Below, piece by piece: positions 1 through 37,946 of a stretch of 37,946 nucleotides of DNA (position 1 is the stretch's first letter; the number at the start of each line of letters is the position of its first letter). The translations under genes were made by a program, and so were the position numbers. The notes below the pieces were generated by a model. It made no database searches, was not told the DNA's origin, and was given only the letters and a program-made list of their open reading frames with translations. Source of the DNA: Thermoplasmata archaeon. GTDB lineage: Archaea > Thermoplasmatota > Thermoplasmata > Sysuiplasmatales > Sysuiplasmataceae. The stretch lies in NCBI GenBank assembly GCA_021817225.1, contig JAKAVR010000015.1, positions 1-37,946 on the forward strand. The letters are read 5' to 3'.

Positions 1-1
1 C

Positions 2-592
2 TACATCGATTTCCTCATTCCGGGGCTTATAGGGTTCACAATACTGACGACACCCATGTTTTCAGTCACATTCATAGTGAGCAACTACAAGAAGGACAAG
101 ATATTCAGGCAGCTTTCACTGACACCTCTCACCAGGGGCGAGTGGCTGTTCTCCAAGTTCCTCTGGTACATCATTGTGTCTGTCCTGTCTGCCGCGCTAA
201 TGATTGGGGTGGGCGTGCTCCTGTTCGACGCCCACGTGACGATTAACCTTTACCTGGCGCCCCTCCTGCTGATAGGTGTTTTCATGTTTGTTTCGCTTGG
301 CACCTTTGCAGGCGCCGTTGCAAAGACGGAAGAGGGAGCTGCGGTGATAGGCAACATAATAACATTCCCCATGATGTTCCTTTCAGGCACATTCTTCCCG
401 ATAAGCATAATGCCTGCCTGGCTCCAGACGGTTGCCCATTTCCTGCCCCTCTACTATGTCATAGACGGCCTCAACGCGGTCATGGTTTACACCAACTACG
501 CCTCTGCAATGTTGGACATACTGATTTCACTCGCAATTTCCATCGCCTTCTTCATACTTGCAATGCTTGCCTTCTCATGGAAAGAGGCATGA
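2..592 (+). CDS. ABC-2 type transporter permease, C-terminal part (5' end outside window)
   Basis: The reading frame is open from base 2, and the first visible residues (YIDFLIPGLIGF) are typical of the middle of an ABC-2 permease, so the ATG at 56 is internal. About five hydrophobic segments follow, with the family's conserved pattern of a cytoplasmic RQLSLTPL stretch, a long TM pair, then FPMMFLSGTFFPISIMPAWLQ (the 'SG-FFP' element before the last spans). The family forms the membrane channel of export-type ABC transporters (drug, lipid or polysaccharide efflux). Its ATPase is presumably just upstream, outside the window, because the ATPase at 1391 overlaps a different permease. The substrate cannot be told from sequence. 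Confidence 0.9.
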   Translation, partial: YIDFLIPGLIGFTILTTPMFSVTFIVSNYKKDKIFRQLSLTPLTRGEWLFSKFLWYIIVSVLSAALMIGVGVLLFDAHVTINLYLAPLLLIGVFMFVSLGTFAGAVAKTEEGAAVIGNIITFPMMFLSGTFFPISIMPAWLQTVAHFLPLYYVIDGLNAVMVYTNYASAMLDILISLAISIAFFILAMLAFSWKEA

Positions 593-630
593 ACTAATGA
601 TGCGCTGCATGAAGGAACGGGAGCAGTGAA

Positions 631-1356
631 ATGAACGTTACACTGATAGGCGTCGGGCATGTGTTCAAGATAGGGGATGCCGTCAGGAAGATCATATTTG
701 ACGAAAGGCCCGCGGCCGTCTGTCTTGAGCTTGACGACGAAAGGCTTACGGCCCTGCTCACAAGGCAGAAATCCCAGGATGCTTCCGCCGTCTACAAGAC
801 ACTTGGCGACTTCCAGTCAAAGATCGCGGACAAGTACGGGACGACAGTCGGCAGCGAAATGCTCGCTGCCTTTGATGCCGCGAAGCTCCTTGGCGCGGAG
901 ACATACTGCATAGACCTGAAGGCATCTGAATTCTTCAACCGTGCGTTCAGGAACATGACTTTCAGGGAGAAGGTATACCTCCTTTTCAGCTCGTTCGCCG
1001 CCAGGTTCGCAGGCAGGAAGAAGATCGAGGAGGAGCTCGAGATGTTCCAGGAAAATGACGAAAGATACCTGGAGGAGTTCGGAAGGCGGTTTCCTTCGCT
1101 GAAGCGTGTGCTTATAGACGAAAGGAACCAGCACATGAGCCAGGCAATCAGGCAGCTTGCGTCCGGCGGGAAGGGAGTCGTTGCGGTGGTGGGTGACGGG
1201 CACATAAGCGGCATATCGTCAATGCTTACCGACCTCTCGCCGAAGGTGATAAGACTGAAGGATCTGAGAGAGACGAATCCTTCCGAAACTGGGGATGCGC
1301 CCACCAGGCCGAATCAGGGCAACAGTCAGGTTTCATTTTCATACACTTACAGGTAG
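631..1356 (+). CDS. TraB/PrgY (TraB-domain) family protein, soluble form
   Basis: 241 residues. The N-terminus has the TraB-family GxGH motif (LIGVGHVF, residues 6-13), an E-x-x-x-x-R element in CLELDDERL (about 31-39), and a second GDGHISG motif in the last quarter. These paired GxxH and conserved Glu/Arg features define the TraB/PrgY/GumN/Tiki fold; Tiki members are metalloproteases and enterococcal PrgY controls a peptide pheromone. Many archaeal homologues carry C-terminal membrane spans; this one ends in a short polar tail and has none, so it is predicted cytosolic. It lies 38 nt after one ABC permease and 34 nt before the next ABC ATPase, on the same strand, so co-transcription is likely. 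The true substrate is unknown. Confidence 0.8.
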   Translation: MNVTLIGVGHVFKIGDAVRKIIFDERPAAVCLELDDERLTALLTRQKSQDASAVYKTLGDFQSKIADKYGTTVGSEMLAAFDAAKLLGAETYCIDLKASEFFNRAFRNMTFREKVYLLFSSFAARFAGRKKIEEELEMFQENDERYLEEFGRRFPSLKRVLIDERNQHMSQAIRQLASGGKGVVAVVGDGHISGISSMLTDLSPKVIRLKDLRETNPSETGDAPTRPNQGNSQVSFSYTYR

Positions 1357-1390
1357 GTTCCGGGCAGGACACAGCGGGGGATCGCAGCAC

Positions 1391-2308
1391 ATGGATGCAA
1401 TTGATGCGAGAGGGGTAGTCAAGATATACAGGAGCAGGAGGAACAGCACAGTTGCACTGAAAGGGATCGACCTGACTGTATCCGCCGGGCAGCTCTTTTC
1501 CTTCCTGGGAAGGAACGGCGCAGGAAAGACGACGTTCGTGAGAATAGCCTCGACGCTGCTTATGCCCACAAGCGGGTCAATAAGCGTTCTCGGTAACGAC
1601 GTCGTGAGTCGTCCAAACGATGCCAGACAGGTCATTGCCGTTGTCCCTCAGGGCATAAGGCCGTACTGGCACCTGACGCCAAGGGAGCACATTTTCCACT
1701 ACCTGAGGTTCCGGGACATACCGAGGGAGGAGTCGAAAAGCAGGACGGAGTGGATACTCACGGACATGGGCCTTCGGGAGTATGCGGACACTCCTGCCAT
1801 CCAGCTGTCCGGCGGGCTGAAGCAGAGAACAATGGTCGCAATGGTGCTGGCCAGCACTGCCCCGGTCCTTTTCCTGGACGAGCCCACGATAGGTATGGAT
1901 CCGATGGCAAGGCGCCAGGTCTGGAACGTCATAGAGCAGATAAGGCTCAAGGGTTCGACCATATTCCTGACAACCCACTACCTGGACGAGGCGGAACGCC
2001 TTTCAGTCGAGCTTGCGGTCATTAACAACGGCGAAATACTCTACAAGGGGGATGTCGCCGGAATGAAGGCGAAGGTGGGGGCGGAGTACAGGGCAATACT
2101 CGGAAAAAACGCTCCCAGGTCGCTTCTGGAAGGGTATGGGACAGTTGTCGACGACGGGGGGAGGCTCCTCGTGCTCTCCGACAGGAAGTCAGTGATGTCC
2201 CTGGCCGAGACCGCGAGCAGGGAAGGGCTCGAGATTGCTGTCGGGCCCGTCACGCTCGAGGAGGCATTCATACTCCTTGCCGGAGGGAGAGAAGAGGATG
2301 AATCTTAG
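1391..2308 (+). CDS. ABC transporter ATP-binding protein (exporter, DrrA/NodI type)
   Basis: 305 residues from the ATG at 1391. This start is preferred over an in-frame one at 1295 because homology to the family begins here (MDAIDARGVVKIY) and a purine-rich GGGGGA lies about 8 nt upstream. Nucleotide-binding motifs appear in order: Walker A GRNGAGKTT, Q-loop VVPQG, signature LSGGLKQR, Walker B VLFLDEPTIGMD and the H-loop TTH. The C-terminal roughly 80 residues are the regulatory tail common in ABC-2 exporter ATPases. It powers export through the permease encoded immediately downstream, with which it overlaps by 11 nt, implying translational coupling. Substrate unknown. Confidence 0.95.
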   Translation: MDAIDARGVVKIYRSRRNSTVALKGIDLTVSAGQLFSFLGRNGAGKTTFVRIASTLLMPTSGSISVLGNDVVSRPNDARQVIAVVPQGIRPYWHLTPREHIFHYLRFRDIPREESKSRTEWILTDMGLREYADTPAIQLSGGLKQRTMVAMVLASTAPVLFLDEPTIGMDPMARRQVWNVIEQIRLKGSTIFLTTHYLDEAERLSVELAVINNGEILYKGDVAGMKAKVGAEYRAILGKNAPRSLLEGYGTVVDDGGRLLVLSDRKSVMSLAETASREGLEIAVGPVTLEEAFILLAGGREEDES

Positions 2309-3044
2309 GTACCAGCTGATGTCGGTGGGCCGCTTCCTCTACATCAATGGACTGCTTTCGCTCAAGAGACAGACAATGATGCTCGTCTCCATATCTCTCG
2401 CGCCGTTCACATTCATCTATTTCCTCTACCTTGTAAGCCCAAGGACGGAACTGCCCTTCGGGGTTGTGGGCGCAATCATATTCACGACCGTCTTCACGGG
2501 GAACGCAATGCTCAATGACGCTGCCTACTACAGGATTGAGCACCGCATACAGGAGCTGTATGTTGCATCCCCGATCCGGTCATTCACATATGTTGCGGGC
2601 CTTGCCAGCTCCGAACTCGCCTTCACACTTCCCCCTCTCGTCGTGCTTTTCGCGATACTCCTGACAGTCATTCCTGTCACGCCAGTCCAGGTGCTCTTCA
2701 TGGTTCTTGTAGTCCTGCTGACATGGATAATGGCGGCAAGCCTCGGCTTCATGGTTTCCTCATTCTTCAAGGAGTTCAGGGAGATATGGCCCATAGCAAG
2801 CCTCCTCTTCAACGCAATATCCGTGATTCCGCCGATATTCTATCCAATAACAGTCATACCGGCCGGCATAAGGTGGATTGCCTATATCGCACCGACCACC
2901 TACGCGTCGCAGCTCGGCGACAATGCACTCGGCCTGCTTCACAATCCCCCTTCCGCAATATACACAAACGTACTCGGGCTGCTGCTTTCCACGCTTGTCT
3001 TTGTTGGAGTTGCCGCCTATTTCACCAGATGGCGCGAAAAATAG
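2298..3044 (+). CDS. ABC-2 type transporter permease
   Basis: 248 residues from ATG 2298, which lies inside the end of the ATPase gene and is preceded by the purine-rich GGAGGGAGAGAAGAGG. An upstream in-frame start at 2235 would sit deep in the ATPase and add non-homologous residues. About six hydrophobic spans are visible, with the ABC-2 hallmarks SFFKEFREIWPIASLLFNAISVIPPIFYPITVIPAGIRWIAY before the last span. It forms the membrane part of the exporter driven by the ATPase at 1391. Compared with the permease at 2-592 the sequence differs strongly, so these are two separate exporters rather than a recent duplication. Confidence 0.92.
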   Translation: MNLRYQLMSVGRFLYINGLLSLKRQTMMLVSISLAPFTFIYFLYLVSPRTELPFGVVGAIIFTTVFTGNAMLNDAAYYRIEHRIQELYVASPIRSFTYVAGLASSELAFTLPPLVVLFAILLTVIPVTPVQVLFMVLVVLLTWIMAASLGFMVSSFFKEFREIWPIASLLFNAISVIPPIFYPITVIPAGIRWIAYIAPTTYASQLGDNALGLLHNPPSAIYTNVLGLLLSTLVFVGVAAYFTRWREK

Positions 3045-3095
3045 AAGGCCAGTGTGTGCGGATGACAGAGCTTGTCATGTTTACCCGTAGTTCGA

Positions 3096-3108
3096 CATAT
3101 TTAAATAC
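3096..3108 (+). promoter_or_regulatory. TATA-like box of the S17e gene
   Basis: The AT-only stretch ATATTTAAATA lies in a GC-rich surrounding about 45-50 nt before the S17e start codon, predicting transcription start near 3125-3130 and a short leader that contains a GGAAG ribosome-binding element at 3139-3143. Confidence 0.55.
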
Positions 3109-3149
3109 GGTAACGTGGCTGGTTGGTTTCCACCTGCAGGAAGATAATA

Positions 3150-3341
3150 ATGGGAAACATCAGACCGACATACATAAAGAGAGTTGCTGTTGAGCTTGTC
3201 AACAGATACCCAACACTTTTCTCTGAAGACTACGAGCACAACAAGCAGATTGTCGGCAAGATAACAGATGTCAAGTCCGTGATGATGCGCAACAAAATTG
3301 CAGGCTATGTGACGACTTTCAGGAAGCACCCGCGGATCTGA
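3150..3341 (+). CDS. rps17e: Small ribosomal subunit protein eS17 (S17e)
   Basis: 63 residues, the normal archaeal length. MGNIRPTYIKRVAVELVNRYPTLFSEDY is the characteristic N-terminus (eukaryal homologues start MGRVRTKTVKRAA and continue with xYYxxLxxDF); KHPRI ends the protein. It is a component of the 30S subunit head region shared by archaea and eukaryotes but absent from bacteria, which fixes this window as archaeal. The ATG at 3150 is chosen because it gives the family-length protein and has GGAAG 6 nt upstream; a TTG at 3123 in the same frame would add nine non-conserved residues. It is a single-gene unit with its own TATA box, convergent with the MFS gene 25 nt downstream. Confidence 0.95.
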   Translation: MGNIRPTYIKRVAVELVNRYPTLFSEDYEHNKQIVGKITDVKSVMMRNKIAGYVTTFRKHPRI

Positions 3342-3366
3342 TTGCTTCGCTTCCCTTGCGGCCGTA

Positions 3367-4560
3367 TCATTGCTTCCGAATGAACATATAGAACGGAAGA
3401 AAGGCGAGAGAAACGCCCATCATTGCAGCAAAAGCGGGAAGATATCCAAAGTGGTACACGACGTAGCCGAACAGTGTTGCAACCCAGAATCCGCCCAGTA
3501 TCTGAAGACTGTTGACAAGACTGATGGCCAGCGGTATGTTCTTTAGGTCGATGCCTGACATGTGTGCTGGCAGCGCGTAAGTAAGCGTCACGCCGGCTGT
3601 AAAAGTAACTCCGACAGCTATGCTGCCTGCCAGAGCAGTATACGGAGACCTGATCATGAAAAGGGGAAGGGATATGGAAAAGAGCAGCACAATAAGCACC
3701 AGCAGTGAGCGGGCGTTACGTATGTTCCTGTGCAGCGGGCCGCTTATCACACCACCTATCAGTCCGCCGAAGAGAATTATGGATGCAAGCGCGCCAGGCA
3801 GGATGGACGACGGGCTCAGGCCTATGTACTGGATTGAATAGTTGTACATGAATTGCGGAATCGCGTTGTAGACGCCCCATACACCGACGAGCCCAAGCGC
3901 AATCAGCCAGACCTCCCTGTTCCTGAAGACGGAAGCAATCTCCTTGAGGGTGACCCCAACGGCAGCGCTCTCGGCCGCCTTGCCCATGTCAATGGCGAAA
4001 CTGCTGTAGACGTAGGTAACAAGTGAAAGCACGCCGCCTAATATCACACCTGTCTGCCAGCTTGTTGACCTGACAATTGTAGGCCAGAGCAGCAGGGCCA
4101 TGCCTGCACCCAGTGAAAATGCGGCGTTGTAGAGGCCCATCACCCCAGTTCTGCGTTCCTTTGCGTAGAAGGCTGAAAGGATGCCAATTGCCGGGGAGAA
4201 GAAAAGGGCAGCACCGATGCCAGCCAGAAACCTGAAGGCAAGCAGAACAAGAAAGTTCGGGGCGAATGGTGTTGCGATACTTCCAACGGCAAGTACAAGC
4301 AGCCCGTTGAGCGCGACCTTCTTCGACCCGTATTTGGAGGAGAGCGCGCCTGCCGGGATCTGGAACAGGCCGACAGAGAGGAAGAATACAGAGACTATCA
4401 GCCCGGAATAGGCACTTGAAATGCCATAATGCTGGACTATCAGGTAAAGCGCAGGTGTCGCGGTGGTGTACCAGTTTATTGAGTATGTGAAACGGGACGA
4501 AAGCACGGAAAACAGCGCCTTTCGACTCGGCACATTTCCGCCCGATCCCTCCTCAGCCAT
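3367..4560 (-). CDS. MFS transporter (major facilitator superfamily)
   Basis: 397 residues with about twelve hydrophobic spans in two six-span halves. The loop between spans 2 and 3 has the MFS motif A variant GALSSKYGSKKVAL (consensus GxLaDrxGrrrxl); span 4-5 has RFLAGIGAALFFSPAIGILSAFY, a common motif in the metabolite:proton symporter group. This is a plasma-membrane secondary carrier for small molecules; specificity cannot be read from sequence. The start ATG at 4560 is followed by a short polar leader (MAEEGSGGNVPSRKA) before span 1. It is transcribed alone, convergent with S17e. Confidence 0.9.
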   Translation of the reverse strand: MAEEGSGGNVPSRKALFSVLSSRFTYSINWYTTATPALYLIVQHYGISSAYSGLIVSVFFLSVGLFQIPAGALSSKYGSKKVALNGLLVLAVGSIATPFAPNFLVLLAFRFLAGIGAALFFSPAIGILSAFYAKERRTGVMGLYNAAFSLGAGMALLLWPTIVRSTSWQTGVILGGVLSLVTYVYSSFAIDMGKAAESAAVGVTLKEIASVFRNREVWLIALGLVGVWGVYNAIPQFMYNYSIQYIGLSPSSILPGALASIILFGGLIGGVISGPLHRNIRNARSLLVLIVLLFSISLPLFMIRSPYTALAGSIAVGVTFTAGVTLTYALPAHMSGIDLKNIPLAISLVNSLQILGGFWVATLFGYVVYHFGYLPAFAAMMGVSLAFLPFYMFIRKQ

Positions 4561-4640
4561 AACAGACGGGCGAAGTTATCCAGTCATAGTTAAGTAGTTT
4601 TGCCGTTCGGCGGTGGGTGGCCATTGGCTCCCGAAGACGG

Positions 4641-4653
4641 ATAAACATAAAAA
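4641..4653 (+). promoter_or_regulatory. TATA-like box of tRNA-Arg(GCG)
   Basis: ATAAACATAAAAA lies about 22-34 nt before the first tRNA base, the normal spacing for archaeal tRNA promoters, within an otherwise GC-rich stretch. Confidence 0.5.
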
Positions 4654-4674
4654 GAGAGATGCAATGGTTCGCAT

Positions 4675-4748
4675 GCCCGAGTGGGGTAGCTTGGACATCC
4701 TAGAAGATTGCGGATCTTCAGACCCGGATTCAAATTCCGGCTCGGGCG
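4675..4748 (+). tRNA. tRNA-Arg, anticodon GCG (reads CGC/CGU)
   Basis: A 74-nt cloverleaf without intron. The acceptor stem GCCCGAG pairs with CTCGGGC with discriminator G; the D arm is GGGT-AGCTTGGACA-TCCT with the conserved A14 and GG; the anticodon stem GAAGA/TCTTC closes the loop TTGCGGA, putting GCG at 34-36; the T arm is CCGGA-TTCAAAT-TCCGG. No CCA follows, so it is added after transcription. It shares its D-arm design with the tRNA-Arg(TCG) at 12840-12914. It is convergent with scpB. Confidence 0.95.
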
Positions 4749-4800
4749 CTCATTCCCCTGCACTGCGCCATGGCTGCTGCAGGGGTGCAGGCAGGAATGC

Positions 4801-5310
4801 TCAATCTGTCTTTCTCGAAGTCAGCCGTTCAAAATAACTCCTGACCTCGGAACTGTTCTTCGCCTCTATGCCGAAAAACTCTGCGAACCTGTTGCTTGTT
4901 GTGAGCTCAACAGTATGGCCGTGCTGCTTGACGCTGACCAGGCCCATGTCCCTGAGCTTACCGACCTCTTCGTACACCTTCGGTCCCCTTCGCCTTGCAA
5001 GATCGCTCTGGAGAATAGGCTGGTGAAAGGCTATGACGGCGATTGTCCTGAGAAGATCCTTCGGCATCTCGGTGGGAGCCAGCTGCCTCGCTTTCCCTGT
5101 GAAGTCCTTCTTCACCTGCATCGAGTACTTGTCTCCCGTCCTGACTATCTCGAGTGAAGTTGCCCTGTTCGAGTATGTTCTGTTGAGCTTCCTCAGAGCC
5201 TTCCTTACTTCCTGTATGTCCAGGCCGGATGCGCCTGCTATGTCCGACGGGTGAAGTGGCCGCCCCGCTGAAAAGAGCATTGCCTCGACCACAAGAAGAC
5301 TGTCTTCCAA
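4801..5310 (-). CDS. scpB: Segregation and condensation protein ScpB
   Basis: 169 residues. The sequence MEDSLLVVEAMLFSAGRPL begins the first winged-helix domain of ScpB, and the second winged helix contains the well-kept RTIAVIAFHQPILQSDLARRRGPKVYEEVGKLRDMGLV (family: ALAIIAYxQPITRxEIxxIRG). ScpB binds as a dimer to the kleisin ScpA and stabilises the SMC-ScpA ring that organises and segregates the chromosome. The start is a TTG at 5310: it keeps the family N-terminus and has GGGTG a few nt upstream; the first ATG, at 5280, would remove the first helix. It is the last gene of smc-scpA-scpB, starting 9 nt after the scpA stop. Confidence 0.92.
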   Translation of the reverse strand: MEDSLLVVEAMLFSAGRPLHPSDIAGASGLDIQEVRKALRKLNRTYSNRATSLEIVRTGDKYSMQVKKDFTGKARQLAPTEMPKDLLRTIAVIAFHQPILQSDLARRRGPKVYEEVGKLRDMGLVSVKQHGHTVELTTSNRFAEFFGIEAKNSSEVRSYFERLTSRKTD

Positions 5311-5319
5311 GGAAACACC

Positions 5320-6186
5320 CTACACGTCCGACTCGGGGACGGATGAGTCGGTGACCTCAACCGTCAGCATTGGTTGCTGGCTGATCGGTTCCATGTATAT
5401 CTCTCCGGAGGGGGGTTCCTCCTGCCAGATGCGTATCCTTCCAAGTCTTGCGAGGAAGAGCATGGAAAGGAAGACGGTCACTGTGTCGTCTCTCCCCTGC
5501 GCCAGATCGCTGAAGGGAACGGGGCCAGGGCCGTAGGCATAAAGCTTCTCCAGAACGGCATTTATCTCCTTCTCGGGATCCTCCTTGTGCGCATTGTCCT
5601 CGAACTTCCTGCCCTGTGCCTGTATTGGGAGCGATGCCCTGCGAAGATGCTCAGCGATCTCTGCCTGTGCCTGGCTGAATGCGTCAAGCAGATCCATTAT
5701 GCTTACTTCCCGCGTAAAGTTGGAGCGCACCGCCGGCTCAAGTTCGAAGTCCCCCACGTAGTACTCAGGGTCATCGTCAAACACATAGAAGAAGTTTGGA
5801 TCCACTTCCCGCACCTCTTCCCTGGAAGCCATCAGCCTGCTGAGCATTGTCTCGCTCTCCAGCCTGAGGACGTTCCATGCCATGAAAATGAGTCTGCCTG
5901 CAACTATGAAGTTGACATAGGGCTCGCTCTTGATCCTTTCCATGTACAGTCTTGAGAAGTTCAGCATCTCTATGGCACCTGGGTCAAGCTGATTGTTCAT
6001 TATGAGCTCGAACACTATTGCGATGCTTTTTTCGACAGGATCCTTCATTGAATGATGGTCCGCCTCAGGAATGGACTGGGCTATCTCCATGTACTTGTCT
6101 ATCTCGGCGTACTTCTTTGCGTCCTCGCTGAGCAGTGACTTCTGGAAGAGCAGTTCTTTCATTATCACTGCGTTCCTGTCGTTCAT
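5320..6186 (-). CDS. scpA: Segregation and condensation protein ScpA (kleisin)
   Basis: 288 residues. The N-terminal third (KELLFQKSLLSEDAKKYAEIDKYMEI) corresponds to the helical domain that contacts the SMC neck; the LNFSRLYMERIKSEPYVNFIVAGRLIFMAWNVLRLESETML stretch is the ScpA core (family: A-x-x-L-L-xiKSr-LLP); the C-terminal 80 residues form the winged helix that closes on the SMC head (VLEKLYAYGPGPVPFSDLAQGRDDTVTVFLSMLFLARLGRIRIWQEEPPSGEIYM). It bridges the SMC dimer heads. The start codon overlaps the smc stop by ATGA (6183-6186), so the two are translationally coupled. An acidic linker after residue 200 varies between relatives. Confidence 0.93.
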   Translation of the reverse strand: MNDRNAVIMKELLFQKSLLSEDAKKYAEIDKYMEIAQSIPEADHHSMKDPVEKSIAIVFELIMNNQLDPGAIEMLNFSRLYMERIKSEPYVNFIVAGRLIFMAWNVLRLESETMLSRLMASREEVREVDPNFFYVFDDDPEYYVGDFELEPAVRSNFTREVSIMDLLDAFSQAQAEIAEHLRRASLPIQAQGRKFEDNAHKEDPEKEINAVLEKLYAYGPGPVPFSDLAQGRDDTVTVFLSMLFLARLGRIRIWQEEPPSGEIYMEPISQQPMLTVEVTDSSVPESDV

Positions 6187-9100
6187 CCTTCCACCCCCTG
6201 CATCTCGGTTGACTGTGCCATTTCGGCATCTGGCAGATCCCTCAGGAATACTTCAGACAGGCCAGTAAGCTGCTTCGTCACGCCAATCAGCCTGTCAGCG
6301 CTGTTGAGAGTCACCTTTCTGAGCGATACCTGCAGGAACTGCGCCGTGGCGGACAGCCCCTTAACCATCCTTGCCACTGACTCGGAATTTATACCGTCAA
6401 GGAACATGTCCACTTCATCCATGAAGTATGCCGGAGACGGGTCGAATTGCTGTATCGAGAATATGAATGCAAGTGCTGCAAGGCTCTTCTCCCCGCCGCT
6501 CAGCGCCTCAATGCGGAGTGTTTTTCTCTCCTTCTGCCTGACCTTTATGATCATTCCGCCCTGAAGCGGATCCTCCCTGTTTTCAAGGACAAGCTCGCCG
6601 TCCGAGCCGCCTGAGAGTCTGGAATAAATCTGCCTGAAATTCGTATTGATTGAATCGAAGACGCGCATGAGCCCGGCTCTCTTTTTCTTGTTTATTTCGT
6701 CGACAAGTTTGATGAGCGACCTTTGCTTCGCCTCGAACTCGCCTATTTCTCCCTGAAGGTTCTCACACCTGGAGCTTGTCTGTTCGTAGTCCTCGATTGC
6801 GAGCATGTTCACTCCGCCTATGGATGAGAGTGTCTTCTCGGCGCTCGCTATTTCATCCTTCAACTTGTCCATCGTGAAGTCACCCTCGAGGCGAACGGCG
6901 CCGCCGTTCCTCAGTGTCTCAATTTCAGAGCTGAGTTCCCTCTTCTTCTCCTCGACTGCCACAATGTTGCTCTTCTGCGTTATAATGAGGTCCCTGAGCG
7001 TGTCTATGCGCTCCCTTGCCTTTGTGACAAGCCCCCTTTCAGTAAGGCTGGAACGGACAATCTCGTCCCGTTCCTTTCTGAGCGCGGCCTGGGCGCTGCT
7101 GACACTTTCCTCCATCTTCTCGAGCGCATTTATCTCAATCTGGAGTCTGGATGAATTCTTCTCGCATTCCTTCGCCTTCTCTCTCAGAGCGAATATCTTC
7201 TGCTCTATCTGGACGATTTCCCCAGAGGTCTCCCTGTTGCTTTTTTCCAGGAACTGCAGCTGCACCCTGTCGCCGTTTGCTTTTATAGTGCTCTCCTGGA
7301 TTCCGTCCTTGAGCCGGGATATGTCTTCCCTGAGCGAGTTAACTCTGTTGCTTACCTCCTTTGGCTTGTCGGAAAGCAGTTCCCTCGACTTCGCATCACG
7401 CTCGGCCTTGAGGTTTTTGGAGTTTAAGTTGGCCGTTTCGAGCTTCGCGTCGACCTCCATCAGTAGCTTTTCGCTTGAGGCATTTGCTTCCCTGAACTTC
7501 GAGAGGTTGAAGAGGTGCTCGTTGAGGCTCTTCTCAAGCTGGTTTCGCTTGGCGGTAAGTTCGGAAAGAGTCTTGGAGCTGTCACCGGCGCTCGCCTTGA
7601 GGTGCTTTATCTTTTCCTCCAGGACCCTCAGCTCCGACCTGGTGTTCATGAGATCGACTCCCTTCTGCTCAGACTCTACAGTCATCGACCTCAGCTTCTC
7701 GCCCACCTCATCCAGTCTGCCCGTCTCAACCAGCTGCTTCCTGGCACCCTTGTCGGCAGAGCCGCCTATCATTGCGCCGCTGGCCTCGGCAATGTCGCCG
7801 TCAAGCGTGACGAGCCTTATACCGCCCATCAGCCTCCGCATGTCGTCCAGGTTCCTGACAACGAGCGTATCGCCGAAAACATACCAGAGTGCTGGCCTGA
7901 ATTTATCCTCGAACTCGATGTGATCTATAGCGAAGCCCAGAGTCTGGCTGGAGGACATTATGGCCTTTCCCCTTGGCCTGCCATCCATCATCTTGTTCAG
8001 CGGAAGGAATGTTATCCTGCCGAGCCCGCTTTTCTTAAGGAAATTGATGCATGTGGCCGCAACGCCGTCGTCTTCGACAACGATTGCATTCATCCTTGAA
8101 CCTGCGGCGGTCTGTATTGCCTCCTCGAAATCTTTCTCGATTCTGCAGAGCTCTGCAACGGTCCCGTATATTCCCTTAATCTCATTCCTGTCCCTTGTTT
8201 CGAGGAGAGCCCTTATGCCACGCATGTATCCGCCCTGCATGTCGGCCCGGGCGTCATGCTGAGCCTTGAGTCTCTCATATTCCCTTGTGAGTGATTTGAT
8301 GTTCTTCTCCAACTCGTCGATGCGGGTGGAAAGTTCGCCTTCCTTGCGCTTCAGGCGGACAAAATCGTCCTGACACTTCCTGAGCTCGGCGTCTTTCTCC
8401 TTTTCTCCTGAGCCCATGTCCTTCAGCTGCCAGACCGCGTCCTTGAACTCAAATTCGATGTTGTTTTTGGCATCCTCGACCTTTGCAAATTCGACTGAAT
8501 CCCTCTCTTTCTTGTCCTTGATCCTGTCGTGTTCCAGCTGAAGATGCCTGATATCTTCATCCGCTATTGCAATTTCGTTATTCAGCTTGTTTATTTGTGA
8601 CTGGAGCTTCCCGGAACGCTCATCTCCCTCGCCGAGTTTAGACTCAAGTTCTGAAAGAGCAGTCTTTGATTCTTCCAGCTTCCTGGACTTTTCGGCCAGC
8701 TCTGTTTCCGCCGCAGCGATGGACTCGGATAGCTTCTTCGCCTCTGAAACACCGCTGTTCTGCCTTGACCTGAGTGCCTTAAGCGACAGTTGAAACTCGT
8801 CCGCTTGCTCCCTTGCTCCCTCTGCCCCGTCGGTATTCTTTGCCCTGTTGATTTTCGCGTCGTCGAGCTTCTTCCTGATTTCCCTTGCTTCTTCACCGCC
8901 GGCCCTGTCGATTTCGTCATCTTTGGATTTGAGTGATGACTCGAGTCTTTTCAGCTCTTCTTCCCTTTGAGCCACTTCTGCTGTCAGCTTTTCTATCTGA
9001 GTCGAGTGGCCAGCTATCTGCTCGTTTATCGATTTCAACTCCTCCTCAGTGGTCGCAAGCTTCTTCTCATCAAGGGTGAGCCTCGAATTCTCGAGCCTTT

Positions 9101-9773
9101 TCTTCTCACTGAGATAGCGTTCAGCCGCCTTCTTCTCCTGTTCGAGCTTGTTCAATTCCCCCTTGAGTTCGGATAGGACCGACTTGGCAGTTGTCAGGTT
9201 TGTCTCGATCTGTATTTTTTCCTTTTCAGCCCGCTCTATCTCCTCGTCAAAAGCGGTAATGCCGGCGATGTCGTCTATGATTCTCCTCCTTTCCACATTA
9301 CCCATCTCGACTATCCTTGTCACATCGCCCTGCTGCACAAAATTATAGCCGTCCGCACTCAGTTTCGCCTCCCTGAGCAGGACATCAAATTCACCCAGGG
9401 ATGACTTCCTTCCGTTTACGTAGAAGTAGGAGGCATACCCGTCGCCCTCAGTGGATTTGCGCACCGTTCTGGTCAGAACAACATCATCTGCATCGTATGG
9501 TATTGCGCGGTCACTGTTGTCGAATGTCAGTGAAACAGTGGCATATGTGGAGGGGTTCTTGTCCTTCCCTCCATTGTATATGAGGTCTGTCAGCTTCCCG
9601 GCCCTTATCATCTTCGAACTCTTTGGCCCGAGCACAAAAAGTATTCCGTCAGAAATGTTGGACTTGCCCGACCCATTAGGACCGGTGATGACCGTGTATC
9701 CTGGCTGGAGCGGAATTTTCACCTTTCTGCCGAACGACTTGAAGTTCTCAAGTGAGATCTCTTTCAGGTACAT
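6183..9773 (-). CDS. smc: Chromosome segregation protein SMC
   Basis: 1196 residues, full SMC length. Walker A GPNGSGKS is at 31-38, a long coiled coil runs from about 165 to 500, the hinge domain spans about 520-680 (GIYGTVAELCRIEKDFEEAIQTAAGSRMNAIVV and GGSADKG), a second coiled coil runs to about 1000, the signature LSGGEKSLAALAF starts at 1091 and Walker B AYFMDEVDMFLD follows at 1115 (D1119, E1120). It is an ATP-driven loop-forming ATPase that compacts and separates chromosomes, acting with ScpA and ScpB encoded next. The ATG at 9773 has a strong Shine-Dalgarno match (GGTGATCC, 9777-9784). Many forward ORFs inside it are shadows of the coiled-coil codons. Confidence 0.97.
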   Translation of the reverse strand: MYLKEISLENFKSFGRKVKIPLQPGYTVITGPNGSGKSNISDGILFVLGPKSSKMIRAGKLTDLIYNGGKDKNPSTYATVSLTFDNSDRAIPYDADDVVLTRTVRKSTEGDGYASYFYVNGRKSSLGEFDVLLREAKLSADGYNFVQQGDVTRIVEMGNVERRRIIDDIAGITAFDEEIERAEKEKIQIETNLTTAKSVLSELKGELNKLEQEKKAAERYLSEKKRLENSRLTLDEKKLATTEEELKSINEQIAGHSTQIEKLTAEVAQREEELKRLESSLKSKDDEIDRAGGEEAREIRKKLDDAKINRAKNTDGAEGAREQADEFQLSLKALRSRQNSGVSEAKKLSESIAAAETELAEKSRKLEESKTALSELESKLGEGDERSGKLQSQINKLNNEIAIADEDIRHLQLEHDRIKDKKERDSVEFAKVEDAKNNIEFEFKDAVWQLKDMGSGEKEKDAELRKCQDDFVRLKRKEGELSTRIDELEKNIKSLTREYERLKAQHDARADMQGGYMRGIRALLETRDRNEIKGIYGTVAELCRIEKDFEEAIQTAAGSRMNAIVVEDDGVAATCINFLKKSGLGRITFLPLNKMMDGRPRGKAIMSSSQTLGFAIDHIEFEDKFRPALWYVFGDTLVVRNLDDMRRLMGGIRLVTLDGDIAEASGAMIGGSADKGARKQLVETGRLDEVGEKLRSMTVESEQKGVDLMNTRSELRVLEEKIKHLKASAGDSSKTLSELTAKRNQLEKSLNEHLFNLSKFREANASSEKLLMEVDAKLETANLNSKNLKAERDAKSRELLSDKPKEVSNRVNSLREDISRLKDGIQESTIKANGDRVQLQFLEKSNRETSGEIVQIEQKIFALREKAKECEKNSSRLQIEINALEKMEESVSSAQAALRKERDEIVRSSLTERGLVTKARERIDTLRDLIITQKSNIVAVEEKKRELSSEIETLRNGGAVRLEGDFTMDKLKDEIASAEKTLSSIGGVNMLAIEDYEQTSSRCENLQGEIGEFEAKQRSLIKLVDEINKKKRAGLMRVFDSINTNFRQIYSRLSGGSDGELVLENREDPLQGGMIIKVRQKERKTLRIEALSGGEKSLAALAFIFSIQQFDPSPAYFMDEVDMFLDGINSESVARMVKGLSATAQFLQVSLRKVTLNSADRLIGVTKQLTGLSEVFLRDLPDAEMAQSTEMQGVEG

Positions 9774-9776
9774 CCA

Positions 9777-9784
9777 GGATCACC
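9777..9784 (-). promoter_or_regulatory. Shine-Dalgarno site of smc
   Basis: On the minus strand the bases read GGTGATCC, complementary to the 3' end of archaeal 16S rRNA, ending 3 nt before the smc ATG. This fixes the start and shows that smc has a leader, unlike several leaderless-looking genes in the window. Confidence 0.7.
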
Positions 9785-9861
9785 CCGTTGGGATAATCCA
9801 GACTGGCAAACTGTCATTGACCACTGTGCATCCCTTGACTGGAATGATGATTGATAAACAT

Positions 9862-9876
9862 GCATATAATATATGC
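9862..9876 (-). promoter_or_regulatory. Likely TATA region of the smc-scpA-scpB operon
   Basis: GCATATAATATATGC is a near-palindromic AT core in the divergent region between smc and the glycosyltransferase. On the minus strand it would place transcription start near 9840-9848, giving smc a leader of about 70 nt that contains the SD site. Its symmetry would also suit an operator. No other AT-rich element lies nearer to smc. Confidence 0.4.
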
Positions 9877-9989
9877 GGCGGGTCGAACAGGAAACAAAAT
9901 CAACGGGAAGAAGACCCGGATGACAATGTTGGCCGATTTGGACACCTCCCCGGAGGGTTGCATCCAATGATTGAGAGAGCAAAAAGTAA

Positions 9990-10003
9990 TTATTATAAAA
10001 ATA
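9990..10003 (+). promoter_or_regulatory. TATA-like box of the glycosyltransferase gene (leaderless)
   Basis: TTATTATAAAAATA lies 8-21 nt before the ATG at 10011 and about 17-30 nt before a second in-frame ATG at 10020. With the usual 24-27 nt from box centre to start site, the transcript would begin around 10020, so the message is probably leaderless and translation may begin at 10020. Confidence 0.5.
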
Positions 10004-10010
10004 GCATTCG

Positions 10011-11180
10011 ATGGGCAACATGCAGCTGGTCCCGTCGATCATTTCAATTGTTGCAATTGCTCTTGTTCTCCTGTATTTCCCGATTGCAATAATGCAGAAC
10101 TGGCTCTTGTTCAGAAACAGAAAGGTATCTGAAGAAGAGTGCAGTCATGATAAGGATCCTGAAAGCAGCAGGAGGGTAATCTGCGTTCTCACCACCAGCG
10201 GCAAGAATCCTCTTGTCGCAGACCATATCCTGAGCGTGCTCAGGACATACAATCTCAAACTTGAGCTTTTTGTCATCAAGGAAGAAGCTGACCATTTCAA
10301 GTACAGTGCGACTGAGATAACCGTCCCGGCACGGTATTCAACTCCAAACAACACAAGAAACAAGATGAGGGCCCTTCAGTATGGAATCGAGTGGCTGCAT
10401 GAGAGGGGATACGGCAGGGAGACTTACATCTGCCATCTTGACGATGATTCCCTTGCCCCCGAAGAGTATCTGGCGCATGTCTTTGTAATGAAGGAGGCAG
10501 CGGGCCAGGGGCACATAAGGCTCAGGAAGGCGGGAGTACACATGCTCTCCACGCTGGCAGACATGGTGAGAGTCTCGAACTGCGATTCATTTTGCCACTT
10601 TTTCAATTCAATCGGAAGGCCCAAGTCAGTGCATGGAGAGGGGCTTGTGATACGGGCTGATGTCGAATACAGCATCGGCTGGGATTTCGGCACATTCGGC
10701 TGCGACGACCTGATCATGGGGCAGCTTGTTGTCAAGAAGGGCCATGTTTTCGGTTTCATACCACATCCGGTGTTCATAGCGCCGCCCGTCTCTGCAAGGG
10801 ATTTCTACAAGCAGAGGAGGAGATGGATAATGTCCATCCTCTGGGCAAACAAGAAGATAAGGGAGATAGACCCGCTGGCCATGGACTGGTTTCTTTACAG
10901 GTATGCGGTCGGCTGGACGGGCATTCTCGGTGTAATCATGTTTGGACTGGGTGTAGTGTTCGGCTTCACCCTCCCATGGCCTGTTGAAGTCGTACTCGGT
11001 TTCAACCTGCTCAGCTACTTCCTCTTCTACCAGTACGGCACGCTGAAGACATCGAAGAAGTTCATGCTGCCAATGGCTTTGCTTCAAGTCCCGGTGGCCA
11101 TCTACGAAGGTGGAACGCTGATCTATTCCCTGCTGTATCCGCCCAAGAAGGACTCATTTGACGTGATTACGAAAGTCTGA
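10011..11180 (+). CDS. Membrane glycosyltransferase family 2, Egghead-like
   Basis: 389 residues. One span (residues about 6-26) anchors the N-terminus. The GT2 catalytic domain follows, with the metal-binding aspartates in CHLDDDSLAP (DDD 144-146), the acceptor-side acidic pair in FGCDDLIMG (about 231-233) and a QxxRW element FYKQRRRWIMS (268-272) typical of GT2 enzymes with C-terminal spans. Two or more C-terminal spans end in the Egghead-family tail (PVAIYEGGTLIYSLLYPPKKDSFDVITK). Egghead is a beta-1,4-mannosyltransferase acting on lipid-linked glycans; here a membrane-bound hexosyltransfer to a lipid carrier or glycolipid is inferred. The ATG at 10020 may be the real start given the TATA position. 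The stop overlaps the long frame of the next gene by one base. Confidence 0.85.
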   Translation: MGNMQLVPSIISIVAIALVLLYFPIAIMQNWLLFRNRKVSEEECSHDKDPESSRRVICVLTTSGKNPLVADHILSVLRTYNLKLELFVIKEEADHFKYSATEITVPARYSTPNNTRNKMRALQYGIEWLHERGYGRETYICHLDDDSLAPEEYLAHVFVMKEAAGQGHIRLRKAGVHMLSTLADMVRVSNCDSFCHFFNSIGRPKSVHGEGLVIRADVEYSIGWDFGTFGCDDLIMGQLVVKKGHVFGFIPHPVFIAPPVSARDFYKQRRRWIMSILWANKKIREIDPLAMDWFLYRYAVGWTGILGVIMFGLGVVFGFTLPWPVEVVLGFNLLSYFLFYQYGTLKTSKKFMLPMALLQVPVAIYEGGTLIYSLLYPPKKDSFDVITKV

Positions 11181-11254
11181 TGCCCCGTGGATACGTCCAG
11201 CACATTCCATTCAGAAGGGATTTCTATCAGTTCGACATTGCAACGCCGATAAAG

Positions 11255-12274
11255 ATGAATCACAGGTATCTTGGAAAGACGGGCCTGAAGGTCAGCGAGT
11301 TCTGCCTCGGATCGATGACTTTCGGCGAGGCCGCGAGCGAGGCTGAAAGTCACAGCATACTCGACAAATTCGTTGCAAATGGAGGCAATTTCATAGACAC
11401 GGCCGATGTGTATACCGGCAGCAAGTCAGAGAGCATCATAGGAGGCTGGCTGAAAAAACAGGACAGAGACCAGTTTGTCATAGCCACAAAGGTGAGATTC
11501 CCCACAGGAAAGGGGCCTAATGATGTGGGGCTCAGCAGGAAACATATAATGAAAGGTGTGAGGGAGAGCCTCAAGAGGCTGAATACTGACTACATAGACC
11601 TTTACCAGGTCCATGCATGGGACCCGGCGACGAACCTGGAGGAAACGCTAAGGACCCTCGACAGGCTTGTGGAGGAGGGGCTTGTGCATAACATAGGGGC
11701 GAGCAATTTCAAGGGATGGCAACTCCAGAAGGCAATCGATCTGAGCAGGGAGCTTGGGCTCGCCACGTTTGCCTGCCTTCAGGCGCAGTACAGCCTAATC
11801 TGCAGGGCGACCGAGTTTGAGCTGCTTCCCATATGCAGGAACGAGGGACTGGGACAGATATCGTGGAGCCCCCTTGGCCGCGGATGGCTGTCAGGGAAAT
11901 ACAAGAAGGAGATGAGCGAACCGCCGGCCAACACAAGAATCGGGGATGCAGTCAGGCAGGGAAACAGGGAAAGGTGGGACGCGAACAACAATGAGAAGAC
12001 ATGGTCGCTGCTTGAAGTACTTCGGGAAATTGCGGATGCCAGGGGAAAGACCGTGGCGCAGACGGCGCTCAACTGGCTGCTGCAGAAGCCCGGTGTCACC
12101 GCACCCATCCTTGGTGTCAGGTCTGTGGCACAGCTCGAGGAGAACATTGGGGCTGCAAACTGGGCACTGACGGCAGAAGAGCTGAAGAAGCTGGATGAAG
12201 CAAGCGAGCCCGAAGTCTCATACCCGTATGATGCATTCGCCGACAGACAGCAGAGAAGGGGCAGGGAAACATAA
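11255..12274 (+). CDS. Aldo/keto reductase
   Basis: 339 residues from ATG 11255, where the family N-terminus begins (MNHRYLGKTGLKVSEFCLGSMTFG). An in-frame ATG at 11180, overlapping the previous stop as TGATG, would add 25 residues without resemblance to the family; coupling from there cannot be excluded. The catalytic tetrad is complete: D48 and Y53 (FIDTADVY), K79 (VIATKV) and H120 (LYQVHAWD). NADPH contacts late in the barrel (LGVRSVAQLEENIGA) are also present. It reduces aldehydes or ketones with NAD(P)H as a soluble TIM-barrel enzyme; the physiological substrate is not predictable, though the sequence resembles the YajO/Tas-like group. Confidence 0.93.
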   Translation: MNHRYLGKTGLKVSEFCLGSMTFGEAASEAESHSILDKFVANGGNFIDTADVYTGSKSESIIGGWLKKQDRDQFVIATKVRFPTGKGPNDVGLSRKHIMKGVRESLKRLNTDYIDLYQVHAWDPATNLEETLRTLDRLVEEGLVHNIGASNFKGWQLQKAIDLSRELGLATFACLQAQYSLICRATEFELLPICRNEGLGQISWSPLGRGWLSGKYKKEMSEPPANTRIGDAVRQGNRERWDANNNEKTWSLLEVLREIADARGKTVAQTALNWLLQKPGVTAPILGVRSVAQLEENIGAANWALTAEELKKLDEASEPEVSYPYDAFADRQQRRGRET

Positions 12275-12839
12275 TCCATTGTGCAATAGCGCTGCTCCCA
12301 TCCACATGTCCGTGCCGCAAGTGAAGCGAGACTGGGGTTTTGGGCAAACGCATAGTGGTGCAGGGATGGCGGAAGCAACCACTGCTGGAAATCCTCATCG
12401 GAGGCCCGGGCTTGTCCCGAACGATGTTTCTGCATGTTCTGAAACTGCCCTAGACTGTTGCCCGCTGTATCCCCTAAATCGCACCACAGCACTGTGTCCC
12501 CCAGCACTTCAACCCATGTGGATCTGAATTTCAATATACAGGCGAATCTCCCCCTTTCCTCAGAAATATCCCGCAGGCGAACCCGATGCTGCACGACTCA
12601 TGTGATGTGCTTCCGTCTTCCTTCTCCACCAAACGCAGCCTTAAATCGGGAAACGCATCCCAATAGAGCATGTCACTTGTGGATGCGAGATCCGGTCCCA
12701 TCAGCATTGGTCGCTCACACAAGCTTCGTGCCCGAATCGTGCCAGTTACAAACAACTGAAATGTGAAGCGATTGTAATGATGCCTGAAAACTGGTAGCTG
12801 GGCAGCGCTAAAAGGGTGCATCTCCTTTCATTTGCCATG
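12275..12839. other. Intergenic stretch of about 565 nt without a supported gene
   Basis: The frames across it (for example minus 12531-12821 and the tail of minus 11779-12594) have no recognisable motifs, show unusual Cys/His/Trp content and lack an AT-rich promoter or SD site. Base texture differs from the neighbouring coding DNA. It may be decayed coding sequence or plain spacer; no tRNA, repeat array or transposon end is visible. Confidence 0.5.
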
Positions 12840-12914
12840 CGGGCCCGCCGGGATTCGAACCCGGGTCGTTGGTTCCGAAGACCAACAGGATGATCCTAGC
12901 TACCCCACGGGCCC
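12840..12914 (-). tRNA. tRNA-Arg, anticodon TCG (reads CGA)
   Basis: A 75-nt cloverleaf on the minus strand with no intron. The acceptor GGGCCCG pairs with CGGGCCC with discriminator G; the D arm is GGGT-AGCTAGGATCA-TCCT; the anticodon stem TTGGT/ACCAA closes the loop CTTCGGA, so 34-36 is TCG; the T arm is CCGGG-TTCGAAT-CCCGG. No CCA is encoded. A TATA-like TTTTATATT (plus-strand 12937-12945) lies at the expected distance upstream. Confidence 0.95.
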
Positions 12915-12935
12915 ATGGTCAAAATCAGGGTCGAC

Positions 12936-12947
12936 AATATAAAACAT
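12936..12947 (-). promoter_or_regulatory. TATA-like box of tRNA-Arg(TCG)
   Basis: On the minus strand the stretch reads TGTTTTATATTG, about 22-33 nt ahead of the tRNA 5' end, in the only AT-rich patch of this spacer. Confidence 0.5.
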
Positions 12948-13007
12948 GTACAGCGGCGATTGACTCGGCCGGTGCCACAGCCAGCAGGTAGTGCCTTAAC
13001 AGAACGC

Positions 13008-13406
13008 TTACTTTCGCTCGATAAGTTCGATCCAGATTCCATTAGGATCCTTAATGAATGCCAGCTTTCCTCCTCCCAGCGAGTAGGGCTCTTTGGCAAT
13101 TTCAACACCTCTTGACTTCATCTCTCCGATAAATTTATCCATGTCTTCCACGCCGAACGCGATGTGGTCTAGCTGGTCTCCTTCGGTGTAATCCTTCTTG
13201 CCCTTCCACCAGGTGAGCTCTATGTTGTGGTTTGTCCCGGCAATGCTCAGGAATGCTATCTCGGCATTGTTCTGTTTTATTTCGCTCCGACTCTCAAGCT
13301 TCATCCCCAGATTCTTCGTGTAAAATTCGATGCTGCCGTCCATGTCCTTCACATTTATCGACGTATGAAGCAACTTCATGAGGTGAGAGATTATTCGCAT
13401 CCCCAT
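13008..13406 (-). CDS. VOC-family metalloprotein, glyoxalase I-like
   Basis: 132 residues from ATG 13406, or 123 from the in-frame ATG at 13379, where the family N-terminus begins (MKLLHTSINVKDMDGSIEFY). Numbered from the inner ATG the four metal ligands of glyoxalase I are all present: H5, E54 (HNIELTWW), H72 (LDHIAFGV) and E118 (GIWIELIE). Two beta-alpha-beta-beta-beta modules make up the whole protein. Glyoxalase I isomerises the methylglyoxal hemithioacetal; in archaea lacking glutathione the thiol partner is uncertain. A TATA-like ATTTAACC at about 13434-13443 (minus) predicts a start site near 13410, which favours 13406 as a leaderless start, so the start remains ambiguous. Confidence 0.88.
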   Translation of the reverse strand: MGMRIISHLMKLLHTSINVKDMDGSIEFYTKNLGMKLESRSEIKQNNAEIAFLSIAGTNHNIELTWWKGKKDYTEGDQLDHIAFGVEDMDKFIGEMKSRGVEIAKEPYSLGGGKLAFIKDPNGIWIELIERK

Positions 13407-13433
13407 AAAGTTGCGCCCGTGTGCGCGGAAAAA

Positions 13434-13443
13434 GGTTAAATCG
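13434..13443 (+). promoter_or_regulatory. Shared TATA-like box between tRNA-Val and the glyoxalase gene
   Basis: AAGGTTAAATCG lies about 23-32 nt before tRNA-Val on the plus strand and about 28-37 nt before the glyoxalase start at 13406 on the minus strand. It is the only AT-rich patch between the two divergent genes, so one box may serve both, or two overlapping boxes exist. Confidence 0.4.
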
Positions 13444-13465
13444 GACCCCGTCAGTCCACGGATTA

Positions 13466-13553
13466 GGGCTGGTGGTCTAGTGGTTATGACGTCGCGCTTA
13501 CAACCGAAAGGTCAGAAACGCGGAGGTCGGCGGTTCAATTCCGCCTCAGCCCA
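13466..13553 (+). tRNA. tRNA-Val, anticodon TAC, with a 15-nt intron
   Basis: 88 nt in the genome, 73 nt after removing the intron. The acceptor GGGCTGG pairs with TCAGCCC (one G-U) with discriminator A; the D arm is GTCT-AGTGGTTA-TGAC; the anticodon stem TCGCG/CGCGG encloses 22 nt instead of 7; the T arm is GGCGG-TTCAATT-CCGCC. The loop starts CTTACA, so 34-36 is TAC. Removing 13503-13517 restores a 7-nt loop (CTTACA+A). The fold fits a bulge-helix-bulge: CTTA opposite TCAG (3 of 4 pairs), 3-nt bulges CAA and AAA each cut after the second base, and a CC/GG stem capped by GAAA. Confidence 0.92.
13503..13517 (+). other. Intron of tRNA-Val at position 37/38
   Basis: 15 nt (ACCGAAAGGTCAGAA) between A37 and A38. 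It carries a small GAAA-capped stem, and both ends fall in 3-nt bulges at the site used by the archaeal tRNA splicing endonuclease. The central helix has one T-C mismatch. Confidence 0.75.
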
Positions 13554-13709
13554 CTCATTCTCAAGGAGGTGTGGGTTGTTTACCGGAAAGATGTCGCCGC
13601 CAGGCAGTCAGAACAGCCCCACATAGGTGCAAGTGCCTGGCAATTGTCTTGGAACGATTCCGTGGAAGGCGTTGAGCGTGAAACCCGAATCTGACTCGTT
13701 TCGCTTGAT

Positions 13710-14543
13710 CTAAGAGCGGGTAAAACGCACGACAATAACAGGGGGTATGTCTTTGAAGTTCTGCCAGTTGAACCAGTTGGCGGCAGCTACTTCCCCGGTA
13801 TTGGAGAAAGCAGGCTCTTCGAAGGCATTGAGAACCAGACCTTGCCTCAGGAAGGCACCCAGCAGGGAACTGAGGGGCCGTTCAAAGTAAAGCTGTGGCT
13901 CGGGCTGACCGGCAATCGCAAGGCCCTTTTCAGACCTCTCCGTGAGGTACCTCCTTATCTCGACACCACAAGTCACCTTCACGACTCCACCTTCCTCAGA
14001 CTCGGTTGCCACCTTGCGCATATCACTTGCGTTGAAGCATGGGTGTGTAACTGAAAACACGAACCTCCCATTTCGCCTGAGAAGAGCAGGAATAGCTTTC
14101 GCAAGCGGTTCTATGTCAGGCATATCCATCAGCGCCATGTTGCAGACGATTACGTCAAAATTCGTGTTTCCGAGCCCGTCGAGCGCTTCCGGATCCGACG
14201 CGTCGATAACCCTGTAATCTATTTTGCGTTCTCCGCTGTTCCCGCGGGCACCTGCCGCCTCGATCTGCTTCTCGCTTATGTCGATTGCAATGACATGCGC
14301 TCCACGTTGCGCCATCCACCTTGAGAGCTGCCCGTTGCCGCAGGCAACGTCAAGAACACTTGCCCCCGGGGTGATCTCCATGAGGCGCTCAAGTGCAGGC
14401 AGGAGCAGGACACGATGGAAGGCGTTCCCTTCCCCCATCCTTGAGTCCCAGAAGGCGGAGTTCCTGTTCCATATCCGCCTTACCTCCGACTTCACGTCTC
14501 TTCCTGAAGCATCAGGCCCGCCTGAATTCATTGCCACGAGCAT
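13710..14543 (-). CDS. Class I SAM-dependent methyltransferase
   Basis: 277 residues from ATG 14543; a second ATG at 14531 (MNSGG) would drop four residues. The Rossmann methyltransferase motifs are clear: motif I VLDVACGNG (63-71), the acidic residue binding the SAM ribose in VIAIDIS (D88), and motif IV FDVIVCNMALMDMPD. The following VFSVTHPCFNA resembles the core seen in UbiE/Methyltransf_11-type small-molecule methyltransferases. The acceptor is unknown. It is transcribed alone; a TATA-like GTTAACTA patch near 14562-14572 on the minus strand lies at the expected distance. Confidence 0.9.
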   Translation of the reverse strand: MLVAMNSGGPDASGRDVKSEVRRIWNRNSAFWDSRMGEGNAFHRVLLLPALERLMEITPGASVLDVACGNGQLSRWMAQRGAHVIAIDISEKQIEAAGARGNSGERKIDYRVIDASDPEALDGLGNTNFDVIVCNMALMDMPDIEPLAKAIPALLRRNGRFVFSVTHPCFNASDMRKVATESEEGGVVKVTCGVEIRRYLTERSEKGLAIAGQPEPQLYFERPLSSLLGAFLRQGLVLNAFEEPAFSNTGEVAAANWFNWQNFKDIPPVIVVRFTRS

Positions 14544-14662
14544 TTTGAAAAGGGGCGCGACTAGTTAACCGTTCGCACCTTTTCCGTAAGCGCACCTGAC
14601 GCCTGACTTGAAAGGGTGTACGAAAAGAATCGCAAACAAGACTTGTCCCCGGCCCGGTTGAA

Positions 14663-17359
14663 TCACTGCATTCCGCCCATTCCGTCAACAGGGACACGTA
14701 TGAGTTTCGCAGGGACGTTCATGTAAGAAAGTTCGTTGCAGGTCGCAAGCACTATCTGACATTTGCCTGCAGCTTCCTCAATCACAGAAGAAAGCCTCTT
14801 CAGCCTGACAGGGTCGGCGTTGACAAGCCTGTCATCGAGCACGACAAGATTCCTCTCCTTCTCGCTTGAAAGCACCCCAAGCGCCAGGCGGACAAGCACA
14901 ACAACCTGCTCCCGCGTACCATGGCTCAGCTTGTGGAGCAAAGTGCTCTCCCCTCCAGACTTCCTCGCACCTGTTGGAAGAAGCTCCCCGTTCACTTCCA
15001 CACCGTCATATCTCCCGTCCGTGACGGCTTCGAACCATCTGCTTACGAGAGCTGCTACCGGTTTCGAGAACTCGGTGGACACCGCCTGCCTGCATGCAAG
15101 CATTGTCTCTCTCAGGAGCCTTAACCCGTTAGCCCTTCGCCGGAGCGTGGCCACTCGCTCAGAAACCTGGTTGGCCTCAGCCTCCAGGTCTGTAATCCTT
15201 GAGTGTATATTCTCTCCTGCAGCCGCGTCAATTCGCGTGCGCACCTCAATCAGCTTGTGGTCAATGTCCTCCTTGCGCTTCATGATGGCAGAAAGGTCAG
15301 ACTCAGATTCGGAGAGCCTTTTTCTTGGTCCCTCGACCTTTTCGGAATAGTCCTTGCCCAGCTCTGCCGCAGCGATTCGTTGCTCGGTGACTGACCCGCG
15401 TAACTCATCGACCCTCTGCTCGAGCAGCTGAAGCGAGCCGAACTGGGAAAGAGTCCGGACGTTCTCCTCGCCAAGGACTATTGCCCGCGCATTCACCTTC
15501 GCGGCATCGCCCTCCAGCCTTCCTTTTGACATCAGCAGCGTGCTCTCCCTCTCCGAAGCCTCCCTCTCTTCTTTCTGGTATGAGTCAATTGAGCGAATCA
15601 GCTCTTCCTTGTCCTTCTCCATTGACTCGGTGATTTCCCTTATCTTCTGACCCCCTACCCCGTTAAACTCTGCTGCAGCCTCTCCAGCCCTCGCCTTTTC
15701 CTGTTCGATGCCCTCATCTATCCTCGGCAGTTCCTTCTCCACCCCTGGTTCCTCACTCTCCACCAGCTTCAGTTCCCGTTCGACTTCCGAGATGGCAGCT
15801 TCGGCCATTCTCCTCTTCTCGACCAGAACACCGAGATCCTGTGTGCTTCCGGAGGAGAATCGTAGCAGCACCGCCTCGACGAGCTGCCTTGCTTTTTCCA
15901 CCCCGTCTCTTGCTTCCTCGAGAGATTTTCCCCCGCCCTTGACCTCCACATCCCCGACACCCTCTATCTTGAATGTTGTAGGCCTGTCGACAGAATATTC
16001 ATTCCCCTCCTGACTAGCGGGAGGGGTCGGCTCAATGCTGAGGCCGCTTTTCTCGAGCCGGAACGAGACCCGTATCGCGCTCGCCCTTACTTCTGCTTCA
16101 GCTATTCTGAGTTCATTTTCCATCTGCCTGTAGTCGGACCATTCCTTCGCTCCCGGCGCATTCAGTGCTGTGAGCTCCTCCCTTCCACGCACCATCCTTT
16201 CAGTGAGCAGGCGCTTCCTGTCGGCAAGGCTCTTCAGTCTCAGGCGATCCTTCTCCAGCTTCCTGAGCCTCTCAATTGCCTTCATTCTTGCGAGGGAAAG
16301 CTCAATCTGCTTCAGTTTTGGTTCTGCATCGTCGTGCCAGCGCTCGTGAGCATTGATCCTTGTTCTGGACGTTGCCCTGAGATCGATCTCGTTTTGAATG
16401 ATTTCTTCGCGAAGGCTCTCAAGCCCTTTGGAGAGACTCTCTATCTCCATGCTCCTTTTCCTGACGTCGCCCAGCAGCTTTTCGGCGGCGAGCAGTTCCA
16501 ACTCCTTTTTTTCGAGTGCGGTCCTCATTTTCTGCAGCGTTGACTCTATTTCGGCACCGGCCTTCACATCTTCCCGAAGCTTCCTGATGTGCTCTTCCGT
16601 CATCTCCTTCCTTTGAACTAGCTCTGCAATGGAGGAAAGGAGTGTTTCGATGTTCTCCCTGTAAACATCCAGGGATCTTTTCTTCTCTGCGAGGTTGACA
16701 AGCTCATTCCTGATTTCTGCCGCTCTCTTCTCCGCTCCCGCCAGTTCGGAGCTCCCCTTAAGCTTCCCGGCAGGTGTGAAGACGTTCTGGTAGTCTTCTT
16801 CGATAAGGCCCAGCACCTTCTCATCCTGAGGAGTGGACGCAACCTTCTGTATTACACTTCCAAGGCCGTCCCTGATGGCGGTGTTCCAGCTCTCCCCGGG
16901 GAGCGGTTCCTCTCTCTGCAGGTACCAGAGAGCGTGCGAAATGCCCCTGTGGTAATCCCTGCTCGCTCCCTTGGCGGACTCGACTCCGCCCACAATTTCA
17001 ATCACCTTTCTGTCCGCCATGTCCCCTTCGTGGATGAGCCTGTATCCACCCTTTTCTTCGAGCCATAGTTCAGAAGAAGGGCGGTTGATGAAACTCTTGG
17101 AAATTCTGTACCTCCTCCCCGATTGCGTGAAAACAACGGAAGCAGTCGGTGGTAGAGATGTGCCTTCAGTCTGCATGTCCCTTATTTCCGCTGCGGTCGA
17201 ATTGTGCCTGTCAAACAGGACTCTCCAGAGAGCCTCGAAGAGGGTTGATTTTCCCGCCTCGTTTTCACCTGCAAGCAAGTTGAGCCCGCTGCCGAATGAA
17301 AAAGAATGCCTCTGGCCAAAACCGCGCCAGTGCTCAAGCGATATTTCCTCCACGATCAT
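14663..17359 (-). CDS. Rad50/SbcC-like coiled-coil ATPase of YhaN type, no zinc hook
   Basis: 898 residues. Walker A GENEAGKS is at 31-38; extended coiled coils run roughly 200-430 and 500-780; the ABC signature is LSHGTREQ (811-818) and Walker B NLVVLDD (841-843). The centre holds a compact insert (about 428-500, FKIEGVGDVEVKGGGKSLEEARDGV) instead of the CxxC zinc hook of Rad50; the protein has only three cysteines, all after residue 770. The GEN-AGKS, LS-GTREQ and LDD-LVN-D features match bacterial YhaN-like ATPases rather than canonical archaeal Rad50. It probably gates the nuclease encoded upstream, with which its start overlaps by ATGA (17356-17359). Role: DNA end recognition or processing, inferred. 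Confidence 0.88.
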   Translation of the reverse strand: MIVEEISLEHWRGFGQRHSFSFGSGLNLLAGENEAGKSTLFEALWRVLFDRHNSTAAEIRDMQTEGTSLPPTASVVFTQSGRRYRISKSFINRPSSELWLEEKGGYRLIHEGDMADRKVIEIVGGVESAKGASRDYHRGISHALWYLQREEPLPGESWNTAIRDGLGSVIQKVASTPQDEKVLGLIEEDYQNVFTPAGKLKGSSELAGAEKRAAEIRNELVNLAEKKRSLDVYRENIETLLSSIAELVQRKEMTEEHIRKLREDVKAGAEIESTLQKMRTALEKKELELLAAEKLLGDVRKRSMEIESLSKGLESLREEIIQNEIDLRATSRTRINAHERWHDDAEPKLKQIELSLARMKAIERLRKLEKDRLRLKSLADRKRLLTERMVRGREELTALNAPGAKEWSDYRQMENELRIAEAEVRASAIRVSFRLEKSGLSIEPTPPASQEGNEYSVDRPTTFKIEGVGDVEVKGGGKSLEEARDGVEKARQLVEAVLLRFSSGSTQDLGVLVEKRRMAEAAISEVERELKLVESEEPGVEKELPRIDEGIEQEKARAGEAAAEFNGVGGQKIREITESMEKDKEELIRSIDSYQKEEREASERESTLLMSKGRLEGDAAKVNARAIVLGEENVRTLSQFGSLQLLEQRVDELRGSVTEQRIAAAELGKDYSEKVEGPRKRLSESESDLSAIMKRKEDIDHKLIEVRTRIDAAAGENIHSRITDLEAEANQVSERVATLRRRANGLRLLRETMLACRQAVSTEFSKPVAALVSRWFEAVTDGRYDGVEVNGELLPTGARKSGGESTLLHKLSHGTREQVVVLVRLALGVLSSEKERNLVVLDDRLVNADPVRLKRLSSVIEEAAGKCQIVLATCNELSYMNVPAKLIRVPVDGMGGMQ

Positions 17360-18480
17360 CTGTCAGTTCTCCTAAGATAATCCCTGAGCAGGTATCTCGC
17401 CTCCGCGACTTCCTCAGCAGTGTAGTCACGTGTGCCGGCCCCGGCACCGTCAGGCCGAGTCCCTGCGGCGGGGGCCGCAAGAAGCATCTCAGCATCGGAG
17501 AGAAGACCGGAGGGAATGCTTTGCGCATCCAGTGTAATCGGCCGAATGCACTCCTCCGGCCAGTCGAGAAAGAGCGCTTCCTCCCCGAGCGAATGCCTCA
17601 GAATGCGAAGCCCGTCTATAAGCCGCACCTCATCGGTCAGCAGCCTTGTCCTGACACGAAAAATGCAGGAAGCCGGGTTGCCCGGTTCCTTGAGTTCTTT
17701 TTCGAGCTGGGCCACGTCGCTCGACTCCCTGATGTCCCGGCTCAGATCCAGCCACCTCGTCTCTCCGACACGAACTGCCTCGATTTCAGGCATGGCCCCT
17801 GCCTTCAGGGTTACAATCAGGACGTTTCCAGTCCTCTCCTCGCCAAAATTCGTCTGTTCAGGAGTCCCTGAGTAGGCTGTCCTGCCGTCAATTTTCACAC
17901 CATGCCAGTCTCCCAGAGCGAGATAATCCAGAGCCGCCTTTTCGGCCCTTTTGCCGTCAATGGGGAAGTTTGCCGAAACTGAAATAGTATCGAGGGAACC
18001 ATGCGCGACACCGATCCTCAGCCGGAGGTCTCCCGCACCCCTTGCAGGAATCCATGCGGTGGGATCTATGCCGCTCCTCTTCTGGTGGACAGGGCAAGGA
18101 TAAATGACGGTGACCTCGTTCGCCGAAATCTCTTCCTGCTCTGCAAGAAGCATGACATGGCTGCCCACGCTTTTCCAGCTCTTCCTTTCCCATACGCACC
18201 CATGACCGGAAAAGTCATGGTTACCAGGTATTATGAAAACGGGGATGGGGGCGATGCTGTTCAGCACACCGACAACTTCACTTACAAGCAGATCGTCGAC
18301 ATCATGGTTTTCGAACATGTCCCCTGCTACTATCATGAAATCCACATGCCGTTCGACTGCTTCCCGGCCGATCCTCTTTACGGCTTTGAGCCTGTTTCTC
18401 CTCAATTCCCTCGAACTTGTCCCCGCCATGGTGGAGGAAGCGCCCACCTGCCAGTCCGCCGTATGTAGGAATGTGACCAT
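17356..18480 (-). CDS. Mre11/SbcD/YhaO-like DNA exonuclease (calcineurin-type phosphoesterase)
   Basis: 374 residues. The dimetal phosphoesterase motifs appear in order: HTADWQ (D9; the usual DxH has Trp-Gln here), GDMFEN (G53-D54), GNHD (86-89), VAHGSL (H160) and LGDWHG (190-194, D191 and H193). These metal ligands make it an active nuclease in prediction. The C-terminal part differs from the capping domain of archaeal Mre11, in line with YhaO/DNA repair exonuclease relatives. It is co-transcribed and translationally coupled with the ATPase gene that follows, the usual order for SbcD-SbcC and YhaO-YhaN. A TATA-like TTTTTAAAAG (minus, near 18528-18537) lies about 50 nt upstream. Confidence 0.9.
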   Translation of the reverse strand: MVTFLHTADWQVGASSTMAGTSSRELRRNRLKAVKRIGREAVERHVDFMIVAGDMFENHDVDDLLVSEVVGVLNSIAPIPVFIIPGNHDFSGHGCVWERKSWKSVGSHVMLLAEQEEISANEVTVIYPCPVHQKRSGIDPTAWIPARGAGDLRLRIGVAHGSLDTISVSANFPIDGKRAEKAALDYLALGDWHGVKIDGRTAYSGTPEQTNFGEERTGNVLIVTLKAGAMPEIEAVRVGETRWLDLSRDIRESSDVAQLEKELKEPGNPASCIFRVRTRLLTDEVRLIDGLRILRHSLGEEALFLDWPEECIRPITLDAQSIPSGLLSDAEMLLAAPAAGTRPDGAGAGTRDYTAEEVAEARYLLRDYLRRTDR

Positions 18481-18525
18481 TTGAGCATCCTTGGTTGTGC
18501 AGCCTCAACAAGCAGACTGCAGCCT

Positions 18526-18540
18526 GCTTTTAAAAATATT
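18526..18540 (-). promoter_or_regulatory. TATA-like box of the nuclease-ATPase operon
   Basis: The minus strand reads AATATTTTTAAAAGC in the 121-nt gap between the DNA methyltransferase stop and the nuclease start. It predicts a leader of roughly 25 nt and indicates that the pair is transcribed separately from the methyltransferase. Confidence 0.5.
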
Positions 18541-18601
18541 CTTGAGTTGACCGATTAGTGCCGATCTGACTCTGTTTCTCGACTGTGGGCAGAATCTGCT
18601 G

Positions 18602-19411
18602 TCACTGCCTTGAATCGACAGAAATCCTTTCCGCCATTCGACCGCGCTTCTTCCCCCCATATCCATTCATCCTTTCCATAATCAGGTCATAATACTTCCG
18701 GTCTATCTCGGCGGAGATGTAATTCCTCTTCAGTTGCCTGCAGACCTCTATCTCTGAACCGCTGCCTCCAAACAATATCAGCACAGTGTCGTTTTCCCTC
18801 GTTGATGCGGAAATGAGAAGGGATGACAGTTTCTGCGGAATCTGGCACGAATGGAATGTCTTTTCCCTGCTGACATTCTTGACAATGTCGAAATAGAACC
18901 AGTCGTACGGCATTCGTCCGTGCGAGCCGTTGTTTATATTCCCGATTATTCTCCTGTCTGTAGGGTTCTTGTACGGCTGCGCCACCTGGTCCTTGAAGAA
19001 CCTGTTGTTCCTGCTCTTCCTGCAGTGAAGTATGCTCCTGTGGGCTGTTGTGAACCGTCTGGGGCTGTGCCCCACGTTTGTGTTGAACACCCACGAGTAG
19101 TCATGCACATCGTAGCAGACCCTGTCAAGGTATCCCACTCTGAGGTACGAATTCTGCTTCGGGTAGTTTATGAGAAACATGTTCCCGTCGTCTTTCATTA
19201 CGCGCAGTGATTCTTTGGCGAGAATGGTGTACCAGCCGATGTAATCCTCAAACGACCTGGTGTACACTCTGGAGCCGTATTTTACTCCCACGTTGTAGTC
19301 GGGGTCGCCGTAGACCATGTCGACGGATCCGTCCGGCAGTTCGGAGAGAAGATCCAGAATATCTCCCGGAAACACCCTGTTCAGGTGTCGCATGACGACC
19401 GATGAGTCCAT
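18602..19411 (-). CDS. Site-specific DNA methyltransferase (beta-class, N4-cytosine or N6-adenine), orphan
   Basis: 269 residues. The catalytic motif IV comes first (VYGDPDYNVG, 36-39 as DPDY rather than the common DPPY), and the SAM-binding motif I comes last (ILFGGSGSEIEVCRQLKRNYISAEID, FGGSGS at 214-219). That IV-then-I order marks the beta class, in which the target-recognition segment lies between. The middle segment is rich in His, Asn and Arg (FNTNVGHSPRRFTTAHRSILHCRKSRNNRFF). The family methylates N6 of adenine or N4 of cytosine in a short DNA site. No restriction endonuclease gene is recognisable beside it. An in-frame ATG at 19393 is a possible alternative start. Confidence 0.88.
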   Translation of the reverse strand: MDSSVVMRHLNRVFPGDILDLLSELPDGSVDMVYGDPDYNVGVKYGSRVYTRSFEDYIGWYTILAKESLRVMKDDGNMFLINYPKQNSYLRVGYLDRVCYDVHDYSWVFNTNVGHSPRRFTTAHRSILHCRKSRNNRFFKDQVAQPYKNPTDRRIIGNINNGSHGRMPYDWFYFDIVKNVSREKTFHSCQIPQKLSSLLISASTRENDTVLILFGGSGSEIEVCRQLKRNYISAEIDRKYYDLIMERMNGYGGKKRGRMAERISVDSRQ

Positions 19412-19516
19412 CGCAACTTCATGCTCGACAAAAACTTAATGGTATTGGAACGTTTCATGCACGGGTCCGGACCGATGTCCGGGCTGGCAAGGCAATCAAG
19501 AAGAAGGAGTGATTTG

Positions 19517-20494
19517 ATGAAGCTGCTTGTCGACGTCGGCTTGAACACTGAAAGGAAAGGCCTCCTGACTGAAACTATGAGGAGGAGCGGGATCGAAGTA
19601 TTCTTCGTTGATGAGGCGACTCCTGACCAGAAAAACGAGTGCGAGGCGCTCCTTCAGAGCTTCGGCGACCAGCGCAGGATTGCCGACAATGTTGCAAGCG
19701 CCAGGAAACTCAGAATGATGCAGACCATATCTGCCGGAGTTGACCGGGTGCCCTTCGACTCAATACCCCCTGAAGTCACTGTGTGCAGCAATGCAGGCGC
19801 TTTTTCAGCCCCAATCGCCGAGCACACCTTCGCAATGGTACTCGGGCTTGCAAAGAGGCTCAAGCTCAATGAATTGAAGATGATATCCGGACAGTTCGAC
19901 CAGGAAACGAGGACGGTGGAACTGAGAGGGAAGGTGCTGGGCGTCCTTGGCTATGGAGGCATAGGGAAGGCAGTGGCCGCTGTGGGCAGGTGCCTCGGCA
20001 TGAAGGTGTACGGGATTTCGAGAAACGAGTCAGATGCAGCGACATGCGATTATCATGGTGACCTCGGGAAACTTGATGACATGCTTTCGAAGTCGGATGC
20101 AGTCGTTGTGGCCATTCCACTGAACAGGGAGACAAACGGCCTCATAGACAAGCAAAAGCTGTCCCTGATGAAGCATGACGCAATTCTTGTGAATGTGGCG
20201 CGTGCTCACATTATCGTGGAGCGGGACCTGTACGAGCACCTGAAAGAGAATCCCTCCTTTTATGCGGGAATAGACGCCTGGTGGCACGAACCGAGGCGCG
20301 ACCAGAAGTTTTCAGGAAACCTCGATTTCATGTCCCTTCCCAATGTCATTGGGTCCCCGCACAACTCCGGAATCGTGGAAGGGATGAGCGATTACGTTGT
20401 GTCAAGGGCGTTCGAAAACATAGTCAGGTTTGCATCGGGGAAAACACCGCACAACATTGTCAGGAGAGAAGACTATATCAACAGGACAGGCTAG
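19517..20494 (+). CDS. D-isomer-specific 2-hydroxyacid dehydrogenase
   Basis: 325 residues from ATG 19517, chosen because AAGGAG lies 7 nt upstream and the family N-terminus (MKLLVDVGLN) starts here; an in-frame ATG at 19421 would add 32 unrelated residues. The NAD-binding Rossmann domain has GYGGIG (145-150). Catalytic residues of the family appear as R229 (VNVARAH), E258 (WWHEPR) and H282 (GSPHNSG). The family oxidises D-2-hydroxyacids such as 3-phosphoglycerate, glycerate or lactate with NAD(P). There is no C-terminal ACT domain, so it is shorter than regulated SerA; the substrate is not certain. Confidence 0.92.
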   Translation: MKLLVDVGLNTERKGLLTETMRRSGIEVFFVDEATPDQKNECEALLQSFGDQRRIADNVASARKLRMMQTISAGVDRVPFDSIPPEVTVCSNAGAFSAPIAEHTFAMVLGLAKRLKLNELKMISGQFDQETRTVELRGKVLGVLGYGGIGKAVAAVGRCLGMKVYGISRNESDAATCDYHGDLGKLDDMLSKSDAVVVAIPLNRETNGLIDKQKLSLMKHDAILVNVARAHIIVERDLYEHLKENPSFYAGIDAWWHEPRRDQKFSGNLDFMSLPNVIGSPHNSGIVEGMSDYVVSRAFENIVRFASGKTPHNIVRREDYINRTG

Positions 20495-20535
20495 GCTGCT
20501 CATTTGTAGCAGCAGCCGCATGGTGGCTCCAAGCA

Positions 20536-20892
20536 ATGACAGATGAATCACAGACAACGGAAATGAGAAAAAGCATGTTTGCCACGCTGAAGAACGAAGG
20601 ATTTCACGCAGTGGCGGCGCTGATTGAGGGCGAAACGCAGCCTGGGAAGGTAAACGGCGTTACACCTGACCTGATCGGATTCAATGAAAAGGGAATAGGC
20701 GTTGTTGTGCAGGTGGAAACGTGCGAGTCACTCCGTTCCATTGAAGCGGAAGAGCGCCTGACCTCGCTTGTGATGGTGAAGGCCGAGGGCCATGACTACA
20801 GGCTGCTTGTTCCGACCGAATGCCTCAACGCGGCTGTGGAGTGGGTGAAAAGGCTGGGGCTCGAAGAGGAGACCGTCTGGGAATATTTCTGA
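20536..20892 (+). CDS. Small conserved-looking protein, possible PD-(D/E)XK-like fold
   Basis: 118 residues from ATG 20536. After a helical start (SMFATLKNEGFHAVAAL) comes VTPDLIGFNEKGIGVVVQVET, whose spacing of PD followed by a strand ending in VET resembles restriction-endonuclease-fold proteins, although the usual lysine is replaced by threonine. The end (YRLLVPTECLNAAVEWVKRLGLEEETVWEYF) also fits small archaeal members of that fold. It lies 41 nt after the dehydrogenase on the same strand, so it is probably co-transcribed. Nuclease function is only a suggestion; the protein may be a binding-only relative. Confidence 0.7.
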   Translation: MTDESQTTEMRKSMFATLKNEGFHAVAALIEGETQPGKVNGVTPDLIGFNEKGIGVVVQVETCESLRSIEAEERLTSLVMVKAEGHDYRLLVPTECLNAAVEWVKRLGLEEETVWEYF

Positions 20893-20919
20893 GCAATTGA
20901 GCAGCAATGGTGCGCAGAT

Positions 20920-22509
20920 TCACTTGATTTCGTCCTGGAATGTGGTCGAGAGCTCGGATGCTATGTAACGGTGCATTGCAAAGGGATTGACGGAATCCAC
21001 AAGCAGCTTTATGTCGTCCATTTTTATGATTCGCAGCAGGAGGCAGAGAAGCACATAAAGCAATACAGAGCCGAGGGCAAACATCAGCCCTAAGTACCAT
21101 GTCCATTCAAGGACAGGAAAGACGGAAGTGAGAGGCATGAATGCAAGGCATGCGACGATGGACACCACGGGATATGCCAGTATCCTGAATTCGAATTTTG
21201 TCCCCGCTATTCTGTTTGAGTAGTAATTTGTTGCAACGTATGCAATTGCCGCACCGGCTGCAAGCGCTATCGCAGCGCCGTATTCCTTGAGCCCGAAAAG
21301 CTTGAATTTGAAAATCGATGTCGGTATTAGTATGAGGAGGAGGGCAATTGTCACAATCGAGGACATGATTGATATTGCTCCCGAAAGGCGCGGCCTGTTG
21401 AGGGCAGGGATGAGGCTGCTCTTGGGTGAAGTAACGCCAAGAATGTAGATGTAAATGGCGAGGGCCATCATTGTCGGGACAGCAGGGAGGAAGTTCTTTG
21501 CCAGGAGCACGTAAATCACGCCGCTCGCATAGATGACAACAAAAAAGGTGAAGGGTGCGAGAACAAACGAGACCAGCTTCTCGGAGTTTGCTGTCCGCTC
21601 AATTATCTCCATCCCCTTGCCCTGGCTGTGCAGCTCAGAAAGCTTGGGGAAGATGACGCTCCCTACACTTGTTCCCAGCGTGGCCAGGACAACGACTATC
21701 CTGTATGCAGAGCCGAAATAACCTGTTGCAGAGAAATCGCTGAACCAGAAGAGCTGAATCAGCACGGGGGCTAGACTTATCGGGAGTGGTGAAATCAGAG
21801 ATGGGAATAAAAGCGGGTCTGCGAATTTCCTGTATTCGCTTATTATGCTTCTGCTTGGCCACTTTATCGGGTAGTTCCTGAAGTAGACAATTGAAGTTAT
21901 GAGGGAGGCGAGCGCGCCAAGGAAGTATGCCCATATTATGTCAAGGGACGCAAGGCTTGCGACAACGACGACAATGATGGCAATGACCCTTACTATGTGC
22001 CCCATGAAGGTCCCGAGCTGCCCCTTCATGATCTCACGTCTGGCATTGAATGTCGTCACGGGAATGCCTGACACGGCAACCAACACAGTGTATCCGAGCA
22101 TTATCCAGATGGCCGCGACCTCGTTCTGTGTCTGGAAACCCTTGTGGAAGAGGTATACCCACAGGAAAAGGGAGGCGAACACTATGACAATCATTGCAAG
22201 GGAAAGAACCGCGGTAATCAGCATGAAAGCGCCATTGCACTCCGCAAGGTCTGCCCCCTCCGACACCTTCTTTGTGTGTGCGGTGGCAAATCCCAGCCTG
22301 GACACCGGCAGGAAGACGGAAACGTACCCCGTGCTGAATGTAATCAGACCTATGATTGTCTCACCAGCGACGGGTCCGCCGGGCCACAGCCTCGCTATGA
22401 AGAAGAAACCTGCATAGGCTATGACTGCTCCGAGGAGGTTCATCACCGTGCTCAGGAGCGATTTGCGGGCCAGAGACTCTTCCATCGTGTGTTCAGTTTC
22501 TCGATGCAT
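20920..22509 (-). CDS. Polysaccharide/oligosaccharide flippase (MATE/Wzx-like)
   Basis: 529 residues with about 14 hydrophobic spans. The first span follows SLARKSLLSTVMNLLGAVIAYAGFFFIARLWPGG, the usual start of polysaccharide biosynthesis (PST/Wzx) proteins, and the pattern YFGSAYRIVVVLATLGTSVGSVIFPKLSELHSQG is also typical (family: Y-aaa-l-xxxlxxxxxxlxxxlfPxls). It would move lipid-linked glycans across the membrane for envelope glycosylation. The start may be ATG 22509 or the in-frame ATG 22485 (MEESLARK); the TATA-like AATAAAAAG on the minus strand near 22527-22535 suits a start site between them. It is convergent with the small gene ending at 20892. Confidence 0.9.
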   Translation of the reverse strand: MHRETEHTMEESLARKSLLSTVMNLLGAVIAYAGFFFIARLWPGGPVAGETIIGLITFSTGYVSVFLPVSRLGFATAHTKKVSEGADLAECNGAFMLITAVLSLAMIVIVFASLFLWVYLFHKGFQTQNEVAAIWIMLGYTVLVAVSGIPVTTFNARREIMKGQLGTFMGHIVRVIAIIVVVVASLASLDIIWAYFLGALASLITSIVYFRNYPIKWPSRSIISEYRKFADPLLFPSLISPLPISLAPVLIQLFWFSDFSATGYFGSAYRIVVVLATLGTSVGSVIFPKLSELHSQGKGMEIIERTANSEKLVSFVLAPFTFFVVIYASGVIYVLLAKNFLPAVPTMMALAIYIYILGVTSPKSSLIPALNRPRLSGAISIMSSIVTIALLLILIPTSIFKFKLFGLKEYGAAIALAAGAAIAYVATNYYSNRIAGTKFEFRILAYPVVSIVACLAFMPLTSVFPVLEWTWYLGLMFALGSVLLYVLLCLLLRIIKMDDIKLLVDSVNPFAMHRYIASELSTTFQDEIK

Positions 22510-22691
22510 TCAGCACTAAAAAGCTTTTTATTGCTTGTTTGGAAAACAATCGAAAGGTCACTTTCGGTTCAAACAGGGCCCTGGAACAGTGAGAATGCGT
22601 CAAAAGTGAAAACTGCAGGCGCCTGCCGACTGCATAAAGTGCGGTGCAAAGCCAGTCCTGAATTGCCCTGAGAAAAGGCCAGTGGCAGGAA

Positions 22692-23873
22692 TCAGCCGCC
22701 CTGTTCCATTCCCGGCTCAAAGAGCGCTATGCCCGAAGGGACTTTTGGATAGAAGAATGTAGATTTCTGCGGAAGCAGCTGTCCGCCCGATACCTTCCTT
22801 GCAAACTCCTCCGGATCCCAATCCGGGAGAAGGATGGAAAAAGAAGCGCTGCCCTCATCCACTGCACTCCTGGCGAAATCTGCATCATGAGTGTACGTGA
22901 CCAGAGACTCAATTTCGGCATCGGTCATTTTGAGGCATTTCCTGAAAATTAAACTGTTGACTACGTCAGGCGCGATACTGAAGTCGACTTTCTCATCAAG
23001 CGAAAGAGCTGCCCTGTTAGGTGTGGCGTACCTCATCCTGCCGTCGTATACCACAATTTCGCCCTTTCCCGTGCCAGGTGGAGAATCGGCAAGGTCGAAG
23101 TATTCCCTGATGTCCGAAATGGAGAATTCCCTGCCCTGGGGCGCCCTCACGACCCTGTGTATCCCGCCGATCAGCAGCCCGTCGCTTCCCGTGGAAGTCA
23201 CGTAGGCGAGAACGTAGTTCCAGCGCGGGTCACCCTGCGCTGAATGCTCCTCGGCTATTTCCCTCACCGCGGCGAGTCTGTGATGCCCGTCTGCAACAAT
23301 TGCGCTTTCTCCTTCAAGCGCATTCCTAAGCCTCCCGAGAGCATCTGGCGAGTCTGCAACATAAATTGTGTTTGTCACACCCGCGGGCTCTTCGAATATC
23401 ATCATCTTCTTTCCTGACCGAAGTATCTCTTCCAGTGAGGGAGACAGCCCCTTCGCAGGGGTTATGAGGAATATCGGTTCAGGCTGACAGCCGAGGGCCG
23501 CCATCAGGCTGTGTCTTCCTTTTCGCGGTCCTGGAAAAGTGAGTTCATGCGGCTTTATGTCGGCTGACAGCGGGAATACCCTGACGAGACAGATGACACC
23601 AACCCTTCTCAGCATCAGGCCGCCGTGCATGAATCTCTGTTCAATGACAAAGACTGCCTCGTCAGGAAGCCGCTGCAAAATGCGCTCATTCTTCCAGCCC
23701 TCAAATTCAACCCTTGTCTCCTCGATGTTCAGCGGAAGTGTCAGGTGGGTTATGTTGTATGGGAAGGACTTGAGTACGGCTTCCTCCGCCTTTGATATCG
23801 TGTCAAACGGCGGCGAAAAGAAGTGTTCCAATCCGCTCCTGAAAACAAGGAATCTGGAACCGCTGACTTCCAT
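22692..23873 (-). CDS. DUF1015 family protein
   Basis: 393 residues from ATG 23873; a GTG three codons upstream (23882) is in frame but less likely. The diagnostic element of the family is VADGHHRLAAVREIAEE in the middle (family: iADGHHRyetal), preceded by the N-terminal HFFSPPFDTISKAEEAVLKSFPYNITHLTLP pattern (family: PpyDviS-eea). The fold is related to ParB/Srx-type domains, and archaeal proteins of that superfamily include the free-serine kinase SerK; whether DUF1015 has kinase activity here is not established. A 2-hydroxyacid dehydrogenase is encoded 2 kb away but in another transcription unit. Confidence 0.9.
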   Translation of the reverse strand: MEVSGSRFLVFRSGLEHFFSPPFDTISKAEEAVLKSFPYNITHLTLPLNIEETRVEFEGWKNERILQRLPDEAVFVIEQRFMHGGLMLRRVGVICLVRVFPLSADIKPHELTFPGPRKGRHSLMAALGCQPEPIFLITPAKGLSPSLEEILRSGKKMMIFEEPAGVTNTIYVADSPDALGRLRNALEGESAIVADGHHRLAAVREIAEEHSAQGDPRWNYVLAYVTSTGSDGLLIGGIHRVVRAPQGREFSISDIREYFDLADSPPGTGKGEIVVYDGRMRYATPNRAALSLDEKVDFSIAPDVVNSLIFRKCLKMTDAEIESLVTYTHDADFARSAVDEGSASFSILLPDWDPEEFARKVSGGQLLPQKSTFFYPKVPSGIALFEPGMEQGG

Positions 23874-23907
23874 ACAAATCACTCATTCGGGCATTGCGGG
23901 GCTGTTT

Positions 23908-23923
23908 GCCCGCCGGGGCGGGC
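23908..23923 (-). promoter_or_regulatory. GC-rich hairpin in the leader of the DUF1015 gene
   Basis: GCCCGCC and GGCGGGC form a perfect 7-bp inverted repeat separated by two bases (a loop of four once the last pair opens). A TATA-like TGATTTAAGAA lies upstream at about 23952-23962 on the minus strand, so the hairpin would fall within the mRNA leader, roughly 35-50 nt before the start codon. It could also be a simple GC-rich accident. Confidence 0.35.
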
Positions 23924-24066
23924 GTCCTGCACGGATGTTAAGCGCATCCGGTTCTTAAATCAGATTGCACCGCGGGCTGCAGCCACTAGGCAAAGTCCAT
24001 TTTCCCAGGCAATCCGCAACTTAACAGTGAAGCCACTGGAGGGAGTTGAACCCTCGACCTACGCCT

Positions 24067-24078
24067 TTTTGTGAATCA
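24067..24078 (-). other. Intron of tRNA-Thr at position 37/38
   Basis: 12 nt on the minus strand (TGATTCACAAAA). TTGG (32-35) can face ACAA of the intron with three pairs and a G-A, leaving 3-nt bulges TAT and AAA cut after the second base, the same geometry as in tRNA-Val. Confidence 0.65.
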
Positions 24079-24093
24079 TACCAAGGCGTCGCT

Positions 24094-24113
24094 ATTTAGG
24101 GGCGCATTATGCG
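24094..24113 (-). other. Apparent second intron of tRNA-Thr in the D arm (22/23)
   Basis: 20 nt on the minus strand between G22 and A23. It contains the stem CGCA-TAA-TGCG, followed by CTAA that pairs perfectly with TTAG of the exon (12-15). The 3' end lies in a 3-nt bulge ATA cut after the second base, as expected; the 5' cut does not fit a strict bulge-helix-bulge, so the exact 5' boundary could differ by a base or two. Confidence 0.55.
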
Positions 24114-24237
24114 CTACCACTAAGCTACAGTGGCGCAAAGAAGGGCAACTTCAACATGCCTATTAAATTTTCGGAGATTCTGGCATGAGTCACGGCAAAT
24201 AATCGTATACCAGTTCGCAAATCATTTGTTGATCTGA

Positions 24238-26112
24238 GTGGAAAAGACGAAGAATTCGATGACTTCCCTAGATGTGCTCTCCCTCAGGGGGGAAATGTCC
24301 GCACTTGCCGGGGGATACGTTGACAAGGCGTTTGGCGGAAACCCGTTTTCGGTCCGCTTCAGCACTGAAAGTGGAAAGAAGGAACTTGTTGTCTATGACC
24401 AACTGTTTGTGTTTCTGAGCGATCCGCTCGAAAAGAGCGAGGGGGCGGCGATAGGACCTCTGGCTTCGACCGTACGCAGAAGGCTTGACAATTCCAGGGT
24501 GAAGGAGGTAAGGCAGCACGGTTTTGACAGGCTGATAACACTCGAATTCTCCAGGCCCGAAGGGATGATTGCTTCAATAGAACTCATGGGCAAAGGCAAT
24601 TTCATTCTGGTCGAATCTGGGAAAGTTGTCTCGGCCAGCAGATATGAGAAGAGAAAAGGACACGATATCTTTCCAGGTTCGCAATACAGCCTTCCTTCGC
24701 TGAGGTTTGATGTCCTGAGGGCCGGTTTCGACGATTTCCTTTCAACCGTAATGAATTCAAAAGGGGACGTCGTGAGGACGCTTGCAACCGTCATCGGCCT
24801 TGGAGGGGATCTTGCAGAGGAAGTGTGCACAAGGACAGGAGTGAAGTATCAGACAAGACCGGAGGAAGTCAGCCGAGCCGACTGGGAGGCAATTCGCAAC
24901 GCAATAATCGAAATCACTTCAAGGGCGGCCGCCGCGCCCGAGCCGGTGGTCTACTATGATGATGGAAAAGCTGTCCAGTTTACTCCTGTGCCGTTCACTG
25001 TCTTCGATCACCTTGAGAAGAAGAGATTCGGTTCATTGAGCGAGTGCGTTCTTGAATTTATAAGAAACAGACCTGTCGAGGAAACCACACCTGAGGAAGT
25101 GAGGACGGCAAAGCTTGTCGAGAAGCAGAAGGAGGCCATAGGCAGGTTCAGGCATGAAATGGCTGTCACGCGGGAGTTCGCAGATTCGATATACGCAGAC
25201 TACGAAGGCTTCCGTTCAATGCTCGGTTCAATAAAGACAGGCAATCAGGCTGCCAGACCATACACGAGGAACAGGGATGGCACATGCACCCTGAAAATTG
25301 AAGATGTGGAAATAACGCTCAACCCTTCCGATGACATAAACAGGGTAGCATCCTCTATTTACGATGCGGCCAAGGAACTGGACAGGAAGGTGAAGAGGGC
25401 AGAGGAGGCACTTGAGGAGATTTCGTCGAGAAAGGCACAGGGCGCGCAGAAAGCAAAGGCACCCGAGATAAGGAAGAAAGGCAAGAAGTTCTGGTTCGAC
25501 GGCTACAGGTGGTTCGTCAGCAGCGACGGAACTCTTGTGATCGCAGGCAGGGATGCCAGAAGCAACGACAGCCTAGTTTCAAAACACATGTCTGACCACG
25601 ACAGATACGCGCATGCAGACGTCTATGGTGCCCCGAGCGTTGTTGTAAAGTGGGCGGAGGGCAGCGGGGAGGACACACTTGAGGAGGCATGCTCGTTTGC
25701 GCTCTGTTTCTCAAGGGCGTGGAATGCCCAGATCGGCGCAGCATCGGCTTACTGGGTCATGCCTGACCAGGTGAGCAAGACGCCGGAGTCTGGCGAATTC
25801 CTGCCCCGGGGAGCATTCATTATTCGCGGCAAAAGAAACTACTTCAACAAGCTGAATCTGGAACTTGGACTGGGGATTGTGGACTATTCGGGCGAGAAGA
25901 GGCTGCAGTGTGCGCCCGTGAGGGCGCTGGCCGCAAACTCCGACTTCTACTACAGGCTTGTCCCGGGAGACAAGACGAAGGAAACAATAGCTGCAGAGCT
26001 TGCATCGAAGCTGGGTGTCGCAAAGGACGATGTCGTCTCGGCCCTGCCTCCGGGCAAGAGTTCCTATTCCGGACCTTTAAGGGCGGAAAACAGGAAAAAG
26101 GAGAAAGTGTAA
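24238..26112 (+). CDS. rqcH: RqcH/NFACT family ribosome quality-control protein
   Basis: 624 residues from GTG 24238; an in-frame ATG at 24259 (MTSLDVLSLRGEM) also fits the family. The N-terminal NFACT-N domain (SLDVLSLRGEMSALAGGYVDKAFGG, then LIELMGKGNFILV; homologues carry ELMGKGNIIL) is followed by a helix-hairpin-helix region near 150-230, a coiled coil at about 290-410, and the NFACT-R domain from about 415 (KFWFDGYRWFVSSDGTLVIAGRDARSNDSLVSKHM; homologues WYEKFRWFxSSdGyLVIGGRDAxqNExLVkKYL). It binds stalled 50S-peptidyl-tRNA and recruits tRNA to tag nascent chains. A TATA-like CAAATAATCG about 35 nt upstream suggests a leaderless or very short-leader message. The P5C dehydrogenase follows by 34 nt. 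Confidence 0.93.
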   Translation: MEKTKNSMTSLDVLSLRGEMSALAGGYVDKAFGGNPFSVRFSTESGKKELVVYDQLFVFLSDPLEKSEGAAIGPLASTVRRRLDNSRVKEVRQHGFDRLITLEFSRPEGMIASIELMGKGNFILVESGKVVSASRYEKRKGHDIFPGSQYSLPSLRFDVLRAGFDDFLSTVMNSKGDVVRTLATVIGLGGDLAEEVCTRTGVKYQTRPEEVSRADWEAIRNAIIEITSRAAAAPEPVVYYDDGKAVQFTPVPFTVFDHLEKKRFGSLSECVLEFIRNRPVEETTPEEVRTAKLVEKQKEAIGRFRHEMAVTREFADSIYADYEGFRSMLGSIKTGNQAARPYTRNRDGTCTLKIEDVEITLNPSDDINRVASSIYDAAKELDRKVKRAEEALEEISSRKAQGAQKAKAPEIRKKGKKFWFDGYRWFVSSDGTLVIAGRDARSNDSLVSKHMSDHDRYAHADVYGAPSVVVKWAEGSGEDTLEEACSFALCFSRAWNAQIGAASAYWVMPDQVSKTPESGEFLPRGAFIIRGKRNYFNKLNLELGLGIVDYSGEKRLQCAPVRALAANSDFYYRLVPGDKTKETIAAELASKLGVAKDDVVSALPPGKSSYSGPLRAENRKKEKV

Positions 26113-26146
26113 TGAATAAAGGGACAATGCAGAAGGATGTGCGACA

Positions 26147-27718
26147 ATGACGTTTGAAAATGAGAACACCTTTTCAAGGATGAAGAATGCAGGCAAGGAA
26201 AAAGAATTTCATTCAATGTACGACCAGGCTGTCGCGAATGTGAGGAAAGGACTGGGGGCCTCCCACACGCTTTTCATTGGCGGAAAGGGTGTGACATCAA
26301 CCAGCACCTTTGAGGTCAGGTCTCCTTCCGACAGGAATGTGGTTGTTGGAGCATTCCAGAACAGCTCAAAGAAGGAGGTAGCTATGGCAGTCGAGGCAGC
26401 CTCCGCCTCGTTCGACAAGTGGAGCAGGACAGATTACAAGAAGAGGGTGGCTGTGGTGCTGAGGGCGGCAGAAATAGCGGAGAAGAGGAAGTTCGAGCTT
26501 GCCGCACTAATGTCGATAGAAAACGGCAAAAACAGGTACGAATCGGTTGCGGATGTAGACGAGGCAATTGACTTCATGAGATACTATTCCGAACTGATGA
26601 CGATCAACAAGGGATACAGGCTGCAGATGGGTTCTTCCTCCGCGGTCGAAAGCAATGTCAGCGTTCTCAAGCCGTATGGCGTGTGGGGCGTTATTTCCCC
26701 ATTCAACTTCCCGCTGGCAATTTCCACGGGAATGAGCACGGGTGCGATTATCACGGGAAACACGGCTGTACTCAAGCCGGCAAGCACCACTCCCACGCTC
26801 TCATACATGCTGCATGAAATCTACAGGGAGGCCGGACTCCCGGCGGGCGTCCTGAATTTCATAACGGGCCCCGGTGGAACGGTCGGAAACGAGCTTGTGA
26901 CGAACGGCGGGGTCGCCGGCATCGCCTTCACTGGTTCGAGGGAGGTGGGGCTGAGCTCAATGCGCAGGTTCACAGAGAAGACATTCAAGCCCTTCATAGC
27001 CGAACTGGGAGGAAAGAACGTGGTCATTGTCACAGCGAAGGCGGATGTTGACAAGGCAGTTGAAGGAACGGCCAAGGCGGCATTCGGGTACGGCGGGCAG
27101 AAGTGCAGCGCGGCCTCAAGAGTGCTTGTAAACTCAAAACTGAAGAACGAGTTTGTGAAGAAGCTTGTCGCATTCACGAAGACCATAAGGATAGGAGACC
27201 CGACAGTGAAGGACACTTACCTTGGGCCACTGATTACTTCTGAAGCAGTGTCAAAGTACGAGGCAGCTGTTCTCGACGCGAACGAGTCAGGTAAGGTGCT
27301 TGCTGGAGGGAGAGTGCTGAGGGATGGCGCCTTTGCAAGGGGGAACTTCGTTGAACCGACAGTGGTTGACGGGCTTCCGTTCGACAACAGGCTCTTCACG
27401 GAAGAGCTCTTCCTGCCCTTCCTGGTTGTCGGCGAGATTGACACGCTGGACGAGGGTCTGGAAATTGCCAATTCGGTCGATTACGGCCTCACTTCGGGCA
27501 TATTCTCCAGCGACCAGAAGGAACTGGAGGAGTTCTTCAGCAGCATACAGGCGGGTGTCTGCTACTCTAACAAGCAGGGAGGCGCAACCACCGGCGCAAT
27601 GGTGGGCGCACAGCCGTTTGTCGGATGGAAGATGAGCGGTTCGACTGGCAAGGGAGCCGGCGGGCTCTACTACCTGGCACAATTCATGCGCGAGCAGACA
27701 CAGTCAATGTTCAGCTGA
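26147..27718 (+). CDS. Aldehyde dehydrogenase, 1-pyrroline-5-carboxylate dehydrogenase type
   Basis: 523 residues. The ALDH superfamily residues are present: the oxyanion Asn in SPFNFPLAIS, the general base E286 (IAELGGKN), the catalytic C320 (GYGGQKCSAASR) and the NAD-binding FTGSREVG. The GGQKCSA context (rather than GQxC of other ALDHs) and SPFNFPLAISTGM match delta-1-pyrroline-5-carboxylate dehydrogenase, which oxidises glutamate semialdehyde to glutamate in proline breakdown. No proline dehydrogenase gene is beside it, so the substrate remains an inference. AGGATG precedes the ATG by about 8 nt, and it probably shares the rqcH transcript. Confidence 0.9.
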   Translation: MTFENENTFSRMKNAGKEKEFHSMYDQAVANVRKGLGASHTLFIGGKGVTSTSTFEVRSPSDRNVVVGAFQNSSKKEVAMAVEAASASFDKWSRTDYKKRVAVVLRAAEIAEKRKFELAALMSIENGKNRYESVADVDEAIDFMRYYSELMTINKGYRLQMGSSSAVESNVSVLKPYGVWGVISPFNFPLAISTGMSTGAIITGNTAVLKPASTTPTLSYMLHEIYREAGLPAGVLNFITGPGGTVGNELVTNGGVAGIAFTGSREVGLSSMRRFTEKTFKPFIAELGGKNVVIVTAKADVDKAVEGTAKAAFGYGGQKCSAASRVLVNSKLKNEFVKKLVAFTKTIRIGDPTVKDTYLGPLITSEAVSKYEAAVLDANESGKVLAGGRVLRDGAFARGNFVEPTVVDGLPFDNRLFTEELFLPFLVVGEIDTLDEGLEIANSVDYGLTSGIFSSDQKELEEFFSSIQAGVCYSNKQGGATTGAMVGAQPFVGWKMSGSTGKGAGGLYYLAQFMREQTQSMFS

Positions 27719-27727
27719 TAGGATGTG

Positions 27728-27870
27728 TCCCGGCATTAACAGAGTCGTTCACAGAACGCTCGGCGCACTCCCGATCCTGACCCATGCCGGGATGTTGTGC
27801 ACCGGGGTTGGTCTCCTGTCATCCAAAGGACAGCACGCCCCGGTCAAGGAGGGACCCATTCACGATGCAC
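27728..27870. other. Strongly self-complementary intergenic stretch, possible structured RNA
   Basis: The 303-nt gap between the ALDH and DUF72 genes holds nested inverted repeats: TCCCGGCAT (27728-27736) with ATGCCGGGA (27784-27792), enclosing GAGTCGTTC (27742-27750) with GAACGCTC (27754-27761); then ACCGGGG (27801-27807) with CCCCGGT (27838-27844), enclosing CTGTC (27816-27820) with GACAG (27829-27833); and GTGCA (27797-27801) with TGCAC (27866-27870). No reading frame explains them. It could be a non-coding RNA, a 3' UTR structure of the ALDH message or a decayed repeat; strand unknown. Confidence 0.35.
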
Positions 27871-27986
27871 TGTAGTCGCCGGCGTCTGAATGACATCACG
27901 TATCAGCCACTGCCGGCCGGTGACGATCAGTAAATGACCTGCACCGATATAAGCAATTCAGCGCCTTTCCGGTCAAGTCCTGTAAA

Positions 27987-27998
27987 GGCTTAACTATC
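27987..27998 (+). promoter_or_regulatory. TATA-like box of the DUF72 gene
   Basis: GGCTTAACTATC lies 24-35 nt upstream of the ATG at 28022; the predicted start site coincides with the start codon within a few bases, suggesting a leaderless transcript. Confidence 0.4.
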
Positions 27999-28021
27999 TT
28001 CAGCCGGAATACTCATCCAGA

Positions 28022-28903
28022 ATGATACTGACCGGCTGCAGCGGCTGGTCCTATACAGACTGGGTGGACCGGTTCTATCCACGTGAGCTATCTCAGCGCC
28101 ATTCGGACTGGCTGCGCTACTATGCCACCTACTTCAGGACTGCCGAGGTGAACAGCACCTTCTACTCCCTTCCTCCACGCGGTACGGTGGATGCATGGAT
28201 AAGCAAGACCAGGGATGCCGGCATGTTTGAGTTTTCGCTTAAGCTCCCCGGGACGATCACACACGGGAAGATGCAGTCGGGGGATATGGCGGGGATAGCT
28301 TCCGACTTTGCTGCATTCAGGCAGAACTGCATCTCCCCGCTTCAGGATGCAGGAAGGCTTGGCGCAGTCCTCGTTCAGCTCCCGCCGCAGTTCGGATTCA
28401 CGGCAGGGAACGTGGGGGTGCTTGCGCGCACAATGGAAGCAGTAAGCATGGGCAATGTGCAGTATGCGGTTGAGTTCAGGAGCCGGAGCTGGCTGGAGAA
28501 AGGCGAGCTGAGGGGAGAGGCGCTGGACCTTCTCGGTTCGTCGGATTTCGCCGCGGTGATAGTGGACAGCCCCGCCTTCCCCTCAACGGCCGTGCTTACA
28601 TCCAGGGCAGCCTATGTGAGATTCCACGGCAGGAACAGCGACATATGGTACGGCAGGACGGACGATGACGACCTGAGGATAAACAGATACGACTACCTCT
28701 ACTCCAGGGGGCAGCTTGAGGAGTGGGTTCCGAGGATAAGGGCAATCGAGGAAAGGAGCGACATCACGAGGATTTACTTCAACAACCACGGCCGTGCAAA
28801 GGCAGCAAAGAACGCCATAGAGCTGATGGAGATGCTTGGCATAGAGCACCAGCACAAGGAGATAAGGATAATGGACCAGTCCAGGCTTGGCAATTTCATT
28901 TAA
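28022..28903 (+). CDS. DUF72 family protein (YecE-like)
   Basis: 293 residues. The family N-terminus is clear (MILTGCSGWSYTDWVDRFYP; homologues xGtSGWsYxxWxgxFYP), followed by RYYATYFRTAEVNSTFYSLPPRGTVDAWISKT (homologues Yaexf-tvEiNsTFYrxP), VLVQLPPQFGF, YAVEFRSRSWL and the late YVRFHGRN and IYFNNHGRAKAAKNAIELMEML. The fold is a TIM barrel; biochemical function is unknown although the family is widespread. A TATA-like GGCTTAACTAT at 27988-27997 lies about 25-34 nt before the ATG, so it is probably leaderless and has its own promoter. Confidence 0.92.
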   Translation: MILTGCSGWSYTDWVDRFYPRELSQRHSDWLRYYATYFRTAEVNSTFYSLPPRGTVDAWISKTRDAGMFEFSLKLPGTITHGKMQSGDMAGIASDFAAFRQNCISPLQDAGRLGAVLVQLPPQFGFTAGNVGVLARTMEAVSMGNVQYAVEFRSRSWLEKGELRGEALDLLGSSDFAAVIVDSPAFPSTAVLTSRAAYVRFHGRNSDIWYGRTDDDDLRINRYDYLYSRGQLEEWVPRIRAIEERSDITRIYFNNHGRAKAAKNAIELMEMLGIEHQHKEIRIMDQSRLGNFI

Positions 28904-28935
28904 TGACTGCGGGAGGAAGGCGATTCGACGCTTTT

Positions 28936-30678
28936 TCATCCCTTCATGAACTCAAGCAGGAAATCCGTATCGCTCTTCGACTGGACTTCGGTCTTGGCAG
29001 ACGGAGAATTGGATATTGTGAGCGTTATGTCCTCCAGCCCTCTCCACAGCACAAATGCAATGACCGCAATCGATGCGATTGCTGCATACCCTATCACCGG
29101 CTGGTAATACATCAGCGGCTGGAGGGTGGAAATGACAATGAAAATGCCGAGCGCGGCATATACCGCCTGGGTAAGCCTGCCCAGCAGCCTCGAGGTGAAA
29201 TCAGACTTCATGTCCTTTTCGACGAAGAACCTGTCCTTTTCCGCAACAACGGTGTTGAACGAGGCATAGAGGAGCAGTATGATTGCACAGGTGTAGCCGA
29301 GATACAGGAGCCCGTACTCGATACCCAGCTTGGTCATGAGGAAATTCGAGTTCCCTACGAATAGTGAGGTGAGTATGAGAATTGACGCAATGACAAGAAC
29401 GTTGAGAATCAGTGCAAGAATCATGTTCTTTGAAGAATTCTTCATCCTCCTGGGCTTGCCGGACTGGCTCATAAGCTGGTCTCCGAACCGCCTGATCGCC
29501 ATCGAGTACAGCCTGACTCCCTTCGGAGATTTCCTCTGCACGAAGGAGTATATTGAATCGTTTTTCCTGACTGCCTGCGGAAGTATCACTATTGTAACTG
29601 CAGATATCAGGACGATGAGGGTGTAAATCTGACCGGTGAATACACCAACCTGAAGACCGAGTCTGCCGATTACGAACGAAAATTCACCCATCGCTCCTGC
29701 GCCTATGCCGACGTAGATTGCATTCTTTGAGGTAAACCCCATGGTTGTGAAGCCTATTGCAACAGACACAAGCTTCCATACAACGAACAGCGCGCCGAGG
29801 GCAATTGCATACGGCAGAAGCTGAAGAACGAAGGAAGTCTGTATGAGCGTGCCTATGGAAACGAAGAAGACGGCGAGGAACACGTCGCGTATGGGAGTCA
29901 TCTTCTGCTGTATCCTCTCCTTGTGGTCCGACTCGGCGACAGCTACGCCGACGATGAATGCGCCTATGACGAATGAGAAACCAAGCTCCTGGGCAAAGAG
30001 GGCGAGAGAGAAACAGAAGCCGAGTGCGACGATCATCAGTATTTCGTCGTTGCCCATGTCCGATATCCTGTTGATTGCCTTTGGCAGTATGCTTATTGCA
30101 AGTATCAGGCTGACGCTTGCAAACAGTACGAGCGCAGCAACAAGTTCCGCTATCTGCAGGGGCACTATTGCCTTCTGCGTTCCAAGGGCTGAAAGGACGG
30201 CAAGCATCACGACAGTGAGCAGATCCTCCACGACGAGCAGGCCGATGAGTATGTCGGAATAGGACCTGAGGCTTTCACGCGAATCCCTCATTGTCTTCAT
30301 CACAATTGTAGTGCTCGTGAGTGCGAAAGCGGACGCGAAAAAGATGGCCGTCATTCTGGACCAGCCGAAGACAATTGCGACCATGTAGCCAGCTGGAATC
30401 ATTATTGCCAGCTCGGCTATTCCGGCGAGTATTATCCTGTGGCCAAGTTCCCTCAGTCCCCTCAGGCTCAGCTCCATTCCCATCGTGAAGGCAAGGAGAG
30501 TTATGCCAAGGTCGGAAATGAGAGAGATTATGTTGCTGTCGGCCGACAGGAATGGGGCGGCAAGCACACCGGCTATGATGTAACCTAGAATGAGCGGCTG
30601 CCTGAGCTTCTTGAACAGAATGCTCACAACTGCCGCCACGGCGAAGAGAATGGCAATCCCGGTGTATCCAACTGTCAC
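28936..30678 (-). CDS. CPA2 family cation:proton antiporter (KefB/NapA-like)
   Basis: 580 residues from GTG 30678; no ATG gives a sensible N-terminus. About twelve spans form the Na+/H+ exchanger domain: KKLRQPLILGYIIAGVLAAP, TLLAFTMGMELSLRGLRELGH, ALTSTTIVMKTMRD, LIGLLVVEDLLTVVML and FVIGAFIVGVAVAESDHKERI, all standard CPA2 elements (the usual LLLQDL is VVEDL here). After residue about 400 there are three or four further spans in place of the TrkA-N/RCK domain that regulates Kef channels. It exchanges Na+ or K+ for protons at the plasma membrane. A TATA-like GTTTATAAGC (minus, about 30707-30716) lies roughly 30-38 nt upstream. Confidence 0.9.
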   Translation of the reverse strand: MTVGYTGIAILFAVAAVVSILFKKLRQPLILGYIIAGVLAAPFLSADSNIISLISDLGITLLAFTMGMELSLRGLRELGHRIILAGIAELAIMIPAGYMVAIVFGWSRMTAIFFASAFALTSTTIVMKTMRDSRESLRSYSDILIGLLVVEDLLTVVMLAVLSALGTQKAIVPLQIAELVAALVLFASVSLILAISILPKAINRISDMGNDEILMIVALGFCFSLALFAQELGFSFVIGAFIVGVAVAESDHKERIQQKMTPIRDVFLAVFFVSIGTLIQTSFVLQLLPYAIALGALFVVWKLVSVAIGFTTMGFTSKNAIYVGIGAGAMGEFSFVIGRLGLQVGVFTGQIYTLIVLISAVTIVILPQAVRKNDSIYSFVQRKSPKGVRLYSMAIRRFGDQLMSQSGKPRRMKNSSKNMILALILNVLVIASILILTSLFVGNSNFLMTKLGIEYGLLYLGYTCAIILLLYASFNTVVAEKDRFFVEKDMKSDFTSRLLGRLTQAVYAALGIFIVISTLQPLMYYQPVIGYAAIASIAVIAFVLWRGLEDITLTISNSPSAKTEVQSKSDTDFLLEFMKG

Positions 30679-30705
30679 GTCAAACAGTGTTACTGATGGT
30701 CAGAA

Positions 30706-30717
30706 ACCGCTTATAAA
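30706..30717 (-). promoter_or_regulatory. TATA-like box of the antiporter gene
   Basis: The minus strand reads GGTTTATAAGCG, about 29-39 nt before the GTG start, giving a leader of only a few bases. It lies in the divergent region shared with the FtsZ-like gene. Confidence 0.5.
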
Positions 30718-30789
30718 CCATAAACTCAAGAGTTTCATTCCTGATAAGCTTGATCGCCGCGGCGGATCTTGAGCAGCCGGGGCAGGAAA

Positions 30790-30801
30790 CCTATTTTTAC
30801 G
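30790..30801 (+). promoter_or_regulatory. TATA-like box of the FtsZ-like gene
   Basis: CCTATTTTTACG is centred about 25 nt before the ATG at 30821, so the predicted transcript starts at or beside the start codon and would be leaderless. Confidence 0.4.
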
Positions 30802-30820
30802 GCTGCTCGTTCATTGTCCG

Positions 30821-31681
30821 ATGCCTCCCGTTGCAGTACGCGAAGAAAGGGCAACAGAGCCCTCCTCCCTTCTTGTAGGATGCGGGGGAGCGGGAAAAAA
30901 CATACTTGCCTCTGCATCAGGGAAGAGAAAGATAACTGTCGACAGCGTCGAGGCAGACATTCGCCTGGACAGGAGCGCCATTTCGGTGGCGGAGACTGAT
31001 TTTTCGCTCATTGCATCAGCCAATCCTCCATTCTATGCCAGGGTCAGGAAGGAGATTGAGGCGGTGGATGTCGTTTTCATCGTCGCAGGCATGGGGGGCT
31101 TTGCGGGAGGAGTCGCTTCATCCGCAGTCGCCAGGGCGGCAAGGGCTTCCGGCAAGACTGTTATCGCCTCCGTTGCGCTTCCATTTGATGTTGAGGGGCC
31201 GGTGCGCAGGGCATCCGCGAGAAAGTCGCTCGAGGCACTTGCATCCGCAGCCAACGTGACGGTGCCGTTCGAGAACAACATAATCAGCCATACAATGTCG
31301 AATGTGAGGATAACGAGGGCCCTGGCAATAATGAACAGGATAGTGCTCTCTCCGATTGAGGAGATAATGCAATACGCAGACGCCGACTTCATTGACGGGC
31401 TGCGCAGAACGAGGCGGAGGGGAATATATGCCGTCAGCCACACTTCGGGCCTCGACTGGGAAAGAAAGGGAGCGCATTCGATTCTTTCCGAGATAGGGGA
31501 GAACACAAAGCACCTGAAGGAACTCAACCTGTTCCTCAGCATGAACACCGGCATGGATGACAGCGCCGAGAGGCTCGGGAATGAGGTGGCAAGGCAGATC
31601 AGCAGCTGCAGGGTCACGGTCTGGGTCAAGGGCGGGATGCAGGAGGGACAGAACAGGATAGGGGCGCTTGGATTTTTCTGA
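30821..31681 (+). CDS. Divergent FtsZ/tubulin-superfamily protein
   Basis: 286 residues, shorter than FtsZ (about 350-390). Homology follows the whole FtsZ order: T1-like loop VGCGGAGKN (19-27), T4 position GMGGFAGGVASSAVARAARASGKTVIASVALPFDVEGPVRR (90-130; FtsZ has GMGGGTGTGAAPVVAxxAxxxGxLtvgvvTxPFxxEGxxR), T7 position DADFIDGLR (187-195; FtsZ NxDFADVR, aspartates kept), YAVSHTSG (FtsZ IGxGxAxG), then LNLFLSMNTGMD and RIGALGFF at the end (FtsZ TVIATGF). The GTP-binding GGGTGTG signature is degenerate. There is no C-terminal tail for membrane tethers. It may be a polymerisation modulator or a scaffold rather than a cytokinetic GTPase; canonical FtsZ is presumably elsewhere. Confidence 0.8.
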   Translation: MPPVAVREERATEPSSLLVGCGGAGKNILASASGKRKITVDSVEADIRLDRSAISVAETDFSLIASANPPFYARVRKEIEAVDVVFIVAGMGGFAGGVASSAVARAARASGKTVIASVALPFDVEGPVRRASARKSLEALASAANVTVPFENNIISHTMSNVRITRALAIMNRIVLSPIEEIMQYADADFIDGLRRTRRRGIYAVSHTSGLDWERKGAHSILSEIGENTKHLKELNLFLSMNTGMDDSAERLGNEVARQISSCRVTVWVKGGMQEGQNRIGALGFF

Positions 31682-31736
31682 CTGATTGCCGGTAATGAGC
31701 GCCTGCAGGCCTGCTTTGCCCTGCGCAGCACCACGC

Positions 31737-32537
31737 TCAGTCGACAAGCCCTGCGATATCGCGCCTGTCGGCTCCGGCAAACACCATCAGCGCATCGGCC
31801 TCCTGGAAGTGAAGCCTTGCGGGGATGACAATGCAGTGCGGGGGGCTGCCAAAATCAGCGATTTTGAGCCTGCCTATCCTGCCCGACAGGACCAAGCAGT
31901 CGGGCCTGCCCGCCCTGGAGACTGTGCATGCAAAAGCATTGTCTGTGAGAATATCAGAGCCACGCTCACTGCCGTATCCGGTTATTTCATCGAACGCCTC
32001 ACCGGGCGACATGAAATACCCATGTTCGGCGTCGACGTCGAGGAGAGCAAGCGTGTGGGCCCTTTCCCTCATGTTGTATTCAATCAGCTCAAAAGGGCTG
32101 ATTGGCCTGAAATTGGGACCGAACCTGGGGATTGAAACGGTCCTGCCGAACTTGTACTGATGGAGACCAAGCAGGGATGGGGCTGCGGTGAAGATTGAAG
32201 GGCCGAATATCACCTTTGTGTCAATTCCACGCTTTGCCGCCTCGAGCCTGAGAGACACATGGGTTGTTGCGGACATTGATTCACCGCCCACAATGAGGGA
32301 AGCGGTCCCTCTTTCCGCCGCGGACAGTACTGCCTCCCCCTTCTCAACCTCGGCCCTTCCAATATTCATGACATGCTTTCCCGTCATCTTTCCGATATCT
32401 GTCACAAATGACGGCTCGACAAAGGTAGTGTAAGTCTCCAGAAAAACGCTGTTTGACTTTCTAATCGCCTCGATTGCCTCGAAGCTCATCGAAGGCGCAC
32501 CGCCCAGCCCCGCACCCACAAATACAAGAGTGCCCAT
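31737..32537 (-). CDS. dphB: Diphthine synthase (DphB/Dph5)
   Basis: 266 residues, the normal length. The N-terminus MGTLVFVGAGLGGAPSMSFEAIEAIRKSNSVFLETYT matches Dph5 (homologues LYFIGLGLxdexDITxkGLexvkxxdxVYxExYTS), as do VGGESMSATTHVSLRLEAAKRG (homologues GDPxxATTHxdLxlrA) and SIFTAAPSLLGLHQYKFGRTVSIP (homologues SixnAvxxxGLQxYrFGxtvSip). It methylates the modified histidine of elongation factor 2 with SAM, making diphthine. The GDP of the SAM loop is GGES here. Its start lies only 14 nt from the divergent trm5 start. Confidence 0.95.
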   Translation of the reverse strand: MGTLVFVGAGLGGAPSMSFEAIEAIRKSNSVFLETYTTFVEPSFVTDIGKMTGKHVMNIGRAEVEKGEAVLSAAERGTASLIVGGESMSATTHVSLRLEAAKRGIDTKVIFGPSIFTAAPSLLGLHQYKFGRTVSIPRFGPNFRPISPFELIEYNMRERAHTLALLDVDAEHGYFMSPGEAFDEITGYGSERGSDILTDNAFACTVSRAGRPDCLVLSGRIGRLKIADFGSPPHCIVIPARLHFQEADALMVFAGADRRDIAGLVD

Positions 32538-32551
32538 CTTATCGACCGTCC

Positions 32552-33541
32552 ATGCGCTCCAAGGGCATTAGAATATCGCCGGGCCAGGCAGAGGAAGCAA
32601 GGAGACGCCTGGCAAGTCTCGGTCTGCTTGACAGGGCGCTGAGAATATTCACAGACGGCACCACAGTTGTGCTGCCCGTGACAGATTATCCTGCAGGGCC
32701 TTTTCAGGGTGAACAGTGTCTTGCAGATTTCGCCGAAAAGAAAATGAAGGAAGGCTACAGGGAGCAGGCAAGGGTGCCCGACGAACTGAAGAAGCACCTG
32801 CCTTCGTCGTTTGACGTCATGGGAACCAAGGCGCTGCTCAAGCTCCCGAAGGAGCTTGAAGGACACGAGATTGAGCTGGGTGAAGCAATCCTGAAGGCAA
32901 ATCCCTCACTGGACAGCGTGTTTGTTGACAGCGGTGTGTCAGGCGAGCTCAGGACAAGATCGGTGAGAGCCGTGGCAGGAACAGGTGAGACTGAAACGGT
33001 CGTAGTCGAGTACGGACTGAGGTTCAGGCTCGACGTTGCAAAGACTTTCTATTCGCCCAGGCTTGCGTCCGAGAGACGAAAGGTCTCTTCCTCGATTCTG
33101 CCCGGGGAGAAAATACTTGACATGTTCGCGGGAGTCGGCCCCTTTTCGCTGCACGCGGCAAGGAAAGCGCGACTGGGACATGTCGTGTCGCTCGACATAA
33201 ATCCCTATGCGGTCTCGTACCTGAAGGAGAATGCTGCCATGAACAATCTGGGCAACGTTGAGGGACACATGCGCGATGCCTCGGGATTCACGGGCGAAAA
33301 GTTCGACAGGATCATAATGAACCTTCCTTCACGCTCCTCTGAATTCCTGGAGCATGCGGCCGGGCTGCTTCTTGAGGACGGGGCAATAGATTACTACGAA
33401 CTGCTCGAGGATTCTGCCGTTGCAGGAAGGAAAGAGTTCTTCCATCGGCTGGGCCTCGATTCGCAATCCCGCAGGAAGGTGAAAAGCTATTCCCCGGTGC
33501 AGGGAATATATCACTTCAGCCTGAGAAAGATCATTTCCTGA
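32552..33541 (+). CDS. trm5: tRNA (guanine(37)-N1)-methyltransferase Trm5
   Basis: 329 residues from ATG 32552; an ATG at 32474 in frame lies inside the opposite dphB gene and adds an unrelated arginine/proline-rich stretch. Elements of archaeal Trm5 run in order: the D2 domain (SSFDVMGTKALLKLPKELEGHEIELGEAILKANPSLDSVFVDSG), TFYSPRLASERRKV with the conserved YFSPRL-xEr motif (about 166-178), the SAM site DMFAGVGPFSLHAARKA (190-206) and the NLP motif (257-259). It adds the m1G37 methyl group that prevents frameshifts. The stop overlaps the convergent dCTP deaminase-like gene by 11 nt. Confidence 0.94.
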   Translation: MRSKGIRISPGQAEEARRRLASLGLLDRALRIFTDGTTVVLPVTDYPAGPFQGEQCLADFAEKKMKEGYREQARVPDELKKHLPSSFDVMGTKALLKLPKELEGHEIELGEAILKANPSLDSVFVDSGVSGELRTRSVRAVAGTGETETVVVEYGLRFRLDVAKTFYSPRLASERRKVSSSILPGEKILDMFAGVGPFSLHAARKARLGHVVSLDINPYAVSYLKENAAMNNLGNVEGHMRDASGFTGEKFDRIIMNLPSRSSEFLEHAAGLLLEDGAIDYYELLEDSAVAGRKEFFHRLGLDSQSRRKVKSYSPVQGIYHFSLRKIIS

Positions 33542-34016
33542 GAGGTTCGAGCGTCAGCCTGTCCTGCCCCTGGTAATTCCCTGACCTTTCTCCGTAGCCG
33601 TTCTCCGAAGAGGAGCACATTTTCTCGAAAACAATCTGGACGAACCTTGTGCCCTTGGCGAGGCTCAGCGCCCTGGAGGATGCGTTGAAGCCCGTGAGAG
33701 TCAGCACTCCGACGAATCCTGCATCCACCTTTCCAAAACTTGCTATTATCCCCTTGCGGGCGTATGTGCTCCTGATCCAGAGCTGCCCTGTCACATTGCC
33801 GGGCAGTTTCAGCTTCTCCATTGTGGAAATGGCAAACCATCTTCCCGCGGGAATTTGCACCTCCTCGGCCGGAAGACTGTCCTCGTCTCCTATCTGAATG
33901 GCCGAAATCCTGAGGTCGTAACCGTTGGGCGTCAACGACGCTGCATCGTAGTTCTCGGCGATGAGCAGTCCGCTGCCTGTCATGGCTGTTATGTCGCCGT
34001 CAGATAATATGCACAT
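33531..34016 (-). CDS. dCTP deaminase/dUTPase-fold protein, probably a dUTPase-like enzyme
   Basis: 161 residues. Family features are LTPNGYDLRISAIQI (homologues NPaSYDLrlG), QLWIRSTYARKGI (RST82-84; homologues RSSlaRlG), KVDAGFVGVLTLTGFN and the C-terminal NYQGQDRL (homologues YqgqxG). The aspartate of the GxxDxGxxG turn is D98. Ten residues later, where dCTP deaminases have their catalytic glutamate (IVLEFYN in E. coli Dcd), this protein has threonine (LTLT, T108). That argues against deamination and for dUTP hydrolysis or a regulatory role. The start ATG at 34016 is preceded by a TATA-like box and an inverted repeat. Confidence 0.88.
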   Translation of the reverse strand: MCILSDGDITAMTGSGLLIAENYDAASLTPNGYDLRISAIQIGDEDSLPAEEVQIPAGRWFAISTMEKLKLPGNVTGQLWIRSTYARKGIIASFGKVDAGFVGVLTLTGFNASSRALSLAKGTRFVQIVFEKMCSSSENGYGERSGNYQGQDRLTLEPLRK

Positions 34017-34023
34017 CTTCCGT

Positions 34024-34051
34024 GGTATAACCTGCCGGCTGATATTATACC
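34024..34051 (-). promoter_or_regulatory. TATA-like box and inverted repeat before the dUTPase-like gene
   Basis: GGTATAA (34024-34030) and TTATACC (34045-34051) are perfect inverted copies separated by 14 nt. On the minus strand the distal copy forms GGTATAATATC, about 26-36 nt before the start codon and so a good TATA box. The proximal copy falls over the predicted start site, where a repressor would act. Confidence 0.45.
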
Positions 34052-34104
34052 GACGGCAAACGCCGCCTCAATGGAGGGTTGAAGGGCTGCACTGCAGAAT
34101 TGAG

Positions 34105-34334
34105 AGGACAGGCTGTGGTGGTATTCACCTAGCATAGGGGGCAACTTGACTATTATTCGCCTTGCGAGGGGGAGGAGTAGGCAAAACTATCGTCGTGTTG
34201 TCGAGCCCGTCGGGTTCTACCGCCATCAGCCTGAGCAATAGAAGCCCCTCATCCAGCGCGTATTCCATATCTCCCTTTTTGAGTTCGGTAAGGAACCTGA
34301 ACGCCGTGCTGAGAACTGCTTGCTCCTTGCTCAT
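34105..34334 (-). repeat. Direct repeat copy 1 (230 bp, identical to 35028-35257)
   Basis: 230 bases identical to the second copy 923 nt further on. It runs from the first base of the start codon of the 69-codon gene to 20 nt past its stop. Flanks beyond the core (TGCAGAA downstream of the stop, TTTTAATACTC upstream of the start) are still alignable but diverged. Confidence 0.97.
34125..34334 (-). CDS. Small protein of unknown function, copy 1
   Basis: 69 residues. The first 45 look helical and amphipathic (MSKEQAVLSTAFRFLTELKKG, then DMEYALDEGLLLLRLMAVEPDG), followed by DNTTIVLPTPPPRKANNSQVAPYAR, a proline- and polar-rich tail. No family recognised. A TATA-like TTTTAATAC (minus, about 34367-34375) lies 33-41 nt upstream, and AGGGACAGGA directly precedes the ATG, so expression is plausible. 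An identical protein is encoded at 35048-35257. The cyclophilin gene diverges from it. Could be a regulatory or adaptor peptide; no function is assigned. Confidence 0.75.
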   Translation of the reverse strand: MSKEQAVLSTAFRFLTELKKGDMEYALDEGLLLLRLMAVEPDGLDNTTIVLPTPPPRKANNSQVAPYAR

Positions 34335-34365
34335 TCCTGTCCCTGAGTTCCTTAGCCAGCACCTG

Positions 34366-34376
34366 AGTATTAAAAT
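34366..34376 (-). promoter_or_regulatory. TATA-like box of small gene copy 1
   Basis: The minus strand reads ATTTTAATACT, conserved as TTTTAATACTC before copy 2 at about 35287-35297 despite divergence of the rest of the leader, which supports its role as promoter for both copies. Confidence 0.5.
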
Positions 34377-34499
34377 GATATAATATCAATATCAGTCTTG
34401 CAACTGATGCAAATGGCCAGAGGTTGCAGAAATCAGATAAACACAATGACGGCCGGCTGCCCGGCACTGCATTGATTTAGATAGTTGTTTCCTGATTGC

Positions 34500-34967
34500 A
34501 TGCCGATTCCAATGGCAAATGCGCTGCTTGAAACAAGCATGGGAAAAATTAAGATCGAGCTTTTTGAAAAAGAGATGCCCGTTACTGCGGGGAATTTCCG
34601 CAAACTTGTGGAACAGGGATTCTACAATGGAGTAATATTCCACAGGGTAATCCCGGGCTTCATGATACAGGGAGGGGACCCGACAGGAACAGGAATGGGA
34701 GGTCCAGGTTACTCGATAAAAGACGAATTCAGATCCGGAAACAGGAATGCAAGGGGGACAATATCGATGGCAAACGCAGGTCCCAATACGGGGGGCAGTC
34801 AGTTTTTCATCAATGTGGTGGACAACAACTTCCTTGACTCGAAGCATCCCGTGTTCGGGCGCGTCGTTGAGGGCCTTGATGTAGCTGACGCGATCAGCAA
34901 GGTGAAGAGGGACAGGAACGACAGGCCGCTTACAAAGGTAGTGATCAGCAAGGCGACCATTGCCTGA
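34500..34967 (+). CDS. Peptidyl-prolyl cis-trans isomerase, cyclophilin type
   Basis: 155 residues from ATG 34500 (an in-frame ATG at 34512 is also possible; a TTG at 34485 is not needed). The active site is intact: R49 in [19 protein letters not shown] with F54 and Q57, [15 protein letters not shown], and [13 protein letters not shown]; these correspond to R55, F60, Q63, M100-A101-N102, Q111-F113 and F129-G130-V132 of cyclophilin A. It speeds proline isomerisation during folding; no signal peptide is visible, so it is cytosolic. A TATA-like TGATTTAGATA at 34473-34483 gives a very short leader or none. It sits between two identical copies of an unrelated 69-codon gene. Confidence 0.94.
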
Positions 34968-35027
34968 TTCGGCAAAAAGCGGTCGGCCCCGAACACGCAG
35001 CCGTTTATGTGTGCATGCAGAAAATCA

Positions 35028-35257
35028 AGGACAGGCTGTGGTGGTATTCACCTAGCATAGGGGGCAACTTGACTATTATTCGCCTTGCGAGGGGGAGGAG
35101 TAGGCAAAACTATCGTCGTGTTGTCGAGCCCGTCGGGTTCTACCGCCATCAGCCTGAGCAATAGAAGCCCCTCATCCAGCGCGTATTCCATATCTCCCTT
35201 TTTGAGTTCGGTAAGGAACCTGAACGCCGTGCTGAGAACTGCTTGCTCCTTGCTCAT
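35028..35257 (-). repeat. Direct repeat copy 2 (230 bp, identical to 34105-34334)
   Basis: Second copy in the same orientation. The identity stops at the start codon of the 69-codon gene on one side and 20 nt past the stop on the other. No terminal inverted repeats, target duplication or transposase are visible, so it is not an insertion sequence. Confidence 0.97.
35048..35257 (-). CDS. Small protein of unknown function, copy 2
   Basis: 69 residues, identical to the product of 34125-34334 at protein and DNA level. The frame stays open upstream to about 35527, but the ATG at 35257 is chosen because the identity between the copies begins there and the upstream frame runs antisense-like over the end of the next gene without motifs. 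AGGACAAAC precedes the ATG, and TTTTAATAC (about 35290-35298) lies 33-41 nt upstream. It lies 116 nt downstream of the large surface protein gene on the same strand. Confidence 0.75.
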   Translation of the reverse strand: MSKEQAVLSTAFRFLTELKKGDMEYALDEGLLLLRLMAVEPDGLDNTTIVLPTPPPRKANNSQVAPYAR

Positions 35258-35286
35258 GTTTGTCCTGCGTAAAACATCGTTGGCCA

Positions 35287-35298
35287 GAGTATTAAAAG
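35287..35298 (-). promoter_or_regulatory. TATA-like box of small gene copy 2
   Basis: The minus strand reads CTTTTAATACTC, aligned with the box before copy 1 with a one-base shift, 30-41 nt before the start codon. Confidence 0.5.
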
Positions 35299-35373
35299 GC
35301 TTTAACCAGGGTATCAATGTCTGAAAGTGACAGATGCTGGAAAATAAACCGGCTGAAGTGCTGCCCGCTCTTT

Positions 35374-37946
35374 TCACTCCTCGGTGCCGCTGCCTGAGAA
35401 ACTCCCGCGGAACAGCGTGTTGAGGCGGTCCGATAAACCAGGCAGGCTCTCCTGCCTGCCGTCCCAGTCGGAAAGCGTGTATGTCCTCTCTATCCTCACA
35501 AGGGCATCGCTCATCTGCTGCGGCCATCCCCTTGGGGGCTGCCCCGAGTAGATTGCAAGCATGAATGCGTTGAAACCGCGGATGACGAATATGCTGAATT
35601 TCCCGAACTCTATCCTGTTGAGCGCCTGTGTCTCTCCCATCTCAGGGAAGGACGTGGACACGAAGTCCTGTATAGCGGTGAACATCCCGACCAGTATGTC
35701 CCTGTCGACTCCGCCGTAATCGAGCCTGTGGCTGTGAGCTATAAGCCTGCCGTCATTGTGTATGAGGAGGAGCGAATTCAGCTGGAATGCCTTGGGTATC
35801 AGGCGCTGGTAGGTGAGCATTGCGCCAACAGCGATCATGGTCAGAAGCAGGGCATAGAAGAGAATGACGTAAATGCTTGGAAACTGGTTCACAAGGCTCA
35901 GGCTTACCTGCCTCGTCTGCGCTGCCCCGAAAGAAGTGCTGACGACCACAGTCACAGTCTCCTGCGAGACTCCCTGCGGAAGCATGATGAGCAAGTTGTC
36001 GCCGACGACTGTGACACCGTTACCGACAGCCCTTATCACAAGAGGTTCGTTGTTTGGATTATCGATGTATGCAGAAAGATTCACCACCGTCGTCGATGAG
36101 TTAAGTGAAATGCTTGAGGGCAGTGAAACCACAGGCGGCACATAGACGGGATAGACCATGACAAGCATGCTGAAAACGTAGAAGCCGGTGCCCGAATTCG
36201 CCTTGAAGTATACCCTCTCGTTGCCGTAGAAATACCTTCCGGGGGCTATTGTGACATCACCGCTTCCGGATACAGATACGGTGATGTTCTGCACCTGAGA
36301 CGCCGTGTATGTGATGCTGCCCCCGCCGGGCGAGGAGATGTAGTCCGACAGGTTAAGCGAGGAGTAGACAGTACTTTCCGCCATTGTGATGAATCGGGGC
36401 AGGGCGGCTCCAGCCCTGGGGCCTGGCGGGGGGAGGGATGAGACGTGGATATTCAGTGAAACTGCAATTGAATCGCTGTCGAGGCTCTGCAGCGGACCGC
36501 CGACAAACACAACCGTCGAGTTGTACCAATATGGCGATGTGTAGTTACCGGCGCCCCCGGGAGCAGCAGGCATCGAGAACAGGAGGCTGAAATTGCCCCC
36601 GTTGAAGGAGATGTATGCTGAATCGGTTATGACGCTGACCTGGTCCAGGGGCACGTAGGTGTCAGTCACGTACCCGGCCAGGGGAAGGGCATAGTTGAAG
36701 GAGCCCGTCGGGCTGTAGCTCACGTACACTGCGGGGAGGGGAAGGACTGAGGGGGGAGAGACTACCGAGACTATCCTGAGGTCTATCATGAGGAAGGCAT
36801 ATTCTCCTGCGGTTGACCTCGCCATGACAAGCACTGTTCCGTTGGAGACAAAACTCGCCGCCTGGGTGTATATGTGGAGTATGTTTCCCTGGGCCACGAA
36901 CGCTGTAGCACCGGACGCGACTGCTTCGAAGGTCAGCGTGTTCTGCGAGATGAAATAGGTTTCAAGAGGGTATTCCAGGGTGGCGTTGCCACCCCTGTCT
37001 ATCGTCAGGCTGGACGGAGGAGCACCGGCAGTGTTCACAGCCGGGGGGGATGAAGAGCTGACGGATATTATCTGCACAATGCTGCTGCTCACGTTGTCCG
37101 GATCAGTGGCTGTGAGCACGACGGCATATCTGCTCGATATTGTGCTTGAAGGGAAGAAGTAAGTGATGGTCTGGCCGTTGCCGTAAACATAGGGAGAGCT
37201 GGTCCCGATAGAGATTGATGTCGGCTGGTATGGCGAACAGTCAAGGAAATATGTCAGGTTGAGCGAGTAGTAACTGCTGGCAGGCACAGTGATGTACTGC
37301 GGAAGGCTGTTTATCCAGTGCGGCCTGGGGAGCACATGCACCTGGAATGTTTCAGTTACGGAGTATCCTGCCGTATTGGTAACTGTGATGTTCATTTCAG
37401 CATAGCCGAAATCGTAACCGTACGGGACAAGGACAACCTGCGTGTTGCCCACGATGTCTGAGCCGTATGCATACAGAATTGACGAGCCTCCAGTCAGCGA
37501 CCATTCGAGTTGGCTGCCCGTCGGGTCACCCGGATTTGAGAAGTAGTCCGTCAGGTTGAGTGTGTAGCTGATGCCTGATGGCCACGACTGCAAAGGTATC
37601 TGGAGCAGTTCCTGGGGGCTGAAGGCAGATGCTGTCACGTTGAAATGCGCAATTGATGTGAGCCCGCCGGAATAGGCCTCTACCCACCCGTCTTGCATAG
37701 TGCTCCGGGTGACGTTCAGCATCGCGGTGGTGCCGTTTGTAGAGAGTGAGCCGGCATCCGTCTGCCATACGACTGCGCCGAGAGACACAGAGTTGCCGTA
37801 ATAGTCGAAGCCGTAAGCCGAGAAGAAGTATGTCTGCCCTGCAAGCAGCGTTGTGTTTGAAGGAACCACCTGCAGACTGAAAAGGGATGACGGGGAGACG
37901 CCTATGGTGGAGAATCCGGTGGCGCCGGTTGCGTTGTCCGTCACAG
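35374..37946 (-). CDS. Large surface protein with Ig/cadherin-like repeats, one membrane span and a cytosolic domain (5' end outside window)
   Basis: About 857 residues visible, open to the window end, so the start is missing. Most of it is Ser/Thr/Tyr/Val-rich beta sequence with repeated units of the cadherin-like/dystroglycan type, each with a 'LP-x-(I/V)-x-(V/M)-x-x-(S)-x-Y-S-L-N-L-(T/S)-x-(Y)' signature (PQYITVPASSYYSLNLTYFL, PRFITMAESTVYSSLNLSDYI, PSSISLNSSTTVVNLSAYI). Many N-x-(S/T) sites suit glycosylation. A single span (PSIYVILFYALLLTMIAVGAM, about 35806-35890) precedes about 140 cytosolic residues (LLLIHNDGRLIAHSHR, MFTAIQDFVSTSFPE, FSIFVIRGF) with a Roadblock/profilin-like look. 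It may link the envelope to an intracellular partner. Confidence 0.85.
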   Translation of the reverse strand, partial: VTDNATGATGFSTIGVSPSSLFSLQVVPSNTTLLAGQTYFFSAYGFDYYGNSVSLGAVVWQTDAGSLSTNGTTAMLNVTRSTMQDGWVEAYSGGLTSIAHFNVTASAFSPQELLQIPLQSWPSGISYTLNLTDYFSNPGDPTGSQLEWSLTGGSSILYAYGSDIVGNTQVVLVPYGYDFGYAEMNITVTNTAGYSVTETFQVHVLPRPHWINSLPQYITVPASSYYSLNLTYFLDCSPYQPTSISIGTSSPYVYGNGQTITYFFPSSTISSRYAVVLTATDPDNVSSSIVQIISVSSSSPPAVNTAGAPPSSLTIDRGGNATLEYPLETYFISQNTLTFEAVASGATAFVAQGNILHIYTQAASFVSNGTVLVMARSTAGEYAFLMIDLRIVSVVSPPSVLPLPAVYVSYSPTGSFNYALPLAGYVTDTYVPLDQVSVITDSAYISFNGGNFSLLFSMPAAPGGAGNYTSPYWYNSTVVFVGGPLQSLDSDSIAVSLNIHVSSLPPPGPRAGAALPRFITMAESTVYSSLNLSDYISSPGGGSITYTASQVQNITVSVSGSGDVTIAPGRYFYGNERVYFKANSGTGFYVFSMLVMVYPVYVPPVVSLPSSISLNSSTTVVNLSAYIDNPNNEPLVIRAVGNGVTVVGDNLLIMLPQGVSQETVTVVVSTSFGAAQTRQVSLSLVNQFPSIYVILFYALLLTMIAVGAMLTYQRLIPKAFQLNSLLLIHNDGRLIAHSHRLDYGGVDRDILVGMFTAIQDFVSTSFPEMGETQALNRIEFGKFSIFVIRGFNAFMLAIYSGQPPRGWPQQMSDALVRIERTYTLSDWDGRQESLPGLSDRLNTLFRGSFSGSGTEE

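Follow-up and report, generated by a model that had tools for sequence, protein, structure and literature searches.

A conserved tRNA-Thr(GGT) gene with introns in the D arm and the anticodon loop in a family of Thermoplasmatota

The draft genome of a Thermoplasmata archaeon carries a real and conserved tRNA-Thr(GGT) gene with two introns. Introns of this kind are known, and we found none described for this lineage. The gene lies in a 37,946-nt stretch of DNA (hereafter the window). It is very probably the sole expressed tRNA-Thr(GGT) gene of this archaeon, with introns that would be cut at positions 20/21 and 37/38 by an alpha2 splicing endonuclease (EndA), followed by ligation of the exons. 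This reading is built on sequence, namely on the anatomy and conservation of the gene, covariation, a mature form that occurs naturally without introns, the type of the enzyme, and a search that found no second gene. Noncanonical tRNA introns are usually described as nearly confined to Crenarchaeota and their relatives and as tied to special endonucleases; here they are conserved in a family of Thermoplasmatota with a plain alpha2 enzyme.

The window belongs to a 95%-complete draft genome of 99 contigs (G000). Its EndA is 97% identical to that of the Thermoplasmata MAG YF1.bin95 and 65% identical to that of Ca. Sysuiplasma superficiale. The tRNA-Thr gene of the latter has the contig coordinates of the one in family member G006, and the genome therefore belongs to the family of Sysuiplasma (Ca. 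Sysuiplasmataceae, Thermoplasmatota) and to a different genus, in agreement with an initial annotation of the window that had suggested a Thermoplasmata-like host.

The Rfam tRNA model matches positions 24031-24134 on the minus strand with 50.2 bits and places inserts in the D arm and the anticodon loop; the gene (24134-24031, minus) is missing from the calls of ARAGORN. It is 104 nt long in total, with a perfect acceptor stem (GCCACTG/CAGTGGC), T stem and anticodon stem, and U73 as the discriminator. Taking out 20 and 12 nt leaves a 72-nt cloverleaf with anticodon GGT and the right isotype. The initial annotation had thus been correct in describing a 104-nt tRNA-Thr(GGT) gene with these three perfect stems and two introns, a 20-nt one in the D arm and a 12-nt one at 37/38, both of which are kept in the family. 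The features read as follows, where H denotes the central helix of the bulge-helix-bulge (BHB) motif and h' the intron hairpin.

24161..24171, minus strand: promoter element resembling a TATA box, AAAATTTAATA, lying 26 nt upstream of tRNA position 1
24116..24134, minus strand: exon 1, tRNA positions 1-20, GCCACTGTAGCTTAGTGGT, from the Rfam alignment, with the junction set by intronless alleles and the BHB register
24096..24115, minus strand: intron 1, 20 nt, position 20/21, AGCGCATAATGCGCCCCTAA, from the BHB fit and covariation over 15 genomes; laid out as a bulge nucleotide, the h' hairpin GCGCA/TGCGC, CCCT as the 3' strand of H, and two bulge nucleotides
24079..24095, minus strand: exon 2, tRNA positions 21-37 with anticodon GGT, ATAGCGACGCCTTGGTA, from the Rfam alignment and the same stretch in intronless orthologs
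24067..24078, minus strand: intron 2, TGATTCACAAAA, 12 nt at the canonical position 37/38, of the bulge-helix-loop type and conserved in the family
24031..24066, minus strand: exon 3, tRNA positions 38-73 with discriminator U73, AGGCGTAGGTCGAGGGTTCAACTCCCTCCAGTGGCT, from the Rfam alignment

The neighbours of the gene are a divergently transcribed NFACT-domain protein (window 24238-26112, plus strand) and, downstream, DUF1015 (window 22692-23882, minus strand).

Thr(GGT) was seen once among the 39 Rfam-scored tRNAs of the genome, in which Thr(CGT) and Thr(TGT) each have a gene of their own. According to the initial annotation, another intact tRNA-Thr(GGT) gene, combined with a lack of mature RNA from this locus, would make it a pseudogene; such a gene was searched for in the 95%-complete genome and not found. 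Of the 488 Thr codons that the main ORFs of the window contain, 211 are ACC or ACU, and the gene is therefore needed. Both introns are retained in all eight family genomes (four of the genus and four others of the family, the window's included), in genes of 104-106 nt. The seven orthologs are 85-98% identical to the window gene and keep its TATA box at a similar distance with small changes, while the flanking sequence diverges. The D insert varies in sequence with its pairing maintained. A pseudogene or decaying copy, as the two inserts and the ARAGORN miss might suggest, is extremely improbable for a locus that is the only one found for needed codons, has perfect stems, and is kept throughout the family together with covarying inserts and a TATA box. 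The draft state of the genome, with its 99 contigs, might similarly point to an assembly artefact of a single metagenome bin; with eight separate assemblies in agreement, we put the chance of this at next to nil.

The D-arm junction was assigned by comparison with natural intronless alleles. A Thr(GGT) pattern matched 93 of 300 genomes sampled across the class; about 80 of the 93 are intronless, read GCTTAGNGGTATAGC or close variants, and represent natural empty sites. The exact stretch predicted after splicing, GCTTAGTGGTATAGCGACGCCTTGGTA, occurs naturally without an intron in G237 and G245. One intronless gene (L152, at the same place as G237) is identical to the predicted mature tRNA at 70 of 72 positions and scores 73.3 bits, versus 50.2 for the gene with introns. 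The initial annotation had put the junction at 22/23, some 2 nt away from the 20/21 position indicated by a comparison of 15 genomes from six families. The product of 22/23, GGTAGAGC, is ruled out by the intronless alleles, and the mature D arm inferred from it, GCTT-AGTGGTA-GAGC, has to be replaced by GCTT-AGTGGTA-TAGC. In the window genome itself, 20/21 and 21/22 (one base later at both ends) give the same mature sequence. We set the register at 20/21 because this junction yields GGCATAGC in G028, a product that G205 and G326 carry as natural alleles without an intron, whereas 21/22 does not; with G028 fitting only 20/21, the later junction is ruled out.

Outside the family, the D-arm site is also interrupted in f30 (two genomes), f20 (two genomes among intronless relatives), f11, f16 and f19, and the intron thus occupies one site of one tRNA across six families (15 genomes). 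No 37/38 insert was found in the three D-insert genes outside the family that were read whole (G017, G028 and G040). Mapped onto an endonuclease tree (30 genomes), the D-arm intron requires five changes, of which at least three gains or losses are forced by well-supported branches; therefore, this intron comes and goes. The occupied and empty 20/21 sites across six families offer a natural series for studying intron gain.

With the junction at 20/21, the D stem forms the outer helix h, two 3-nt bulges surround a 4-bp H, and the intron hairpin (4-11 bp across 15 sequences) forms h', giving the hBHBh' geometry. H pairs A14, G15, N16 and G18 with the intron (CCCU in the window genome), and the bulges are G19-U20^A and A-N^A (A-A^A in the window gene), each cut after its second base. 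In geometry, the intron shows all the marks of its class, that is, 3-nt bulges, a 4-bp H and cuts after the second bulge nucleotide. The 5' cut had been thought not to fit a strict BHB, which no longer holds since at 20/21 both cuts take the standard place in 3-nt bulges. The pairing of insert CUAA with exon UUAG, also proposed initially, is borne out; A14-U and G15-C, two of its pairs, form part of H. All four pairs of H are formed in the sister genus and three of four in the window's genus (U16.C or U16.U mismatch), in which U13.U22 beside the bulge is also unpaired; the predicted motif of the window's genus is canonical in geometry, yet imperfect.

Covariation over the 15 sequences supports these helices: 92.8% of cells are paired, and 23 cells show double changes against 6.0 in shuffled data, a number that none of 500 shuffles reached. 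The covariation score is 0.357 versus 0.084 for shuffled data, and slid registers have 18-45% of cells paired. In 11 of the 15 genomes, exon nucleotide 16 (U/A/C) is paired with its partner in the intron (A/U/G), and for the window sequence alone, shuffled inserts match the helix fit in 0.08% of trials. RNAalifold and RNAfold favour an alternative that replaces H by a smaller number of exon-intron pairs and leaves the covarying position-16 pair open; this predicted fold fails to explain the covariation there. A 6-bp H was also considered and was replaced by the 4-bp H, with h' beginning one base earlier, because the intron base that faces G19 covaries, instead, with the first base of the hairpin.

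The insert would make a stable hairpin, and might on that ground be taken for a D-loop extension retained in the mature tRNA. We consider this very unlikely, since the insert varies in length from 19 to ~33 nt, is gone without trace in most class orthologs, whose D arm equals the spliced form, and has both ends at BHB cut positions. It also pairs with G18, a base required in mature tRNAs for contact between the D loop and the T loop.

Intron 2, which is 12 or 14 nt long in the eight family genomes, does not form a strict BHB. Its H comprises 3 bp (U32-A, U33-A and G34-C, retained in the family genomes checked) plus G.A and there is no stable h', which makes it a bulge-helix-loop (BHL) substrate. 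The BHL variant is known among 37/38 introns, and such introns are excised from the full pre-tRNA by the alpha2 EndA of Archaeoglobus (PMC6379350).

A gene-by-gene reading of the genome revealed ~24 introns in 42 tRNA genes. Five of these are noncanonical, situated in the D or T loops of four genes, Thr(GGT), Ala(CGC), Lys(UUU) and Lys(CUU). The tRNA-Ala(CGC) gene (L008, G000:C66:12422-12509; relatives L179, L180, L213 and L232) has a strict D-arm intron of 15-21 nt at 20/21, which is present in all four family genomes read (G000, G003, G004 and G005), with two copies in G003. The tRNA-Lys(CUU) gene (L254, G000:C56:37415, plus strand; L251-L257) has its intron in the T loop, at 59/60, where it forms a strict BHB; this intron was found in seven family genomes and in no other matched genome of a 100-genome class sample. 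In tRNA-Lys(UUU) (L262, G000:C6:104021, minus strand; L258-L261), noncanonical introns occur at both sites: a D-arm intron at 20/21 (29 nt in G000, 17 nt in G006) that is relaxed on its 3' side, and a 15-nt T-loop intron at 59/60 that forms a strict BHB. Rfam scores tRNA-Lys(CUU) below its threshold and misses tRNA-Lys(UUU). Standard tRNA finders therefore overlook such genes, as ARAGORN does for Thr(GGT) and the Rfam threshold for both Lys genes, which fall below or outside it.

The splicing endonuclease, whose type the initial annotation had proposed to identify, is a single fused protein of the alpha2 type. Its one gene, near 88417-89220 of G000:C6, encodes 354 amino acids with two tRNA_int_endo_N and two tRNA_int_endo domains (PF01974 x2 and PF02778 x2) and a Tyr-His-Lys triad in the second repeat, and its closest PDB structures are the EndA of Methanopyrus and Archaeoglobus. 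A second EndA gene for a separate beta subunit was searched for in G000 and not found; with a single gene of two repeats, the enzyme is neither a heterotetramer with a beta subunit nor of the epsilon2 three-unit order. Broad-specificity enzymes have a lysine-bearing insertion, the Crenarchaea-specific (CSL) or ARMAN-specific loop (ASL), that follows the YG motif in the catalytic unit. It is absent from EndA in all 15 genomes with the D-arm intron; A. pernix EndA has 10 extra residues at this position. The loop of ARMAN-2 sits at a position analogous to the broad-specificity loop of Aeropyrum (PMC12397907). A lysine-rich RSAKTGK insertion in EndA was tried as a CSL analogue and rejected, as the Methanocaldococcus enzyme is of near-equal length there and the CSL lies elsewhere.

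The initial annotation had hinted at an endonuclease of unusual, relaxed specificity. Such an enzyme would accommodate the noncanonical introns in four tRNAs, the imperfect H of the Thr D-arm intron in the window's genus and the Lys(UUU) D-arm intron without a clean 3' bulge, and alpha2 enzymes are called narrow in reviews (PMC6379350, PMC12397907). We nevertheless regard it as unlikely: EndA is of the alpha2 type and lacks the CSL or ASL insertion in 15/15 genomes with the D-arm intron, strict hBHBh' motifs (4-bp H, 3-nt bulges) are formed by the Ala(CGC) intron and by the two Lys introns at 59/60, H of the Thr D-arm intron is complete in the sister genus, and Archaeoglobus alpha2 EndA already handles BHL introns at 37/38 (PMC6379350). 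Given an EndA without a special loop and the corrected 20/21 junction, a relaxed enzyme therefore need not be invoked for the D-arm intron.

We propose instead that the tRNA-Thr(GGT) gene is transcribed into a pre-tRNA that would fold into two substrates of the homodimeric alpha2 EndA. In the D arm, with U16 in H, the enzyme would cut the BHB between 20 and 21, and the short BHL substrate in the anticodon loop would be cut at 37/38. The exons would then be joined by RtcB, the usual archaeal tRNA ligase, into the 72-nt tRNA. More tentatively, it is possible that an alpha2 EndA without CSL/ASL supports a Thermoproteales-like spread of D- and T-loop introns, imperfect BHBs included. If true, loop acquisition would not be the gate for noncanonical introns, contrary to the co-evolution model.

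Positions 20/21 and 59/60 are listed among the known noncanonical intron sites (PMC4090602). The introns resemble those of Crenarchaeota/Thermoproteales, Nanoarchaeota and Thaumarchaeota in these sites, in their BHB anatomy and in the coexistence of a 37/38 intron in the same gene, and differ in having a Thermoplasmatota host and an alpha2 rather than an (alpha-beta)2 endonuclease. The enzyme type and the second Thr(GGT) intron are shared with Archaeoglobus and Thermoplasma, which have canonical 37/38 introns and alpha2 EndA. However, euryarchaea with alpha4 or alpha2 enzymes mostly carry a single, canonically placed BHB intron, in <10% of genes (PMC4090602), unlike the intron-rich tRNA set described here. 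Mean numbers of tRNA introns per gene are 0.21 in Archaea and 0.84 in Thermoproteales (PMC8450103). Introns in D and T loops are also found in genomes of ARMAN-2 (epsilon2 EndA) and Crenarchaeota (ASL/CSL EndA), whereas the enzyme of the window genome has no ASL/CSL and the plain alpha2 fusion domain order. A 2011 survey listed three thermophilic methanogens as the euryarchaeal noncanonical cases (PMC3218864). We found no published description of noncanonical tRNA introns in Thermoplasmatota; priority is not proven because supplementary tables and subscription papers lay outside the literature search.

Several further observations concern the tRNA genes of this genome, which is intron-rich overall (~19 genes with 37/38 introns), including tRNA-Val(TAC) at window 13466-13553 (plus strand). 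An initiator tRNA-Met was found in G000 neither by Rfam nor by a pattern search for its anticodon arm; it may carry an intron or fall in the missing 5% of the genome. The genome has two distinct tRNA-Asn(GTT) genes (L007 and L011), of which one is interrupted at 37/38 and the other is intronless and divergent; both also occur in G003 (L176, L184). The tRNAs Thr(CGT), Ile(GAT) and Lys(UUU) have T loops reading UCC(G/A)AAU (L002, L006 and L262; relatives L174 and L177), with C at position 55 in place of the near-universal U (pseudouridine). Finally, tRNA-Trp (L293, G000:C53:5740-6060) has a long 37/38 intron containing GATGATGA and CTGA, which may be a box C/D guide of the type seen in other archaea.
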